Translations under genes and position numbers: made by a program
Notes under the pieces: generated by a model
Told to the model about the DNA's origin: nothing
The model's input: only the letters and a program-made list of their open reading frames with translations
Databases searched by the model: none
In this document: positions 1 through 64,000 of the stretch, one piece after another
Position numbering within the stretch: the first letter of the stretch is position 1
Layout of the letters: each line of letters starts with the position of its first letter
Origin: Parascardovia denticolens DSM 10105 = JCM 12538
GTDB taxonomy: Bacteria > Actinomycetota > Actinomycetes > Actinomycetales > Bifidobacteriaceae
Assembly (NCBI RefSeq): GCF_001042675.1
Contig: NZ_AP012333.1
Coordinates: 1,426,001 to 1,490,000 of the forward strand
Reading direction: 5' to 3'
Length of the DNA: 64,000 nt

Positions 1-1494
1 CCGAGCAAGAGCCAGCTTTTGAACCGTTGCCGGGGAGATTTCGCAGCAATCCATAGGATTGTCGATTCCTCCGATCAGACTTTGCAAACCGAGCAGATTC
101 AGGGCTCTGTCGATTTCGTCATCTGACCTCTTGGGGCACCCGAGCGTGAGATAAAACCGATAGCTGTCATGAAAAGGCGCATTGACCTGTTCCAAGTAGG
201 TGATCTCTTGAGGCTTTGGCGCAGTAAGATGTCCGCTGAGCCAAACATTTCCCGCCATTTCATCTTCTTCATTTATAAGCCCGCTGATTATCAGGGCAAG
301 GCTCGTCTTGCCCGATCCGGAAAGGCCTACGAGGGCGGTATGACTGTTTCTCTTCACCTGCGCCGATAGTCCATCAATCACGTTTTTCCCGAACCTATAG
401 CGAAACTTCAGTCTCTCCAAACAAATTGAATGAAGGTCCATCGGGTTGCTTTCGCTCCGCTGATATTTTCCCGTTCGTTCATTCCGGTCCTTCCTAGAGC
501 TTGGAGAATTCCCATTCCCTTGTATACCGAAGATCCGACGCAAGGCGGCCCAAGAAAGTTGGAATTGATCCATCCAATACACCAGATCATCCATAGGATT
601 AATGATCAGTTGAGCGTTCATCGCGATCGCTACGACCGTACCGATCCTTATCTGCCCGTTGATAGCCATCAACCCGCCAAAAAACGTCACAAGTACGATA
701 GGCATATAGTATCCCACTTGCACCAAAGGAAACCAGAGATTCTGCAATTGAAGCGTGCGCTCTTCTGTTTTCGCGACATTTTTTGCCGCGCTTCCCAATC
801 TCTGGAGGATGGCTCCCTCCTCATGGAAAATCTGGATTGATTCACGGGAATCGACTGCATCCGCTATCAAATCGTCAAACTCCCCATGCGCTTCGAGCTC
901 TCCTATATACGCTTTTTCAGAATGAAATACATACCAATTCGTCCCGAAAAAGATAATTGGCCAGCAGGATAAAAGAATCAGCCCTAGTCGCCAATCAAGA
1001 ACAATCGAGCTCGCCGATATGAAAATCAGATAGAAGATTGCGACCAATACCTCAGGAATACCTATTCTTACGATATCCGCAACAGCGTCCACATCATTGG
1101 TAATGAGGGATAGAACATCGCCACGCTTTATCCGCTCCAAAACGGTAAGCGGAACGTTGAAAGTCTGCTCCACGACATGAGCCCTCAAATCGGAGAAGAC
1201 ATTCTCCCCAAAAATCCATGACTCACGTTGAGCCACCCATGTCGTGAGGAAACGGAAGAAGAGCGCGCCTATAATCATGCCCACTACAACGCCGATCCGT
1301 TGGAGAGAACCGGATGAATTCAAAAGGTCAATAAGCCATCCGAAAAGAATTGAAATGCTGACGGCAAATAACGATGCGATCAAATACGAACAGAGCAGAC
1401 CCCAAAAATATCTACGGTATTTGTGCGCAATCCGGAAGAATTCTCTTCGCGTTAGCCTCGGAGACGCGACAAATGCTTGTCTCATCTCATTCAT
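1..1494 (-). CDS. ABC exporter half, TM + ATPase (partial; C-terminus beyond left edge)
   Basis: This is the N-terminal 498 residues of a type I ABC exporter half-transporter; no stop codon lies in the window. Residues 1 to about 310 are an exporter membrane domain with several hydrophobic segments and the coupling-region motif DVLSLITNDVDAVADIV. The ATPase domain begins near residue 360 and has an intact Walker A (GLSGSGKTS) and a glutamine in the Q-loop position. Where LSGGQ is expected it reads EISPATVQ, so its signature motif is degenerate. Walker B and the H-loop are outside the window. The chosen ATG overlaps the end of the upstream ABC gene by 8 bases, indicating coupling; ATG at 1485 or GTG at 1500 are alternatives. 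With that neighbour it should form a heterodimeric exporter. The substrate is inferred to be the operon's product, not shown. Confidence 0.85.
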   Translation of the reverse strand, partial: MNEMRQAFVASPRLTRREFFRIAHKYRRYFWGLLCSYLIASLFAVSISILFGWLIDLLNSSGSLQRIGVVVGMIIGALFFRFLTTWVAQRESWIFGENVFSDLRAHVVEQTFNVPLTVLERIKRGDVLSLITNDVDAVADIVRIGIPEVLVAIFYLIFISASSIVLDWRLGLILLSCWPIIFFGTNWYVFHSEKAYIGELEAHGEFDDLIADAVDSRESIQIFHEEGAILQRLGSAAKNVAKTEERTLQLQNLWFPLVQVGYYMPIVLVTFFGGLMAINGQIRIGTVVAIAMNAQLIINPMDDLVYWMDQFQLSWAALRRIFGIQGNGNSPSSRKDRNERTGKYQRSESNPMDLHSICLERLKFRYRFGKNVIDGLSAQVKRNSHTALVGLSGSGKTSLALIISGLINEEDEMAGNVWLSGHLTAPKPQEITYLEQVNAPFHDSYRFYLTLGCPKRSDDEIDRALNLLGLQSLIGGIDNPMDCCEISPATVQKLALAR

Positions 1495-3106
1495 TTTCAC
1501 GCATTCCCTTCATATCGGATAGGGGAGGATTTTCGGGCAAAATTTCCTTCAACTCAAACACACCATCTTTCAGCACAACTTGACTTGTATCCCAAGTATC
1601 GGATAAATCCCAGCCCTCTTCCACGATAATCGTGGTGGCAAGATTAGCCCGGAACAAGATGATCCTTTCGACCATCTCTCTGGCAGTAGCGATATCCAAG
1701 GCTTGCGTCGGGTCAAGGAGTACAAGGGATTGGGGCCGATTTATCAATGCCTTCGCGATAACGAGACGTTGGCGCTGCCCTTCGGAAAGGCTATTCCCAT
1801 TCCGAGTGATTTTAAGATTCACATCACCTGTTTCGCCGAATAATTCGTCAAGGCAGGCGGCTTTCAGAGCATGAAGCTGCTCTTGCTCCGTATGATTCCG
1901 TCCACAAAGTATCTGAGAGACCGAGCCAGCAACAAAGCTCATCCGAGGATCGATGATAAGTGGATCAACTTCGTCTTTTAGAACCTTGAGGGAGGAAGCA
2001 AGTGATTCCCTCTCAGACGTCCCTTGGACGCTCACAGAATGAAATCCGGATTTTTTCAACAAGTTCCTCAAACCGGGGCCGACCTGGGCTTCAGCCCGTT
2101 CTTCATTATCTGTCTGCCGATGAAGGGGATGCTCTTCCTGACCTTCCGACCCATTCTCAGAAGCGGAATGGAGTATTCGACTTTCTCTGCGTAAACCCAC
2201 AACCATCGGGATGATGACCTGGATTCCACCGATAATTCCGGAAACCGGTTCAAAAAGATAGGAGCTTAGTCCATAAAATGTAATGATCTGTGGAATGGTC
2301 ACCATGCCTCGCCGCCATAGGGCTATGCCGATTATCAATGATGCTGCCAAAGCCAAGGAGGGAATGGAGTTTTGAATACTATCAAGCAATGACCGCATCG
2401 CAGCCACTCGCAACGCCTGATTCCGTAAGCTTTTCGAACGTTGGCTATAGCGTTTTATAAAATCATCCCTCCCATGTACGCCTCGTATCGCGCGCTGTTC
2501 GGTAACGGCATCCGAGGCGAAAGAAGTCAACCTGCCTGATTCTTCCCTGTACCCCTGCAAAAAGCGTTCCATTTGCCTCAAAAGGGGAATCGTAGATAAG
2601 GCGCATAAAGGAATCAACATGATGACCACGAAACCGATGCTGATGACCTGGGAAAGAAGATAAATCCCGGCAATCAGAAAAATCGCAAGATTCGCAATGA
2701 TATTCGCTACTGCTTCAAAACCTTTGGAGATTCCATCGATATCATTTTCCACGAACTCTTCCAAATCGCCAACGGATGCACTGATTTTTTCTCCAGACAC
2801 AAGGAGCCCCATGACTCTTTTCTTCGAACGTAAAGAAAGATCGATTTGAGAATGTATGCTGACATTATGGGAGATGACGGAAAAAGTTATGCGGCCTACT
2901 ACTGCCATGAAGAACAGCGAGCCATAAATCATGATGGCTTCCCCGTCTTTCTTTATTGCGGAATCAATAATGAAACCTGACCATAGGGGGAAGGAGACCT
3001 CGCACAGGGAGCGTAAAAGCAATATGCCAGTCAGCGCCGCCAACCGCCCCCTCTTACCGCGATAGGTCTCATTCATAAAACGAATCAATTGAGCCATCCG
3101 CCCCAT
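1487..3106 (-). CDS. ABC exporter half with degenerate ATPase domain
   Basis: The second half-transporter of the putative heterodimer, 539 residues from ATG 3106, which has an AAAGGCGAG-like ribosome site upstream. An ATG at 3151 without such a site would add 15 residues. The first 330 residues or so form the exporter membrane domain. The ATPase domain is unusual: the Walker A position reads VSVQGTSERES with no GKS/T, the Q-loop glutamine is missing, Walker B (LVLLDPTQALD) lacks the catalytic glutamate, and the H-loop histidine is replaced by VEEGWD. The signature LSEGQRQR is intact. This protein should supply the signature for the partner's ATP site and not bind ATP productively itself, as in asymmetric heterodimeric exporters. 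It follows the PLP-enzyme gene and overlaps the next ABC gene. Confidence 0.85.
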   Translation of the reverse strand: MGRMAQLIRFMNETYRGKRGRLAALTGILLLRSLCEVSFPLWSGFIIDSAIKKDGEAIMIYGSLFFMAVVGRITFSVISHNVSIHSQIDLSLRSKKRVMGLLVSGEKISASVGDLEEFVENDIDGISKGFEAVANIIANLAIFLIAGIYLLSQVISIGFVVIMLIPLCALSTIPLLRQMERFLQGYREESGRLTSFASDAVTEQRAIRGVHGRDDFIKRYSQRSKSLRNQALRVAAMRSLLDSIQNSIPSLALAASLIIGIALWRRGMVTIPQIITFYGLSSYLFEPVSGIIGGIQVIIPMVVGLRRESRILHSASENGSEGQEEHPLHRQTDNEERAEAQVGPGLRNLLKKSGFHSVSVQGTSERESLASSLKVLKDEVDPLIIDPRMSFVAGSVSQILCGRNHTEQEQLHALKAACLDELFGETGDVNLKITRNGNSLSEGQRQRLVIAKALINRPQSLVLLDPTQALDIATAREMVERIILFRANLATTIIVEEGWDLSDTWDTSQVVLKDGVFELKEILPENPPLSDMKGMRENE

Positions 3107-3165
3107 GACATACTCGCCTTTCGTCTGCCTTGGCTTAAGTTTCATCCGCATTGATTTAAATTGAT

Positions 3166-4572
3166 CTAAATTGTCAACTTGGCCAACGGTATGCCGGAAT
3201 ATCGTTTCCGCAAATCGTCGATTGTTCGGAATGCCGACAACTCTTGGAATATTTCCATAATCCGATCCCCTGATTCACCCCAACAAGACCCCATCGAAAC
3301 TTTAATAAACCCGCTATTAACACGTTTATCCGAAATGATGATATCGAAGCGCGGAAAAATGAAACCGAAACTCCCGCCGTATGTTAACGAGGTATGTCGG
3401 CGCTTAGCCTCCCACGAAATTACACTGGCTACTAATGATAAGTCATCAATTGTAGCAGACTCGTCCATCTCGATGATGGAAAATGGGCAAATTCCCATTT
3501 TACCCATTTCAATTCCTGGAAAATGTAATTTCTTGAAAATACCACTATTCATTTTTGGATACAGATTCGTAGCGAACCTTGCGTTATTTGCAGCTATTAG
3601 GGCTTCATGCTCATACAGATACTTTGGGTTGAGAATGAAATGATAGTCTAGGCAAGCCAAAGAGAATAGATTCAAGCTCCGACCTGTAATACCTCTTCGC
3701 TCACGAAGTCGTTCTTCGAAACGGTAAAACAGCGTCGATTCCTGAAGATGATATATCTCTGCAACACCAAGATTGATAAGCTCTAGTCCTGCTTGATCCA
3801 ATTTAACAGCAGAACGTAAATCAATCACGGTGTCAACTCCGATGATTTTTGCTTTTCGCAAGAACTCATTAATACCCCATGCCTCGGGGGTCAATGTAGA
3901 ATCTATGATGACGATTTTGGGCGGACTGTGGAAATTTGATAAAAATCTCGGATTAGCAAACTCTGTCGATAATGACAGGTCATAAATTACAGATTCTAGG
4001 AATAGAATATCCAGCTCACCTATCTCATCTAAGTCAAAAGTTGAAGCCGATGAATTCACTATTCGAATTCCGTTATTCTTCCCTAATCTATCAAGAAGTA
4101 GCCGACTCTCAAAATAACTGGATAAAGCCAACATCCGCACTTCTCGTTGCTTTGTGCTTCCAAGGATTGAAAAGACTTCTTCAAGAACAACAGAAATTGC
4201 TGCCATTCCACAGTTAAAGAGGACGACGGGGCAAGTCCTCCCGGTTTGCTTTTGTATTCGATGCGAGTAACGATTCTCAAATTCAGCCGCATCAATATTT
4301 CTTTCATAAGAATATGATAATCGGTTATGCGAAGGTAGTTCAAAACATTTACCGTTTTGGGGAGATAGATCCGTCTCGCAAAGCCGCTCAGCAACGGTAC
4401 GTCGTAAAGCTGTTTTTACTTGTCCAGCATATCTTCTAACCGACTCTTCATTCTTTGGCTGCTCCTCTATCAAAACTTCCTTCCTGCTACACTTGTACCA
4501 GTCTGGAATACACTGAGAAGCTATTCGATTCAATCTATTAATTTCGAAAATGAGCGATTCCTGAGGAGACAT
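3166..4572 (-). CDS. Cystathionine gamma-synthase-like PLP enzyme (fold type I), substrate unknown
   Basis: A 468-residue protein resembling the Cys/Met-metabolism PLP family but with an N-terminal extension of roughly 80 residues; the family is usually near 390. Landmarks in order: the YER/NRYSHR segment near 90-105, FNCGMAAI near 119-126 (SSGMAAI in relatives), the PLP-ring aspartate in VIIDSTLTPE near 224, and the likely Schiff-base lysine K257 in RSAVKLDQAG, where relatives have SATKY..GH. The flanking residues differ from the classical motif, so the reaction (gamma-lyase, gamma-replacement or other) cannot be assigned. Its ATG shares one base with the stop codon of the decarboxylase upstream (TAATG), so translation is probably coupled. 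Base composition is AT-rich compared with the rest of the window. Homology is fairly clear; function is unknown. Confidence 0.75.
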   Translation of the reverse strand: MSPQESLIFEINRLNRIASQCIPDWYKCSRKEVLIEEQPKNEESVRRYAGQVKTALRRTVAERLCETDLSPQNGKCFELPSHNRLSYSYERNIDAAEFENRYSHRIQKQTGRTCPVVLFNCGMAAISVVLEEVFSILGSTKQREVRMLALSSYFESRLLLDRLGKNNGIRIVNSSASTFDLDEIGELDILFLESVIYDLSLSTEFANPRFLSNFHSPPKIVIIDSTLTPEAWGINEFLRKAKIIGVDTVIDLRSAVKLDQAGLELINLGVAEIYHLQESTLFYRFEERLRERRGITGRSLNLFSLACLDYHFILNPKYLYEHEALIAANNARFATNLYPKMNSGIFKKLHFPGIEMGKMGICPFSIIEMDESATIDDLSLVASVISWEAKRRHTSLTYGGSFGFIFPRFDIIISDKRVNSGFIKVSMGSCWGESGDRIMEIFQELSAFRTIDDLRKRYSGIPLAKLTI

Positions 4573-5797
4573 TAGTCACTATCCTTCATCCCAAATACTC
4601 GTTGAATATCTTTGCCCTCTTCACTATCATAGCCATACTTTTCAGGTCTTCCAAGAAGATTAAAATTCCTGAAATTTGTGTACGTATACGCACCAACGTT
4701 GGTAATAATTATCTTATCCCCTACTCGTAAATCGTCCGGTACAAGCAATCTTGGAACTCGATTCTCTTGACTTTTACCAAAAAAATCATTCTCATATAAG
4801 GAATTCCCGCAAACTATCGCTTGATGATATTCAGTGTCCCGTCGAGCCTCTTGATAGTGATAAACCTTAGGAATAACCCACGGACATATATTCCAAGCCG
4901 AGCAATCAAGCCCTATCAGGTCATCTCCGAAGTAACGATTACCATGTTCAAGACTGACAACAGTCGTGACTAGATAGCCGAACGGTCCAATCAATCCTGC
5001 TCCCGGCTCAAATCGAAATTGCAGATTATTCGCATACTTGATCTCGTTTATAGTCCTAATATAGGAGAACACCTTCTCTGCCCTATCGCGATGTGCGAAA
5101 AAAGTATAAAATCCACCTCCAAAGTCTATCGTCGTAATAGTTGGATATTCAGCAATTATTCTTTTACAGTATTCAAATTCATATAGAAGCCGCTCGGGAG
5201 AAAGTTGACCCGTGTGAAAATGCAGGCGTTTAACAATTAATTTTTGCGATTTCAAATATTCTCGAAGCTGTTCATTAAATGGGTCAATACCAAAGCGGCT
5301 ATTTTTACCGAATGTTCCTTCATCTTCAATCTCATGCGGAAACGTCACCCGAACACGAAGACCAATAACCTTACTTTTATTCGCGTGAGTACCCGACGTA
5401 AGCCTTATCAACTGATCATAAGATGAAAAATCAAGTATAGAGTGCGCTTGTGCCAGATATCAACCTGGTCCGGGTGAGTAAAGCTAGGGCCAGTCGCCGA
5501 AATCTCATCAAAACCAATTTTCTGAGCCAGCTTAAATTCGTTAGAGGATGCAACATCTACGCCCAGCTTTTCCTCGCGCAGAAGCCGAAGAATGTCCGGC
5601 TCATAGCAGGCTTTTAAAGCAAAATTCAACTTTGCATTTCCTAAGAGACATATCGAATGTTGATACTCCTGTACTGCGTGACGAATCCCAGTAAAATCAA
5701 AAATTATATAAGGAGTTTCAAAACTTCTTGTAATAGAAAACACCTCATTAGGTATTGGTTGGTTCAACTTATGACGAGGAATGAACGTTGTACTCAT
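4572..5797 (-). pseudogene. Group IV PLP decarboxylase (Orn/DAP/Arg type), frameshifted
   Basis: Two reading frames together make one alanine-racemase-fold decarboxylase of about 408 residues. The first frame (start ATG 5797) carries the PLP lysine in LNFALKACYEP, then LGVDVASSNEF and GPSFTHPDQV. The second frame continues as YLAQAHSILDFSSYDQL and carries HFHTGQ, the phosphate-loop glycines (DFGGGF), FEPGAG and the C-terminal CGNSLYEND / VGAYTY elements. The shift is one missing base near 5459-5461: adding one gives an uninterrupted domain. Whether this is a real mutation or an assembly error cannot be told here. A GTG at 5836 overlapping the peptide gene is an alternative start. No good ribosome site precedes 5797, so coupling to the peptide gene 11 bases upstream is likely. 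The substrate is unknown; the family decarboxylates basic or meso-diamino acids. Confidence 0.8.
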
Positions 5798-5807
5798 GCG
5801 CGTAAAT

Positions 5808-6008
5808 TTAAATTTGATACCGCGGTCGACTACCACCCATTACATCAAATTCCATTGAAAGAACAGGGCGCGTTTTCTCTACGACTATCCCACTATCCAT
5901 AGTATCTTCGGCGCTCCCTAGCCCAAGCATATCAACAAGAGAAAAGAATTCGGAGTCCAAGACATCGTGCGTAGAATTCTTTTTGACACTATGTGCGCTA
6001 ACTGCCAT
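5808..6008 (-). CDS. 66-residue peptide, first gene of PLP/ABC operon (candidate precursor peptide)
   Basis: A short ORF directly behind a consensus promoter, with AGGAGA 8 bases before its ATG, which is good evidence that it is translated. It heads the operon with two PLP enzymes and an ABC exporter. The peptide has no cysteine, no membrane segment and no signal peptide. Its acidic middle (SAEDTMDSGIVVE) is followed by a C-terminus ending MGGSRPRYQI. A Gly-Gly pair seven residues from a basic C-terminal end is reminiscent of leader/core peptides, but the visible exporter has no C39 peptidase domain and no family match is recognised. It could be a ribosomal precursor, a carrier peptide or a regulatory leader. 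The GTG of the decarboxylase's longest form lies within its last codons. Confidence 0.65.
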   Translation of the reverse strand: MAVSAHSVKKNSTHDVLDSEFFSLVDMLGLGSAEDTMDSGIVVEKTRPVLSMEFDVMGGSRPRYQI

Positions 6009-6038
6009 TTTCAGTATCTCCTAAAAAACAATACATAA

Positions 6039-6067
6039 AATATATCACATCATTTGCAATATATCAA
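6039..6067 (-). promoter_or_regulatory. Sigma70-type promoter of the PLP/ABC operon
   Basis: On the minus strand TTGATA (6067-6062), a 17-base spacer and TATATT (6044-6039) form a near-consensus promoter. Transcription should start near 6032, giving a leader of about 24 bases containing the AGGAGA ribosome site at 6022-6017. The surrounding 150 bases are very AT-rich. Confidence 0.75.
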
Positions 6068-6273
6068 ATTTCTTCGAATAAACCCTGAAAACTCGATTTT
6101 ATTTTTCATCTTTCCTTATTAAAAAGAATCTTTATCCCCTTGGCTGCGTCTGGAATTCAACCTCATGGAATAGTGAAAAGGCATAGGGCTTATCCGAGGC
6201 AAAGGAAGAGCAAAAGACAAGAATGGGGAAGCAAAAAGCCGTTGTTGCCCCCTCTCCGTTTACAATGGACCCT

Positions 6274-7260
6274 ATGAATAATCAGGTCATCGTATCCACT
6301 GACGGCAGCGCCTTGGCGAACCCTAACGGAGCCATGGGATGGGGATGGGCGGAGCACGTCCCCGCGGGGAGGAAACCGATCGCGTCCACCGGACAGGATT
6401 GCGACTGCGGCGGGGCCAGCAACGGGACCAATCAGATCGGCGAGCTTTCCGCGGTCCTCCAAGCGCTGCGCACCCACCGGGGCTCTTATCCCCTGCTCAT
6501 CGAAACCGATTCCCAATACGCCATCAACTGCTCCACCAAGTGGATCCATGGCTGGAAGAAGAACGGATGGAAGAATTCCAAGAAGGAGCCGGTCAAAAAT
6601 TCGGACCTGATCAAGGCCATTGATGGTGAGATCCGCTCGCGGGCGGGAAAGGTATCCTTCACCTGGGTCAAAGGACACGCCGGGGATTTCTACAATGAAA
6701 AGGTCGACGATCTTGCTCGCGGTTTCGCGGAAAAGTGCCGGGCAGGCGAGATCAGCGGCTACATGCCTTATGAAGGATGGCTTTCTTTGATCAATTCCGA
6801 CTATGGCCGCGAGATGACTATGCCAAGCGATCCAACACAGGCTCCGCGGAAAGACGACCCGATTTTCGACGCTCGGCAGACAGGATTCCTGGCCGCTGAC
6901 CCGATCGCCGCATCCCCGGTTACTCCTGACCTGGCACCTGCCGCTCCGCAAGACGCCGCTCGTGCATCCGAACAGCCGGTCGGCAGACAGCAAGCCGCTA
7001 TCCCACAAGCGGCACCCCCTGTCGGGCGGCCAAAATCTTTTGGATTCCAGGACCAGCCCCTCTACCCTGACAGTCCGCAAACGGTCACCACCGAGCTGGT
7101 GGCCAAGCTCAATGAAGCCACCGCCCAATTCAATCTGGCCGCCCAGCGACTGGAGGCCGCCAGCCAGCATATGGACCAGGCCGTGGCCAAGCTTGACGAG
7201 GCCATCCGCCGCTTTGACGATAGCAGTTGGGATAATAACCATCAGGAAACATTGTTCTGA
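6274..7260 (+). CDS. rnhA: Ribonuclease HI with long C-terminal extension
   Basis: RNase HI cleaves the RNA of RNA-DNA hybrids. The domain fills the first 150 residues or so: STDGSA with the first catalytic aspartate, IGELSAV with the glutamate, ETDSQYAI with the second aspartate, a basic region (WKKNGWKNSKKEPVKN), VKGHAGD, and NEKVDDLA with the last aspartate. After residue 165 comes a Pro/Ala/Gln-rich linker, then an alpha-helical tail of about 60 residues with regular Leu/Ala spacing (AKLNEATAQFNLAAQRLEAA) that looks like a coiled coil. The start at 6274 puts the protein at the usual family N-terminus, and TACAAT lies 7 bases upstream, fitting a leaderless transcript. ATG at 6223 or 6265 are possible but have no well-placed ribosome site. 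The total of 328 residues is about twice the bare enzyme. Confidence 0.9.
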   Translation: MNNQVIVSTDGSALANPNGAMGWGWAEHVPAGRKPIASTGQDCDCGGASNGTNQIGELSAVLQALRTHRGSYPLLIETDSQYAINCSTKWIHGWKKNGWKNSKKEPVKNSDLIKAIDGEIRSRAGKVSFTWVKGHAGDFYNEKVDDLARGFAEKCRAGEISGYMPYEGWLSLINSDYGREMTMPSDPTQAPRKDDPIFDARQTGFLAADPIAASPVTPDLAPAAPQDAARASEQPVGRQQAAIPQAAPPVGRPKSFGFQDQPLYPDSPQTVTTELVAKLNEATAQFNLAAQRLEAASQHMDQAVAKLDEAIRRFDDSSWDNNHQETLF

Positions 7261-7332
7261 CGCCGCCTGTCGGACCCTGTTTCGATTTCATTGAAACTAC
7301 AATCATCTTCACGATCGAAGGAGCAAATGATC

Positions 7333-8031
7333 ATGGATAAAGCAACTCAGGACGCATTGAAGAAGGCAGCCGGCGTGCAAGCCGCCCAGCTGATCCAGGA
7401 CGGGATGACCGCCGGTCTGGGCACCGGGTCCACCGTGCGTTTCCTGGTCGACGAGCTGGGCCGCCGCGTGCAGGAGGAGGGCCTGAAGTTCACCGGCGTC
7501 ACCACTTCCCGCCGCACTCAGGAGCAGGCCGAAGGCTACGGCATCAAGATCGTGGCCGTGGACGATGTGGACCAGATCGACATCACCATCGACGGGGCCG
7601 ACGAAGTGGACAAGAACTTCAACGGCATCAAAGGCGGCGGCGCCGCCCTCCTCTGGGAGAAGATCGTGGCAACCAATTCCAAGAAGATTATCTGGATCGT
7701 GGACGAGTCCAAGGTGGTGGACACCATCGGCAAGTTCCCCCTGCCCGTGGAGGTCATTCCTTTCGGAGCCGGCCACGTGGTCAAGCGTTTCGAGAAGCGC
7801 GGTTACAAGCCTGTTCTGCGTCTGGATGCCGAAGGCAAGGAAGTCCTGACCGATGAGAAGAACTTCGTGGTCGACCTCCACCTGGACCGCATCGAGCATC
7901 CTCAGGAGCTGGCCCAGGACCTGATCACCACCGTGGGCGTGGTGGAGCATGGTCTCTTCCTCAACATGGTGGACACCGTCATTGTCGGCGACCCCAATGG
8001 TCCCCGCGTCCTGACCAACCCCAATAAATAA
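7333..8031 (+). CDS. rpiA: Ribose-5-phosphate isomerase A
   Basis: Interconverts ribose 5-phosphate and ribulose 5-phosphate, supplying pentoses for nucleotides and, in this family of organisms, the phosphoketolase shunt. Family motifs are GLGTGSTV near the N-terminus, DGADEVD with catalytic acidic residues near 75, and KGGGAAL just after it, followed by IWIVDESK. The 232-residue length is normal. GAAGGAG at 7317-7323 is 9 bases before ATG 7333; the ATG at 7327 is too close to it. The gene stands alone between rnhA and a large inverted repeat that separates it from the convergent fetAB genes. Confidence 0.96.
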
Positions 8032-8046
8032 GTCCAATCAGGAATC

Positions 8047-8125
8047 GGTGTATACGAAAGGCGGTTACAGAAAAGAGCCCTCTATTTGGAAGGGCTCTTT
8101 TCTGTAACCGCCTTTCGTATACACC
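8047..8125. repeat. Perfect 35-bp inverted repeat between convergent genes (copy 1)
   Basis: Two exactly complementary 35-base arms (8047-8081 and 8091-8125) flank a 9-base loop. The inner part (AAAAGAGCCCT ... AGGGCTCTTTT) is a typical two-way intrinsic terminator. The outer part carries GTATACGAAA and GGTTACA, shared with a second palindrome at 32251-32329. It lies between the convergent ends of rpiA and fetB, so it probably ends transcription from both sides; the shared outer part also suggests a dispersed element. Confidence 0.9.
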
Positions 8126-8227
8126 TTTAAATTTTTACCTTAATTCTTACCTTTTTTGGGCCATACCCACCTTGGGAACCATGCCCCATAGGTCATACCC
8201 ATGAAACCAGGCCCATACAAGCCCACT

Positions 8228-9001
8228 TCACTCCTGAGGAATCTCCAAGAGCTGGGCCCGCTTGTTGAAATAATTGCGGTGGGCCAGGTAACCAGCAATC
8301 ACCGCCCCCAGGCCGGTGGCGGACAGCAGCATGAAGGTGACCATGATCTGGTACTTGATGGCGTAAACCGGATCCACCCCGGCGAAGATCAGGCCGGACA
8401 TCATCCCCGGCAGACTCACCAGGCCCACGGTCTTGGCCGAATCGATGGTGGGCTGCATGGCGGTCTTGATGCTCCGCCTCAGGATGGACATGCTGGCCGC
8501 CTTGACGGGAGCTCCGAGGGAGAGCTTCTCCAAGACCTGCTGCCTTTGGTCGTGGAAGCTGGAATAAAGGGTCTTGTAGCACAGGCCAATGGCCACCATC
8601 TCGTTGCCGGCGATCATGCCGGTGATGGGGATGATCTGGCTGGGGGTCATCTTGACCGTGCGGGTAATCAGCAGGATTCCCAAAGTCACATAGGTGCCGA
8701 TCAACATGGCCACGATAGCCTGCCAAAGCTGCCTGCGGCTGTTGGGATCGCGCTTGTTGGCATTCCAGGAGGCGTTGAAGATGATGAGGAGGGTGATGGC
8801 GATGGTGAAAAAGACGTTGTTGACGTGGAAGATGAACTTGAGCGCGTAGCCGACCACGGCCAGCTGGATGATGGCCCGGGCCACGCTGAAAAGCACGTCT
8901 TTGGCCAGGCCCAGCCGCTCTTTGGCCGAAATCCCCACTGAGACCAAGACCAGGGCGAAGGCCATGAACAGGGACCAATCACTGACTTGAAGGTTTTTCA
9001 T
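8228..9001 (-). CDS. fetB: FetB-type iron export ABC permease
   Basis: A 257-residue membrane protein of the UPF0014/FetB (YbbM) family, the permease of an ABC exporter linked to iron efflux and oxidative-stress resistance in E. coli. It has about seven hydrophobic segments, beginning with SLFMAFALVLVSVGI. Family landmarks are ARAIIQLAVVGYAL, PITGMIAGNEMVA and the cytoplasmic stretch MQPTIDSAKTVGLVSLPGMM. Its ATG overlaps the stop of fetA by four bases (ATGA), so the two are coupled. Substrate in this organism is inferred from homology. Confidence 0.9.
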   Translation of the reverse strand: MKNLQVSDWSLFMAFALVLVSVGISAKERLGLAKDVLFSVARAIIQLAVVGYALKFIFHVNNVFFTIAITLLIIFNASWNANKRDPNSRRQLWQAIVAMLIGTYVTLGILLITRTVKMTPSQIIPITGMIAGNEMVAIGLCYKTLYSSFHDQRQQVLEKLSLGAPVKAASMSILRRSIKTAMQPTIDSAKTVGLVSLPGMMSGLIFAGVDPVYAIKYQIMVTFMLLSATGLGAVIAGYLAHRNYFNKRAQLLEIPQE

Positions 9002-9641
9002 TCCTCCACCCTCCCTTCGACGATATGGATGATCCGCCCGGCTTCCTCAAGCTCTTGGGCGTCATGGGTCACTTGGACGATCGTCACCCCGTCCTTTTTC
9101 ACCGAGTCGATCAGCTGGTGGACGATGCCCTTGCTCGCTTCGTCCAGGCCGGTGGTCACTTCGTCCAGCAGCAGGACCTGGGGCGGGAAGAGGAGGTTGC
9201 GAATCAGGGCCACCCGTTGCTTTCCCCTCCGGACAGCTGGCTGATTTTCTTATCCATATAGGAGGCCGGCAGATCCACCCGCGAGAGGAAGCTTTCAGCC
9301 CGGACGGGGTCGAACTTCTCTTTGCGGATTTCGAAGGGGAAAGAGAGATTGTCTTTGACCGTCTCCCCGAAAAGGACCGGCTGCTGGAAACAGTAGGAGA
9401 CCCGCCTGCGATAGAGGGCCGGATCCATAGTGGAGATGTCCGCGCCTTGGAAGAGGGTCGTCCCGGAAGTGGGGGAAATCAGGCCTGCCATGATCTTGAG
9501 GATGGTGCTTTTACCGCCCCCGGATGGGCCGGCCAGAGTCAGGAAGTCGTTCTTTTCCACGGAAAAGCTGACTTCGGTCAGGATGTTCGTTTCTTGGTCA
9601 GCCACTCGATAAGTGACCTGACTGACGTCCATATACGCCAT
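8998..9641 (-). pseudogene. fetA: FetA-type ABC ATPase, single-base frameshift
   Basis: The ATPase partner of FetB, about 214 residues when the two frames are joined. The first frame has the Walker A GPSGGGKST and ends after LSGGE; the second resumes with VALIRNLLFPP, Walker B (VLLLDEVTTGLD) and THDAQELEE. Adding one A to the GAAAGC run (plus-strand TTT at 9221-9223) restores LSGGEKQRVALIRN, so one base is missing in a homopolymer. This is most likely a sequencing or assembly slip, since permease and ATPase are otherwise intact, but a genuine mutation cannot be excluded. AGGAGG precedes ATG 9641. Confidence 0.85.
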
Positions 9642-9720
9642 GAAACCTCCTGGAGGGGTTGGCTGATAATGCCGGTTAAGGATGAAAGCCGATTAAGGGT
9701 GGAAGAAGGGGATGGGGGCT

Positions 9721-9774
9721 GAAGGGAAGGAAGGAAAAGGAAAGGAAGAAAAGGAAGAAAAGGAAGAAAGGAAG
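9721..9774 (+). repeat. 54-base uninterrupted polypurine tract
   Basis: Every base from 9721 to 9774 is A or G, built from GGAA/GGAAGAAA units, and the purine bias continues to about 9850. It lies in the gene-free 283 bases between fetA and bS22. No ORF or hairpin was seen in the tract itself. Confidence 0.8.
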
Positions 9775-9840
9775 TAGGGGGACTGAGAATGAAAGGTCAA
9801 GGATAAAAATGGAAAGAGAAAGGAAGGATGAGGGAAGAGA

Positions 9841-9890
9841 AAAAGCCCGGCGCCTTCAATCCTTGGGACGAGGTGCCAGGCTTTTTTTCA
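9841..9890 (-). terminator. Intrinsic terminator after bS22
   Basis: Arms AAAAAGCCCGGCGCCT (9841-9856) and AGGTGCCAGGCTTTTT (9872-9887) pair with two G-T wobbles around a 15-base loop. T-runs occur on both strands, so it can work in both directions; it lies downstream of the bS22 gene. Confidence 0.85.
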
Positions 9891-9924
9891 GGGCCGAAGC
9901 CCTGTCACGATTGCGTGAGTCGCA

Positions 9925-10014
9925 CTACTTGCGCTGATGACGAGTCTTGCGCAGCATCTTGCGGTGCTTCTTCTTACTCATCCGCTTGCGACGCTTCTTG
10001 ATGACAGATCCCAT
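9925..10014 (-). CDS. Small ribosomal subunit protein bS22 (AURKAIP1/COX24 domain)
   Basis: A 29-residue, extremely basic protein beginning MGSVIKKRRKRMSKKKH and ending RKTRHQRK. This matches the tiny actinobacterial ribosomal protein bS22, found in mycobacterial 30S subunits and related to the COX24 domain. GGAGG is placed 6 bases before the ATG and a strong terminator follows, so it is transcribed on its own. It is too short for usual ORF cut-offs. Confidence 0.9.
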   Translation of the reverse strand: MGSVIKKRRKRMSKKKHRKMLRKTRHQRK

Positions 10015-10097
10015 CAGAGCCTCCGTTTCCTAATGAACACAACTTTCGACATCCTACTCCAGCGAGAGGACACAGCGCTTGGCTGATCCCCTTTGGC

Positions 10098-11003
10098 CTA
10101 CTTGGCCGCGTAATACTTGGCGAAGAAGTCGGTCATCCGGTCTTTCGGCCCGGTCATCTGGAAGAGGGCGGTGGCGTTCTGCTCCACGGCGACGGCCCGA
10201 GAGGGATCCTTGGCGTCCTCATGGACGGTGTAGGATCCGGTCTGACTTCCGTTGACCACGACGTTGCCGGTCGCGATCTGTTTGCCCGTGAGCTGGCCGC
10301 TGATCGCCTGATATTGCTTCAAGGCGTAGTCGGACGTGGACCACTGGGCCACGGTCACGGTCATCTCCTGCCCTTTGACTCCATTGGAGTAGGTGGCCAC
10401 ATACTCTTCAATGGGTTGGGAGGATTCCCAGACCTGGGTGACGGTCACCGATTGGCGGCTATAAGTCCCGGAGGAATCCGGCAAGACCGCTTTGACCAAG
10501 GCGGAAGCGTTGGATGGCAAAGGCTGGGGCGGGATGGTCGGGGTGGCGTTCGCGCTGGTCGTAGCCACCTGGTTGGTGGGCATGCCGCCTTTCTTCTTCA
10601 GGGCCCAACCAGGCCAAAGGAAAGCGGTGACCACCGCGGCCACGATCAAAAGGATGGCGATCAAGGAGACGATCAGCCGATTGCGGTGGGACCGGCTACG
10701 GGCCGCGTCCTCTTCCTGCGGCTCCGGGCCTCGCTGACCTTCAGACTCCTGCTGGGAGGCCTGGCCATCATCCTCGGACTTCCCGTCTTGCCTCCCGCTG
10801 TGACTGCGGCCTTCCCCGTTGCGACCATGGTCCATGGAATCCGGCCCCGGGACTGTTTCCTCTTGATCCTCCCCTGCGGTCTCTGGGGGAACCAGGCTGG
10901 CATCTTCCCCGCCTCGCCGCACCCTGCCCTCATCCTTACCGACGCGGCCCCTCATGGGCATATCCGCGAAGGGGCTGGTCTCCTGTTCCTGTTCATCGGT
11001 CAT
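10098..11003 (-). CDS. Membrane-anchored protein with extracellular domain, function unknown
   Basis: A 301-residue protein with a charged, hydrophilic cytoplasmic region of about 100 residues (rich in Glu, Gln, Arg), one transmembrane segment near 110-130 (LIVSLIAILLIVAAVVTAFL), a Thr/Pro/Ala linker and a C-terminal extracytoplasmic domain of about 150 residues. The outer domain has alternating hydrophobic patterns (SVTVTQVWES, MTVTVAQWST) suggesting beta strands. No family was recognised. The start at 11003 is chosen because codons upstream run into the divergent radA region; the longer frame to 11216 is probably not used. Its architecture resembles that of the protein at 12555-13511 on the other side of radA. 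Confidence 0.7.
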   Translation of the reverse strand: MTDEQEQETSPFADMPMRGRVGKDEGRVRRGGEDASLVPPETAGEDQEETVPGPDSMDHGRNGEGRSHSGRQDGKSEDDGQASQQESEGQRGPEPQEEDAARSRSHRNRLIVSLIAILLIVAAVVTAFLWPGWALKKKGGMPTNQVATTSANATPTIPPQPLPSNASALVKAVLPDSSGTYSRQSVTVTQVWESSQPIEEYVATYSNGVKGQEMTVTVAQWSTSDYALKQYQAISGQLTGKQIATGNVVVNGSQTGSYTVHEDAKDPSRAVAVEQNATALFQMTGPKDRMTDFFAKYYAAK

Positions 11004-11071
11004 ACGCCTATCTTCGCATGCCTTGGGGACGCCTGCGGCGCTTGTCTTCAATCTTCGATAGCGTGCCAAGT

Positions 11072-12472
11072 ATGGCGAAATCAAACGTTCAGTATGTATG
11101 CTCGGACTGCGGCTGGAACGGAGCCAAATGGTACGGCCGCTGCCCCAACTGCGGCCAATGGGGAACGATCGAGGAGTTCCACGAAGCCAAGATCTCCCCT
11201 GCCTCTTCGCGCGCATCCTCCGCCAAACCCCTCAGTAAGAAAGAGAAAGACCGGATTCTGCGCCCCGTCACCGATGAGGGGCTGGAGGACGTGGTCCGCA
11301 TCCCCACCGGTTTCGGCGAATTCGACCGGGTTTTAGGCGGGGGCATCGTCCCCGGGGCCGTCATCCTCATGGCCGGCGAACCAGGAATCGGCAAATCCAC
11401 CCTCCTGTTGGAGACCGCGGGAAACATAGCCCGGTCCCTGGTCTCCACCGGAAAGCGGGTCCTCTACATCTCCGGGGAGGAATCGCTGAGCCAGATCCGC
11501 ATGCGGGCCCGGCGCATCGGAGCGGTGGTGGACAACCTGCTTCTGGCTTCCACCATGGACCTGGGAACCGTGGTCTCCCTGATTCAGGAGGAAAAACCCG
11601 CCCTGGCCATCGTGGATTCCGTCCAGACCATCTCCAGCCCGGACGTGGACGGCATCCAAGGAGGCAACGCCCAGATCAGGCAGGTGGCGGCGGAAGTCAT
11701 CGACTGCGCCAAAAGCCTGGATATCCCCGTCATCTTGGTCGGTCATGTGACCAAGGATGGGTCTATCGCCGGCCCCCGTACTTTGGAACACTTGGTGGAT
11801 GTGGTCTGCCAGTTCGAAGGGGACAGCCAGACCGCCTTGCGGCTTTTACGCAGTCTGAAGAACCGATTCGGGCCGACCGACGAGGTGGGATGCTTCGACA
11901 TGAGCGGGGAAGGGATCGAGGAGATCACCGACCCCAGCGGGCTCTTCGTCAGCGCGGCGGACCAGGCGGCCGAAGGGACCTGCATCACTTTCATCGTGGA
12001 CGGGCACCGCAGCCTGCCGATGGAGATCCAGGCCTTGACCACCTCTTCCGCCCTCCCCGCCCCGCGACGGACCACCAATGGGGTGGATTACAACCGCCTG
12101 GCCATGATCATCGCCGTCCTCTACCGCCATGGCCGCATCAACCTGCTCAGCAGCGACGTCTACGTGTCCACCGTGGCCGGGGGGTCGGCCCGCGAGCCGG
12201 GCTGCGATCTGGCCATCGCCGCAGCCTTGGCTTCGGCTTCCAAAGGCAAAGCCATCGCCCGGACCACCATAGCCATCGGGGAGATCTCCCTGACCGGGCA
12301 GATCCGCCCCGTTCCCCGGATGGCCAACCGCCTGAGGGAAGCCGCCCGGCTGGGCTTCACCACGGCCCTGGTCCCCGTCCATCGGAAGGGTTCCTCCTGG
12401 CAGCAGGTGGAAGGGATGAAACTGGTGGAAGTGGCCACGGTGAAAGAGGCTTTGGCCGCCTTAGGGATTTAG
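11072..12472 (+). CDS. radA: DNA repair protein RadA
   Basis: RadA (Sms) is a RecA-like ATPase that drives branch migration in homologous recombination. The N-terminal zinc finger is CSDCGWNGAKWYGRCPNC (residues about 10-27). The ATPase core has Walker A GEPGIGKST near residue 107, then the RadA-specific motif KNRFGPTDEVG near 263. The C-terminal third is the Lon-protease-like domain without protease function (AGGSAREPGCDLAIA, GEISLTGQIRPV). The 466 residues from ATG 11072 are normal; the extended frame from 11018 is not supported. No clear ribosome site is visible. It is divergent from the anchored protein at 10098-11003. Confidence 0.97.
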   Translation: MAKSNVQYVCSDCGWNGAKWYGRCPNCGQWGTIEEFHEAKISPASSRASSAKPLSKKEKDRILRPVTDEGLEDVVRIPTGFGEFDRVLGGGIVPGAVILMAGEPGIGKSTLLLETAGNIARSLVSTGKRVLYISGEESLSQIRMRARRIGAVVDNLLLASTMDLGTVVSLIQEEKPALAIVDSVQTISSPDVDGIQGGNAQIRQVAAEVIDCAKSLDIPVILVGHVTKDGSIAGPRTLEHLVDVVCQFEGDSQTALRLLRSLKNRFGPTDEVGCFDMSGEGIEEITDPSGLFVSAADQAAEGTCITFIVDGHRSLPMEIQALTTSSALPAPRRTTNGVDYNRLAMIIAVLYRHGRINLLSSDVYVSTVAGGSAREPGCDLAIAAALASASKGKAIARTTIAIGEISLTGQIRPVPRMANRLREAARLGFTTALVPVHRKGSSWQQVEGMKLVEVATVKEALAALGI

Positions 12473-12554
12473 AATTTCAAAGCCGGGACGGCGGAGACGG
12501 TCACGATGACCGGAATGGCCGGGAAAGCCAAAGGGCCAGAAGGGCGGCGAAGGC

Positions 12555-13511
12555 CTAACGGTTGTTGCCGTTGGCCCCGCCGTTTCCATTAGCCTCGTTG
12601 TTACCATTGTTACCATTGTTACCATTGTTGCCGCCGTTGCCACCTTGGGAACCGTTATCCCCCTTGTTCCCGGTCGAATCCCCGGATTTATCGGACGAAT
12701 CCTTGGCCGAAGGGCTGGGGGCCGGAGGCTGGGTGACGATGAAGGGGACGGTCGGCGACCTCAGGGCAGGGTCGTCCTTGATGTAGGTATAAGCGGTGTA
12801 ATTGCCCGGCTGCACCGTTTTCAGGTCGTGGTCGGCCTTGCAGCCATCCGCGGAGGCTTTGGTGTTCCAGGCGATTTGTTGACTGTCTTGGTCCTTATCG
12901 GTCATCAGGAGCATGCGGGCTTGGCTGTCGCATACATCGGTCCGGTAAACGACGGTGTCCCCCGAACTGATGACCAGGATGCGCGAGCCGTCGCTGGCGT
13001 CGATCAGGCAGTCCTTGGACCCTTTATGTGTCAGGTTCGCCCTGAAAACAAGGGTCTTGCCCGCCTCCACCGTGGTCGGGTCCGCGGTCAGGCCCAGGTC
13101 AAGGTTCTCGCTGGTGCAGTCGGGGATGCCGGAAAGCTTGCTTTTCTCCGACCGGGAGCTGGATTCGGCTTGTTGCCCCTTCCCCGCTTGTCCCCCTTGG
13201 GCTTGATTGCCCTGTTGGGAGGCTTTCCCCGATGGAGAAGCCGAAGCGGACGTCGTGGAGCCGGCCCCGGCCCCCGGACGGGCCTTCCCTTGGGAGCGGC
13301 GGGCCAGGCCGATAGCCAGGCCGACGATGAGGGCGACGGCCAGCAGGAGGATCAGGAGGGCGATCAAACGGCGACGCAGGTAGACCTTGCGCATGGTCGC
13401 CTTACCGCTCTTTTCCCTCGAGACACCCCGAGCGGACCGGGGGCTTGCCTTCCCGCGCCGGTCAGCCGAATCGGAGTCGAACGAAGAGGGTCTGTCTTTC
13501 CACTGAGCCAT
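12555..13511 (-). CDS. Membrane-anchored secreted-domain protein with Asn/Gly-rich tail
   Basis: A 318-residue protein: about 45 basic/Ser-rich cytoplasmic residues, one transmembrane helix (LIALLILLLAVALIVGLAIG), a Ser/Gln/Gly-rich linker, then an extracytoplasmic domain of about 130 residues with cysteines that could pair (IPDCTS, KDCLID, DVCDSQ, DGCKAD) and an Ig-like or DUF4232-like look (AGKTLVFRANLTH, PGNYTAYTYI). The C-terminal 50 residues are low complexity, ending in NGN/NNG units. The DNA there has a 9-base unit (TTACCATTG) repeated three times near 12600-12628. No enzyme motif is seen. It is convergent with radA and probably surface-exposed. Confidence 0.75.
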   Translation of the reverse strand: MAQWKDRPSSFDSDSADRRGKASPRSARGVSREKSGKATMRKVYLRRRLIALLILLLAVALIVGLAIGLARRSQGKARPGAGAGSTTSASASPSGKASQQGNQAQGGQAGKGQQAESSSRSEKSKLSGIPDCTSENLDLGLTADPTTVEAGKTLVFRANLTHKGSKDCLIDASDGSRILVISSGDTVVYRTDVCDSQARMLLMTDKDQDSQQIAWNTKASADGCKADHDLKTVQPGNYTAYTYIKDDPALRSPTVPFIVTQPPAPSPSAKDSSDKSGDSTGNKGDNGSQGGNGGNNGNNGNNGNNEANGNGGANGNNR

Positions 13512-13587
13512 GGGACCAGTCTAACCTTCCGAAAAGAAAATGACCACGACGGCGCGAACGGCATATAAAGAAACGGACGAAAGAAGC

Positions 13588-14538
13588 TCAGACAGGCAGG
13601 CTGAGGGACTGATCCTGACCAATGACGATGAGGCCATCCTGATCCAGACCGATGACGCACTCGTCCAACTGCCCCTGGTCCTTCCACAAAGACCTGACTT
13701 GATCCGGCCCCAGCCGGTGATCGGGCGCCCGCCGCAAAGCGTCGATGATGATTCCCCTCACTTGCCGGTTGGTCCCGACGAAGGACTGCTTCGGCCTGGT
13801 CCTTGTGGACCCGAGGCCGGGACGGCCGACGGCCAGGAAGAGGCACTTCTCCTTGAGTGGGCATTGGTCGCAAGCGGGCTGGGAAGCGGTGCAAATCAAG
13901 GCCCCCAGCTCCATCACGGCCTGATTCCATCTGACCGACTGAGCGCGGTCGGCAGGCAGGAGGCTTTGGGCCAGGTCCCTCTCCCCCTTGGTCGTGGACC
14001 CGCCCCGGGATTCCTGGCCGGTGAAGGCCCGCACCAGGACGCGGCGAATGTTGGTATCCAGGACGACGACCCTGTCCCCATAGGCGAAAGAGAGGATGGC
14101 GGAGGCGGTGTAATCGCCGATGCCCGGCAAGGCGACCAAAGACTGGTAATCGTCCGGCAAGCGACCACCGAACTCCTGGCTGACCACCTGAGCGCATTCC
14201 TTCAGACGCAAAGCCCGCCGGGGGTAGCCCAACCGTCCCCAAGCGGCGATCAGGTCCCCGGTCGAGGCCTGGGCCAGGTCTTGCGGGGTCGGCCATAGGC
14301 CCATCCATTGGCGCCAGTAAGGAAGGACCCGGCTCATAGGGGTCTGCTGGCTCATCACTTCCGACAGGAGCACCCCCCAAGGGCTGGTCCGGCCGAAGCG
14401 CCAGGGGAAGTCCCGGGCCGCACTCCGCCACCAGGAAGACAGGCGGGAGAAGGCCCAGGCGGCTTCGTCGCCAGCCCCATCCCCTTTCCCGGTAGCCCTG
14501 AATCCTTGGTTCATCCGCTTTGGCGCCCTGTCGTTCAT
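13588..14538 (-). CDS. mutY: A/G-specific adenine glycosylase MutY
   Basis: Removes adenine mispaired with 8-oxoguanine. The HhH-GPD fold is clear: FPWRFGRTSPWGVLLSE, EVMSQQTP with the catalytic glutamate, LPGIGDYTASAI as helix-hairpin-helix, VVLDTNIRRVLVR with the catalytic aspartate, and a four-cysteine iron-sulfur motif C-x6-C-x2-C-x5-C (ICTASQPACDQCPLKEKC). It is 316 residues from ATG 14538, with a short C-terminal part as in other actinobacteria. This start is 20 bases from the divergent methyltransferase start, so the two genes share a tiny regulatory region; AACAAT sits 7 bases before the ATG. The next ATG at 14514 is possible. Confidence 0.95.
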   Translation of the reverse strand: MNDRAPKRMNQGFRATGKGDGAGDEAAWAFSRLSSWWRSAARDFPWRFGRTSPWGVLLSEVMSQQTPMSRVLPYWRQWMGLWPTPQDLAQASTGDLIAAWGRLGYPRRALRLKECAQVVSQEFGGRLPDDYQSLVALPGIGDYTASAILSFAYGDRVVVLDTNIRRVLVRAFTGQESRGGSTTKGERDLAQSLLPADRAQSVRWNQAVMELGALICTASQPACDQCPLKEKCLFLAVGRPGLGSTRTRPKQSFVGTNRQVRGIIIDALRRAPDHRLGPDQVRSLWKDQGQLDECVIGLDQDGLIVIGQDQSLSLPV

Positions 14539-14557
14539 GCTCTTTATTGTTGCAAAT

Positions 14558-15253
14558 ATGAGCGATAATTCCTCCCAGAGCATCCCCACCAAGGCCTCCC
14601 GGAACACCCCTGCCGCCCCTTCCCCGCAGGACCCGGCCTCCCGGGTGCAATCAATGTTCGAATACGGCTACCGGAAGTCCTCCTACGGGCCGGACGAACT
14701 GGTCACCGACGCTCACGGCAACCCCATCTCCGTGACCGAAGCCATGCTTCAGCCGCAGGAGGCCCGGCTCCAGCAGACCTCCACCCCTCACCTGTGCTTC
14801 TGCTCCCCCAGGATCCCGGGCAACACGGGCTCAGCCATACGCCTGTGCGCCATCACCGGGTCCGTTCTCCATCTGGTGGAACCTTTGGGCTTCAACCTCA
14901 AAGACACCAAGCTGCGCCGGGCCGGCTTGGATTACCATGACATGACCCACGTGGTCATCCACCCGGATTTCGACAACCTGATCGAATCCATGCCCGACTC
15001 CCGCATCATCTCCTTCACCGCCCAGGCCACCACCCTTTACACGGAAGTCGAATACAGACCGACGGACATCCTCCTTTTCGGCCCCGAGCCAGGGGACATC
15101 CCCGACCCCATGGATATCATGGCCGGGCCTCATATCTACCAGCAGGTCCGCTTCCCCATGCGCCCCAGCCTGCGCAGCCTGAACCTGGCCAATTGCGCCT
15201 CCATCGCCCTCTATGAGGCCTGGCGGCAGATGGGCTTCCAAGGCGGAGTCTGA
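14558..15253 (+). CDS. trmL: TrmL-type tRNA 2'-O-methyltransferase (SPOUT)
   Basis: A SpoU/TrmL-family methyltransferase expected to methylate the ribose of the wobble nucleotide 34 in tRNA-Leu using SAM. The catalytic domain starts near residue 75: CFCSPRIPGNTGSAIRLCA with the conserved N-x-G arginine motif, LHLVEPLGFNL, RRAGLDYHD, then the trefoil-knot motifs LLFGPEPGDIP and LRSLNLANCASIALYEA. The N-terminal 70 residues are hydrophilic and absent from E. coli TrmL, which is about 157 residues. Start is ATG 14558 (MSDNSSQ); the frame is open 21 bases further upstream. Substrate specificity is inferred from family. Confidence 0.88.
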   Translation: MSDNSSQSIPTKASRNTPAAPSPQDPASRVQSMFEYGYRKSSYGPDELVTDAHGNPISVTEAMLQPQEARLQQTSTPHLCFCSPRIPGNTGSAIRLCAITGSVLHLVEPLGFNLKDTKLRRAGLDYHDMTHVVIHPDFDNLIESMPDSRIISFTAQATTLYTEVEYRPTDILLFGPEPGDIPDPMDIMAGPHIYQQVRFPMRPSLRSLNLANCASIALYEAWRQMGFQGGV

Positions 15254-15348
15254 CCTTCGAAACGGGTGGCGGAACCCGTAGAAGCGCTTCGGTACAATGG
15301 GCCACAAACATCAATGCCTGTATCGGCTTAAGGCTACGCAGGAGTACC

Positions 15349-15621
15349 ATGCGCAAGGCAGTCATCACCGTCGTCGGTAAAGACGCTACCGGCATCATCG
15401 CCCGGGTCTGCATGGCTTTGGCAGGCAAAAAGGTGAACATCCTGGAGATTTCCCAGACCATCATCGACGGCTTCTTCAACATGATCATGATCGTGGATTA
15501 TGCGGCCATGGAGGACGATTTCAGCGACATGGTCAGCCTTCTGGACTCTTTGGGCGAGGAGATCGGCGTTTCCATCCGCTGCCAGCGGGAGGAGATCTTC
15601 ACCTCCATGCACCGGATTTAA
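15349..15621 (+). CDS. ACT domain protein, UPF0237 family
   Basis: A 90-residue protein consisting of one ACT domain (AVITVVGKDATGIIARVCMALAG, then VNILEISQTIIDG), the small-molecule-binding module seen in amino-acid regulatory proteins. GCAGGAG precedes the ATG, and TACAAT at 15293 is a plausible -10. It is followed 12 bases later by the UPF0210 gene; the two families are regularly adjacent or co-occurring in bacteria, so they probably act together. The ligand is unknown. Confidence 0.9.
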   Translation: MRKAVITVVGKDATGIIARVCMALAGKKVNILEISQTIIDGFFNMIMIVDYAAMEDDFSDMVSLLDSLGEEIGVSIRCQREEIFTSMHRI

Positions 15622-15633
15622 GGAAGGCCAGCC

Positions 15634-16998
15634 ATGACCGACAGTTTGGAAATCGACGAGACCATCTCCATGATCACCCAGGAGAAACTGGATGTGCGGA
15701 CCATCACCATGGGCATCAGCCTTTTGGACTGCGTCAGCGACAACCTGGGGACTTTGAGGGACAAGATCCTCCGGAAGATCACCACCAAGGCCAAAGACCT
15801 GGTGGCGGTGGGCCGCCAGCTGGAAGTGGAATTCGGCATCCCCATCGTCAACAAACGGATCTCGGTCACCCCCATCTCCTTGGTGGCGGCCGGGGCGGCC
15901 AAGTCAATCGACGATTACGCGGCCATCTGCCGGACTTTGGACCAGGCCGCCGAGGAAACCGAGGTCAACTTCTTAGGCGGCTACTCGGCCCTGGTCTCCA
16001 AGTCCATGACTCCTGCCGACGAACTGCTCATCCGCTCCCTCCCCCAAGCCCTCTCCTCCACGGAAAGGGTGTGCGCTTCAGTCAATGTGGGCTCCACCAA
16101 GACCGGGATCGACATGGATGCGGTGGAGCTTCTGGGCCATGTGATCAAAAAGGTTTCAGTGGCCACGGCCGATCATGACAGTTTCGGCGACGCCAAGCTG
16201 GTCGTCTTCTGCAACGCCCCGGACGACAATCCCTTCATGGCCGGGGCCTTCCACGGGGTGACCGAGGGGGACGCGGTCATCAACGTGGGGGTGTCCGGGC
16301 CGGGGGTGGTCTCCCATGCTTTGGACCAGGCCCAGGGCAAGGATTTCGAGTTCCTTTGCGAGAGCATCAAGAAGACGGCTTTCAAGGTCACCCGGGTCGG
16401 CCAGCTGGTGGCCCAGGAGGCTTCGGCCCGCTTGGGGGCCCCCTTCGGAATCATCGACCTGTCCCTGGCCCCCACCCCGGCCCCAGGCGATTCCGTGGGC
16501 GAGATCCTGGAGAAGATCGGCCTGGCCCAGATGGGCGGGCCTGGTACCACGGCCGCCCTGGCCCTGCTCAACGACCAGGTGAAGAAGGGCGGGATCATGG
16601 CCTCGTCCTACGTCGGCGGCCTGTCCGGAGCCTTCATCCCCGTCTCGGAGGACAAAAACATGATCGAGGCGGCCGAGAAAGGCAACCTGACCATCGAAAA
16701 GCTGGAAGCCATGACCTGCGTCTGTTCCGTCGGTCTTGACATGATCGCCATCCCCGGGGACACGGCCGATTCCACCATTTCCGGAATCATCGCCGACGAG
16801 GCCGCCATCGGCATGGTCAATCAGAAGACCACGGCCGTGCGCATCATCCCAGTCATCGGCAAAGAGGTCGGAGACCAAGCCGAATTCGGCGGCTTATTGG
16901 GGCGGGCCCCCATCATGCCGGTCAACCAGACCGATTGCTCCGCTTTCGTCTCCCGCGGCGGACGGATTCCAGCGCCTATACGCAGTTTTAAGAACTAG
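15634..16998 (+). CDS. UPF0210 (DUF711) protein
   Basis: A 454-residue member of the DUF711/UPF0210 family, which has a pyruvate-formate-lyase-like fold without an assigned reaction. Conserved-looking stretches include [13 protein letters not shown] near the N-terminus, [37 protein letters not shown] and a C-terminal [22 protein letters not shown] lies about 7 bases before the ATG, and the gene follows the ACT protein in one operon. The function is unknown; pairing with an ACT domain suggests it is controlled by, or senses, a small metabolite. Confidence 0.9.
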
Positions 16999-17115
16999 AT
17001 ATACATATTTTTGAGAACCTTCGTGAGAATATTCTTGCCTCGCTCTAAGATGGTCCCCCACAGGGTGATTCGCCTTGACGACGAGTCCCCCAAGGGTCAA
17101 TCTGAAAGGAACATC

Positions 17116-18546
17116 ATGACAGAAGAGAAAACACAAGACCAGCGGACGGAAGGATTCGTCCAGGATGAGATCGACCCCGACCTGGTGGCCCAACAAGGTC
17201 CTTTCGCCCTCAACCACGCCCGGATCGTCCGCGCTTTCGCCGGAGAAGGCGGCCTGGGGCAGCAGGAGGGAGCGGTGGACGAGGACCAGACGGTCCTGGT
17301 CGACCCCGAAGGAAAGATCGAAGCCGTTTTCCCCTCATCCGAACAGGACAGGGTCTCCCGCATCCCGGCCGACTACCGCCAGGTGGACGTCCGAGGGCGA
17401 TGCCTCATGCCCGGCCTGATTAACGTCCATGTCCATCTTTTCAACACAGGAGAAAGCCTCCCCTCCAGTTCCATGACCAAAGAGGCCCAGGCCGAGCAGA
17501 AGGCCTTCATGGACTCCCCCGAAGGCCATCAGATGCTGCGGTCCATGACCCGCAAGATGGCCCGCGAGCTTCTGCTGTCCGGCGTGACCAGCTTCCGGTC
17601 CGTCGGCGACGTGGCCTTCGACACGGTCGACCTGCGCGAAGACGTGGAGGCCGGCAAGGCCCTGGGAGGCCACATCTTGGCTTCCGGCCCCATGATCGCC
17701 GCCCCCAACGGCCATGGAGCCCCCCTGCTTTCCATGGAATGCTTTGACGCAGACAGCACCCGGGCCAACATCAACAGGCTGGTGAACCAGGGGGTGAACG
17801 CGGTCAAGATCGCTTCCACCGGCGGCGTGACCGACGCCCAGAAGGTGGGCGACGCCGGCCACCCCCAGATGACCGAAGAGAACATGCGGATCATCTGCCA
17901 GATCGCCCATGAGAACGGGATCATCGTGGCCGCCCACGCCCAAAGCCTGGAAGGGGTCAAACGGGCCTTGCGGGCCGGAGTGGACACGATCGAACACGGC
18001 TGCGACTTCGACCAGGAATGCATCGACCTCTTCCACGACAATCCCCACAGCCTACGCGGCTGGTCGGCCGTGGTCCCTACCCTGTCGGCCGTCCTGCCCC
18101 TGGTCAAGCTGGACCAGGAAGTGACCGAGCTGAGCGACGTGGTCCGCGCGAACGCCACGATCATCGGAGACCGTCTGATCGCCGGGGCGAAGAAGGCCGT
18201 GGAAGCCAAGCTCCATCTGGGGGTCGGCACCGATACGGCCATGCCATACGTCACCCAATACAACACCTGGCGCGAGCTGGACTACCTGGTCCGCTACGCC
18301 GGTCTGACCCCGGCCCAAGCCATCTACGCGGCCACCCAGGAGAACGCCTTGATCTTGGGCCTGGACCAGGTGACCGGAGACATCCAGCCCGGCCTGGACG
18401 CCGACCTCCTCCTGCTGGATAACAACCCCTTGGATGACCTACGAGCCTTGAGCAAGCCCGTCATGGTGGCCGCCGGCGGGATCGTCATCGACAACCCCCA
18501 GCCGCACCGGTTCGAACAGGTCGACAAGGCTTTGGATACCTTCTGA
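17116..18546 (+). CDS. Metal-dependent amidohydrolase (imidazolonepropionase/Xaa-Pro dipeptidase-like), copy 1
   Basis: A 476-residue TIM-barrel amidohydrolase. Metal-site landmarks: NVHVHLF (HxH) near residue 105, VKIASTGGVTD with the bridging lysine near 230, VAAHAQSLEG and DTIEHGCD with the two later histidines, and GVGTDTAMPYVTQYN with the aspartate. This subgroup is often annotated as imidazolonepropionase-like or Xaa-Pro dipeptidase; the true substrate is not predictable. AAAGGA is 6 bases before ATG 17116, so the frame extending to 17011 is not used. The next gene is a paralogue with the same layout, and stretches of over 30 bases are identical between them (for example around 18239 and 19786), showing tandem duplication or gene conversion. 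Confidence 0.9.
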   Translation: MTEEKTQDQRTEGFVQDEIDPDLVAQQGPFALNHARIVRAFAGEGGLGQQEGAVDEDQTVLVDPEGKIEAVFPSSEQDRVSRIPADYRQVDVRGRCLMPGLINVHVHLFNTGESLPSSSMTKEAQAEQKAFMDSPEGHQMLRSMTRKMARELLLSGVTSFRSVGDVAFDTVDLREDVEAGKALGGHILASGPMIAAPNGHGAPLLSMECFDADSTRANINRLVNQGVNAVKIASTGGVTDAQKVGDAGHPQMTEENMRIICQIAHENGIIVAAHAQSLEGVKRALRAGVDTIEHGCDFDQECIDLFHDNPHSLRGWSAVVPTLSAVLPLVKLDQEVTELSDVVRANATIIGDRLIAGAKKAVEAKLHLGVGTDTAMPYVTQYNTWRELDYLVRYAGLTPAQAIYAATQENALILGLDQVTGDIQPGLDADLLLLDNNPLDDLRALSKPVMVAAGGIVIDNPQPHRFEQVDKALDTF

Positions 18547-18567
18547 ATTTCTCACTAGCGATTCTCG

Positions 18568-18597
18568 CCGTCTGATCGCGGTCAGACGGCCGCGATC
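18568..18597 (+). promoter_or_regulatory. Nested alternative hairpins between amidohydrolase genes
   Basis: CCGTCTGA (18568-18575) can pair with TCAGACGG (18582-18589), while GATCGCGG (18574-18581) can pair with CCGCGATC (18590-18597). The two stems overlap and exclude each other. There is no T-run, so a standard terminator is unlikely; the role is unknown. Confidence 0.6.
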
Positions 18598-18664
18598 AAA
18601 AAGATTCCAGCCAAACAATTCCGGCCTGAAGGGGAAGAGAACAACGACAAACCAAAGGAGCCAT

Positions 18665-20092
18665 ATGGAGATCACCAACAAGTTGGCGGACCTGTCCGCC
18701 CGGATCAAGGTCACCGCACCCGCCAAGCTGAGCACCGAACACGTGCCTTTCGTCATCCACCATGCCAATCTGGTGCGCACCCTCAAAGGCATCGACGGCT
18801 TGGGGCTCAGGGAGGGATCCATCGCCGAGGACCACAGCCTGGCCATTGACGCCCAAGGCCTCATCGAAGACATCTTCCCTTCCAGCGATCAAGCCCGGGC
18901 CCAGGCCCTGAGCGACGGCCACAAATCGATCGACGCCCAAGGCCGCTACATCCTGCCCGGCCTGATCAACGCCCACGCCCACGTTTTCGGCAGCGGCAAA
19001 GGCATCCCCTTGGGCATCAACACCAAGGACTCCCAAGCCATGGCCAAATCCTTCCTGCAGACGGTTCCTGGGCAGGCCTTCCTGAGGAAGATCACGGAAA
19101 GCAACATCCGCCAGGCCCTGCTGTCCGGGGTCACCACCCTGAGGACCGTGGGCGACATCGCTTACGACACCGTGGCCTTGAGAAACCGAATCAACGATGG
19201 CGAGACCGTAGGCCCACGGATCCTGGCCTCCGGCCCCCTGCTGGCCATCCACGGCGGACACGGGGCTCCCCTGATCGCCTTGGAAGGAGACAGCGAGGAG
19301 GAGATAATATCCAACGTCCATCAGCTCCTGGACCACGGGGTGGATGTGATCAAGATCGCGGCGACCGGTGGCGTGACCGATTCCCAAGTCCTGGGAGAGG
19401 CGGGGCAACCTCAGATGACCGAGGAGAACATGCGGCTCATCTGCCAGGAAGCCCATAAGGCCGGGGTCATGGTGGCCGCCCACGCCCAGAGCCTGGAAGG
19501 GACCAAACGGGCCCTGAAGGCCGGAGTGGACACGATCGAACATGGATCCACCCTGGACCAGGAGGTCACCGCCCTCTATCGCAAGAACCCCAACAGTCTG
19601 CGCGGCTGGTCGGCCGTGATTCCCACCCTGTCGGCCATGCTGCCGACCGTCTCTCTGGACCAGGATGGACTGGGCATGTCCGACGTCGCCCGGTCGAACT
19701 CGGCCCAGGTAGGGGAAAACCTGCTCACCGGCCTGAGGGAGGCCGTGGCCAAGAACCTCCATGTGGGGGTGGGCACCGATTCAGCCATGCCATACGTCAC
19801 CCAATACAACACCTGGCGAGAGCTCGATTACCTGGTCCGCTACGCCGGCATGGCCCCGGCCCAGGCCATCTACGCGGCCACCGGGGCAAACGCCGAAATC
19901 CTGGGCCTGGATCAGGTGACCGGGTCGTTGACGATTGGTTTGGCGGCCGACCTGCTGGTGGTGGAAGGCAATCCTTTGGATGACCTGCGGGCCTTGGACA
20001 AGCCGGCTCTGGTGGTGGCGGGCGGGATCCCGGTCTGGAGACCGCACGCCAAGCATTTCCCGGCCGTGGACCAGGCTTTGGACACCATCTGA
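18665..20092 (+). CDS. Metal-dependent amidohydrolase (imidazolonepropionase/Xaa-Pro dipeptidase-like), copy 2
   Basis: A 475-residue paralogue of the preceding gene, colinear throughout. Metal ligands are in NAHAHVF, VIKIAATGGVTDSQ, VAAHAQSLEG, DTIEHGS and GVGTDSAMPYVTQYN. Differences cluster in the N-terminal 100 residues and around the active-site loop (FGSGKGIPLGIN here, FNTGESLPSSSM in copy 1), which may mean different substrate preference. AAAGGAG is 6 bases before the ATG. A terminator at 20102-20142 closes the unit. Probably cytoplasmic, with no signal peptide. Confidence 0.9.
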   Translation: MEITNKLADLSARIKVTAPAKLSTEHVPFVIHHANLVRTLKGIDGLGLREGSIAEDHSLAIDAQGLIEDIFPSSDQARAQALSDGHKSIDAQGRYILPGLINAHAHVFGSGKGIPLGINTKDSQAMAKSFLQTVPGQAFLRKITESNIRQALLSGVTTLRTVGDIAYDTVALRNRINDGETVGPRILASGPLLAIHGGHGAPLIALEGDSEEEIISNVHQLLDHGVDVIKIAATGGVTDSQVLGEAGQPQMTEENMRLICQEAHKAGVMVAAHAQSLEGTKRALKAGVDTIEHGSTLDQEVTALYRKNPNSLRGWSAVIPTLSAMLPTVSLDQDGLGMSDVARSNSAQVGENLLTGLREAVAKNLHVGVGTDSAMPYVTQYNTWRELDYLVRYAGMAPAQAIYAATGANAEILGLDQVTGSLTIGLAADLLVVEGNPLDDLRALDKPALVVAGGIPVWRPHAKHFPAVDQALDTI

Positions 20093-20101
20093 GGAATATG
20101 A

Positions 20102-20142
20102 AACGGCAGCCGTTACCTCGTCGTAACGGTTGTCGTTTTTTC
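20102..20142 (+). terminator. Intrinsic terminator after amidohydrolase pair
   Basis: AACGGCAGCCGTTAC (20102-20116) pairs with GTAACGGTTGTCGTT (20123-20137) with two G-T wobbles and a 6-base loop, and runs into a T-tract to 20141. It lies 10 bases from the stop codon of convergent galK. Confidence 0.9.
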
Positions 20143-20150
20143 CGGGCCGA

Positions 20151-21422
20151 TCAAGCCACCCGTTCAGCCGGCTTGGCGGCGACAGCGGCCAAAGCGCGGG
20201 GCTGGTTGAATCCCTTCCGAGCAAAGCGATCGGCGATTTTCTGAGCGATTTCCCGGGACCGGCCGGCATCCACCAAGGCGATGATGGACCCGCCGAAACC
20301 GCCACCGGTCATTCGGGCCCCGTAAGCCCCTTCCTCCCGGGCGGTGTCCACGGCCAAGTCGAGCTCGGGGACGGTCACCTGATAATCGTCCCGCAACGAA
20401 TCGTGGGAGGCGTTGAAAAGCCGGCCTGATTCGGCCATGTCTCCGGCGGCGAAGGCCCGGACGAAGTCGGTCACCCGCCAGATCTCGGTGACCACGTGGC
20501 GCACGCGCTTCACTTCCACAGGGTCGGGCAGACGGTCCAAGGCCTCCTGCAGTCCCTGCCGCCGGGCGGAGGGATCGTCGCCGGCCGAAGCCGCGATGGT
20601 ATCCGCCACTTGCCGCAGGTTCTCCACGCCCAACTTGGCGGCGGCCTGCTCGCAGGTGGCGCGACGGGCAGCGTATTGGCCGTCGTTCAGCTGGTGGGGG
20701 GCGCAAGTATCCACCACCAGGAGTTCCAAGCCCCGGGCGGCCAGGTCGAAGTCCTGCTGGGAAACGTTCTCCAAGGGGGTCAGGCCCGGCTTGCAGTCCA
20801 GGAGCAGGGCCTTGCCCGCCTGGCACCGCATGGAGGCGTTCTGGTCGAGGCCGCCCGTGGAAGCGCCGGCCATGTCGTTCTCGGAGGCGATGGCCATGGA
20901 GATGAGGGTGACCCGGCCTTCGTCGCTGGACCCATACCCCAAGGAATAGACGTCATCCAAGGCCAAGACGGTGGAGCAGGTCATGGCGGCCGAAGAGCTC
21001 AAGCCCGATCCCAAAGGCACGCAGGAGACGAAGGCGGCGTCGAAGCCCTGGACCGGAAGCTCAGCCTGACGCATGGCCCAGGCCACTCCCACCGGATAGG
21101 CAGCCCATCCCTTGACCCCTCCGGCTTCCAGCCCTTCCAGTTCGGCCGTGGCTACGGAACCGGGGTTGATGGAGGAGACCACCCGCGCCTGGGCGTCCTG
21201 GCGGGGGGCCAGGGCGATGAAAGTGCGATGAGGCAGGGCGATGGGCAGGCAGAGGCCCGCGTTGTAATCGGTGTGTTCACCGATGAGGTTGACCCGGCCG
21301 GGGGCGTCCCAGACGCCAGCGGGCTGGTACCCGTAGGTTTTGGCGAAAAGCTCGGTCGCTCGCCTGGCTCCTTCGCCATCAGGGATGGAATCGATGAATT
21401 CCACGGCATTCTCGTCTGCCAT
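20151..21422 (-). CDS. galK: Galactokinase
   Basis: A GHMP kinase of 423 residues that phosphorylates galactose in the Leloir pathway. Motifs: the galactokinase signature GRVNLIGEHTDYNAG near residue 44, the ATP-binding loop VPLGSGLSSSAAM near 140, the catalytic-aspartate region (GGLDQNASM), and the C-terminal TGGGFGGSIIAL. A ribosome-like AAAGGTGG precedes the ATG. It lies downstream of galT with a 137-base gap that holds three direct repeats resembling DeoR-family operator half-sites, so it may have its own regulated promoter. Confidence 0.97.
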   Translation of the reverse strand: MADENAVEFIDSIPDGEGARRATELFAKTYGYQPAGVWDAPGRVNLIGEHTDYNAGLCLPIALPHRTFIALAPRQDAQARVVSSINPGSVATAELEGLEAGGVKGWAAYPVGVAWAMRQAELPVQGFDAAFVSCVPLGSGLSSSAAMTCSTVLALDDVYSLGYGSSDEGRVTLISMAIASENDMAGASTGGLDQNASMRCQAGKALLLDCKPGLTPLENVSQQDFDLAARGLELLVVDTCAPHQLNDGQYAARRATCEQAAAKLGVENLRQVADTIAASAGDDPSARRQGLQEALDRLPDPVEVKRVRHVVTEIWRVTDFVRAFAAGDMAESGRLFNASHDSLRDDYQVTVPELDLAVDTAREEGAYGARMTGGGFGGSIIALVDAGRSREIAQKIADRFARKGFNQPRALAAVAAKPAERVA

Positions 21423-21451
21423 TTTCCCACCTTTCTGTTGTATTCTGTTCC

Positions 21452-21540
21452 TTGTTCGTTTCCGATTGGCTTATTATCCCCGATCGGTTTGTTCGTTTCC
21501 GATCGATTCGTTTAGTTCCTGCCGGTTTGTTCGTTTCCGA
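21452..21540. promoter_or_regulatory. Three direct repeats (candidate DeoR-family operators) upstream of galK
   Basis: TTGTTCGTTTCCGA occurs at 21452, 21489 and 21527, spaced 37 and 38 bases apart. Read toward galK the word is TCGGAAACGAACAA. The same CGAAC core recurs upstream of galT, next to a DeoR-type regulator gene. Operator function is inferred. Confidence 0.6.
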
Positions 21541-21559
21541 CCGGTTTCGTCGGTTTTTG

Positions 21560-22813
21560 TCAGTCGTCGATGTCGATCGGACCCAACTCGTGGAAGCGGG
21601 CGGCGATCTTCTCGGGGGTGGTGTCGGAGATCCAAGCGGCCATGCCCGACTCGGACCCGGCCAGGTACTTGACCTTGTTGGCCGCCCGACGGAAGGAGAA
21701 GAACTGGAGGTTGAGCCGGTAGTCCTCCCGGCGGGGGTCTTTGACCGGAGCCTGATGCCAGGCGGCAATGTAAGGCAGATCCATCCCCTTGCCATCCCCC
21801 TTGTCGAAGAAGGCGTTCCCCCGCTTGAGCAGGGTCGAGTACATCTGGGCCAGGCCCCAACGCTCGTCGTCGGTCAGCTGGTCCAGAGTCAGGACGTCGT
21901 CGCGGACCGGTTGCGCATGCACTTCCAAGGGCCAGCGGGCGGCGGCGGGCACATAGGCCATCCAGGTGGAGTTGCGCATGATCAGACGCTCGCCGGCCTC
22001 CACCTCGCCTTTGAGGATGTCGCGAAGGAGATTGCTTCCCGTCCGCTCGTGATAGGCCTCGCTTTGCCTCAGTTCCTGTTCCATGCGGGGGGCGATGAAA
22101 GGATAGCAGTAGATCTGCCCATGGGGGTGGGCCAAGGAGACGCCGATCTCCTGCCCATGGTTCTCGAAGGGGAAGACCTGTTCTATGCCGTTGATGGCGG
22201 AGAGTTCAGCGGTCCTGAAGGCCCAGGCCTCCACCACCGTCCGCAGGCGGGATACCGGCAGGTCCGCCGGCAGGGAGGTCTCGCCCGGGTCGAAGCAGAC
22301 CACTTCGCAGCGACCGACGGCGGGGCGCTGCTCCCACAGGGGATTGCCGTCCACATAGGTCACCTGGTCAGGCACGCCGGGGATGCGGTTCATGGAGGGG
22401 AAACGGTTTTCGAAGACGACCACGTCGTAATCGCTGTCGGGCACTTCCCCATCCTGATAAGGGTCTCCCGGCTTGCGGGCGGCCAAGGGATTACCGGTCG
22501 CGGTGGCTCCAGGGCCGGCCGTGATCGGCCGGTTCATGCGGGCCGTGGCCATGGGTATCCAGTCCCCGGTCAAGGGGTCCCTCCTCATCTGCGGGGCCTG
22601 GACCGGCATGGGCTTGCCTTCCCCGTCAATCCCCAGCTCGAAGCGGTTGGCCAGATGGCGGGGGTCTTTCAATTCGCGTCGCTTTTCGCCTGACACATAG
22701 TCAGGGTCATCGTCCAGATAGAAGAATTGGCGGCCATCGGACAGCTCCGTTTCGGTGATCCTGATGTTTTCCCGGGCGTATTCGCCGGGGACATAATGGC
22801 TGAACTCAGTCAT
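21560..22813 (-). CDS. galT: Galactose-1-phosphate uridylyltransferase (class I)
   Basis: Transfers UMP between UDP-glucose and galactose 1-phosphate. The 417-residue protein carries a class I GalT N-terminal region (RRDPLTGDWIPMATARMNRP), VVFENRFPS, and the active-site HPHGQIY with the nucleophilic histidine. AGGAGG is 6 bases upstream of ATG 22813, ruling out the longer frame to 22852. It is the first gene of the gal group and has a cluster of GTTCG words about 85-110 bases upstream. Confidence 0.96.
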   Translation of the reverse strand: MTEFSHYVPGEYARENIRITETELSDGRQFFYLDDDPDYVSGEKRRELKDPRHLANRFELGIDGEGKPMPVQAPQMRRDPLTGDWIPMATARMNRPITAGPGATATGNPLAARKPGDPYQDGEVPDSDYDVVVFENRFPSMNRIPGVPDQVTYVDGNPLWEQRPAVGRCEVVCFDPGETSLPADLPVSRLRTVVEAWAFRTAELSAINGIEQVFPFENHGQEIGVSLAHPHGQIYCYPFIAPRMEQELRQSEAYHERTGSNLLRDILKGEVEAGERLIMRNSTWMAYVPAAARWPLEVHAQPVRDDVLTLDQLTDDERWGLAQMYSTLLKRGNAFFDKGDGKGMDLPYIAAWHQAPVKDPRREDYRLNLQFFSFRRAANKVKYLAGSESGMAAWISDTTPEKIAARFHELGPIDIDD

Positions 22814-22896
22814 CGCGTTCCTCCTGTCGTTGACTTCTCTTGTTCTTGTCAACTGTCGATTGAATTATGAACCTATGCTGGCCATCCTAGCAGGCA

Positions 22897-22920
22897 TGTT
22901 CGATTTTGTTCGTTTGTTCG
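22897..22920. promoter_or_regulatory. GTTCG-word cluster upstream of galT (candidate operator)
   Basis: GTTCG occurs at 22898, 22908 and 22916 within TGTTCGATTTTGTTCGTTTG, and CATTCG follows at 22930. The core matches the repeats before galK. It lies between galT and the DeoR-type gene. Binding is inferred. Confidence 0.55.
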
Positions 22921-22986
22921 TTTTTCTAACATTCGATGACAGGTCAGCTGCCAGACAAGCGTTCATCCTTATGCAATCATCCATCC

Positions 22987-23763
22987 TTATGCGAGCAAAA
23001 GCCTTTTGGCCACCTGTTCCGTTTCCCGACGCAGGTCCATCTCCAGCTCGGAATCGGTGATGATGGTGTCCACCTGGGAGAAATCGGCGAAAAGGGAAAG
23101 GGAGGCGCTCTCCCACTTGGTATGGTCAGCTAGGACGATGCAGGTCTCCGTGATGGAGATCAGGGCAGAGTTCGTGGCCGACTCCAGGGAATTCGGGGTC
23201 AGGAACCCCCGCGGGACCGAAACCGAATGGGCGCCCAGGAAGAGGGTGTTGACCCGCAGTCCGTCGATCACCTTATTGGCGATGGGGCCGACCAAGGAGT
23301 TGGACCGGGTGACCACTCCCCCGGTCATGATCACTTCCACGTCGTTGGCCGTATCCGCCATCTGGATGAGCTGGGCCACGGGGATGGAATTGGTGAGGAT
23401 GGTGGCCCCTTGGCAGCGCGGGCTCTCCAACAGAAGCTGGGCGAAAGCGTAAGTGGTGCTGCCGCCCCCGATGGCGATCACATCCCCGGGGGAAACGAAA
23501 TCCAAGGCCTTCTTGGCTATCTTCTCCTTCAAAGAGGTCTCCATGCGGGATTTGACCGAGAAAAGCGGCTCCACCAGAAGGGTGCTGGAGGAGACGGCAC
23601 CCCCGTGCACGCGCCTGAGCAAGCCTTTGCCGGCCAAGTCCTCGATGTCCCGCCGGATGGTCATCGCCGACACATCCAGCTTCCGCGATAAATCGCTCAC
23701 CCGGACCGCTCCCGTTTCCCTCACCTGCGAGAGAATGTACTGCTGTCTCTGAGTAGAAATCAT
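22987..23763 (-). CDS. DeoR-family transcriptional regulator, probable gal regulator
   Basis: A 258-residue regulator. The N-terminal winged helix reads RQQYILSQVRETGAVRVSDLSRKLDVSAMTIRRD, with the typical DeoR signature ending LLRRVHGGAV near residue 58. The remainder is the DeoR C-terminal sugar-phosphate-sensing domain (GDVIAIGGGSTTYAFA, TNSIPVAQLI, FLGAHSV). The start at 23763 lies 6 bases after GATAAT, and CTGAAA is 17 bases further upstream, fitting a leaderless transcript; the frame to 23811 is not needed. Two ATGAAC/GTTCAT words overlap this promoter, so autoregulation is likely. Its position next to galTK suggests it controls galactose genes, probably as a repressor. Confidence 0.9.
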   Translation of the reverse strand: MISTQRQQYILSQVRETGAVRVSDLSRKLDVSAMTIRRDIEDLAGKGLLRRVHGGAVSSSTLLVEPLFSVKSRMETSLKEKIAKKALDFVSPGDVIAIGGGSTTYAFAQLLLESPRCQGATILTNSIPVAQLIQMADTANDVEVIMTGGVVTRSNSLVGPIANKVIDGLRVNTLFLGAHSVSVPRGFLTPNSLESATNSALISITETCIVLADHTKWESASLSLFADFSQVDTIITDSELEMDLRRETEQVAKRLLLA

Positions 23764-23800
23764 ATGAACATTATCGCACATGAACGTACATTTTTCAGGG
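23764..23800 (-). promoter_or_regulatory. Promoter and candidate autoregulatory operator of the DeoR gene
   Basis: On the minus strand CTGAAA, 17 bases, GATAAT, then 6 bases to the ATG. TGTTCAT overlaps the start codon and ACGTTCATG lies in the spacer, 17 bases apart; both resemble the GTTCGT words near galT and galK. Confidence 0.55.
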
Positions 23801-23826
23801 ACGACTCGCACATTCCCCTGAATTTT

Positions 23827-24666
23827 CTAGTCTTTTTCAGCCTCCTGCCCGTCGCGCAGATGGTCCGCGGTCGCTTTCCTCTTTCCTCCCAGGATCCTTC
23901 TGATCCCCCAATCGGTGACCCGCCACATGGCTTCCAGGACGATCCCCGTACCCATCTTTGATTCGCCCTGGGTCCGCTCCACGAAAAGGATGGGGACTTC
24001 GGTCACTTGTCCGCCGGCGTACTCCACCCTGCGGGTCATATCGACCTGAAAGACGTAACCATTGGCGTGGATGCTGTCCACATGCAGGCGGCGCAGGGCC
24101 TGACTGCGGTAGGCCCGGAAGCCGGCGGTCACGTCATGCGTGGCCAAACCCAAGGCATGCCGGGCGTAGCCGGACCCGCAACGGGAGATCAGGTCCCGGT
24201 ACCAGGGCCAATTCTCCGTTCCCCCGCCGGGGACCCGTCTCGAGCCGATGACCACGTCGCAAGCCGGGTCCGCTTCCAAGGCGTCCAAGATCCTCTTCAA
24301 GTCGGCCGGCCGATGGGACCCGTCCATATCCATTTCGCAAATCACCTGGTAGCCGTGCAGGAGGGCCCATTCGAACCCGGCCACGTAAGCCGGTCCCAGG
24401 CCGCGTTTGATGGACCGGTGGATGACGAAAACCCGGGGGTCGGCGGCGGCCATCTCTTCGGCCAGGTCCCCGGTCCCGTCCGGGGAGGAATCGTCCACCA
24501 CGAGCACGTTCACCTGGGGGCAGTAGGAGAAGATCCCCGATAAGGTCGTCTCCAGATTGTCCTTCTCGTTATAAGTGGGCATGACGATCAGGGTCCCGCC
24601 GTCGCCGCCATCTTTCCCTTCGCCACTGTCAGCCATGAAAGCTTCTTCATCCCGAGTGTCGATCAT
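23827..24666 (-). CDS. ppm1: Polyprenol monophosphomannose synthase (Ppm1-type GT2)
   Basis: A family 2 glycosyltransferase that would transfer mannose from GDP-mannose to polyprenyl phosphate on the inner membrane face, feeding lipoglycan or glycoprotein mannosylation. Motifs: VMPTYNEKDNL, VVDDSSPDGTGDLAE, EMDMDGSHRP (metal-binding aspartates) and GSRRVPGGG, then the family region TAGFRAYRS. It has no C-terminal membrane domain, as in single-domain Ppm1 catalytic proteins. The start at 24666 (279 residues) lies 8 bases after a perfect TATAAT, suggesting a leaderless transcript; ATG 24636 is the alternative. Confidence 0.9.
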   Translation of the reverse strand: MIDTRDEEAFMADSGEGKDGGDGGTLIVMPTYNEKDNLETTLSGIFSYCPQVNVLVVDDSSPDGTGDLAEEMAAADPRVFVIHRSIKRGLGPAYVAGFEWALLHGYQVICEMDMDGSHRPADLKRILDALEADPACDVVIGSRRVPGGGTENWPWYRDLISRCGSGYARHALGLATHDVTAGFRAYRSQALRRLHVDSIHANGYVFQVDMTRRVEYAGGQVTEVPILFVERTQGESKMGTGIVLEAMWRVTDWGIRRILGGKRKATADHLRDGQEAEKD

Positions 24667-24839
24667 GGGTCATCATTATAGACATGCTGGCAGAGGAAAG
24701 AAGGAGGGAAGAGGGAAATCCGCCCTCCCCCTGGTCAGGCCTGGGCTTATGATGAAGGATAAGCTGCGCTTTCCGAAGAACGACCTTCGGGGGCCATGTC
24801 ACGTACACGACCAGATGAGTACCAGATAGGACAGCAAGG

Positions 24840-25559
24840 ATGTCAGCACCGCAAAAGCACAGGGAGATAGACCCTGAGACGATCTTGCTCCACACGGCTC
24901 TTTTCCGCCAGGTCAAGCCTTCCGACGCCGACCAGCTCATCCCCCACCTGCACCAGCATTTCGTAGACAAAGGCGAGGTCATCTTCCGCGAAGGGGATGA
25001 CGACACCCGCATGTTCATCCTGGAGGAAGGCCGGGTCAAACTGACCAGGACGGCCGGGGATGGCCGGGTCCAGCTGCTGAGCATCCACGGCCCCGGGGAA
25101 GTGCTGGGGGAGATACCGGTCTTCGACCCGCGGGGAGGACCGCGGACCGCCTCGGCCATAGCCATGCGCAACGGCACCATGGTGGTCTCCCTTTCCCACG
25201 AAGCCCTTATGTCCTGGCTGGACGGCCACCCCACCGTGGCCGTCAGCATGCTCCAGGTCCTGGCCAGACGCATGAGGCGGAACAACGAACGGATCGGCGA
25301 CCTGGTCTTCACTGACGTGCCCGGCCGCCTGGCCAAGACCCTCATCGATCTGGGCCGCCGTTTCGGGGAGCCGACCGAGCGGGGCCTCATGGTCCCCCAT
25401 GACCTGACCCAGGAGGAACTGGCCCAGCTGGTGGGGACCTCGCGGGAGACGGTCAACAAGGCCCTCATGGATTTCACCAACCGCGGGTGGATAGCCCGCG
25501 AAGGCCGTTCCATCCTCATTTATCGGCCCGGCAAGCTGATTTTGCGCTCACAGCATTAA
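24840..25559 (+). CDS. Crp/Fnr-family transcriptional regulator
   Basis: A 239-residue regulator with an N-terminal cyclic-nucleotide-binding beta roll (KGEVIFREGDDDTRMFILEEGRVKL; GPGEVLGEIPVFD, where phosphate-cassette residues are partly kept), a long dimerisation helix (VAVSMLQVLARRMRRN) and a C-terminal helix-turn-helix (LTQEELAQLVGTSRETVNKAL). It resembles actinobacterial GlxR/Crp proteins. There is no cysteine cluster, so an Fnr-type iron-sulfur sensor is excluded. AGCAAGG precedes the ATG. Whether it binds cAMP and what it controls are unknown. Confidence 0.92.
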   Translation: MSAPQKHREIDPETILLHTALFRQVKPSDADQLIPHLHQHFVDKGEVIFREGDDDTRMFILEEGRVKLTRTAGDGRVQLLSIHGPGEVLGEIPVFDPRGGPRTASAIAMRNGTMVVSLSHEALMSWLDGHPTVAVSMLQVLARRMRRNNERIGDLVFTDVPGRLAKTLIDLGRRFGEPTERGLMVPHDLTQEELAQLVGTSRETVNKALMDFTNRGWIAREGRSILIYRPGKLILRSQH

Positions 25560-25655
25560 AGGGCCCGCTCCTTCCAGACTCTCCTGGACTCCCCTCCCCT
25601 AAGCGCCGATGGCCCGGATGGGCATCGGTAGACGCTTGACTCTAAAATAGGGAAC

Positions 25656-27770
25656 ATGTCTGGTGAGAAAGCAAAAAAAAGCGCAGGTAAGGTCTTCACG
25701 CTGATTTTGGCCTACATCGTCTTCTGTCTGGCCGGCGGGATCGTCGTGTCCGGCTTCCTCCTGCCTGGGGCCCTGGCGACCTCCAAGGCGGCGAGCAAGG
25801 CCATCCCCTCCTTGTCCACGACGGAGAACATCGATTTCAACCTGTCCGACCTGCCGCAACAATCCCGCATGTACGCCTCGGACGGCAAGACCCTCATCGC
25901 CACTTTCTATGACCAGAACCGGATCAACGTGCCCCTGAGCAAGGTGTCCAGGTATATGCAGCAGGCCGTGGTCGCCAGTGAAGACCGCCGCTTCTTCCAG
26001 CACAACGGCGTGGACCCCCAGGGGGTCCTGCGCGCCTTCCTGCGGACTTACGTCTCCCGCGGAGATACCCAGGGCGGATCCACTCTGACCCAGCAGTACG
26101 TGAAGAACATGCTCATCAACCAGGCAGAGGATTCCAACGACCCCATCGAGGCTTACCACGCCAAGGAAGACACCATCGCCCGCAAGTTCCGCGAGATGCT
26201 CCTGGCCCTCCAGATCGAGAAGAAATATTCCAAGGCCGACATCCTGCAAGGCTACCTCAACATCGCCCAGTTCGGCCCCAACACCTTTGGGGTGGAGACG
26301 GCAGCCCAGCATTACTTCTCCAAGAGCGCTGCGGACCTGACCCCGGGTGAAGCGGCCACCATCGCGGCGGTCACCAAGAACCCCGCCCGCTTCGACCCCA
26401 CGGTGAACGTGAAGGACTCCCAGACCCAGCGCAACGTGGTCCTAGGCCTCATGGCCGACGTCAACTTCATCAGCAAGGACCAGGCGGCCAAAGAGAAGGC
26501 CATCCCCCTGGAGAAGGAGCTCAAGATCAAGGACGTGCAGGTGGGCTGTCAGGCGGCCGGTTCCGCCGCCTATTTCTGCGACTTCGTCGTCCGAAAGATC
26601 CTCAATTCCTCGACTTTCGGCAAGACCAGCGCCGACCGCAAGAAGCTCCTTTACGAAGGCGGCCTCACCATCACCACCACCATGGATGTCAACGCCACCA
26701 AGGCCGCATGGGAATCCGTCCGCCGGGTGATTCCCGAGAACGACCCGTCCGGCTTCGAGTCCGTCCTGGTGGCCATCCAACCGGGGACCGGCCATGTGCT
26801 GGCCCTGGCCCAGAACCGCACTTACGACGCCACCGCTCAGGCAGGGGCTACAGCCACCTCCATCAATTACGCCGTCGACCAAGCCGATGGCGGCGGGTCC
26901 GGCGTGCAGCCCGGCTCCACCTTCAAAGCGATCAACATGGTCTCCTGGCTCTCCAACGGACACACCGCCCTGGAACCCCTGCAGACTTCCACCGCCTACC
27001 CGACAGCCTCCTTCGCCTGCAACCTCACCCGGGGCGGTGTCTGGCAGGTGAAAAACGCCGAAGGGGGCACGGTCAATCCGGAAACCCCTTACCACGGCTT
27101 GATCATGTCCCACAACACCACCCAGGGGGCCATGGCCCAGAAGATCGGCCTGTGCGCCATCGCCAAATCCGCCATCTCCCTCGGGTACCACAACTCGCTG
27201 ATCTCCCAGAGCAATCTCTACAATCAGCTGGAAGCCCCTATGGTCATCGGCGCTTTGAACGCCTCCCCCCTGACCATGGCCAACGTCTACGCCACCATCG
27301 CGGCGAACGGCACCCATTGCGAACCCATCGCCATCACCAAGGTGGTCAAGAACGGCAAAGAGATGACCGTCCCCTCCGCCAACTGCAAGCAGGTGATCTC
27401 CAAGGAAGTGGCCCAGACCACGGCTTTCATCCTCAACAAGGACGTGACGGCCGGCATCGCCCGGTCCGCCCAGCTGAACAACAACCGTAAGACCTTCGCC
27501 AAGACCGGTACGGCCGAAAGCTACTACATGAACGCCGAGATCTTCACCAACGGGGTCTCCGCCTTCGCCACCATGGGCAACATGGAAGGCCTGACCACCT
27601 TCAACGGCCGCACCATCAACGGCCGCACCAAGGCTACCTGGTATGGCGACGACTGCGTACCCATCGTCCGCGACTTCGTCAACGACTATGTGAGCGCGGC
27701 CAAGATCCCTGACAATCCCGACTATGGAAAGGCCGATGAGGCCCTGATGGGCGGGACCTTCCTCCACTGA
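25656..27770 (+). CDS. Class A penicillin-binding protein
   Basis: A bifunctional peptidoglycan glycosyltransferase/transpeptidase of 704 residues. One N-terminal membrane helix (FTLILAYIVFCLAGGIVV) is followed by the GT51 domain with catalytic glutamate in ASEDRRFFQHNGVDP and QGGSTLTQQYVKN. The transpeptidase domain has the nucleophile in PGSTFK (SxxK), SHN (SxN) and KTGTAES. The C-terminus stops soon after the domain, with no PASTA repeats. TAAAAT lies 7 bases before the ATG together with AGGGA, so either a leaderless or a normal start is possible. It begins a stretch with cell-wall genes including murI. Confidence 0.96.
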   Translation: MSGEKAKKSAGKVFTLILAYIVFCLAGGIVVSGFLLPGALATSKAASKAIPSLSTTENIDFNLSDLPQQSRMYASDGKTLIATFYDQNRINVPLSKVSRYMQQAVVASEDRRFFQHNGVDPQGVLRAFLRTYVSRGDTQGGSTLTQQYVKNMLINQAEDSNDPIEAYHAKEDTIARKFREMLLALQIEKKYSKADILQGYLNIAQFGPNTFGVETAAQHYFSKSAADLTPGEAATIAAVTKNPARFDPTVNVKDSQTQRNVVLGLMADVNFISKDQAAKEKAIPLEKELKIKDVQVGCQAAGSAAYFCDFVVRKILNSSTFGKTSADRKKLLYEGGLTITTTMDVNATKAAWESVRRVIPENDPSGFESVLVAIQPGTGHVLALAQNRTYDATAQAGATATSINYAVDQADGGGSGVQPGSTFKAINMVSWLSNGHTALEPLQTSTAYPTASFACNLTRGGVWQVKNAEGGTVNPETPYHGLIMSHNTTQGAMAQKIGLCAIAKSAISLGYHNSLISQSNLYNQLEAPMVIGALNASPLTMANVYATIAANGTHCEPIAITKVVKNGKEMTVPSANCKQVISKEVAQTTAFILNKDVTAGIARSAQLNNNRKTFAKTGTAESYYMNAEIFTNGVSAFATMGNMEGLTTFNGRTINGRTKATWYGDDCVPIVRDFVNDYVSAAKIPDNPDYGKADEALMGGTFLH

Positions 27771-27975
27771 TCGGACGAGGGCAAACTGTGGCGCCTATCG
27801 GACCTGTAAGGATTAAGCTGGATTGAGCCGATTGCGATGGATTAAGCTGGATTATGGATTAAGCCGGGCTTCGCTGAGCGGATTCGGCTGGCAACTGGCA
27901 AGGATGGACAGACTGAAATAGATTCATGGGGAAAAACGGATTCATTGGAAACGATGGAAGCTGGTTGAAAGACAA

Positions 27976-28863
27976 ATGACGACACTGGGTGTGATCGACG
28001 TCGGCGGAGGGTTTCGGGCCATTTTCGCGGCCGGGGTCCTGGACGCCTGCATGAAGGCTGATATCCACTTCGACCGTTGCTACGGCGTCTCCGCCGGCAG
28101 CGCCGACTTGGTGGGCTACATGGCCGGGCAATACCGCAGGACTTTGCGCTTCTACACGGAGTATTCCTTCCGCCCCCGCTACGCCAGCATGCACAACATG
28201 ATCCATAACCGGGATTACATCAACTTGGACTACATCTACGGCGACCTGTCCAAGCACGACGGCGAGTATCCCCTGGATTACCCAGCCTTCCGGGACAACC
28301 CCGCCAGCCTGACCGTCGTCGCCTGCGACGCCAACACCGGTCAGCCAAAGTATTTCACCAAAGATGACATCAGCCAGGACCAGTACGACGTCTTCAAGGC
28401 TTCCTCCTGCGTCCCCGCCGCCAACTCCCCCTATGTGATCGATGGAGTCCCCTATTTCGACGGCGGCATCGCCGATCCCATCCCCGTACAGAAGGCCATC
28501 GATGACGGCTGCGACAAAGTGGTGATCATCCTGACCAGGCAGAAGGACATCCCCCGCCAGGCCTCCCATGACCGTTTGCCGGGGAAGCTCCTGGAACGCA
28601 AATACCCGGCCGCGGCGGAGAGGATCCTCAACCGCTACCAGACCTACAACGACGAGATCGACCTGGCCAAGGAGTACGAAGCCCAGGGGAAGGCGGTCAT
28701 CATCGCCCCCGAGGACCTCCACGGCTTGGACACCCTGAAAAAGACCAGGCAAGGTCTCTTGGACATGTATCAGGAAGGCTTCGATCAAGTCGGGAAGATC
28801 AAGGAGTTCTTAGGCCTTGCGGCCTCCGGGACCGAACCCGAGGGGCGGGACCAAGATCGATGA
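27976..28863 (+). CDS. Patatin-like phospholipase (YjjU/RssA type)
   Basis: A 295-residue serine hydrolase of the patatin family. The oxyanion glycine run is DVGGGFRA near the N-terminus, the nucleophile is in GVSAGSA (GxSxG, about residue 41), and the partner aspartate is in FDGGIADP. The C-terminal domain is of the bacterial YjjU type. Lipid substrate and role are unknown. Its last codon overlaps the first codon of murI by four bases (ATGA), so the two are cotranslated. The 200-base stretch before it has imperfect direct repeats (GGATTAAGCTGG) and no gene. Confidence 0.9.
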   Translation: MTTLGVIDVGGGFRAIFAAGVLDACMKADIHFDRCYGVSAGSADLVGYMAGQYRRTLRFYTEYSFRPRYASMHNMIHNRDYINLDYIYGDLSKHDGEYPLDYPAFRDNPASLTVVACDANTGQPKYFTKDDISQDQYDVFKASSCVPAANSPYVIDGVPYFDGGIADPIPVQKAIDDGCDKVVIILTRQKDIPRQASHDRLPGKLLERKYPAAAERILNRYQTYNDEIDLAKEYEAQGKAVIIAPEDLHGLDTLKKTRQGLLDMYQEGFDQVGKIKEFLGLAASGTEPEGRDQDR

Positions 28864-29708
28864 GCGGGAAAGCAGGCGATTCCGGTATGGAACAAGAGCA
28901 AGGGAAGGGCCCATCCGCAGCGTCATCGACCCCGATCGGCGTCTTCGACTCGGGCATGGGGGGCATCTCTGTGGTCCGGCAGCTACGGCGAGACATGCCC
29001 GACCAAGACATCATCTTCTTCGGAGACAGCGCCAACGCCCCCTACGGGACCCGGCCGATCAACGAAGTGACCGACCTCAGTTTCGCCGTGGCCGACCGCC
29101 TGGTAAAGCAAGGGGTCAAGGCCATCGTCATCGCCTGCAACACGGCCACCTCCGCCTGCGCTCCCCTGCTGCGCAGGCATTATGACATCCCCATCATCGG
29201 CATGGAGCCGGCCCTGAAAGTGGCCATCGACCGCGGGCAAGGCAAGAGCCAGCATGTCCTGGTGACGGCCACCAAACTGACTTTGGAGGGGAGGAAGTTC
29301 GCCGCCCTCATGGACCGGGAGCGGGGCAACAACATCATCGAGACTCAACCCTGCCCTGACTTGGTGACCCTGGTCGAAGCCGACGACTTAGGCGACCGGG
29401 AGCTCGTCCTGAGCACCATCGAACGCTATCTGCGGCCTTTCGACTTGGATTCCCTGGACTCCATCGTCCTCGGTTGCACGCATTTCGTCTTCTATCGCCG
29501 CTATTTCCGCGAAATCCTGCCTGATTATGCGGCCATCATCGACGGCAACCAAGGGACCTCCCGCCATGTCCAGGAGGTCTTGGGCTACCAGGGGAAGTCG
29601 GCGGAGCGGGCCGCCGGAAAAGGGACCGTCATCCTGCAGAATTCCAAGACGGACCCCCAAACGGCCGCCCTCATGCAAGCCCTGTTGACGGAGGACCTGC
29701 CCAGCTGA
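28860..29708 (+). CDS. murI: Glutamate racemase
   Basis: Makes D-glutamate for peptidoglycan. The 282 residues include IGVFDSGMGGISVV near residue 21, GDSANAPYG, the first catalytic cysteine in VIACNTATS, the second in LGCTHF, and GMEPALK. The first 20 residues before the family N-terminus are hydrophilic and may be shorter if an internal start is used. It overlaps the patatin gene by four bases. About 94 bases without features separate it from the convergent DUF488 gene. Confidence 0.96.
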   Translation: MSGKAGDSGMEQEQGKGPSAASSTPIGVFDSGMGGISVVRQLRRDMPDQDIIFFGDSANAPYGTRPINEVTDLSFAVADRLVKQGVKAIVIACNTATSACAPLLRRHYDIPIIGMEPALKVAIDRGQGKSQHVLVTATKLTLEGRKFAALMDRERGNNIIETQPCPDLVTLVEADDLGDRELVLSTIERYLRPFDLDSLDSIVLGCTHFVFYRRYFREILPDYAAIIDGNQGTSRHVQEVLGYQGKSAERAAGKGTVILQNSKTDPQTAALMQALLTEDLPS

Positions 29709-29802
29709 CGACCGGCTGGCTCACCGCATACCTTCACTGGTCTCAGCAGCTCGAGCTTACGCCCGCCTTTCAGCTTCTCCGGCTGGCTGCAGCCTCTCCT
29801 AC

Positions 29803-30174
29803 CTACTCCAATTTCTCCCGCAGATAGGCCTTCAAGACTTGGGCGTGGTTGATCTGCGGGTCCTTCGCCCCATAAACCAAGGTGACCCGGCCAGCCCCCT
29901 CCTGTTCGGCCTCATGAATCCGCGCGCAAAGGTCGTCCACAGCCTGAGGGTTCTGATCCAACTCGGCCCGGTAGGAAGCGGCGAACTGTTCGAACGTGGC
30001 GGGATTGTGATTCCATGCCTTCCGAAGATCAGGGCTGGGGGCAGTGCTTTTCGACCATAAATCGATGGCCGCCCGCTCTTTGGACACCCCTCGCGGCCAA
30101 AGACGGTCCACAAGGATCCTGTACCCATCCGACCCATCCGCCGGTTCATACACCCGTTTCACTTCGATTTCCAT
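29803..30174 (-). CDS. DUF488 family protein
   Basis: A 123-residue DUF488 protein with the family's motifs VDRLWPRGVSKERA, KSTAPSPDLRKAWNH and VTLVYGAKDPQINHAQVL. The biochemical function of the family is not established. AAGGAGGG precedes the ATG and a perfect TATAAT lies on the minus strand at 30225-30220, so it is expressed from its own promoter. Confidence 0.92.
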   Translation of the reverse strand: MEIEVKRVYEPADGSDGYRILVDRLWPRGVSKERAAIDLWSKSTAPSPDLRKAWNHNPATFEQFAASYRAELDQNPQAVDDLCARIHEAEQEGAGRVTLVYGAKDPQINHAQVLKAYLREKLE

Positions 30175-30285
30175 GATGCCGCCCTCCTTGGTCTTAATCA
30201 GGAATCATCATCCCTTCCCATTATAATCACTGAATCATATTCACCCTCCTTCCAACCGGGTAGGCCGGCTCAGAATCCTCGTTAT

Positions 30286-30299
30286 CGTTACTAGTAGCG
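30286..30299. promoter_or_regulatory. Near-perfect palindrome, possible LacI-type operator
   Basis: CGTTACTAGTAGCG is symmetric at 12 of 14 positions around ACTAGT. It lies between the divergent DUF488 gene and the sugar transporter. The shape fits LacI-family operators, but no LacI gene is in the window. Confidence 0.35.
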
Positions 30300-30431
30300 T
30301 ATTTACCAAACTCAGTAATGAACCGGTCGGGCGAACGCAGGACAGGGGATGGCCGGGAAGTAACGACACTCGTGTATTCTGGTCTTTGTTCATTGTGCCA
30401 GCGTAGCTTCAATGAATCTGAAGGAGTAAAA

Positions 30432-31961
30432 ATGACCCAGAAAAATGAAAAAAAGCTAGCCAGTCCGAAAATCATCTGGCTTTTCGCGATCGGCCAGCTC
30501 GGTTGGGCGATTCTATCGGGCATCGTGTCGAATTGGCTCGTCTACTATTACCAGCCCAGCCCCAAAATGCGCAACAGCGGCATGACCCTTTTCGTCACCC
30601 AAGGAGCCCTCTTCGCCGGCATCACCCTGCTGGGACTGATCGCCGCATCCGGCCGCCTGATCGACGCCTTCCTCGACCCCTGGATCGGCTCCAAGTCCGA
30701 CTCCTGCAAACATCCCCTGGGTCGGCGCATGCCTTTCATGCGGTACGCAGCCATCCCCTTCGGCATCATACCCTAGTCTTCGTCTCCCCGGTCAACCACG
30801 TGTCGACCGTCAACAACGTGATCCTCTTCATCCTGGTCCTGGCCTTCTACTTCTGCATGACCTGCTACTGCACGCCTTTCAACGCCTTGATCCCTGAGCT
30901 GGGCCGCACCCAGGAGCTGAGGGTCAACGTGTCCGCCACCATCTCCATCACCTTCTTCTTCGGCACCGCCTTCGCCTACCTGGTCCCCAACATCGCCGGA
31001 CTCTTCGAAAAGGCCGTGGGCGTGCCCAACAGTTTCCGCATCGCCATCGGCCTTCTCTCGGTGATCGCCATCGTCTGCATGCTGATCCCCACCTTCACCA
31101 TCAAGGAAGAGGAGTACGCGGAAACCACCCCCCTCCACCTCCAGGATGGGTGAAAGCCTGTCCAAGACCTTCAAAAACAAGAACTTCCAAGTCTTCATCG
31201 GCTCCGACATCCTTTATTGGATCGCCTTGACCGTCTTCCAGACCGGCATGCCCTATTATGTGACCGTCCTCATGGGATTCGACACCGGCAAGACCTCCAT
31301 CTTCTTCGTCGGCATGACCATCCTCTCTCTCTGCTTCTACGCCCCTGTGAACATCCTGGCCAAGAAGATAGGGAAGAAGAAGCTGGTCGCCTTCGCTTTC
31401 TTTTTCTTCTGCCTGGCCTTCTTCGCCACCGCCTTCTCCGGGACCCTGGGCATCCCCAGCATGGTTTGGGCCGTGGTTCTGGCGGTCCTGGCCTCCATCC
31501 CCATGGCCATCCTGGGCATCCTGCCGCAGGCTGTCCTGGCCGACATCGCCGAGGCCGACTCCATCACCAGCGACGAGAACCGCAGCGGCATGTTTTATGC
31601 GGCTCGCACTTTCAGCATGAAGCTGGGCCAATCCCTGGCCATGATCATCTTCACCTCCGTGGCCTTGATCGGGACCAAGGGCTTCGGCTACCGCGCCACC
31701 GCCATCGTGGCCACCGTCCTCTGCCTGATCGGCGGCCTGATTTTCCTGGCCTATCGCGAGAACCGGGTGCTGGGCGTCATCGGCTCGCATGGCGGGGACG
31801 GGCAGCTTCAGACGGTCGCTGGGATGGATGCGGTCGAAGTCACCCAGGCGACTGAAATCGCTGAGATGACTGAGGCACAGGCTGGGGCTGGCCATGTGGT
31901 TGAGGCTCAGGCTCAGACTCAGGCTGATCATGGGGCTCAGGCCGGCCAAATGGCTGAATAG
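30432..31961 (+). pseudogene. GPH-family sugar:cation symporter, two frameshifts
   Basis: Three consecutive frames together encode a 509-residue glycoside-pentoside-hexuronide:cation symporter. Frame 1 has the family N-terminus (LSGIVSNWLVYYY, GRLIDAFLDPWIGSKSD, the conserved Asp motif) and LGRRMPFM; frame 2 has FYFCMTCYCTPFNALIPELG; frame 3 begins near ESLSKTFKNKNF. The first break is one C missing in CCC at 30771-30773, the second one G too many in GGG at 31148-31150; correcting both gives IIPLVFV and HLQDGESLSK. Homopolymer slips in otherwise well-kept sequence point to assembly error more than decay. The last 50 residues are a low-complexity Ala/Gln/Glu tail. GAAGGAG precedes the ATG. The sugar is unknown. 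Confidence 0.85.
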
Positions 31962-32011
31962 ATGGACATCAGACCCCACAAAGTCTGAAGACCCAATAAG
32001 GTGTGAATAGA

Positions 32012-32046
32012 AATGGCGCCGATTCCTCGATTCGGCGCCATTTTTT
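32012..32046 (+). terminator. Intrinsic terminator after sugar transporter
   Basis: AATGGCGCCGA and TCGGCGCCATT form an 11-bp perfect stem with an 8-base loop, followed by TTTTTT. Confidence 0.93.
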
Positions 32047-32250
32047 GATCCTTTTGAATGGGTTGGGCGGATGAGGGGGTGGGTTTGATGGATGGGAGGG
32101 TTGGTTGGGTTTTAATTTGGGCTAACCGGGTTGGGATTAATTGGATTTTCAACATGGTTTCGATTGGTTTTGGTTGTTATTGATTGGAAATTTGGATTTT
32201 GAGTGGGATTTTTGATTGGGATTGAGGTTATTTTGGCCCCCAGCCCAGTC
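32047..32250. other. Gene-free, strand-asymmetric G/T-rich stretch
   Basis: About 200 bases in which the plus strand is mostly G and T (GGTT, GATT and TGGG words recur), with few C. No coding signal is seen. It is the first part of a 750-base gene-free interval between the transporter and ileS. Confidence 0.7.
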
Positions 32251-32329
32251 GGCGTATACGAAACGAGGTTACAAAATAAGACCCTTGCAAATGGCGGCCT
32301 GTTTTTTGTAACCTCGTTTCGTATATGCC
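32251..32329. repeat. Long inverted repeat between convergent genes (copy 2)
   Basis: Left arm 32251-32276 and right arm 32304-32329 match at 25 of 26 positions. Both contain GTATACGAAA (GTATATGAAA-type on one side) and GAGGTTACA, as in the palindrome at 8047-8125, while the loop sequence differs. It again lies between convergent transcription units. Confidence 0.85.
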
Positions 32330-32334
32330 CACAT

Positions 32335-32425
32335 GGATGGGTGATGCCTGGCACAAATGGTGTCTGGTATGGGTGATGCCTGGCATAGGTGAAGCCTGGC
32401 ACAAATGGTGTCTGGCATGAGGGGA
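32335..32425. repeat. Degenerate tandem repeats
   Basis: Units of the form GGTGATGCCTGGCA and AAATGGTGTCTGGCAT alternate about five times. The minus strand stays open for 76 codons in places, but the sequence is repetitive and no ribosome site is seen, so it is probably non-coding. Confidence 0.7.
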
Positions 32426-32472
32426 AGAATATGGACATGCCCGGCCATTGCCGGGCATTGTCAGATATGGAT

Positions 32473-32502
32473 GGAGGCCATGGCGATGTCGCCATGGCCT
32501 CC
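32473..32502. repeat. Perfect 14-bp inverted repeat
   Basis: GGAGGCCATGGCGA and TCGCCATGGCCTCC flank a two-base centre. It is a strong hairpin 216 bases beyond the ileS stop, without a clear T-run. The bases from 32503 to 32718 contain recurring GACCTGTAAG, AAGGACTCAT and CTTCAGGC words and no gene. Confidence 0.8.
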
Positions 32503-32718
32503 GTTCCTTCTCAAATTGCAGGTTTCAAGACCTGTAAGACCTTTAGACCTGTAAGCCTTTAAAACCTGCAACCTTTTGGTCTTTCCAACCATAAGGACTC
32601 ATAAGGACTCAAGCGCTTTCAGATCTTGGCCTCTTTCCTTTTCAGACCTTCAGGCCACCAGACCCTTAGGCCATCAAGCATTACCCCATCAGACTTTTAT
32701 GCCTTCAGGTTTCAGCCT

Positions 32719-35700
32719 TCAGGCCTTGGTAACCTGAGCGCTCACACTGGCACCGGCGGCCGCAAATCGGACCTCCAAACTGGTAGCCAAAGTCTCCGAG
32801 CAAATCAAATCCTTGAACTGGTCCACCTGAGCCTGATGCTCCTGAGGAACCAGCAAGGTCAGGGAAATACGGTCGGAGATGTTGAGACCGGCCTCCTTAC
32901 GGGCGTCCTGAACCACGCGGATGGTATCGCGAGCGTAGCCTTCGGCGACCAGATCGTCGGTCAGGGCCGTATCCAGGAGGACGAAGCCGCCGGTCGGCAA
33001 AGCCGAGGAAACATAAGAGCCGCCGGCACTACCAGCGGCCCCGGTAGCCCCGGCAGCGGCCTCTTCCACCCGGCTGTCGAGCTCATACTCCCCCTCTTGC
33101 AGGACCAGGTCGCCGGTCGGGGTCTCCACGAACACGGTCCCTTCCGCATCCTGATGCCAGGCACCGGTCTTGGAGGCCTTGATGGCGAACTGCACCTGCT
33201 TGCCCAGACGAGGGCCGGCGGCGCGGGCGTTCACCTTCAGCTCGTTGATCAGGCGCAGGCCATGCTTGCCGGCGTCATCCACGGTGGTGAACTCCACGGC
33301 CTTCACATTGAGCTCGGACTTGAGCAGACCCTCATAAGGCTGCACGGCGGCGACATCATTCACCACGGTCAGCTGGGACAAAGGCTGACGGACGCGAATC
33401 TTCTGAGCCTTGCGCAAAGACAGGGTGGAGGAAACGACTTCGCGGACCTTCTCCATGGCCGCCACCAGCTTGTCATCAGCCAGCAGGACCGCCCCCAGCT
33501 CGGTGTCAGCCGTCTGGGCGCAACCGTCCTCAGTCAGGAAGGGCCAATCAGCCAGGTGAACGGACTCGCCGCCGGTCAAGCCGCGCCACATGGTCTCCGT
33601 CTCCATGGGAGCCAGAGGAGCCATGACCCGGCTCAGCACTTCCAAAGCCGTGTAAAGGGTGTTGAAGGCGTTTGGATCCTCATCCCAGAAGCGGTCGCGG
33701 GAGTTGCGGACGTACCAGTTGGTCAGCATGTCGATGTAGTCGGACACGGCTTCGCAAGCGTCGGAGATGGCGAAGGCGTCCAAGGAAGTCTCCACATCCT
33801 TGACCAGCTTGCGGGTGCGGGCCAGCAGGTAACGGTCCATCTGGGGCAGGCCTTTGACCTCGGCGGGCTTCACTTGCCGGGCCGCATAGCCCTGGCCCTG
33901 GTTGGCGGCGTTGGCGTAGAGGGTGAAGAAATAATAGGTGGACCACAAAGGCAGCATGATCTGACGGACCGTGTCGCGGATCCCGTCGGCGGTCACGACC
34001 AGGTTGCCCCCACGCAGGATGGGCGAGCTCATGAGAAACCAGCGCATGGCGTCGGACCCGTACTTGTTGAAGACCCCGTTCACATCCGGATAGTTGCGCA
34101 GGTGCTTGCTCATCTTCTGCCCGTCGTTGCCAAGGACGATGCCGTGGCAGATGACGTTCTTGAAAGCGGCCGAGTCGAAGAGGGCCGAAGCCATGACGTG
34201 CAGGGTGTAGAACCAGCCGCGGGTCTGGCCAATGTACTCCACCACATAGTCGCCGGGGAAATGCTGCTCGAAGTATTCCTTGTTCTCGAAAGGATAATGG
34301 AACTGGGCGAAAGGCATGGAGCCGGACTCGAACCAGCAGTCCAGCACGTCGGGGATACGGCGCATGGTGGATTTGCCGGTCGGATCGTCGGGGTTCGGTC
34401 GGGTCAGCTCATCGATCCAGGGCCGATGCAGATTGACTTCGCCCTTGTCATCAGTGGGATAACGGCCAAAATCAGCCTTGAGCTCGTCCAAGGACCCATA
34501 GACGTCCACCCGAGGATGGGCGGGGTCATCGGAGACCCAGACCGGGATAGGAGAACCCCAGTAACGGTTGCGGGAGATGGACCAATCGCGGGCGTTGGAC
34601 AGCCACTTGCCGAACTGTCCGTCTTTGACGTTCTCCGGAATCCAGTTGATCTCCTGATTATGCTTGAGCAGGCGGTCCTTGATCTTGGTCACGGACACGA
34701 ACCAGCTGGATACCGGCTTGTAGATGAGCGGGGTGCCGCAACGCCAGCAATGAGGATAGCTGTGCACATAAGACTTATCCCGGACCAGGAAGCCTCGCTG
34801 ATCTTCAGGCACGGAAGCCATGACCCCGGTCTGGTTGCGCAGGTCGCGGACAATCCGGCTGTTGGCGTCAAAGACCATAGTCCCCTGATATTCAGGGATC
34901 AGGGAGGTGAAACGGCAGCCTTCATCCAGGTAATCCACGGTCCGAATCTGGTGCTTGTTGAGGGTGTTGATATCATCCTCGCCGTAAACGGCCTGATGGA
35001 CCAGACCGGTGCCTTCCGTCGTGTCCACGTAATCGGCCGTATAAATGGTGAAGGCGTTGGGGTCCTCGGAGGCCTTGCCATCAGGACTGGTCAGGGAGCC
35101 GTCCAGGAAATAAGGGAGGACGGGCCAGTAACGGCGACCTTCCAGGTCAGAGCCTTTGAGGGTGCGCAGGACCTGATAGTCCTCCCCTAGCTCCTTGGCG
35201 AAATCACCCAGCAAAGCGGTGGCGAAGTACATCTTCTTCCCGGCGAAAGGACCATTGACGGGCTGGACCAGGGAGTAGTCGATGTCAGGACCGACCACGA
35301 TGGCCATGTTACCGGGAACAGTCCAAGGGGTGGTGGTCCAGAAGACGGCGTAGGCGTCTTCATCCCGCATCTTCACGGCCACGGCCACGGACAGGTCCTG
35401 CCGATCCTGGTAGACGTCGGCGTCCATACGGAGCTCATGATTGCTCAGAGGGGTCTCGTCCTTGGGGCAGTAAGGCAGGACCCGATAGCCCTGATAGGCC
35501 AGGCCCTTCTGGTAAAGCTGCTTGAAAGCCCAGATCACCGACTCCATGTAAGTGGTGTTGAGGGTCTTGTAGCCGTTCTCGAAGTCGACCCACCGGCCCT
35601 GACGGTGAACGTATTCCTTCCACTCATTGGTGTACTTGAGCACGGACGTGCGGCAGGCGGCGTTGAAGGCGGCCAGACCCATCTCGTCGATCTGGCTCTT

Positions 35701-36075
35701 GTTCTCGATGCCCAGCTCCTTCTCCGCTTCCAGCTCGGCGGGTAGGCCATGGGTGTCCCAACCGAAGACACGGTTGACCCGACGGCCCTTCATGGTCTGG
35801 TAACGGGGAATCACATCCTTGGCGTATCCGGTCAGCAGGTGACCGTAATGAGGCAGGCCGTTGGCGAAAGGAGGGCCGTCGAAGAAGACGAATTCGTTGT
35901 CGGAATGGTCGCCGGAAGGATTGCGCTCCACCGACTTGTTGAAGGTGTCGTCCACATCCCAATACTTGAGGACGGCCTCTTCTATGTCTGGGAAGCTGGG
36001 ATTGGGGGTGATGGCCCCCTGACCCGGTTCGACTTCGCGGGTGACGACCTTGGGGTAAACGCGCTTGCTGTTCAC
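32719..36075 (-). CDS. ileS: Isoleucyl-tRNA synthetase
   Basis: Class I synthetase of 1118 residues. The HIGH motif is present as HYGHLLTG near residue 80, with FDGPPFANGLPHYGH. The CP1 editing domain follows (TTPWTVPGNMAIVVG; GTGLVHQAVYGEDD). The KMSKS loop is QKMSKHLRNYPD near 640. Anticodon-binding and C-terminal domains follow. Length and the absence of a zinc finger fit the longer, type 2 (eukaryote-like) enzyme class found in many actinobacteria, which is often less sensitive to mupirocin. The start is GTG 36075, 5 bases after ACGAGGAG, and this site lies inside the T-box switch upstream. The frame extending to 36120 is part of the leader. Confidence 0.97.
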   Translation of the reverse strand: MNSKRVYPKVVTREVEPGQGAITPNPSFPDIEEAVLKYWDVDDTFNKSVERNPSGDHSDNEFVFFDGPPFANGLPHYGHLLTGYAKDVIPRYQTMKGRRVNRVFGWDTHGLPAELEAEKELGIENKSQIDEMGLAAFNAACRTSVLKYTNEWKEYVHRQGRWVDFENGYKTLNTTYMESVIWAFKQLYQKGLAYQGYRVLPYCPKDETPLSNHELRMDADVYQDRQDLSVAVAVKMRDEDAYAVFWTTTPWTVPGNMAIVVGPDIDYSLVQPVNGPFAGKKMYFATALLGDFAKELGEDYQVLRTLKGSDLEGRRYWPVLPYFLDGSLTSPDGKASEDPNAFTIYTADYVDTTEGTGLVHQAVYGEDDINTLNKHQIRTVDYLDEGCRFTSLIPEYQGTMVFDANSRIVRDLRNQTGVMASVPEDQRGFLVRDKSYVHSYPHCWRCGTPLIYKPVSSWFVSVTKIKDRLLKHNQEINWIPENVKDGQFGKWLSNARDWSISRNRYWGSPIPVWVSDDPAHPRVDVYGSLDELKADFGRYPTDDKGEVNLHRPWIDELTRPNPDDPTGKSTMRRIPDVLDCWFESGSMPFAQFHYPFENKEYFEQHFPGDYVVEYIGQTRGWFYTLHVMASALFDSAAFKNVICHGIVLGNDGQKMSKHLRNYPDVNGVFNKYGSDAMRWFLMSSPILRGGNLVVTADGIRDTVRQIMLPLWSTYYFFTLYANAANQGQGYAARQVKPAEVKGLPQMDRYLLARTRKLVKDVETSLDAFAISDACEAVSDYIDMLTNWYVRNSRDRFWDEDPNAFNTLYTALEVLSRVMAPLAPMETETMWRGLTGGESVHLADWPFLTEDGCAQTADTELGAVLLADDKLVAAMEKVREVVSSTLSLRKAQKIRVRQPLSQLTVVNDVAAVQPYEGLLKSELNVKAVEFTTVDDAGKHGLRLINELKVNARAAGPRLGKQVQFAIKASKTGAWHQDAEGTVFVETPTGDLVLQEGEYELDSRVEEAAAGATGAAGSAGGSYVSSALPTGGFVLLDTALTDDLVAEGYARDTIRVVQDARKEAGLNISDRISLTLLVPQEHQAQVDQFKDLICSETLATSLEVRFAAAGASVSAQVTKA

Positions 36076-36300
36076 ATGCACTCCTCGTTCAAACGGCTGC
36101 GTACTACGAGGACGATGCATGATCTCAAATGCGGATCATGACCGCGGTACCACCTCGTTTGGCGGAATCGGCTTACGCGGATCCCGTCCACTCGTGGCTG
36201 GCTGTGTCGGGCCATCCCGTCGGTTCTAATAAGAGCAGGCTGAAATCCTGCCTCCGTTCTTCCGAAAGCTCCCCGCTGATGACGGATCAAAGCTTGATGC
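36076..36300 (-). promoter_or_regulatory. Translational T-box riboswitch of ileS
   Basis: The leader contains the T-box sequence AGGTGGTACCGCGG (36155-36142), the tRNA-acceptor-binding bulge, and a 5' domain with ATC triplets suited to tRNA-Ile. CCTCGT (about 36110-36105) can pair upstream with ACGAGG of the T-box (antisequestrator) or downstream with ACGAGG of the ribosome site (sequestrator, reinforced by ATGCA/TGCAT). No terminator T-run is present, so control should act on translation: uncharged tRNA-Ile frees the ribosome site. Confidence 0.92.
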
Positions 36301-36304
36301 CCTT

Positions 36305-36314
36305 ACTATAGCAC
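36305..36314 (-). promoter_or_regulatory. Extended -10 promoter of the T-box/ileS transcript
   Basis: Minus-strand TGC followed by TATAGT (36310-36305) is an extended -10 element; the transcript should start near 36298, just before the T-box 5' domain. Confidence 0.65.
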
Positions 36315-36339
36315 TGACCGAGAGACCTTCGGCGCACCT

Positions 36340-36348
36340 TGCTATAGT
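36340..36348 (+). promoter_or_regulatory. Extended -10 promoter of brnQ
   Basis: TGC followed by TATAGT (36343-36348) is the same extended -10 word as on the ileS side, in opposite orientation, 36 bases before the brnQ start. The two promoters are back to back. Confidence 0.6.
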
Positions 36349-36383
36349 GTTCAACCACAGCAAAACAGGCGAAAGGAGAAGCC

Positions 36384-37784
36384 ATGGCCAAATCCACCCA
36401 CAACCCGGATTCCACCCTGTCCATCCCCCCCAGCGGGCGCTTGCGGCTACGCGATTACCTGGCCGTCGCCTCCATGCTTTTCGCCCTCTTCTTCGGGGCC
36501 GGCAACCTCATCTTCCCCCTTCATCTGGGCCAGCTCTCCGGCAGCAACTGGCTCCAGGCCGGCCTGGGCTTCCTCATCACCGCCGTGGTCCTCCCCCTCC
36601 TGTCGGTCCTGGCCATCGCCATCACCCGGGCCGACGGGGTCTATGGGATCGGCCTGCCTCTGGGGCCGGCCTTCGCCACCGTCTTCATGGTCCTCATCCA
36701 CGCCACCATCGGGCCTCTCTTCGGGACGCCCCGCACGGCCACGGTTTCCTTCACCGTCGGCTTGGCCCCTCTGATTCCGGCCCAGCATCAGAAGACCGGC
36801 CTGCTGATCTTCACCACCGTCTTCTTCATAGCCGCCTTCGCCTTGGCTTACAAGGAGAATGACATCCTGTCCAACCTGGGCAAGATCCTCAACCCCCTCT
36901 TCCTGGTCCTGCTTTTCATCTTCTTCCTGGTCGCCTTCCTGAGCCCTCTGGGATCAGCCGCCGCCCACGGCCCACAGAACGCGGCCTATCTGGCCTCCTC
37001 CGGGGCCTTGGCCAGGGGGTTCCTGGAAGGTTACAACACCATGGACGCCCTGGCCGGGCTGGCTTTCGGCGTGACCATCGTCACCACGATCAAACTCATG
37101 GGGATGGAGGAAGAGAGGAAGGTGGCCGGGGTGACGGCCCAATCCGGCTTCCTCGCCATGGGCGCCGTGGGGGTCATCTACATCCTCCTGATCATCATCG
37201 GAGCCATGTCCCTCAATCGCTTCCCCCTATCCGAAAACGGAGGGGTCGCCTTCTCCCAAATCGTCCAAGCCTATGCCGGGACCGTCGGGCAAGCCTTCCT
37301 GGCGACTCTGATCACCCTGACCTGCCTGACCACGGCCGTGGGCCTGGTGGCCGCCTTCGGCCAGGACTTCCACAAACGCTTCCCCAAGGTCAGCTACCAC
37401 GTCTGGCTGGCTTTGAGTTGCCTTCTGTCTTTTACCGTGGCGAATTTCGGCCTGGATACGATCATCTCCTGGTCCACGCCCGTCCTCATGCTTCTTTACC
37501 CCTACTGCATCGCGCTCATCCTGCTTTCGGTCTTCTCCCCCCTTTTCGAGAAAGACGGCACGGTCTATTTCTGGGTGGTTCTTTTCATCACCCTTCCGGC
37601 CCTTTTGGACATGGTGACCACGGCTCCCGCGGTCATCAGCCAGTCGGCCTTCGGCCTCTTCTGCTCCGGACTGCGTTCCCACTTGCCCCTGGCTTCTTTG
37701 GGACTGACTTGGCTGATCCCCGCCCTGGCCGGCCTGTTCATCGGTCCGATCGCCCACCTGAGGGAGCGGGCGATCAGGCGATAG
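36384..37784 (+). CDS. brnQ: Branched-chain amino acid:cation symporter (LIVCS)
   Basis: A 466-residue BrnQ-family transporter for leucine, isoleucine and valine, with about 12 hydrophobic segments. The family N-terminal motif is LFALFFGAGNLIFPLHLG near residue 35, followed by the conserved FLEGYNTMDALAGLAFG. AAAGGAGA precedes the ATG by 5 bases. It is divergent from ileS, which charges one of its substrates, so the shared 300-base region joins isoleucine uptake and use. Confidence 0.95.
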   Translation: MAKSTHNPDSTLSIPPSGRLRLRDYLAVASMLFALFFGAGNLIFPLHLGQLSGSNWLQAGLGFLITAVVLPLLSVLAIAITRADGVYGIGLPLGPAFATVFMVLIHATIGPLFGTPRTATVSFTVGLAPLIPAQHQKTGLLIFTTVFFIAAFALAYKENDILSNLGKILNPLFLVLLFIFFLVAFLSPLGSAAAHGPQNAAYLASSGALARGFLEGYNTMDALAGLAFGVTIVTTIKLMGMEEERKVAGVTAQSGFLAMGAVGVIYILLIIIGAMSLNRFPLSENGGVAFSQIVQAYAGTVGQAFLATLITLTCLTTAVGLVAAFGQDFHKRFPKVSYHVWLALSCLLSFTVANFGLDTIISWSTPVLMLLYPYCIALILLSVFSPLFEKDGTVYFWVVLFITLPALLDMVTTAPAVISQSAFGLFCSGLRSHLPLASLGLTWLIPALAGLFIGPIAHLRERAIRR

Positions 37785-37797
37785 AAGGATGGATGTT

Positions 37798-40700
37798 TCA
37801 GCGGAAGTTGTCGAAGGCTTTCTTCACCCCTTTCAAGGCTTCGGCCCTGGCCGATACGAAGATGAGGACGGCGCCGGCCAGGATGAGCCAGACCCACCAA
37901 TAGGTCTGGGAGAACATAATCACATAGCTCCAGGTACTGGCCAGCACATGGATGACCAGCCCCACTCCACCGAGGACCAAAGGCGCTTTCAGGCGGCTGA
38001 CCGAGCCTGAGACGATCAGGACGATGCAGACCGCCATCACGTAAACCACCCGGGCCAGGGGGCCAACGGTATGGCTGAGAATGAAGGAGGGGACGATCAG
38101 GCAGAGGGCGGGCAGCCAGCAGGCGCGCCAGGATGAGATGCTCTTCTGGGCTTGCATGACCCCCATGGCGTTCAGATAGAGGATCACCCCCGTCAGGATG
38201 AGGGGGAGGTCGAAGCCGTAATCCCAGCGCGGATGGATGGCGCCGTAAATCAGGATGAAAGAGCCGTAAAGGCCGCAGAACCATAAGGAGGCGGTCTCCA
38301 AGGGGGAAGCCATGACTTTGATCGACCCGCGGTAGGGCGAAGGAGCGAAGCCTTGGCTGACCGGATTGGTGCTCATCGGCTGCTGGAAAAGCACCGGTCC
38401 CCGACGGTTCCTGCGGATGGTCTGAGCCAGGCAGAGGGCGGCCGCGAGGAAGAAAGTCACCTGCAGGGTCCGGACGACGAATGGGGAGGAAAGCTCCGTG
38501 CTCCCTCCCTGGAAACAGGTGGGGATAAGGAGGATCGGGACCGCCATGAACACGAGGGCGAAGCGTTCGGTCTGGGTCGAGGCCTTCGTTTTCAGTCCCT
38601 CCTTGCCTTCCGCCTTATCCCTTGCGAGCGCCCTCTTCAGGAAGGTCGACGCCCCCCTCAAAGACAAGGGGGCGATCATGACCGGTTCGCGCCATTCTCT
38701 GATGGTCACCGTCAGGAAGATGCTGGCCCCCAGAAGCAGGGTCAAGATCGCGGGAATCGTCTTGATGGGAAGGGAGCCGAGGAAGGAAGGCTCATGGGGG
38801 GCGAGGTTCACAGGCAAGGCTGAAATGGCCGGGCAGAGGGCTAGGAGAAGGCAGGCATCGCCAAGGATCCGGAGTCTCGGCTTGAGTTTCAGGACGGGAA
38901 TGGTCACCAGCCTCAGGAGGAGAACGACCAGGGAGAAAGCCAACAAGAAGAGCATGTTGACCAGGAGGGTCGAGCGGACGATCGAAAGGGTGGGCAGCAG
39001 AAGAACCAGAACGACCAAGAGGGTCACTGGTTGCCGTCTGCCTAGGAAAACCCACCCAAGGGCGACCAGGAGGGTGATCACACGGAAGAGCGGGCCGGAG
39101 CCGAAGAAGACGCAGGCGTTCAGAAGGATGAGGGTGGCCATGATGCCGAAGATGGGGACGAAGGCCTTGCGTACCCGGGTCTGTCCCCTGGACGGTTCGC
39201 CGCCCTGGCCTCCGCCACCCTCGAGCAGAAGAAGATGGGTCCGCAGGACATACAAGGCGATCGTGAGGAGGACGGCACCGATGAGAGGAAGCCAGGTGGC
39301 CAGGCGTCCCAGGTCACGGGAGCCGAAGCCATCTGTCCATAGGGGACCAAGAAGGGCGGTGATGAAGGCCCCATCGCTGCCGTCCGTGGGACGGTACCAC
39401 TTCCCCAGATCTCCCCAAAACGTCTGGGCGAGGGTGGAGTCCCCTCCTCCGATGGGCAGCGCGGCCATCAGCGCTTCCAGACCGACGGCAAGGTAAAGGA
39501 TGGTGCGGGAGATGGAAGACAGGGACTTCGCATGGGGGGAGGACCGGAAGGTGGACCGGACCACCAGGAGGAAGATGACGGCCATGGCAAGGTAGGCCAG
39601 TTCCCGGATCAGGAAGGCGACGCTGATCCCCTTGACTGCGATGTCCGCCACAGCGGCAGGATAGCCTCGCTTGATGAAGACTTCCGGCAGGAGGATAAGG
39701 GATAGCCCAAGGGTCACTAGGCAGGAGGCGGAGAAGCTGAGCAGAGGGTGCTTCAGGCGGTAGGAAAGCCAGGAAGCGAAGGCGAGGACGCCGGCCACGA
39801 TCAGCAGGTAGACCCCCATATCCATGCCGCCGAAAAGGGAACTTTGAGCGGCGGTCGTCTGGATGAAGACGGCGTCGAAGGAGAGGATGACCGCCGACAG
39901 CCAACCGAGGCCTTCCGCCGTGATGGTCAGACGCGGGGCCGCCGACAGGCCGAGAAGAAGGGACAGGACTCCGAGGAGGCCGATCAGCAAAGCTCGCGGG
40001 CCACTTGTCAGATTCGAAATGGGCGCCGCGGCGAAGACGATGGTCGACATGGCGATGAGGCCGATGCCTAAGGCCAGGATGAAGATCTGGGTCCCGTTCG
40101 TCCCCTTGCCGGTCTTCTGGGCGGCCGCGGGGTTCACCGGCATTGCTATGGGCGGCGCCGGCGCTGGGAAGGCGGCCATCGGCCCTTGCCGCCATTGTCG
40201 CATTCCGACGGGTGGTTGGACTGAGGCCACCGGCTGCATTGGTGGGGCTGGGACGACCGACTGGGCCGGAGCCGGGGCTCTCATCGGTTGGACTGGAGCT
40301 ATCGGTTGGGCTGGGGCGGCTAGCTGGGCGGGAGCCGCTGGCGGCGCCGGCATAGCAGGCGCTTCATTCCTCATATGGCCCATCAAAGCAGCCCTCTGGT
40401 CGAAGAGGTCAGCCGCCTGACGCGAGAGGTCCATCACCCGCCCCGCTTCCGGCAGGGTCAGATTCAAGCCCAAGCCGGTCTGAGCCAAATTGGCGATGGG
40501 GGTGAAAGTATCCGGGGAGAGTTTGCGGTCGCGCAGTTGATCGGCCGATTCAGGCCAGGAATAATGCACTTGCGATACCCCATACGGGCCACGGTCCTCC
40601 CGGATGGCGTCCATGGCCTTCTCCCGGGCATCCATCAGGTCGGCCAGTCTCATGTTCACCGCCCGAAGCCTCGACATCCTGGGGTCATCGATCCTCAAAC

Positions 40701-40917
40701 CGCTAGGGGTGCTGCCTGCACCGGAAACGATGGGGGTGAAAGAGTCCGGACAAAGGGTGGAGTCCCGCAGCTCTCGAGCCGAACGCGGCCAGGCCGCAGC
40801 TCCCCTGTCGGGGGACCGGTACGACGCTGAACCTGGTGATGTTTGGCCTGAAACCTGGTTTGAAGGTTGGTTCACGACGAGCCCTTCCGCTTGAGCGGCC
40901 TCTCTTGGATCAGTCAT
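37798..40917 (-). CDS. Large multi-spanning membrane protein with duplicated N-terminal module
   Basis: A 1039-residue protein of unknown function. Residues 43-107 and 121-185 are two copies of one module (WPxSAxxLRDxxLxPDxFTPI ... ADLxDxR), 78 residues apart. A Pro/Ala/Gln-rich linker follows to about 265, then more than 20 hydrophobic segments fill the remaining 770 residues, starting with IFILALGIGLIAMSTIVFAAAP. The arrangement resembles actinobacterial multi-spanning proteins with a cytoplasmic N-terminal sensor or zinc-ribbon part, but no zinc ligands are seen. The start at 40917 lies 6 bases after TACAAT (with TTGCCC 18 bases upstream), indicating a leaderless transcript; no ribosome site is visible. 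A Pro-rich linker suggests a surface or envelope role, but none can be assigned. Confidence 0.8.
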   Translation of the reverse strand: MTDPREAAQAEGLVVNQPSNQVSGQTSPGSASYRSPDRGAAAWPRSARELRDSTLCPDSFTPIVSGAGSTPSGLRIDDPRMSRLRAVNMRLADLMDAREKAMDAIREDRGPYGVSQVHYSWPESADQLRDRKLSPDTFTPIANLAQTGLGLNLTLPEAGRVMDLSRQAADLFDQRAALMGHMRNEAPAMPAPPAAPAQLAAPAQPIAPVQPMRAPAPAQSVVPAPPMQPVASVQPPVGMRQWRQGPMAAFPAPAPPIAMPVNPAAAQKTGKGTNGTQIFILALGIGLIAMSTIVFAAAPISNLTSGPRALLIGLLGVLSLLLGLSAAPRLTITAEGLGWLSAVILSFDAVFIQTTAAQSSLFGGMDMGVYLLIVAGVLAFASWLSYRLKHPLLSFSASCLVTLGLSLILLPEVFIKRGYPAAVADIAVKGISVAFLIRELAYLAMAVIFLLVVRSTFRSSPHAKSLSSISRTILYLAVGLEALMAALPIGGGDSTLAQTFWGDLGKWYRPTDGSDGAFITALLGPLWTDGFGSRDLGRLATWLPLIGAVLLTIALYVLRTHLLLLEGGGGQGGEPSRGQTRVRKAFVPIFGIMATLILLNACVFFGSGPLFRVITLLVALGWVFLGRRQPVTLLVVLVLLLPTLSIVRSTLLVNMLFLLAFSLVVLLLRLVTIPVLKLKPRLRILGDACLLLALCPAISALPVNLAPHEPSFLGSLPIKTIPAILTLLLGASIFLTVTIREWREPVMIAPLSLRGASTFLKRALARDKAEGKEGLKTKASTQTERFALVFMAVPILLIPTCFQGGSTELSSPFVVRTLQVTFFLAAALCLAQTIRRNRRGPVLFQQPMSTNPVSQGFAPSPYRGSIKVMASPLETASLWFCGLYGSFILIYGAIHPRWDYGFDLPLILTGVILYLNAMGVMQAQKSISSWRACWLPALCLIVPSFILSHTVGPLARVVYVMAVCIVLIVSGSVSRLKAPLVLGGVGLVIHVLASTWSYVIMFSQTYWWVWLILAGAVLIFVSARAEALKGVKKAFDNFR

Positions 40918-41063
40918 GGGGCAATTGTACAGCAAGGCATGTTCTTCGGGCAAACGACTTCCCCTCAGATGGTAGACGCCCCAACGGCAGGCGCCCCCAG
41001 GACCCGGTCTTCCCGGAGCCAACCCCCAGCACCAAGCGTCCCCAGCGGCGGATGCTCCGGCGT

Positions 41064-42770
41064 CTAGTCCTCCCCGCCCGGTTCCAACTGTCGCCGGTCA
41101 TCATCCTTCCGCTGGCGGGCCTGCTCGAACTTGGCCCGCATGGTCGGATTGCCCCGGATCAGCTTCTTCACTTCCACCTTGTCCAGCTTGTTGTTCGCCA
41201 GACGGAGCTGGTTCTCGCTGGTGTTGAGCGCCCGCTTGACCGCCTCCAGCCGGTTGATGGCGTTGTCGATCTGTTTGATGGCCTCGTCGTGGTTTCGCTT
41301 GTAAGACAGGTAATTCTTGCCGAAGGCCTCTTTGAAATCGTCCAGCTCCTCTTCGAAGTTGGTGATGTCGATGTTCTGGTTTTGGGCTTCGGCCAGCTGC
41401 CTCTTCAGCTCGATGGACCGGTAGGCCGCCTGCCGCAGGAGGGAGATGATGGTGATGAAGAACTGGGGACGGACCGCGTACATCTTCTGGTAGGAAGCGT
41501 TCAGATAGCTGACGTCCGCGATGCCGGAATTATAGAATTCGTTATCAGGTTCCAGCATGGAGACCAGCACCGCGTACTCGCACTTCTTCTCCCGCCGGTC
41601 TTTGTCCAGCTCTTTGAGGAAATCGGCGTTCTTGTGCTTCTGCGACTGGGCGGTCGTTTCCATCTCGTTCTTCATCTCGAACATGATGGAGAGAATCTCC
41701 TTGCCTTCGGAATCCGTCTCCCGGTAGATGAAGTCGCCTTTGGACCCGGTCTGGGAAATCTGGTTGTCCTTCTCGAAGTAGACGCCGGGGAAGGCGGTAG
41801 CCCGGATTTTATTGAACTCGTTATAGCAGTATTGCTCCAAATCCTCGCCTATGGCCTTGGTGGATTGGGAGGCCTTGAAATCCTTATAGAATTCCACCTG
41901 TTCCTGAGCGGCTTTGAGCCGGGCTTCATAAGAGGACTCCTGTTCGACCAGCTGGCTGTGCTGTTTGGACAGTTCCGCCTCCCGTTTCTGCTTCTCCATG
42001 GCCAGGTCATTGTGGGCTTGGTCCAGCTTGCGGATCAGCTCGTTCTCCTTCTCCTGGGCCTCCTTGTCTTTCTCCAGGCCCAGCTTGTCCAGTTTGGCCC
42101 GCAGATCCGCCAGTTCCTTGTCCTTGTCGCTGGTGACACCCGCGACCGCAATCTTCTGCTTTTCATCCGCTTGAGCAAGCTGGTCGTTCAGCTTATCAAT
42201 CCGCTCCTTCCACTGGACAGTATCCAACTCCTCCTGGTGCTTTCTCTGTTCCAGCTTGCGTTCGGCCTCTTCGAGTCGTTGCCTGATCGCTTCAACCTTT
42301 TCCTGGTTTTCCTTGTCCTTTTGGAGACCCAGCTTGTCCAGCTGGGACTGCAGGGCGGCGAGTTCCTTGTCTTTGTCGCTGATGACCTTCGCCAAAGCGA
42401 TTTTCTGCTGGTCCTGGGCCTGGCTTAATTGAGTCTGGAGGTTGAATACCTCCTTATCCTTCTGCCCCAGCCGCTTCTCGAATTCGGATTGTTCCGAATG
42501 CAGGCGCTTTTCCATCTCCAGCTGATGCTGGCTTTCCAGACGGGCCTTCTCCTGCTCCAGGCTTTTATGGAGCTCCCGCTCGAATTCCTTGGACCGGACC
42601 TGGGCCAGGAGCTTTTGGTATTCATCCTCGTTGACCGTGAAAACATGACCGCAGTGAGGGCACACGATCTGATGGCCGGCCAGGTCTTCGGCCTGATCCG
42701 CCCACCGCCGTCCGGCGGCCTCCAGTCCGCTTCGGCCCGCCTGATCCTTGCTTATGCTTGATTGCGCCAT
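41064..42770 (-). CDS. DUF2130 protein with coiled coil and predicted PD-(D/E)XK fold
   Basis: A 568-residue protein. An N-terminal half-zinc-ribbon-like CPHCGHVF sits at 37-44. Residues 50-310 are a highly charged coiled coil with an internal duplication: 123-158 and 206-241 share SDKDKEL and LDKLGL, 83 residues apart. The DUF2130 domain follows (about 315-500), with GDFIYRE and IMFEMKNE spaced as in PD-(D/E)XK nucleases, then KNADFLKELDKDR, which is typical of the family. A second helical stretch ends the protein. The family is predicted to be nuclease-related, and its cellular role is not known. No strong ribosome site is seen. Confidence 0.88.
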   Translation of the reverse strand: MAQSSISKDQAGRSGLEAAGRRWADQAEDLAGHQIVCPHCGHVFTVNEDEYQKLLAQVRSKEFERELHKSLEQEKARLESQHQLEMEKRLHSEQSEFEKRLGQKDKEVFNLQTQLSQAQDQQKIALAKVISDKDKELAALQSQLDKLGLQKDKENQEKVEAIRQRLEEAERKLEQRKHQEELDTVQWKERIDKLNDQLAQADEKQKIAVAGVTSDKDKELADLRAKLDKLGLEKDKEAQEKENELIRKLDQAHNDLAMEKQKREAELSKQHSQLVEQESSYEARLKAAQEQVEFYKDFKASQSTKAIGEDLEQYCYNEFNKIRATAFPGVYFEKDNQISQTGSKGDFIYRETDSEGKEILSIMFEMKNEMETTAQSQKHKNADFLKELDKDRREKKCEYAVLVSMLEPDNEFYNSGIADVSYLNASYQKMYAVRPQFFITIISLLRQAAYRSIELKRQLAEAQNQNIDITNFEEELDDFKEAFGKNYLSYKRNHDEAIKQIDNAINRLEAVKRALNTSENQLRLANNKLDKVEVKKLIRGNPTMRAKFEQARQRKDDDRRQLEPGGED

Positions 42771-42982
42771 GGTCGTTCCGGCTCCTTATCCTTCGGCGTT
42801 CCCGCCATCATCGGTTTATGCCGATCCCTTACCTTTATGCCTTTTCCTCTGTCTATTGTAGGCGGGGCGAGCGAGACCGGGAAGAGCCCGGTCATACGGT
42901 TCCCCTCCCCTCAGCCATGACGTATAATCGTCTTATACGACCGCGGGACCCGCCTCGGTCAGACAAACGAAGAGAGGCACCG

Positions 42983-43885
42983 ATGCCGGAACGAAGAAAA
43001 TCGACCGCACCCAGGAAATCAAGAAGCTCCCATCTGAAATGGCTGATCATCATCCCCCTGCTGATCGCCCTCGTCCTCGCGATCGTCATCCCTTCCCTCC
43101 GCTCCATAGGGGGCAGGGGAATCGGCGGCGCCAGGGAGGAAGCCCATGCCCTAGATCTTTTCAAAAACCTTGAACGGTTCCAGGATTACGATTACGATAT
43201 GGAAAAGGCCTTCCACCTTTCCGCCACCCGTCTGCCCGGAACCGTCACGGCCCAATACCTCGATCTGCAATCCCGCTATGACCAGGCCCTGTCCGCCTGG
43301 TTGGAGGGACAGCTCGGAATCGCCTCCCTGGATGCCGACCTGGCAAGCAGGAAAGTCGCCGGATACCGGCGCCTTCCTCTTCAGCGGGTGAGGAAAGACG
43401 GGAGCCACGAAACCTACTTCCGCAGCAAATCCCATCTTCTCTCCCCTTACCTGTATCTGAGAAGCAATATCCGTCTTGAGAGGCTGAGCCCGGCCGACCT
43501 GGCCACGCTGAAAAACAACACCATGGATCAGGCCGACGGTCGTAAGATCCTCATCTCCCTCGCCGGGCGCACTTTCCGGGACACCACCCATTACGAGAGC
43601 CCGCGTCGCTATAAATTCCCCATCACCGACCTGGCTTATAACTGGACTTCGCGTTGCTGCGCCGCCGACCCCAAATCCTATTCCTCCAACTTCGCCCCAG
43701 CCAGATCCCTCGTCTTCTGGCTTAGCTATACCGACTCAGAGAACGCTGAAGGCTGGAATGAGTACCAGTACGTGAAGGAAGCGGCCGCCCGGTCGGAGAA
43801 GGCCTACAGCGCCGTTCTCGGATACCCGGCCAGGATCTTCGTCCATCCGATGGGGGCGGATGGACAGGCTCACCCCGCTTTTTAG
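42983..43885 (+). CDS. Membrane-anchored protein of unknown function
   Basis: A 300-residue protein with a basic N-terminus (ERRKSTAPRKSRSSH), one transmembrane segment near 20-40 (LKWLIIIPLLIALVLAIVI) and a 255-residue extracytoplasmic part rich in Tyr, Asp and Arg. It has a CC pair (RCCAADP) and no recognisable catalytic motif. AGAGAGG lies 6-12 bases before ATG 42983; the open frame further upstream to 42758 is non-coding in composition. It is followed 66 bases later by the arylsulfotransferase-like gene, which has the same N-terminal topology, so the two may work together. Confidence 0.75.
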   Translation: MPERRKSTAPRKSRSSHLKWLIIIPLLIALVLAIVIPSLRSIGGRGIGGAREEAHALDLFKNLERFQDYDYDMEKAFHLSATRLPGTVTAQYLDLQSRYDQALSAWLEGQLGIASLDADLASRKVAGYRRLPLQRVRKDGSHETYFRSKSHLLSPYLYLRSNIRLERLSPADLATLKNNTMDQADGRKILISLAGRTFRDTTHYESPRRYKFPITDLAYNWTSRCCAADPKSYSSNFAPARSLVFWLSYTDSENAEGWNEYQYVKEAAARSEKAYSAVLGYPARIFVHPMGADGQAHPAF

Positions 43886-43951
43886 GCGAAATAGTCTCCT
43901 CTGGCTAAAATCGGGGGAGGATAAGCGTCAACCAGCGATTCAGGAGGATCC

Positions 43952-45964
43952 ATGGCCCATCGTCGTCGCAAGACCGCCGCCTCCTGCCCTGAGGCAGTAT
44001 CCGAACGAGCCGGGAAAAGCGGCGGAAAGAAACCGCTGGCTTACTCCAAATCCGGGGCCATCGTCGTCCCTCCCAGCCGGGCGACGACCCGCTCCCACGG
44101 GGCGAATCAGGCCTTCCAAAAGGCCCAAAGCGCCCGGGCCCGGCAGAAGGCCCTCCTGTCCGGCCGGCCGCGCAGGGCCAGGGCCAAGTGGATCATCACC
44201 CTCCTGGTCATCGCCCTGGTCATCGGCCTCAGTCTATGGACCGGACGCATCTATTACCAGGCCAAGAACTCCTACGATACGACGACCATCCTCTCCCGAA
44301 GGATCCAGGAAATCTACACCAGCGATTACCAGGAGCAGGTCCAGGCCCGTTTGAATACGGAGAAGTCCAGGCGAGCGCATGGCACACGCAACATGCTCAT
44401 CGAGCCGAACCCGTTCGGCACCAACACCACATCCCTCTACGTCTACTTCACCACCCCCTCTCCGGCCTCGGTCTCCTACACCGTGACCACGCCCGACGAC
44501 CCCGCCATCCCCTCCTTCACCCGGGCCGCCCATCAAGGCCGGCTTTACCAGACCAGCCATGAATTCAACGTCGTGGGCCTGGTCCCTTCCACGAAGAACA
44601 AGGTCACTTTCACCGTCGCATACGAGGACGGCTACAAGCAAACCCAGGATTATACCTACGTCATGGGGGACAAATGGGGGACGGAACCAATCAAGCTCTC
44701 CAAAAAGACGACGGCCAAAGGGCAGGCGGTCAACGCCGGCATCGAAAACGAGCTGGGCCAAAGCCTGTACGCCGTCCTGGGAACCGGCAGACAGGACCGG
44801 GATTACGTCTCCTTCTACGACGACAAAGGAATCCTGCGGGCGGAGCTGCCCATGTCCCCCAACCACGGGCGGACCATGATCCAGCGGGGCGGCCTCCTGT
44901 ATTTCGTCAGCGATTATCATCAGATCTGCGCCATGAACAGCCTGGGCAGGCTGGTGACCATCGTCAACGTGCCCCGGGTCTATCAGGTCAACAACACCTT
45001 CACCTTCGACAACCGGGGGCGCCTCCTGCTCATCGCTTCGGATACCTCCCAGAAGGACACCAACAACATCATCCTCACCGTGGACCCGGCCACCGGTTCC
45101 AGCCGCGAATACCTGAATTTCAGCCAAATCCTGGCCGACTACCGCCGAAGCACCAGGCAGACCTCCCTCGCCCAGGCCAGCAAACAATGGGGGTGGCTCC
45201 AGCTGGACTCCATCCAATACCTGCCCGGAGGCAGCCTCCTGCTCAGTTCCCGGGAGACCTCAACCATCCTGAAAGTGACCGGCCCGACCATCGACTACCT
45301 CGCCGGCCCGGCCTCCTTGTGGGAGACCACGGTCTACTCCTCCTCCCTCCTGAACAAGGACGGGAATTTCGCCCTGGTCGCCGGGCAACACAGCGTCGAG
45401 CAGATGGACAACGGCCTGGCCAACGCTTGGATAGCCCAGGATTCGGCCCTCCCCAGAAAGAAGGATTCCGCGAACGAGGACGACCGATCCAGCCCTCAAG
45501 CCGGAACGGTCCCGGACAAGAACCGCCAGACGACGGCTTTGACCAAAGACCAGCATTACCTGACCATGTTCAACAACAACTATGGTTACAGCCCCACCAA
45601 TCCGGACATGTCCTGGTCGCAAGCCATCCCCGGGGTCAACAAGGCGACCCGGGGGGATCTGACCGACTACCGGTCCTATTTCGCCGCCTACCGGGTGGAT
45701 GAGAAAGCGAAGACCTTCACCCTGGTCTCCTCCTTCCCCCTGCCTTACTCCCCTCTGTATTCCAACAGCCAGGTCATCCCCCTCTCCCAGCCGCCGACGA
45801 GTCGGTCCGCCCCTTTGCTGATTCTGGCGAATTCGGCTCAGCAGAGGACCTGGGGGATTTACGATCCCCAGGGGAACCTCTTGGAGTCCTTCAGCATGGG
45901 CTCAGGCGTGATCTATACGACGGCCGTCCATCGGTATGATTTCACCGGGTTCTACTTCCAGTGA
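43952..45964 (+). CDS. Arylsulfotransferase (AssT)-like membrane-anchored protein, altered active site
   Basis: A 670-residue protein with a long basic cytoplasmic N-terminus, a transmembrane helix near 80-98 (WIITLLVIALVIGLSLWTG) and an extracytoplasmic region. It resembles PF05935 arylsulfotransferases: an Ig-like N-domain (SLYVYFTTPSPASVSYTVTT), then beta-propeller repeats. Where the family usually reads WLHLNS and SSRHQS, this protein has WLQLDS and SSRETS, so two typical histidines appear replaced; the arginine of SSR and a histidine in VAGQHSVEQ remain. PAPS-independent sulfotransfer is therefore doubtful. AGGAGG precedes the ATG. Homology was judged from motifs only and needs a profile search. 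Confidence 0.65.
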   Translation: MAHRRRKTAASCPEAVSERAGKSGGKKPLAYSKSGAIVVPPSRATTRSHGANQAFQKAQSARARQKALLSGRPRRARAKWIITLLVIALVIGLSLWTGRIYYQAKNSYDTTTILSRRIQEIYTSDYQEQVQARLNTEKSRRAHGTRNMLIEPNPFGTNTTSLYVYFTTPSPASVSYTVTTPDDPAIPSFTRAAHQGRLYQTSHEFNVVGLVPSTKNKVTFTVAYEDGYKQTQDYTYVMGDKWGTEPIKLSKKTTAKGQAVNAGIENELGQSLYAVLGTGRQDRDYVSFYDDKGILRAELPMSPNHGRTMIQRGGLLYFVSDYHQICAMNSLGRLVTIVNVPRVYQVNNTFTFDNRGRLLLIASDTSQKDTNNIILTVDPATGSSREYLNFSQILADYRRSTRQTSLAQASKQWGWLQLDSIQYLPGGSLLLSSRETSTILKVTGPTIDYLAGPASLWETTVYSSSLLNKDGNFALVAGQHSVEQMDNGLANAWIAQDSALPRKKDSANEDDRSSPQAGTVPDKNRQTTALTKDQHYLTMFNNNYGYSPTNPDMSWSQAIPGVNKATRGDLTDYRSYFAAYRVDEKAKTFTLVSSFPLPYSPLYSNSQVIPLSQPPTSRSAPLLILANSAQQRTWGIYDPQGNLLESFSMGSGVIYTTAVHRYDFTGFYFQ

Positions 45965-46063
45965 CCGAAATTCTCACTACCCGAAATTCCTGGTGACTGG
46001 TATTTCCAGTGACCGAAATCTGACCAAAGTCTCCAGTGACCGCAGGAGCGAAGCGGAAGATCG

Positions 46064-46768
46064 TCACAGGTCGAAGCCCAGGACTTCGGCCGCCTCTTCA
46101 GGGACAGGGTCATAAGACCAATACTCATCCAGGTTGTCGTAAGAGGACAGGCTCCTCAGCTCGGCCTTGTCGATGTAGACTTCCCCGGACAGGTGGTCGG
46201 TCTCATGCTGGAAGATGCGGGCGGGCCACTTATGCAGCTCGGCCGCATGTTCCACCCCGGCCTCATCGAACCAATGGGCCCTGATGTTCAGCCACCGTTT
46301 GCGCACGGCCTGGTAGCCGTCGAAGGAGAGGCAGCCTTCGTAAAAACTGGCGGTTTCGTCATCCAAAGGCTCATAGGACGGGTTGATGATCATGTGGAAA
46401 GGGAAGTCGGAGATGCCACGGGGGTCGTCGGCGTCGTCGAAGTCGCCCGCCGCCTCATCGGTAGGCGAAGCGGCTTCGGAGGCGACGGTCCTCACATGGT
46501 CTTCGACCACGGCGATGGCCAGGCCCAGACCGATCTGGGGGCCGGCCAGACCCACGCCCGGGGCGGCCAGCATGGTCTTGCGCATCCGCTTTTTGAGCAG
46601 ATCCAAGGTGGAGGCGGTCAACTGACCCTGGTAAGGGACGGTCTTCAGGCGAAGGACGGGCTCCCCCATCTGCACGATGGGCAGGGTCCCATCGCCATCC
46701 GCCTCGTCCAGAAGGTCGCGAACCTCCTTATCCAGGTCCTTATCGATGTTCGCTTGATTCCAAGCCAT
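46064..46768 (-). CDS. def: Peptide deformylase
   Basis: Removes the formyl group from nascent proteins. All three metal-site motifs are present: GVGLAGPQIG, EGCLSF (cysteine ligand) and QHETDHLSG (HExxH). The protein is 234 residues, longer than the usual 170-190, with an acidic insert (EAASPTDEAAGDFDDADDP) between motifs 1 and 2 and an N-terminal extension typical of bifidobacterial versions. AGGAAAGGA lies 10 bases before ATG 46768. The short gap before it (45965-46063) has TTCCAGTGACCGAAAT twice. Confidence 0.95.
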   Translation of the reverse strand: MAWNQANIDKDLDKEVRDLLDEADGDGTLPIVQMGEPVLRLKTVPYQGQLTASTLDLLKKRMRKTMLAAPGVGLAGPQIGLGLAIAVVEDHVRTVASEAASPTDEAAGDFDDADDPRGISDFPFHMIINPSYEPLDDETASFYEGCLSFDGYQAVRKRWLNIRAHWFDEAGVEHAAELHKWPARIFQHETDHLSGEVYIDKAELRSLSSYDNLDEYWSYDPVPEEAAEVLGFDL

Positions 46769-46888
46769 GACTGCATCCTTTCCTATGAGGCTGGTCATAA
46801 CCGGGCCGGTCGAAAATCAAACCGGCTGAAGTGGAGTCTGATTGAAGTGGAGTCTGAGGAAACCGGGTCTGGTGAAACCGGACCGGAT

Positions 46889-48283
46889 TTACAAAGCCAG
46901 CTCGGAAGCGACCACGTCCGCCAGGCGCTGGCAGACCTGGTCGGCCTGCTCCTGAGTGGCGGCCTCCACCATGACCCGGACCAGGGGTTCGGTTCCGGAA
47001 GCGCGCAGGAGGACCCGGCCGGTATCGCCCAGGACCTTCTCCTCCCGGGCCACGGCTTCCTGTACTGTGGCGTTGGTGGAAGCGGCCAGCTTATCCACGT
47101 TGCGGACGTTGATCAGCCGCTGAGGCAGCTGAGGGAAGTCGGCGGCCAGCTCCTTCAGGCTCTTGCCGGATTTGACCACTTCCAGACAGAGTCGCAGGGC
47201 GGTCAGGGTGCCGTCGCCGGTCGTGGCGAATTCGCGGTTGATCACATGGCCGGACTGTTCGCCGCCCAAAGTGTAATCGCCTTTCAGCATCTCTTCCAGG
47301 ACGTATCGGTCGCCCACGCTGGTCTGCACGGTCTTGATGCCCATCTCTTTCAGGGCCAGGATCAGGCCCAGGTTGCTCATGACGGTGATGACCAGGGTGT
47401 CGTTTTTCAGCTTGCCTTCGCGCTTGCAGGCCCGGGCCAGGATGCCCATGATCTGGTCTCCGTTCACCATGTGCCCGTCTTCGTCCACGGCCAGGCAGCG
47501 GTCGGCGTCGCCGTCGAAGGCCACCCCCATCTGGGCGTCGGAGGCCCTGACCATGGCCTGCAACTGCTCGGGATGGGTGGAGCCGGCGTGATCATTGATG
47601 TTGTAACCATCGGGGGAAGCGTTGATGACCACCACATCGGCCCCGGCCCGGCGCAAGGCCTCGGGGGCGACCACGGAAGTGGCCCCGTTGGCGCAGTCCA
47701 TGACCAGGCGCAGGCCGCGCAAAGGCTGGGGACGGTTGTTGTGCTCATCCACAGGGGCGATGGCGTTGACCAGGTGGTCTATGTACATGTTGGTGGCGGT
47801 GGCGGAATCATGGGAGATGCGGCCGACCCCCGCCCCGGTGGGACGGTCCCAGTCGCTGCCCATGATGGCTTCGATCTCGTCTTCCTTGGAATCGGGAAGC
47901 TTGAAGCCGCCGCGGGCGAAGAACTTGATGCCATTGTCGGGCATGGGGTTGTGGGAGGCGGAGATGACCGCCCCCATCTCCACGTTGAGGACGGAAGTCA
48001 GATAGGCCACGCCCGGGGTGGGGATGATGCCCACATCCAAGACGTCGAAGCCGGCCGAGCTCATGCCGGCGGACAAGGCGGCGGCCAGGAAGTCGCCGGA
48101 CACGCGGGTGTCACGCCCCACCAAGGCCCGGCGGCGGGAACTGGAGCTCCCCACCTCCTCCTGATCGTCCGGGGTCGAGCCAAGCACGCGGGCGGCCGCG
48201 TCGCCCATGTCCAAGGCCAGCTTGGGGGTCAGGAAGTCATTCGCGAGCCCCCGAGCGCCGTCAGTACCAAACAATCGTGGCAT
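46889..48283 (-). CDS. glmM: Phosphoglucosamine mutase
   Basis: Converts glucosamine 6-phosphate to the 1-phosphate for UDP-GlcNAc and peptidoglycan. The 464 residues contain the N-terminal FGTDGARG, the phosphoserine loop SASHNPMPDNGIKFF near residue 107, the metal loop DGDADRCLAVD near 257, and the C-terminal phosphate loop RASGTEPLVRVM. AAGGAGG precedes the ATG. It stands alone between def and pepN on the same strand. Confidence 0.97.
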   Translation of the reverse strand: MPRLFGTDGARGLANDFLTPKLALDMGDAAARVLGSTPDDQEEVGSSSSRRRALVGRDTRVSGDFLAAALSAGMSSAGFDVLDVGIIPTPGVAYLTSVLNVEMGAVISASHNPMPDNGIKFFARGGFKLPDSKEDEIEAIMGSDWDRPTGAGVGRISHDSATATNMYIDHLVNAIAPVDEHNNRPQPLRGLRLVMDCANGATSVVAPEALRRAGADVVVINASPDGYNINDHAGSTHPEQLQAMVRASDAQMGVAFDGDADRCLAVDEDGHMVNGDQIMGILARACKREGKLKNDTLVITVMSNLGLILALKEMGIKTVQTSVGDRYVLEEMLKGDYTLGGEQSGHVINREFATTGDGTLTALRLCLEVVKSGKSLKELAADFPQLPQRLINVRNVDKLAASTNATVQEAVAREEKVLGDTGRVLLRASGTEPLVRVMVEAATQEQADQVCQRLADVVASELAL

Positions 48284-48367
48284 ATCTGCCTCCTTCTGGC
48301 TGGCCCAGTGCCGGCCATATTGCGATCAGCGCGCTCCCCCGCAGTCTGTCTGTGAGGGGAACCGCCC

Positions 48368-51004
48368 CTAATCCTGATTCTCTTGGATCTCCTCATTGTA
48401 TTTCTGCACGCGTAGGACGCGTTCCGACCCGTCCAGATTCTGCTGGACCATGCCCCGCAAGGCCTTGGGCGCCTCCGGATGGGACTCCAGCCAAGCCTGG
48501 CCGGCCTGGACCAGATCAGCGGCGTGAGCGAAGACCGGGTAAAGGCCATAACCATTGAGCGGGCAGATCAGGCCTTCGCTCATGTGGAAGGTCTTGTGGT
48601 CCCAGATCCAATCGATGCCGTCGAAGAAGCGGGACACATAGCCGGCGTAAAGCTCCGGATTGTTGGCGTTGGCCCCGAAACCGTTGGCCACTGCCTCCAG
48701 CTGGGAGTTGGTCAGTTGGTCGTTGTGCAAGGCCTGATCGAAGGCCCAGGCCTTGGCTTCGGCCGTGGGGACGGCAGCCTTGGCGAAGTAAGCGTGCTCA
48801 CGGTTTTCCGTGGTGTCCTTCTTGGCCAGCTCGGCTTCGATTCCGGCCGTGTCGATGGCTCCGGCCTTGGCTTGGGCGAAGATGATGCTCCACCGCAGGT
48901 CGTTGTCGATCTCCAGGCCAGGCAGCACCAAGCTCCCGTCCAGGAAGCCAACCGCGCGGCGGGCGAATTCAGGCCCGGCCGCCATGCTCAGGTAAGAGGT
49001 CAGAAGCTGGAACTGCTCGTCGGAGCCTGCTGCGGCCGCCTGAGCCAGGTGCCAGATTTCTCCGGCCACCCGTTCGGTGACCTGGGAACGCCGGGCCGGA
49101 GCCACGTAGAAAAGACGGGCGGTGGCGATGGTGCCAAGGATCTTGCGGAAAGTGGTGGATTCATGCTCGGTGACCAAGGCCTTGAGCATGGTGGAGATGA
49201 AGGATTCGGCCGGTAGCTCGGCGTTGCGGACCATGTCCCACAGGCTGAGAAAGATGATGGCCCGGGGCAGGGAGTCCACCAGGCGGTCCATATAGCGCAA
49301 GGCGAAGGACAAGGACTTGCCGTCCAGGCGGATCTTGGTGTAGGTCAGATCGTCATCGTTGATGAGGATCAGGTCGGGGCGCTTCTTGCCGGCGGCCTCG
49401 GCCACGATCGTCCGCTCGCCGTCCACATCCAGCTCGATCCGGTCGGTGCGGACCACTTTGCCGTTTTCGTCCGTGTTATAGAAACCGATGGCCAGACGAT
49501 GGGGACGCACGATGGGGTTCTTCGCAGGAGCGGTCTGGGTCAGGGCCAGCTCCTTGATGGTCCCGTCCTCGTTCTCTTCGACGCAGGCGGCGATGGTGTT
49601 GATGCCGGATTTCTCCAGCCAGAGGTTGGACCAGGCCTTCATATCGCGGCCGGAGGTGGCCTCCAGCTCGATCAGGAGGTCGTTGAGGGTGGCGTTGGAA
49701 TACTGGTGCTTCTGCAGGTAATTATGGATGCCCTGGAAGAATTCCTTCCGGCCCGCATATGCCACCAGCTGTTTGAGTACGGAAGCGCCTTTGGCGTAAG
49801 TGATGCCGTCGAAGGCCACCTCGGTGTCGTGGATGTCGTTGATCTCGCCGGTGATGGGGTGGGTGGTCGGCTTTTCGTCCTCGGCCTGGCCCCAGCTCTT
49901 CTCGCCGGAGGTGAAGGTGGCCCAGGCGTCCTTCCATTCGGTGGCCTCGGCCGTGGCCAAGGTGGAGGTGAACTCGGCGAAGGATTCGTTCAGCCACAGG
50001 TCGTTCCACCACTTCATGGTGACCAGGTCGCCGAACCACATGTGGGCCAGCTCGTGCAGGACGGTCACCACCCGGCGCTCGCGGTTGGCGTCCGTGGTCT
50101 GGGACTGGTAGATGTAGGAATCGCGCAGGGTCACGCAACCGATGTTCTCCATGGCCCCGGCGTTGTACTCGGGTACGAAGACCTGATCATACTTGGCGTA
50201 AGGGTATTCCACCCCCCAGGTCTCGTTGTAGAAGTCCATGCCTTTGGCGGTGACATCGAAGAGGTAATCGACATCGGGGGCGGCGGCCTCTTTCAAGGCC
50301 TGACGGCAGTAAATGCCCATGGGGACCACCCGACCGGAGGCCAGGGTGTGCTCGCTGGTCCACTGGGCGTAGCGGCCGGCGCAGAAGGCGGTCAGGTAGG
50401 AGGACATGACCGGGGTGGACCTAAAGGTCCAGAAGCGGACGGTCTCGTCGTTGGCCGGGGACTCGGGCTCGAAGGCCACCGGCTGATTGGAGATGACGGT
50501 CCAATCGGCGGGGGCGGCCACGGTGAAGTCGAAGACGGCCTTGATGTCAGGCTGGTCGAAGACGGCGTAGACGCGGCGGGCGTCCGGCACTTCGAACTGG
50601 GAATAAAGGTAGACGTTGCCGTCGGAAGGGTCCACGCTGCGGTGGAGGCCTTCGCCCGTACGGGAATACTGGCACTTGGCCACCACGGTCACCGAGTTGT
50701 GCTCTTGCAGGTCGGTCAGCAGGATCCGGGAATCCTGGAAGACCTGGGCGGGGTCCAGTTGGGTCCCGTTGAGGGTGACCACGCGGACTTGGTCGGCGAT
50801 CAGGTCCAGGAAAGTGCTGGAATCGGGCTGGGCGTCGAAGTCGATGGTGGAGGTGGAGATGAAGTTCCCGCTGTCGCCCGTTTCGTCGGACTCATGGCCG
50901 GGGATGTTTCCGGTCAGGTCCAGATGGACCCGGTAGCGGATTTCCCCGGCCACCACCTGACGACGTTCTTCTGCTTCCTGACGAGTGAGGTTTGCTCCTG
51001 GCAT
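48368..51004 (-). CDS. pepN: Aminopeptidase N (M1 metallopeptidase)
   Basis: An 878-residue M1-family peptidase. The exopeptidase motif GAMENIG is near residue 285 and the zinc site HELAHMWFGD with the downstream glutamate (NESFAEF) near 321-345. The ERAP1-like C-terminal helical domain completes the actinobacterial-type enzyme. No signal peptide is present, so it acts in the cytoplasm on peptides. AAGGAG precedes the ATG. It is followed by glmM about 85 bases later, with no obvious terminator. Confidence 0.97.
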   Translation of the reverse strand: MPGANLTRQEAEERRQVVAGEIRYRVHLDLTGNIPGHESDETGDSGNFISTSTIDFDAQPDSSTFLDLIADQVRVVTLNGTQLDPAQVFQDSRILLTDLQEHNSVTVVAKCQYSRTGEGLHRSVDPSDGNVYLYSQFEVPDARRVYAVFDQPDIKAVFDFTVAAPADWTVISNQPVAFEPESPANDETVRFWTFRSTPVMSSYLTAFCAGRYAQWTSEHTLASGRVVPMGIYCRQALKEAAAPDVDYLFDVTAKGMDFYNETWGVEYPYAKYDQVFVPEYNAGAMENIGCVTLRDSYIYQSQTTDANRERRVVTVLHELAHMWFGDLVTMKWWNDLWLNESFAEFTSTLATAEATEWKDAWATFTSGEKSWGQAEDEKPTTHPITGEINDIHDTEVAFDGITYAKGASVLKQLVAYAGRKEFFQGIHNYLQKHQYSNATLNDLLIELEATSGRDMKAWSNLWLEKSGINTIAACVEENEDGTIKELALTQTAPAKNPIVRPHRLAIGFYNTDENGKVVRTDRIELDVDGERTIVAEAAGKKRPDLILINDDDLTYTKIRLDGKSLSFALRYMDRLVDSLPRAIIFLSLWDMVRNAELPAESFISTMLKALVTEHESTTFRKILGTIATARLFYVAPARRSQVTERVAGEIWHLAQAAAAGSDEQFQLLTSYLSMAAGPEFARRAVGFLDGSLVLPGLEIDNDLRWSIIFAQAKAGAIDTAGIEAELAKKDTTENREHAYFAKAAVPTAEAKAWAFDQALHNDQLTNSQLEAVANGFGANANNPELYAGYVSRFFDGIDWIWDHKTFHMSEGLICPLNGYGLYPVFAHAADLVQAGQAWLESHPEAPKALRGMVQQNLDGSERVLRVQKYNEEIQENQD

Positions 51005-51114
51005 TGTTCTCCTTTTTTATTGAATTATCGAACGCCCCGATCGCCGGGGCTTATCTGTGACGGGCGGATGACCCGGGACGCGGCCAGAGATCCTAGGACG
51101 TCCCGGTTTCCCGA

Positions 51115-52968
51115 TCAACGGTTCCGGGGGATCAGGTCCTTAGCCAAATCAGCCACCACGGGCACCACCATAGGCCGGCGGCGGCGGAAGGTGCGGCCAA
51201 TCCATGATCCCAGGGTCCGGCGCATCTTCTGCTGCAGCTGGTAGGTGTCGGTGGTCCCCTGCAACATGGCGTCGTTCAGGGCGGTGACGATCTGGGACTG
51301 GACGTCCTGGAAATCGCTCACGTCTTCGGCCATGGCGTTGATGAAGATCTTGGGCCCGGAGACGACTTCCTTCTTGTCCGTATCGACCACCACGAAGGAG
51401 GAGACGAAGCCTTCCTCTGACAGGATCCGGCGCTTCTCCAGCTCGTCTTCGGTGATCTCGCCCACGGAATCGCCGTCCACATAGACGTAACCGCAGGGGA
51501 CGGAGCCGACGATGGCCGCCTGACCGTGGTAGAGGTCCACCACGTCCCCGTCTTCGGCCAGGATCACGTTGTTGGGGTCCACCCCGGTCTTGACGGCGAT
51601 GAGGCCGTTGGCGATCAGGTGGCGGTTCTCCCCATGGATGGGCATGGCGCACTTGGGCTGGACGATGTTGTAGAAGTACAGGAGCTCGCCTTCGTTGCTG
51701 TGGCCGGAGACGTGGATGGCCGCGTTGTCGCGGTTGACCACCCGGGCCCCCAGACGGGCCAGCTTGTTGATGACCTTGTAGACCTCATGCTCGTTGCCGG
51801 GGATGAGGGAGGAGGCCAGGATGACGGTATCGAACTCGTTGATGGCGATGTCCGGATGGTTGCCGTCGGCGATCCGGCCCAAAGCGGCCATAGGTTCGCC
51901 TTGGGAGCCGGTGCACATGTAGACCAGCTTATCGTCCTGGATGTCGCGGGATTCCTTCAGGTCCACCACCGTGTTCTCCGGCAGATGCAGATAGCCCAGG
52001 TCGGCCGCGATCCCCATGTTGCGGATCATGGAACGGCCCACGAAGACCACCTTGCGGCCGTACTTGTGGGCGGTGTCCACCACCTGCTGCACGCGGTGCA
52101 CGTGGGAGGAGAAGGAGGCGACGATGATCTTGCGCTTGGCGTCGGAGAAGGCCTTGTCCAAGGCCGGCCCGATGGAGGTCTCCGGCTTGACGAAGCCCGG
52201 CACTTCGGCGTTGGTGGAATCGGCCATGAGCAGGTCCACCCCTTGTTCGCCGAGGCGGGCGAATTCACGCAGGTCGGTGATCTTGTGGTCCAAAGGCAGC
52301 TGGTCCAGCTTCATATCGCCGGTGTCGATCAGGTGCCCGGCCGGGGTCTTGACGGACACGGCCAGGGCGTCCGGGATGGAATGGGTGACGGTGATGAACT
52401 CCAGGTTGAAAGGACCCACCTTCATCTTGTCCCGGCCGGAGACCGGATGCATGATGGGGTCGATGTGATGCTCCCGGCATTTGGCTTCGACGAAGGCCAG
52501 GGTCAGCTTGGACCCGATCAGGGGGATGTCAGGGCGTTCGCGCAGAAGGTAAGGGACGCCGCCGATATGGTCCTCGTGGCCGTGGGTCAGGACCAGGGCT
52601 TCCACCTTATCCAGGCGGGGACGGATATAAGAGAAATCGGGGAGGATCAGGTCCACGCCCGGCTGCTCTTCTTCAGGGAAGAGGACGCCGCAGTCGATGA
52701 GGAGGATATGGCCGTTGTATTCGACCACGTTCATGTTACGGCCGATCTCCCCCAGGCCGCCCAAAGGGACGATCCTCATGGAACCCTTGCGGTACTTGGG
52801 AGGAGGGACGATCCTCCCTTCCTGAATGTCTTGAGCCACCTGGGAGGGGCTGCCTTGGCCCTTCCTCCCCCGGCGGGCCTGGTTCTGACGGCCGCCGGCC
52901 TTGCCGTTGCCGCCTTTGCCCCTGCCATCGCTTTTCGTCTGATTGGAATTATTCGTGTTTCTCACCAT
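51115..52968 (-). CDS. rnj: Ribonuclease J
   Basis: A 617-residue beta-CASP metallo-beta-lactamase ribonuclease with 5'-exo- and endonuclease activity in RNA decay and maturation. Motif 2 is THGHEDHIGG near 130, further metal ligands lie in HSIPDA and DTGDMK, and the beta-CASP region includes SSHVHR, CTGSQGEP and VSGHSNEGELL. The first 45 residues are an Asn/Gly/Lys/Arg-rich disordered extension typical of actinobacteria. TAAGAT lies directly before the ATG and no ribosome site is visible, so the start is less certain. Confidence 0.95.
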   Translation of the reverse strand: MVRNTNNSNQTKSDGRGKGGNGKAGGRQNQARRGRKGQGSPSQVAQDIQEGRIVPPPKYRKGSMRIVPLGGLGEIGRNMNVVEYNGHILLIDCGVLFPEEEQPGVDLILPDFSYIRPRLDKVEALVLTHGHEDHIGGVPYLLRERPDIPLIGSKLTLAFVEAKCREHHIDPIMHPVSGRDKMKVGPFNLEFITVTHSIPDALAVSVKTPAGHLIDTGDMKLDQLPLDHKITDLREFARLGEQGVDLLMADSTNAEVPGFVKPETSIGPALDKAFSDAKRKIIVASFSSHVHRVQQVVDTAHKYGRKVVFVGRSMIRNMGIAADLGYLHLPENTVVDLKESRDIQDDKLVYMCTGSQGEPMAALGRIADGNHPDIAINEFDTVILASSLIPGNEHEVYKVINKLARLGARVVNRDNAAIHVSGHSNEGELLYFYNIVQPKCAMPIHGENRHLIANGLIAVKTGVDPNNVILAEDGDVVDLYHGQAAIVGSVPCGYVYVDGDSVGEITEDELEKRRILSEEGFVSSFVVVDTDKKEVVSGPKIFINAMAEDVSDFQDVQSQIVTALNDAMLQGTTDTYQLQQKMRRTLGSWIGRTFRRRRPMVVPVVADLAKDLIPRNR

Positions 52969-53061
52969 ATCTTAGCTTCATGTGTAATCGGTCTACCAAC
53001 GCCCCCGCCACCCTCCTCAAGAAGAGTGGAATCAGGCGTCGCACAAAGTACGGTACCTATT

Positions 53062-54417
53062 CTATCGTGACCCCTGGCGGTTCAGCCGGCGGCCATGGCG
53101 CGCGTACCCGAGGATGATGAGGAGGAAAGCGGCCAGAAGAAGAATCCACAGGCTGGACAGGCCGAAGACTGGGCCGAAGGAATCCAGAAGACGGCCGCAG
53201 AAGGCGGACCCTAGGGCGGACCCGATGGTGTTGGCCGTCGAAAGCCAGGAAAGGCCTTCAGTCAGGGAGGAATCGGGCACGATCTCCTTGATCATGAGGT
53301 TGCCGGTGGCGAAGATGGGGGCGATGGACAGGCCGAAGACCACTTCGATCAGGCCGATGACCAGGAAGTCATGGGAGTGGGCGAAGACGGCGATTCCCAT
53401 GAATCCCGCCATGAGGAAACCCATAAGCAGGAGGAGGCGGGTCCAAGGATTGCCCTGATGTTTGCGCGAGCCGAAAATCAAAGCGCCGGCGCAGGAACCG
53501 ACGGCGAACATGGCCAGCTGGACCCCCAGGAAGCGGGATTGGCCGGACGAACGCATAAGGGCGGTCATGGCTTCGTCGAAAGCGGAAAAAGAGGAGTTGA
53601 AGACCATGAAAACGAAGCATAGGATGAGGATGCCCGGGTAGAGGAAGGCCAGTTTCTTGGGATGAGCGTCCTTCAGGGGCCCTTCCGGGGCGGATCCGGC
53701 CTCGGGAGGAAGGGCCGCAGACCCCTCTCCCGGCTCCGCCCGATCCTGGCCCAGATCGGCTTCCTTGATCTCCGTCAGCGTGCCGATGGCCCTATGGCTC
53801 GCCGACGGCAGGAGGAAAAAGATGAGACCGCCGATCCCGTTGGCGGCGGCGCAGACATAGAAGGGCAAGGTGGGGGAAACTGCCGTGGCCAAGGCGGCCA
53901 CCAGGATGGGACCGATGATGAAGGCGGTCTCGTCGATGGCAGATTCCAAGGAATAGGCCGTATCCAGCAGGGAGTCCGTGCTTTCCCGGGCCGTGGCCCA
54001 AGCCCAGCGGGTCCTCACCAAGGCACCGACGGAGAAGGAGGTCAGTCCCAGGAGGACGGCCAGAAGGTAGAGGAGGGGCAAGGGGGCCCGGGCCTGGGCG
54101 GCCAGGGCGAAGGAGACGTAGAAGAGGACCTGGAGGAGGGTGAGGGCCAGACCCAGCTTCTTTTGCCCCCACCGGTCGAAAAGACGGGCGTAAATCGGGG
54201 TGACCAAGGCCGCGGAAAGCACGTAGACGGCGGTCATGACCCCAGCCGTGGTCCAGTTGTCATAAAGCTGGTTCAACATCAGGATGATGCCCAGGGAAAC
54301 CATGGCCATGGGCATGCGGGTCAAAGCCCCGGTTGAGGAAAAGGCCACAGCCCCAGGCAAGGCGAAAATCCGCCGGTAGGGGGATACCTCCGTCTTCCTG
54401 GCCGTCATCGTCATCAC
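53062..54417 (-). CDS. MFS transporter, substrate unknown
   Basis: A 451-residue major facilitator with about 12 transmembrane segments. The loop 2-3 motif ARLFDRWGQKKLG is of the general DHA/EmrD-like type, and a long hydrophilic loop (about 205-260, Glu/Ala/Pro-rich) splits the two halves. Substrate cannot be predicted; a drug or metabolite exporter is most likely. Several ATGs are close together at the start (54417, 54414, 54408) without a strong ribosome site. Two palindromes 30-60 bases upstream may bind a regulator. Confidence 0.88.
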   Translation of the reverse strand: MMTMTARKTEVSPYRRIFALPGAVAFSSTGALTRMPMAMVSLGIILMLNQLYDNWTTAGVMTAVYVLSAALVTPIYARLFDRWGQKKLGLALTLLQVLFYVSFALAAQARAPLPLLYLLAVLLGLTSFSVGALVRTRWAWATARESTDSLLDTAYSLESAIDETAFIIGPILVAALATAVSPTLPFYVCAAANGIGGLIFFLLPSASHRAIGTLTEIKEADLGQDRAEPGEGSAALPPEAGSAPEGPLKDAHPKKLAFLYPGILILCFVFMVFNSSFSAFDEAMTALMRSSGQSRFLGVQLAMFAVGSCAGALIFGSRKHQGNPWTRLLLLMGFLMAGFMGIAVFAHSHDFLVIGLIEVVFGLSIAPIFATGNLMIKEIVPDSSLTEGLSWLSTANTIGSALGSAFCGRLLDSFGPVFGLSSLWILLLAAFLLIILGYARHGRRLNRQGSR

Positions 54418-54449
54418 AATCTTTCGTCACGGGGGTAGTAGATGAAAAG

Positions 54450-54480
54450 CGATGTATAATTATCGTTTTTATACCGTATA
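54450..54480. promoter_or_regulatory. Palindromes upstream of MFS gene
   Basis: CGATGTATAATTATCG (54450-54465) is an imperfect palindrome and TATACCGTATA (54470-54480) a perfect one with 5-bp arms. The minus strand reads GATAATTATACAT, which could hold a -10. A repressor site is inferred only. Confidence 0.4.
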
Positions 54481-54588
54481 CCCTTCGATTTTCAAATGAA
54501 TAAAATGATGATGCCCGATTCCAGGGACAAGAGCGGGAGGAGGCTGGTCACAGGGCAAAACGACCAGGAAGCTCACTTGGGCACAGGC

Positions 54589-55395
54589 TTAATCCGACAA
54601 ATCCTCCGAAGGCGACCCCAGATAGGTGAACTTATCCAGGGGCTCCCCCAGAGGACCGGCCACGCCGATCCTTTCCTCGATGCGGAGCATCCCCCGGTAT
54701 TCGTAGAACATGTAATTGCAATCCGTATCCGTATACAGGAAGTAGCGCTTCACCCCGGCCTGATCCAAAAGGTCCAGCATGGCCAGCCACAGGCTCTTGC
54801 CCACGCCTTGGCCGCGGACGGATTTGTCGACGATGAAAAGGACCACCTCCGCCTCGGTATGGGATCGATGCTGGTCGTAAAGACGACGGGTGTCGCGGTC
54901 GTCCTTCATGATGCTGTCCGCGTAACGGCCCCCGTCCGGCACCCAGGAACGCAGGAAGGCGACGTGATCGCGGTAAAGCCGGTCCTGACCCGCAAGGGCG
55001 GGGTGGGCATGGGGATCCAGGACGAAGACGTCGGCCAGGATGACCCCCACCGGCCGGCCCGCGACCTGGGCCACCAGACCGTGGGTCGATTTGAGCAGGT
55101 AAAAGAGGAAGTCGAACTTCGCCGCCTGGAGCCTGCGCTGGGCGCGGGATTCCTCCCAGGCCTGGTCTCCCCGACCGGCGGGGTCCCCCCTTTCTGGGTC
55201 GGAAGGCAGGTCGGCCTTGAACCAGGTCTTTTGGACGATCCGGGCCAAGGGATCCACGTCCTCCTCTTTCAAAGGACGTAGGACCAGACCGGGGAAGGGC
55301 GGAAGCCCCGAAGCCAGGTCCGGGGTCGGGCCCAAGGTCGGGTCCGAAGTCGGGCACGGATCCGAAGATGGTTCTTCATTCTTGATATCGGTCAT
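54589..55395 (-). CDS. GNAT-family N-acetyltransferase
   Basis: A 268-residue acetyltransferase. The acetyl-CoA site is LFIVDKSVRGQGVGKSLWLAM near residue 185 (Q/RxxGxG/A motif), followed by YTDTDCNYMFYEYRGM in place of the usual motif B. The N-terminal 45 residues are Asp/Pro/Ser-rich and probably disordered. AAGGAGG is just upstream of ATG 55395, so the frame extending to 55476 is not used. Substrate unknown. It is separated by 80 bases from the aldo/keto reductase upstream. Confidence 0.88.
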   Translation of the reverse strand: MTDIKNEEPSSDPCPTSDPTLGPTPDLASGLPPFPGLVLRPLKEEDVDPLARIVQKTWFKADLPSDPERGDPAGRGDQAWEESRAQRRLQAAKFDFLFYLLKSTHGLVAQVAGRPVGVILADVFVLDPHAHPALAGQDRLYRDHVAFLRSWVPDGGRYADSIMKDDRDTRRLYDQHRSHTEAEVVLFIVDKSVRGQGVGKSLWLAMLDLLDQAGVKRYFLYTDTDCNYMFYEYRGMLRIEERIGVAGPLGEPLDKFTYLGSPSEDLSD

Positions 55396-55475
55396 GATCC
55401 TCCTTATCGGCGAGGGATGAGGGACAGACGAAGGAATCCGCGCCGGGTTTGACGCAGGTGGGCGGAGGGGAATCA

Positions 55476-56516
55476 TCAGTTGGCGGGGGCGATCCGGTCA
55501 ATGGCGGCCAGCTCCTCCGGGCTGAAGGAGGTCTTCTGCACGGCCTGGGCGCAATCCAGGATCTGAGCCGGTTTGGAGGCCCCGATGATGACGGTGGAAA
55601 TCGGCCCATCCACCCCGTTGCGCAGGATCCAGGACAGGGCCATTTGAGCCAGGCTTTGCCCGCGGGAGGCGGCCAGGTCGTTCAAGTGGAGGATCTGCTC
55701 GTGCCGGGAGGCCACATCGGACCGGTGGAGGAAGCGGGGATCGTGGCCCACCCGGCTGTCGGAGGGGATGCCGTCCAGATAGCGGTCGGTCAGCAGGCCT
55801 TGAGCCAAAGGCGAATAAATCGCCAGGCCAATCCCGGCCTCTTGAGCCACGGACTTGAGGCCGCCGGACTTCTCCCCGGTCTCATCGGACTCGATGTGAC
55901 GGTCGAAGATGTTGTAGCGGACCTGGTTGATGACGAAGGGGGTCCCCTGTTCATGCAGGATCTGCGCCGCCCGGGCGGTAGTGACGGCGTCGTAATTGGA
56001 AATGCCGGCGTAAAGGGCCTTGCCGGAGCGGACCGCCTGGGTCAAAGCCCCCATGGTCTCCTCCAAAGGGGTGTCCGGGTCCATGCGGTGGCTGTAGAAG
56101 ATGTCCACGTAATCCAGGCCAAGCCGCCCCAAAGACTGGTCCAGACTGGCCAGCAGATACTTGCGGGACCCGAAATCCCCATAAGGACCAGGCCACATAT
56201 CGAAGCCGGCCTTGGTGGTGATGAGCAGCTGGTCGCGGTAAGGCTTGAGGTCCATGGCCAGGATCCGGCCGAAATTGCGCTCGGCAGCCCCATAATCAGG
56301 CCCGTAATTGTTGGCGATGTCGAATTGGGTGATGCCGGCGTCGAAGGCGGTCCGGCACATGGCCCTCATGATGGAGAAGGAGGAGATGTCTCCGAAGTTA
56401 TGCCACAGGCCCAAGGAGATCTGGGGCATCTTCAAGCCGGAGCGGCCACATCGCGAATAAGGCATCCGACCGTCATAACGATTCTTGTCAGCCACATAGG
56501 CAGGCGTCAGATCCAT
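55476..56516 (-). CDS. Aldo/keto reductase (YghZ-like)
   Basis: A 346-residue NADPH-dependent reductase of the AKR14/YghZ type (glyceraldehyde 3-phosphate reductase in E. coli). Landmarks: RCGRSGLKMPQISLGLWHNFG, NNYGPDYGAAERNFG with the tyrosine-aspartate-containing active site, FYSHRMDPDTPLEETMGAL with the catalytic histidine region, and VIIGASKPAQI for NADP binding at the C-terminus. AAAGGAG precedes ATG 56516 by 5 bases. The physiological substrate (methylglyoxal, glyceraldehyde 3-phosphate or others) is inferred. Confidence 0.93.
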   Translation of the reverse strand: MDLTPAYVADKNRYDGRMPYSRCGRSGLKMPQISLGLWHNFGDISSFSIMRAMCRTAFDAGITQFDIANNYGPDYGAAERNFGRILAMDLKPYRDQLLITTKAGFDMWPGPYGDFGSRKYLLASLDQSLGRLGLDYVDIFYSHRMDPDTPLEETMGALTQAVRSGKALYAGISNYDAVTTARAAQILHEQGTPFVINQVRYNIFDRHIESDETGEKSGGLKSVAQEAGIGLAIYSPLAQGLLTDRYLDGIPSDSRVGHDPRFLHRSDVASRHEQILHLNDLAASRGQSLAQMALSWILRNGVDGPISTVIIGASKPAQILDCAQAVQKTSFSPEELAAIDRIAPAN

Positions 56517-56604
56517 ACCAGCTCCTTTGCTCGAAAACCTCATGAGTGATAAACATTTTAGCGCCGGCCGTTCCGAAGTCGTCAGGAATCGCCGGCAGGC
56601 GGCC

Positions 56605-59600
56605 TTATTCGTCCTCGACCTGAGGAAAGGCGGCCGTATCGGGGTCGGCCTGCGCCTCGTCATCGTCCAGGAGCCCTTGACGGATGCGGGCGACCAAGGC
56701 CGCGGTCAAGGCCTCCTCGATCCGTCGGCGGCTGCGATGGGGGCAGACGATAGCCCGGTCCTCCTTCCGTTTTTCCCCGACGTAGTAGAGTTCGGCGTCG
56801 ATGGAGTCGATGTCGATCCCCATAAGGTCGGAGAACATGAGCCGGTAGATGTCCAGCTGGGCCAGCTTCTCCTTGACCTGACCGGGGTCGGTCGGCTTGT
56901 GGCCGGTCTTCCAGTCCACGATGGTGAAGGTCTCCGGCTTGTCCGGATCATCCAAAGAGCCGTAGAAGACGGCGTCCAAAGAGCCTCGGAAATGATGGCG
57001 GCCCCCCCGCCCGTCCTCGATGGTGTCCGTGATGGACTGTTCCACGGCGAAGGCCGGGCGGCTGGCCCAGACGGAATGAATCAGGTTCTTCTTCCAAGCG
57101 GTCATGCGGGGGGAGGGTGACAGGTCCGCCACCTCCTCGGCCCCTTCTCCCCTACCGGTCTGGGCGGCGCATTCCAGCTCCACCTCCTCTTTTTGCCGCT
57201 GACGCAGGGTGAGGATTTCGCCGAAATCCACCCGGCGGCCGGCGGAGGAGGACAGCGAGGCGGGGAGGATGAATTCCTGGGCCCAGGCATGGAAATCGGT
57301 CCCGGCTTGGGCCAGGTCTGAGGTGGCCTGGGGCATGGGACGATAATAGGCTTCGGCCGCGGGGGCGGATGCGGAAGATGCCGCCTTGCCTATGGCCATC
57401 TTGGTCTTGTCCGCTTTGCCCTTGGTCTTTTTGCTCTTTCCGTCCTCCTGCGATTCCTCCTCCAATTGATGGCTGAATTCCTTCTGGATGGCTGTCACAT
57501 TGACCAGGCCATTCGTCAGATAGTCGGCGAAAGAAGAGGAGGCAAGGGAAGAGAAAGAGGACTCCCCGGAGCCTCTCCCCTCCTGCCCGGGGACGAAGGA
57601 GGAAGACCGGCGCCAGGCCCTGGTCCGCAAGGCGGCCTGGGCCAGGGGACCATCAGTCAGGGTGCCACCAGTCAAAGGGACAGAATCAGCAACCAGCCCG
57701 CTTCCGGCCTCCCCCGGAGAGGAATCCGGCTGATCGGCGGATGCGGAAAGACCCATCTCCTGGACCCGGCCCCGGGCCGCGCGCACCATCCGGGCGCTTG
57801 ACTCCAGCACGTAATCGGTCAGGGAATCCTGCCTCATGGGCCACAAGAGGGGCCGGTCCACCACTTGGGAGCGCAGGGAATCCTGCAGAGCCTCCCCAAC
57901 CACTTGGTCGCGGAAACGGGGACCTTCCAAACCCAGGAAGAAGCCCACCGGCCGGACGCAGGCGTCCTGCTGGGGAAGGCTCAGGGACGAGGTGTCGGCC
58001 ACGACCAGGACCGGATCCTCCTGCTCCAAACGGGAGTAGGCCCCGAAGAGTTCCAGCCAGAAATCCGAGGCGAAACGGCGCAAGTCCATGGCCTGGGAAT
58101 CCAGCCAAGCCCGCTTCCGGCCGGGGTCGACGGCCGGGACCCGCCCTTCCTCTTGAGCCCTGGCTCCACCACCGGCGGCGGGAGGATCGATGAGGCCCAA
58201 CTGCAAAGCGTCACTCACCGTGGTGAAGTGGACGGAGTCATAAAGGCGGTCATCCACCTTATTGACCGCGCTTTCATATGTGGTCAGGAAAAGGTCGTAC
58301 TCGGCCCGAGTGAAAGCCACATAGGCCAGACGGCGTTCGTCGTCCAAAAGGGCTTGTCCGGTTTGGGAACGCAGACTCATGGGTCGCTTGGAGACCGGCT
58401 CCAAGCCTGGGGAGTAAAGCTCCCCGAGGGCGAGGCTGATCTTCTTCTTGATTTGGATGAGATTGCCGGTCGCTGATTTCTCTTTGCCGGTCTTGGTCCT
58501 CTGAGGGGTCAGGAGCCGGTCCAGCTCCTTCTGATCGCCTTCGGCGGCGGCCCGCAGGAGATAATCAAGGGCGGTCTCCTGGCGGTCTGAGGCGCCTTTC
58601 TTGCGCAGACGGATGCGAGTCTCCGCGGTCGAGACGGCTTGGGAGGTCTCGTCATCGGTCAAGGCCTTTTCCAAGGAATCCACGTCGGCGAAGGCCCCTG
58701 CCAAATGGGAAGCGTCGGGGAAGGCCGGGAGCAGGCTCTTATCCGCCCTGACCGGGGTGGGGACGGCGGTCGGGGTGAAGACCCAGGACTGGGCTTCGGC
58801 CGAATACACAGGGTCCTTATATTGACGCACCGCTTTGATCCGGCCCCATTCGGCCCCGTCGCGGGCCAGGGCCTGGCGACCGGCCGGGTCCTCCCTCAGA
58901 CGGTAGCCGTCGTCGGCGTCGGCTTGGACCAGGTCGGCCAAGAAATCCTCATCCAACAATCCCCAGGCAGCTGCACTTGCATCTGAACCTGCATCCACAG
59001 CCATACCTGCATTCGTATTCGTCCGAGGCAGGACGGTGGCCTTCAGATGGTCCCCCTGATTTGAGGGGAAGACCCCTTCCACCATCCCGCCGACGGCCAC
59101 GGCGTCCCATTGCAGCCCTTTGGCCTGATGGATGGTCATGACGACCACGTCCGGCTGAGGTCCGTCCTCCTGCTCGAGGGAGACCGGGGAATCCACCCCC
59201 GGATTCTCCTTGTTGGCGTTGAGCCAGGCGACGAAGCCCTGGATGCTGGCCGTCTGCCCTTCGGCGATCTCCTGATGGTAGGTCTGGGCCAGGGAAAGGA
59301 AGGCGGGCAGACAGGAGACGGGGACGAAGCCAGGCTCCCAGGAGGCCTGATCATCAGTCTCCCTCTTCCCCGCCCGGATCCCGGCTTTGATGGCCTGGCC
59401 GACGGCGGAATCCACATCCAAGGTCAGGGCCCGGGCCGCCGTCTGCAGGATCTCCTCCATGGGTTGGTCGAGACGATTCTTGACGGTCATGATCACGACC
59501 GAGGCCTTCCGCAGGCGGCTCAGGGCTTGCGGGCTCAGACCGGACCGGAAGGGCGAAGACGATTCCAGCAGATCCCCGTCGGTCAGAAGGTCCGTCAGAT

Positions 59601-61629
59601 AAACGCCTGTGGGCAGGCAGGCCTTCAATTCCTCGACCCGGGTCCGGACCTGCGGGGGAAGATCTCCGTCGCCTTCAAGACCGAGCAGGGTCCTCACCGC
59701 CGAATCCTTGTATTTCTGGTCGGCTTTCTTGGCCAGAGCCGCCAAGACGATCAGATCCTTCTTGGCCAGGCCGAAACGGGGGGTAGCCAATAGGCGCAGA
59801 AGTGCTGAGCTGTCGGTATGGTCGGTGACCACGGTCAACAGGGCCAGAAGGTCCTGGGCGCCAGGGCTCTCCCAGAGCGACTGGTCCCCCACCACTTGGT
59901 AGGTCAGCCCCTGCCGGGTCAGGCCTTGCAGGTATGAGTCCATATGCCTCTTCGAACGCAGAAGCAGGGCTACATGGGTCTTGTTCAGCTCCCGCTGATA
60001 ATCGGTCTGGCTCATGGGCTCACCGGACGACTCCGCAGTCCGCTTCCGGCGCTGGACGCGATCGCGGGCCCGAGCGATGGCTTCTTTGGCGAACCGGGCG
60101 ATCCCATCGGCCTCCTGGTCCATGGTCTTGTAGGCCATCAGACCCAGGACGGCCTCCTCCTTCGGGTCGGTCGGTTCGAGCTTTTCGACCGGGACCTCTT
60201 TCCTGACCGAAGTGGCCGTCCTGCCCAAGGGGTCGGGGGCCGGCCGCCGCATGCCGGCCGTCAACCGGTTGGCCGCATCCAGGATGATGGCCGGGTTGCG
60301 CCTGGTGTAGGTCATCTTATGGATTTGGCTTTCCTCCATCCCGTAATCGTCCAAGAACATGGCGAAAGCCCCGGGACTGGCCCCTCGCCAGGCGTAGATT
60401 GATTGGAAGGGATCCCCGACGGCGGTCACGAAACTGACCAGATCTTGGGCTCCGGCAGGCCTGGTCCCCTCCCCCGGCCTGAGGGGCTTATGGAAGAGGG
60501 CGTTGAGGAGCTTGGCCTGCGTGGTGGAGGTGTCCTGGTATTCGTCCAGGAAGACATGCGAGTATTTCTGCCGGAATTCCTGGCAGATCCAGGGGTAATG
60601 GGCGACCAGGCGGAAGGCGCCGATGGTGAAATCGCTGAATTCCACCAGGCCCTGGTCCTTCTTGGCTTGATCATAGGCGAGGACGAAATCCACCAGCATC
60701 TCCCGCCGGCGGGTGACCTTGAGCAGACAGTCGCACAGATTGGCCTTGTCCGTCAAGGCCTTCAGCCGTTCCTTATATCCCTTGACTTCCTCGGTCCTCT
60801 TGCTGAGGTCCTCAGGTTTGGTCTGGTCCAAATCGGCCAAGGCCTGGTCGACCTTCTCCTTCATGGGACCCACAAGGCGGGAGAACTCCTGATCCCAGGC
60901 CCGGATCCGACCGATGGCCGCCTCCACGGTATCGCACTCAGGTCCGATCATGGAATTGCCGATTTCAGCGTTCAAAGCCAGGGTGTCTTTGACCAGGCCG
61001 GGGAATTTGCCGATTTCGGAACTGGTGGAATCATTGCCGTCCGACCCGCCAGACCGCCCGTCCTGCCCGGGCCGTCCGAAGGAATCGGCTGGGCCGGAGA
61101 AATCGAAGGAGGCGCCGGACGAGGCGGAATCCGTCCCGGATCCGAAGTCCTGCGCATCGGACGAAAAAAGATCCTGGGCGTACTGGGCCACATGCTCTCC
61201 CACCACTTCGGAGGCCAACTGATAGGCCCCGGCCTGGCTGAGGGGGGCGGCCGACCCATCCAAGCCGACCAAGGCCCCGTATTGGCGGACGATGGATTGG
61301 AAGAAGGCGTCGTAGGTGGAGACGGTCGGGTGAAGGAAGCCGGCGTAGCTCAAGCCCGGCCGGCCGGCAGATTGGTCGGGGGAAAGGGAGGAGGTCTCTT
61401 TGGTCACCCGGTCCAGGAGTTCCCCGGCCGCCTTGCGGGTGAAGGTCAGGCCAAGGATCTTATGAGGGGCCACCCCATCGTCTGTGATGAGTTTGGCTAT
61501 CCGCTTCGTCATCACATAGGTCTTGCCCGATCCGGCCCCGGCTACGATGAGCAGGTCCTGGTCGGCGGGAGCCTGGATGATGTCTTCCTGCTGTTCGTTG
61601 GCTTGCTCAGCCGCTGTCCTTTCGCTCAT
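56605..61629 (-). CDS. UvrD-family helicase-nuclease subunit (AdnB-like)
   Basis: An unusually long 1674-residue helicase-nuclease; mycobacterial AdnB is about 1100. Helicase motifs in order: VAGAGSGKTYVMTKR (Walker A, near 31), LDEYQDTSTTQAKLL, VGDPFQSIYAWRG, MTIHQAKGLQWDAV and YVAFTRAEYDL. The C-terminus has a RecB-type nuclease (GSLDAVFYG; IVDWKTGHK). Ser/Gly-rich inserts lie near 155-205 and between about 1390 and 1470. It should process double-strand breaks together with the upstream gene, 12 bases away. The start follows a GGGGG ribosome-like run. The name is by analogy; AddA/RecB relatives are alternatives. Confidence 0.9.
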   Translation of the reverse strand: MSERTAAEQANEQQEDIIQAPADQDLLIVAGAGSGKTYVMTKRIAKLITDDGVAPHKILGLTFTRKAAGELLDRVTKETSSLSPDQSAGRPGLSYAGFLHPTVSTYDAFFQSIVRQYGALVGLDGSAAPLSQAGAYQLASEVVGEHVAQYAQDLFSSDAQDFGSGTDSASSGASFDFSGPADSFGRPGQDGRSGGSDGNDSTSSEIGKFPGLVKDTLALNAEIGNSMIGPECDTVEAAIGRIRAWDQEFSRLVGPMKEKVDQALADLDQTKPEDLSKRTEEVKGYKERLKALTDKANLCDCLLKVTRRREMLVDFVLAYDQAKKDQGLVEFSDFTIGAFRLVAHYPWICQEFRQKYSHVFLDEYQDTSTTQAKLLNALFHKPLRPGEGTRPAGAQDLVSFVTAVGDPFQSIYAWRGASPGAFAMFLDDYGMEESQIHKMTYTRRNPAIILDAANRLTAGMRRPAPDPLGRTATSVRKEVPVEKLEPTDPKEEAVLGLMAYKTMDQEADGIARFAKEAIARARDRVQRRKRTAESSGEPMSQTDYQRELNKTHVALLLRSKRHMDSYLQGLTRQGLTYQVVGDQSLWESPGAQDLLALLTVVTDHTDSSALLRLLATPRFGLAKKDLIVLAALAKKADQKYKDSAVRTLLGLEGDGDLPPQVRTRVEELKACLPTGVYLTDLLTDGDLLESSSPFRSGLSPQALSRLRKASVVIMTVKNRLDQPMEEILQTAARALTLDVDSAVGQAIKAGIRAGKRETDDQASWEPGFVPVSCLPAFLSLAQTYHQEIAEGQTASIQGFVAWLNANKENPGVDSPVSLEQEDGPQPDVVVMTIHQAKGLQWDAVAVGGMVEGVFPSNQGDHLKATVLPRTNTNAGMAVDAGSDASAAAWGLLDEDFLADLVQADADDGYRLREDPAGRQALARDGAEWGRIKAVRQYKDPVYSAEAQSWVFTPTAVPTPVRADKSLLPAFPDASHLAGAFADVDSLEKALTDDETSQAVSTAETRIRLRKKGASDRQETALDYLLRAAAEGDQKELDRLLTPQRTKTGKEKSATGNLIQIKKKISLALGELYSPGLEPVSKRPMSLRSQTGQALLDDERRLAYVAFTRAEYDLFLTTYESAVNKVDDRLYDSVHFTTVSDALQLGLIDPPAAGGGARAQEEGRVPAVDPGRKRAWLDSQAMDLRRFASDFWLELFGAYSRLEQEDPVLVVADTSSLSLPQQDACVRPVGFFLGLEGPRFRDQVVGEALQDSLRSQVVDRPLLWPMRQDSLTDYVLESSARMVRAARGRVQEMGLSASADQPDSSPGEAGSGLVADSVPLTGGTLTDGPLAQAALRTRAWRRSSSFVPGQEGRGSGESSFSSLASSSFADYLTNGLVNVTAIQKEFSHQLEEESQEDGKSKKTKGKADKTKMAIGKAASSASAPAAEAYYRPMPQATSDLAQAGTDFHAWAQEFILPASLSSSAGRRVDFGEILTLRQRQKEEVELECAAQTGRGEGAEEVADLSPSPRMTAWKKNLIHSVWASRPAFAVEQSITDTIEDGRGGRHHFRGSLDAVFYGSLDDPDKPETFTIVDWKTGHKPTDPGQVKEKLAQLDIYRLMFSDLMGIDIDSIDAELYYVGEKRKEDRAIVCPHRSRRRIEEALTAALVARIRQGLLDDDEAQADPDTAAFPQVEDE

Positions 61630-61641
61630 GACAGCCCCCTT

Positions 61642-64000
61642 TTAGTCCTCGTTCCTTTGATGCCTTCGGATCCTTTGATTCCTTTGGGCCCTTTGGCCCC
61701 CTTGATTCCTTCGTCTGCGCGAGTCGTCCCTCTCCCGCTCCTGCATGACGGTGGGGATGAAGCCGGAACAGGCAGGACAAATGTCCTGATGACCAGGGTC
61801 CCCGCCCCGGTAGGAGCAGTAGGTCAGATGCCTGCTGCGGGGAGGATGGTTGGACAGGTCCAGCTTATCGGCCAGATCAAGGCTGGCGGCGTAGAAGACC
61901 CGCCCGATCATGGCCAAGGCCCAGGTGGTCGCCGGCCCGTGGATCTCATCGGCGCTCATCGACTGGTCAGCCAGGATCCGCTTCCATTCCTCCTGCCTCG
62001 TCCCATCGGGCCGGGGCAGGCGGGACAGGTCGGGCAAGGCCTCTTCCCCATAAAGGATGCTCCCCCAGTTCTTGTAATAGGGCCGGGGCAGGAGGGCTCC
62101 CTTGGAGGCCGGCCCATGGGCGATGGCCCCGTCTTCGAAGATCGCCGGCTGGTAAGTCAACTCAGGATAGAAGGAGGAGGCGTGGCGGGTGGCGTCCAGG
62201 TCGATGCTTCCGTCCTCTTTCAGGACCTCATGACCTCGGCAGGCGGGCAGGGGGGACAGGGCCAGGGGGAAGAGGTCGGCCTGGGCCAAAGGCAGGGCGG
62301 ACGAAAGGAGGGCCGACCTGTCTTCATCGCTGCGACCTTGGGCCTTCCGGACCAGGTCCTTTTCATTCAGGCTTTTCTGGGGATTCCGGTCTTCAAAGAC
62401 CAGACCCAGTTGGTAGCAGATGAGCTGGAGGTCGTTGAAGGTGTCTTTGGAGACCAGGGAATGACCGGTCTTGTAATCGATGATGCGGACCACCTTCCGC
62501 TCCAAAGGGCCGGCTGGTCCATCCTCCGCCACCAAACGGGTCTCCAGCCGGTCGATGCTCCCCTTCAGGCAGATCACGGTCTGGTAGAAAGTCTCCATGA
62601 GGGCTTCTTCGTAGGGGACCCCGTCAACCGAGTTCCGACGGGCGAAGGGGAAGCCTCCGACCAAGGCGTCCAGCAGATGGAGGAAGGTCCGCCGGCTGAC
62701 CGGGGTCAGCTGTGGACCGCCGTCGACGTCCGGAATCCGGTTATAGGCATAGCGGATGTCTTCCATGGTGAAATGGGCGGTGAAGGTCCTTTCCGTCTCC
62801 GTCTCCAGCAGCTTGCCGATCCGGGGTTGGAAGCCGTCATGGTCCCGGGCGTAAGAGCTCAGCTGGGATTCCAGGAAGTAGAAGGCCATCCTTTGCAGGA
62901 GGGTCCGGGTTCCGGCGTCATTGGATAATGCCCGGTAGACCTCTTCGGTGACGTGGGTGTCGTCGATTTCGGCCTTCTCCTCTTGGTAGATGGCCATAAG
63001 CCGATTGGTCAGCTGGGTCAGGATCTCCTCTTGCCCGCCGACGGCCGCCTGCCGGTATTCCTGGCCATAGTCCTTATCCAGACCTTGCTCGGTGGCGATC
63101 TGAGCGACTTTATGGATGAGGGTCCCGTAGGAAGTGGCCACCGACGAGTCGGAAGGCCCGTGCATCTTGCGGTCCAGCAAATAGCAGACCGGGCAGGACC
63201 AAGCGGAATCCACGGCAGATGGGGACAGATAGACGGTACGGGGTTCGTTCGCGACTTCCTCCCCGGCCATCTGGGAGGGCCCTCCCCCGCTTGCATCGGA
63301 CGGACCCGGGGCCTGGAGGAGCTCCTCCTCCTGCGGCTCCTGATCATCCTGGTAGTAGAAAGACCAGGAGGAGGGGTCGGCCTCTTCTTCGTCAGCCAAA
63401 AGGGCCATGGCCTGGGCCGCGTCCGTCAGTCCCTGGTCCTGGGCGACGGCTGGGATGGCGCTGTCTTCGCCGTTGGAATCGGAATCGGCTTCATAGGCGC
63501 GGGCCAACCGATAGGCCATCCGGCTGCGGGCCTGCAAGAGGATTTCATGGGGGCTGACCGGCTCCTGATCCGAGGAAAGCCCTTCCCCGCCACGGCGGCC
63601 TTCCTCCTGTCCGGTCCCTCCTTCCGGCGATGCCGGGGACTCCAGACCGACCTTCCCCGGCAGGAAGACGGAGAAGAAATCGGACGGCCCTTCGTCCTCG
63701 CTTTTGATCGCCGTCAGGAAAACCTCTTTCCTGGCCCGGGTCACGGCGAGCAGAAAACTCTTCTTCTCGTTCTGCAGGAGGTCGAGCATGTGGGTGGAAT
63801 AGCGGTCCTGGGGGTCGAGGATCTTCCCCTGGAACATGACGTCGGCCAGATCGTCGGCGGCGAAAAGCTGGTCGCGCAAGGCCAGGTTCGGCCAAATCCC
63901 GTCCTGGACCCGGGGCAGGAAGACATAATCCCAATGTCCTCCGGCCGCCCCGGCAGGGGTGAGCAGGGTGACGGCGTTGTTCACCGGGGCCTTCCTGGCC
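61642..64000 (-). CDS. UvrD-family helicase/nuclease subunit (AdnA-like), partial at right edge
   Basis: The C-terminal 786 or so residues of a protein whose start lies outside the window; a GTG at 63984 is only an internal codon. The visible part starts at helicase motif V-VI (VTLLTPAGAAGGHWDYVFLP; LLAVTRARKEV), then has a RecB-like nuclease with VVRIIDYKTG. Four cysteines fit an iron-sulfur staple: one set in SAWSCPVCYLL and another in YCSYRGG...ICPACSG near the C-terminus. It is operonic with the helicase-nuclease downstream, as in actinobacterial AdnAB. Low-complexity acidic inserts are present around 63300-63600. Confidence 0.88.
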   Translation of the reverse strand, partial: ARKAPVNNAVTLLTPAGAAGGHWDYVFLPRVQDGIWPNLALRDQLFAADDLADVMFQGKILDPQDRYSTHMLDLLQNEKKSFLLAVTRARKEVFLTAIKSEDEGPSDFFSVFLPGKVGLESPASPEGGTGQEEGRRGGEGLSSDQEPVSPHEILLQARSRMAYRLARAYEADSDSNGEDSAIPAVAQDQGLTDAAQAMALLADEEEADPSSWSFYYQDDQEPQEEELLQAPGPSDASGGGPSQMAGEEVANEPRTVYLSPSAVDSAWSCPVCYLLDRKMHGPSDSSVATSYGTLIHKVAQIATEQGLDKDYGQEYRQAAVGGQEEILTQLTNRLMAIYQEEKAEIDDTHVTEEVYRALSNDAGTRTLLQRMAFYFLESQLSSYARDHDGFQPRIGKLLETETERTFTAHFTMEDIRYAYNRIPDVDGGPQLTPVSRRTFLHLLDALVGGFPFARRNSVDGVPYEEALMETFYQTVICLKGSIDRLETRLVAEDGPAGPLERKVVRIIDYKTGHSLVSKDTFNDLQLICYQLGLVFEDRNPQKSLNEKDLVRKAQGRSDEDRSALLSSALPLAQADLFPLALSPLPACRGHEVLKEDGSIDLDATRHASSFYPELTYQPAIFEDGAIAHGPASKGALLPRPYYKNWGSILYGEEALPDLSRLPRPDGTRQEEWKRILADQSMSADEIHGPATTWALAMIGRVFYAASLDLADKLDLSNHPPRSRHLTYCSYRGGDPGHQDICPACSGFIPTVMQERERDDSRRRRNQGGQRAQRNQRIRRHQRNED

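Follow-up and report, generated by a model that had tools for sequence, protein, structure and literature searches.

Why would two long palindromes in separate gaps of one genome carry the same outer sequence? The question is raised by the window (the whole 64-kb stretch that was analysed, C1:1426001-1490000 of the 1,890,857-bp, one-contig genome of Parascardovia denticolens, called the host below). Copy 1 (c1434050) occupies 8047..8125 on the + strand, in the gap between rpiA and fetB, and copy 2 (c1458254) occupies 32251..32329 on the - strand. Both are 79 bp long, and the covariance model R2, built from the host copies described below, scores them at 95.9 and 96.6 bits, respectively. The initial annotation gave copy 1 perfect 35-base arms, and it has them: a left arm at 8047..8081 (+) and a right arm at 8091..8125 (-) that is its reverse complement, with a 9-nt centre between. 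The outer arms of copy 2 (left, 32251..32276, +; right, 32304..32329, -) are 26 bp long and fully paired except for one G-U pair. In both copies the outer arms are mostly (G/C)GYGTATACGAAANGNGGTTACA.

These features are far from what shuffled sequence produces. Arm words occur in four places of the window with 0-1 mismatch and in a fifth with 3 mismatches, whereas shuffled sequence gives 0.05 on average when up to 3 mismatches are allowed. Against dinucleotide shuffles, the folding z scores on the two strands are -14.8/-16.6 for copy 1 and -9.6/-9.4 for copy 2, and none of 200 shuffles reaches the fold stability of either palindrome. An Rfam scan of the 64-kb window at the gathering cut-off gave no match. 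Copy 1 lies between rpiA (7291..8031, +; NCBIfam NF001924, E 6.9e-88) and a fetB-like permease gene (8228..9001, -; TIGR00245, 347.7 bits, below the cut-off of 410). Copy 2 has an MFS_2 (GPH-type) symporter gene on one side and ileS (32719..36120, -; TIGR00392, 789.5 bits) on the other. The genes rpiA, fetB and ileS are context: they are the surroundings of the elements and stand outside the repeat-enzyme system discussed here. The sequence adjoining copy 2 has features of its own, with imperfect short repeats of the type GGTGATGCCTGGCA / GGTGTCTGGCATG at 32330-32430 and a strongly G/T-rich gap sequence to the left at 32060-32235. A purine-rich stretch similar to the latter lies in the gap of another host copy, c1602726 (L022).

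A family of nine elements in the host genome

The initial annotation noticed the outer words common to the two palindromes, proposed a genome-wide search for further inverted pairs and held that a lack of further copies would count against a repeat family. A pattern search of the whole host genome that allowed up to 3 mismatches gave nine arm matches per strand, every one of them in an inverted pair whose starts are exactly 53 bp apart. The common words are therefore confirmed as part of a genome-wide family (family A) of nine elements of identical length (79 bp). This rules out the idea of two unrelated look-alike palindromes. No unpaired family A arm was found in the host genome at up to 3 mismatches. 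The nine copies align over 79 columns with zero indels, and 42 columns are invariant. The centres had been described as different, which holds only in part: the nine align without an indel and all have ACAGGCCGCCATTTCCAACC, the common form of the family A centre, or a diverged form of it.

The arms show compensatory changes. Eight of 35 possible pairs have changed on both sides, as against 3.2 +/- 1.4 after shuffling; only one of 500 shuffles reached 8, and slid versions of the alignment give 1-4. A single copy has GATAGA in both arms, whereas the others have GTTACA, or GTTATA in one arm of two copies. By eye, the arms also contain AAC..GTT, which may be compared with the R/L box of the integron attC site. 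Searches outside the host genome were negative within their scope. In blastn at E ≤ 1, two elements had no match among plasmids and one had none among phages, the paired arm pattern gave 0 matches in a genome contig collection that possibly lacks the host genome and, judged by title, the open-licence literature returned no relevant account of GTATACGAAA.

Relatives of the element can nevertheless be found in the Bifidobacteriaceae when the search is broadened. With no more than 1 mismatch allowed, one of 189 family genomes contains the arm, the host itself, and at 2 mismatches a single copy with diverged arms appears in one sister species. Model R2, built from the nine host copies, finds matches in 12/189 genomes and 3/16 genera, and a broader covariance model, R3, in 30/189 genomes and 6/16 genera. 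Copy numbers from R3 are lower bounds because 24 candidates per genome were scored. Three loci matched by R2 (L055-L057) were rejected as elements, being short hairpins of 44-54 bp, and were left uncounted. Re-searching 80 loci gave 91 element places, 90 of them 80-83 bp long and one 70 bp. In every better-sampled genome the arms have a sequence peculiar to that genome and repeated inside it. In Scardovia wiggsiae (S. wiggsiae), which belongs to the same genus as the host, the arms are TGGTGGTAAAACACGCAGATACAAAA or a close form in all twenty copies examined.

Several details of these loci deserve a record. Elements sometimes stand in close pairs, 12-35 bp apart (L052, at 1501-1582 and 1596-1676, and also L127, L143, L153, L158, L164 and L167), as if they attract or duplicate beside one another; in L127, L143 and L153 the members come from two different arm families. 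In L156-L174 (genomes G163, G155 and G162), GGTCT on the left or AGACC on the right lies within 30 bp in 13/23 places and both are present in only 2/23, perhaps a weak outer repeat. A control stretch (L217, 19-146) holds two overlapping 109-bp palindromes (GCGGTAAAACCCTCATGGGGCGGTAA) that resemble a longer class. One genome, G098, has nine loci (L136-L144) with well-conserved elements (GGCTCACACTAACCCATGGTTACC) that are orphans with respect to the gene family introduced in the next section; it holds at least 15 element matches, both strands counted, and no DUF559 match at E ≤ 1e-10.

Palindromes beside DUF559 genes

One clue to the nature of family A is what lies between its copies. At the four sites inspected where two elements are 1.0-1.4 kb apart, in the host and in three bifidobacteria (G107, G103 and G109), they enclose a DUF559 gene (4/4). 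The host genome has three DUF559 genes. The family A gene (C1:611144-612202) is flanked by elements at 610887-610965 and 612299-612377. The gene at C1:289067 is flanked by a second family, B (288794-288874 and 290057-290147), and the gene at C1:1267189 by a third, C (1267066-1267150 and 1268309-1268390). A palindrome scan found family C on both sides of its gene and family B on one side. BLAST with one B element showed that the second flank of the B gene is also B, and since this supplied the missing flank, all three genes are bracketed by their own family. The same search added seven further B copies, and BLAST with one C element returned both flanking copies, a third copy and a partial match of 26 bp. 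The three families are mutually different and each has dispersed copies in the host genome. The window palindromes are thus probably solo copies of the repeat family that belongs to the gene at C1:611144-612202.

Does the pairing extend beyond the host? A search with four DUF559 proteins found relatives in 106/189 family genomes (E ≤ 1e-10), and at class level 129/246 genomes have a match at E ≤ 1e-15. Among 30 best-of-genome loci, 22, counted by eye, have a palindrome (60-110 bp, at least 20/24 outer pairs) within 500 bp, compared with no such palindrome in 232 kb of block-shuffled sequence. When the next 40 loci on the match list were added (70 loci, 19/24 pairs), 54 had a palindrome within 700 bp and 20 had one on both sides. 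In 400 kb of real sequence from 20 family genomes there were 33 palindromes, and of 380 pseudo-genes of 900 bp placed in this control sequence 43 had at least one palindrome and none had one on both sides. A further 96 loci came from class-level genomes and named records (Mycobacterium, Nocardia, Agrococcus, Flexivirga), few of them bifidobacterial; three of 99 were skipped. At 20/24, 45 of these carry a palindrome no farther than 700 bp from the gene, and the same loci yield 64 palindromes in 132.2 kb near the genes but 7 in 259.5 kb at distances above 1 kb.

The pooled set comprises 166 loci (68 + 27 + 71). Dropped from it were L245 and L265 (partial or unclear ORF), L296-L302 (genomes and genes already counted) and L312, L327, L271 and L276 (no ORF chosen); L195, L245 and L265 were left out at one other step of the locus analysis. 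At 19/24 pairs, a palindrome lies within 700 bp of the gene at 124 of the 166 loci, and 55 loci are flanked on both sides; 42 have none at the thresholds applied. Palindromes are present at 65/74 bifidobacterial and 59/92 other loci. They measure 55-150 bp, lengths shaped by the scan bounds, so that some near 150 may be due to chance, and often abut the 3' end of the gene. In one locus (L191, G066) several stand in a row to the left of the DUF559 gene at 1510-2505.

The two flanks of a gene mostly carry matching palindromes where both have one. Arms match (at least 16/24 bases) at 45 of the 55 double-flanked loci, the other 10 being non-matching, compared with 1.28% of cross-locus pairs. Arms and proteins also diverge together. 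Arm sharing falls from 81% of 47 locus pairs at 70-90% protein identity to 14% of 227 pairs at 50-70% and 0.1% of 4980 pairs at 20-30%, and in a Mantel comparison of arm similarity with protein identity (rho 0.19) none of 1000 permutations reached the observed value. Element length follows the protein tree as well. The two main bifidobacterial clades, with the root at the midpoint, have median elements of 79 bp (21/24 tips with an element, including the three host genes) and 119 bp (39/43 tips), a difference with a Mann-Whitney p of 6e-7, uncorrected for relatedness. Because closely related species were retained in the locus set, loci are not independent and p values serve as guides only. Counted by genome, the link is weak: DUF559 matches occur in 22/30 element-bearing genomes (counted by eye) and in 84/159 others (Fisher p 0.045), and 8/30 element-bearing genomes, including G098, G104 and G105, have no match at E ≤ 1e-10.

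The DUF559 protein and known repeat systems

What kind of protein is encoded between these palindromes? Three of the four proteins have Pfam DUF559 as their top match, above the cut-off (best E 6.7e-6); in the fourth, MTES_1575 scores higher and DUF559 lies 0.1 bits below the cut-off. An AlphaFold2 model of the S. wiggsiae protein (mean pLDDT 86.5, 32 aligned sequences) was compared with known structures by VIA-align. Residues 175-275 match the catalytic domain of I-Bth0305I (3r3p; Z 12.7, rmsd 2.1, 94 aligned), with 3hrl (Z 10.8) and mitoribosomal proteins (Z 10.8 and 10.3) as other matches. Residues 27-170 match chain residues 57-195 of the AbiEi antitoxin 6y8q_A (Z 11.0, rmsd 3.4, 127 aligned), followed by MenT1 and nucleotidyltransferase entries (Z about 7-8). 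There is no Vsr structure among the 50 matches listed, which excludes nothing. Foldseek alone gave no match at E ≤ 0.001, with 3r3p at E 0.26-0.36 and probability 0.97-0.98. Sequence profiles match 3hrl (E 0.0022), 3r3p (E 0.074) and, weakly, Vsr (E 1.3).

The predicted architecture is therefore an AbiEi-like part fused to a nuclease domain of the Vsr/EDxHD type. Among 25 diverse proteins D230, S231, E234, R238, G245, D264, G278, D288 and W300 are invariant, and E275 and H281 are almost invariant. In AbiEi the DNA-binding winged helix is N-terminal, and because the match covers chain residues 57-195 it does not demonstrate a winged helix in DUF559. PADLOC matched no model to the four proteins at E ≤ 0.01.

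Each half of the predicted protein resembles a known protein family from which the whole differs. The C-terminal fold is predicted to be like that of the EDxHD homing endonuclease I-Bth0305I, and the profile matches to it and to Vsr are weak. Unlike those enzymes, the DUF559 protein is encoded by a free-standing gene bracketed by palindromes and has an extra N-terminal part. That part is predicted to fold in a way that resembles AbiEi, the antitoxin of a type IV toxin-antitoxin system, but is fused here to a nuclease domain, and the match omits the chain residues before 57.

The closest overall parallel is the REPtron, the combination of REP/REPIN sequences with RAYT (TnpA-REP) genes, as presented in excerpts of the REP/RAYT literature (PMC3116915, PMC3733652, PMC8266576). 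In both cases palindromic repeats are mostly intergenic, solo copies are dispersed, the gene is bracketed by its own repeats and matched to them in sequence, and one genome can hold several families, each with its own gene. The enzymes are different: a predicted AbiEi-like and Vsr/EDxHD nuclease fusion here, an HUH tyrosine transposase there. REPs are given in the same excerpts as 20-40 bp long, compared with 55-150 bp for the present palindromes, and a constant GTAG or CGTC tag is missing here. At the foot of 100 elements (within 6 nt on either side, read inwards) GTAG occurs 2 times, CTAC 2, CGTC 4 and GACG 22, where by our own estimate about 7 of each are expected by chance. GACG is the CGTC tag of certain REPs read on the opposite strand, so that a link to the CGTC-tagged REPs of PMC3733652 is conceivable. 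Membership of RAYT/REPIN is ruled out, since Y1_Tnp (PF01797) has 0 matches in the host genome; the control was positive in 5/14 named genomes.

Alternative explanations

The best explanation is probably that the two-domain DUF559 proteins and the cognate palindromes of actinobacteria form a paired system comparable to REP/RAYT. Could the palindromes have a more ordinary role? The initial annotation observed that both window copies lie between convergent genes and thought of a two-way terminator. The observation is correct for these two but not for the family. All nine host copies are in gaps between called genes, of which four are convergent (the assignment of the copy at 786477 spans a 1.6-kb gap holding small uncalled ORFs), three tandem and two divergent. 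Over 13 genomes, 99 copies divide into 48 in tandem gaps, 21 in divergent and 18 in convergent ones, with 9 that run more than 20 bp into a called ORF and 3 that sit at the edge of a locus. These are raw counts, not set against element-free gaps, with genes called by a simple codon-usage script; they leave out the weak own copy L175, which is included in the 100 elements of the foot-tag and target-site counts. Copies mostly avoid genes, which answers the note's refuting condition of random placement, but convergent gaps are not favoured. Bidirectional terminators or 3'-end RNA stabilisers, with a sequence kept common through gene conversion, are accordingly an improbable account. The hairpins are very stable, their inner arms are A-rich and T-rich, and copy 1, which begins 16 bp past the stop of rpiA, is the first hairpin seen after that gene. 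The element may act as a terminator locally, for instance behind rpiA. As a common family role termination was rejected on the gap counts, and the proposal of a two-way terminator is unsupported at that level. Moreover, three host gaps (those with rpoC, rplQ and, at window copy 2, the symporter gene) hold another terminator-like hairpin, and matched arms specific to each DUF559 locus are not needed for termination. Autoregulation by the DUF559 protein is the strongest rival, although an unlikely one. The palindromes would be operators, the solo copies regulatory targets, and the nuclease domain would be otherwise employed. Inverted repeats in the promoter of an AbiEi gene are bound by the AbiEi protein itself, and the N-terminal part matches AbiEi. 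However, that match lacks the chain residues before 57, a palindrome is present on the 3' side at 98/166 loci (the nearest at a median distance of 15 bp to the stop, with 48 at -25 to +20) and on the 5' side at 81/166 (the nearest at a median of 171 bp to the start), 18 of the 99 solo or own copies are in convergent gaps, and the 24-35 near-perfect pairs of an arm exceed what an operator requires.

What if the elements are ordinary MITEs of an unrelated transposase, since lost, and DUF559 is a passenger? Like MITEs they are short, non-coding and dispersed, with a fixed length and inverted-repeat ends, and the initial annotation was right in spirit when it spoke of a REP/MITE-like element, given that intergenic copies of one length are dispersed and a gene goes with them. 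A further point in favour comes from a comparison of 29 loci (20 from S. wiggsiae, 9 from the host) with 400 kb of the genus's third species. Two host gaps, rpoC/aldo-keto reductase and rplQ/ABC transporter, could be matched there on both sides, and the element is absent from both of these orthologous gaps. Some copies seem to be vertically inherited: an element occupies the equivalent place in two congeneric species (2001-2082 in both L154 and L113) with nearly identical flanks. Unlike a MITE, an element is a single palindrome that is complete or nearly so. In the host genome no unpaired arm, and with it no parental transposon with such ends, was found at up to 3 mismatches, and the flanking words show no sign of target-site duplication. 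At offset 0, the 100 elements have 5 equal 3-mers (1.6 expected) and no equal 4-mers, 5-mers or 8-mers, and no equal 8-mer appears at offsets from -3 to +3, the exact ends of the elements being uncertain by a few bases. Nor would a passenger be expected to recur beside palindromes with unrelated arms over many genera. The MITE explanation is therefore very doubtful. Just as doubtful is a role in defence or self-recognition, with the nuclease acting on invading DNA and the palindromes marking or tethering it. Genome-conflict systems include domains of both the AbiEi and the EDxHD type, but the PADLOC search was negative and the dispersed intergenic copies would be left unexplained.

The reading of DUF559 and its palindromes as a paired system suggests how such elements might spread. 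In line with the binding site that the initial annotation offered as another possibility, the palindrome is a plausible candidate for the binding site of the cognate DUF559 protein. The protein would recognise it as a hairpin, as a cruciform or as two half-sites, and the nuclease domain would nick or cut there. Repair or copying might then disperse and maintain the elements, as is thought for TnpA-REP/RAYT and REP sequences, where the logic proposed in excerpts of PMC3116915, PMC3733652 and PMC8266576 is that the enzyme acts at the repeats and so spreads or preserves them. Recognition of folded or paired arms fits the matching arms, the co-divergence with the protein, the two-sided changes and the dispersed solo copies.

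The data point to a kind of repeat-plus-enzyme pair not recognised before. Titles and abstract openings of the open-licence papers searched contain no description of DUF559-palindrome pairing, and an earlier account elsewhere is possible. On balance, though with less assurance than the pairing itself, two-domain DUF559 proteins may provide the enzymes for a second class of REP-like system, selfish or domesticated, that evolved independently and in which a homing-type nuclease recognises, spreads and maintains its cognate palindromes while the specificity between protein and arm co-evolves. The proposal bears on the origin of palindromic repeats that lack a known enzyme, such as the 'CGTC' REPs, which an excerpt of PMC3733652 describes as having no dedicated transposase. 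It assigns a possible function and a built-in substrate to a widespread gene family of obscure role, and it offers many natural enzyme-site pairs that could serve to work out a recognition code. If it is true, DUF559, a widespread orphan family of actinobacteria, would gain a role as a family of REP-like enzymes.
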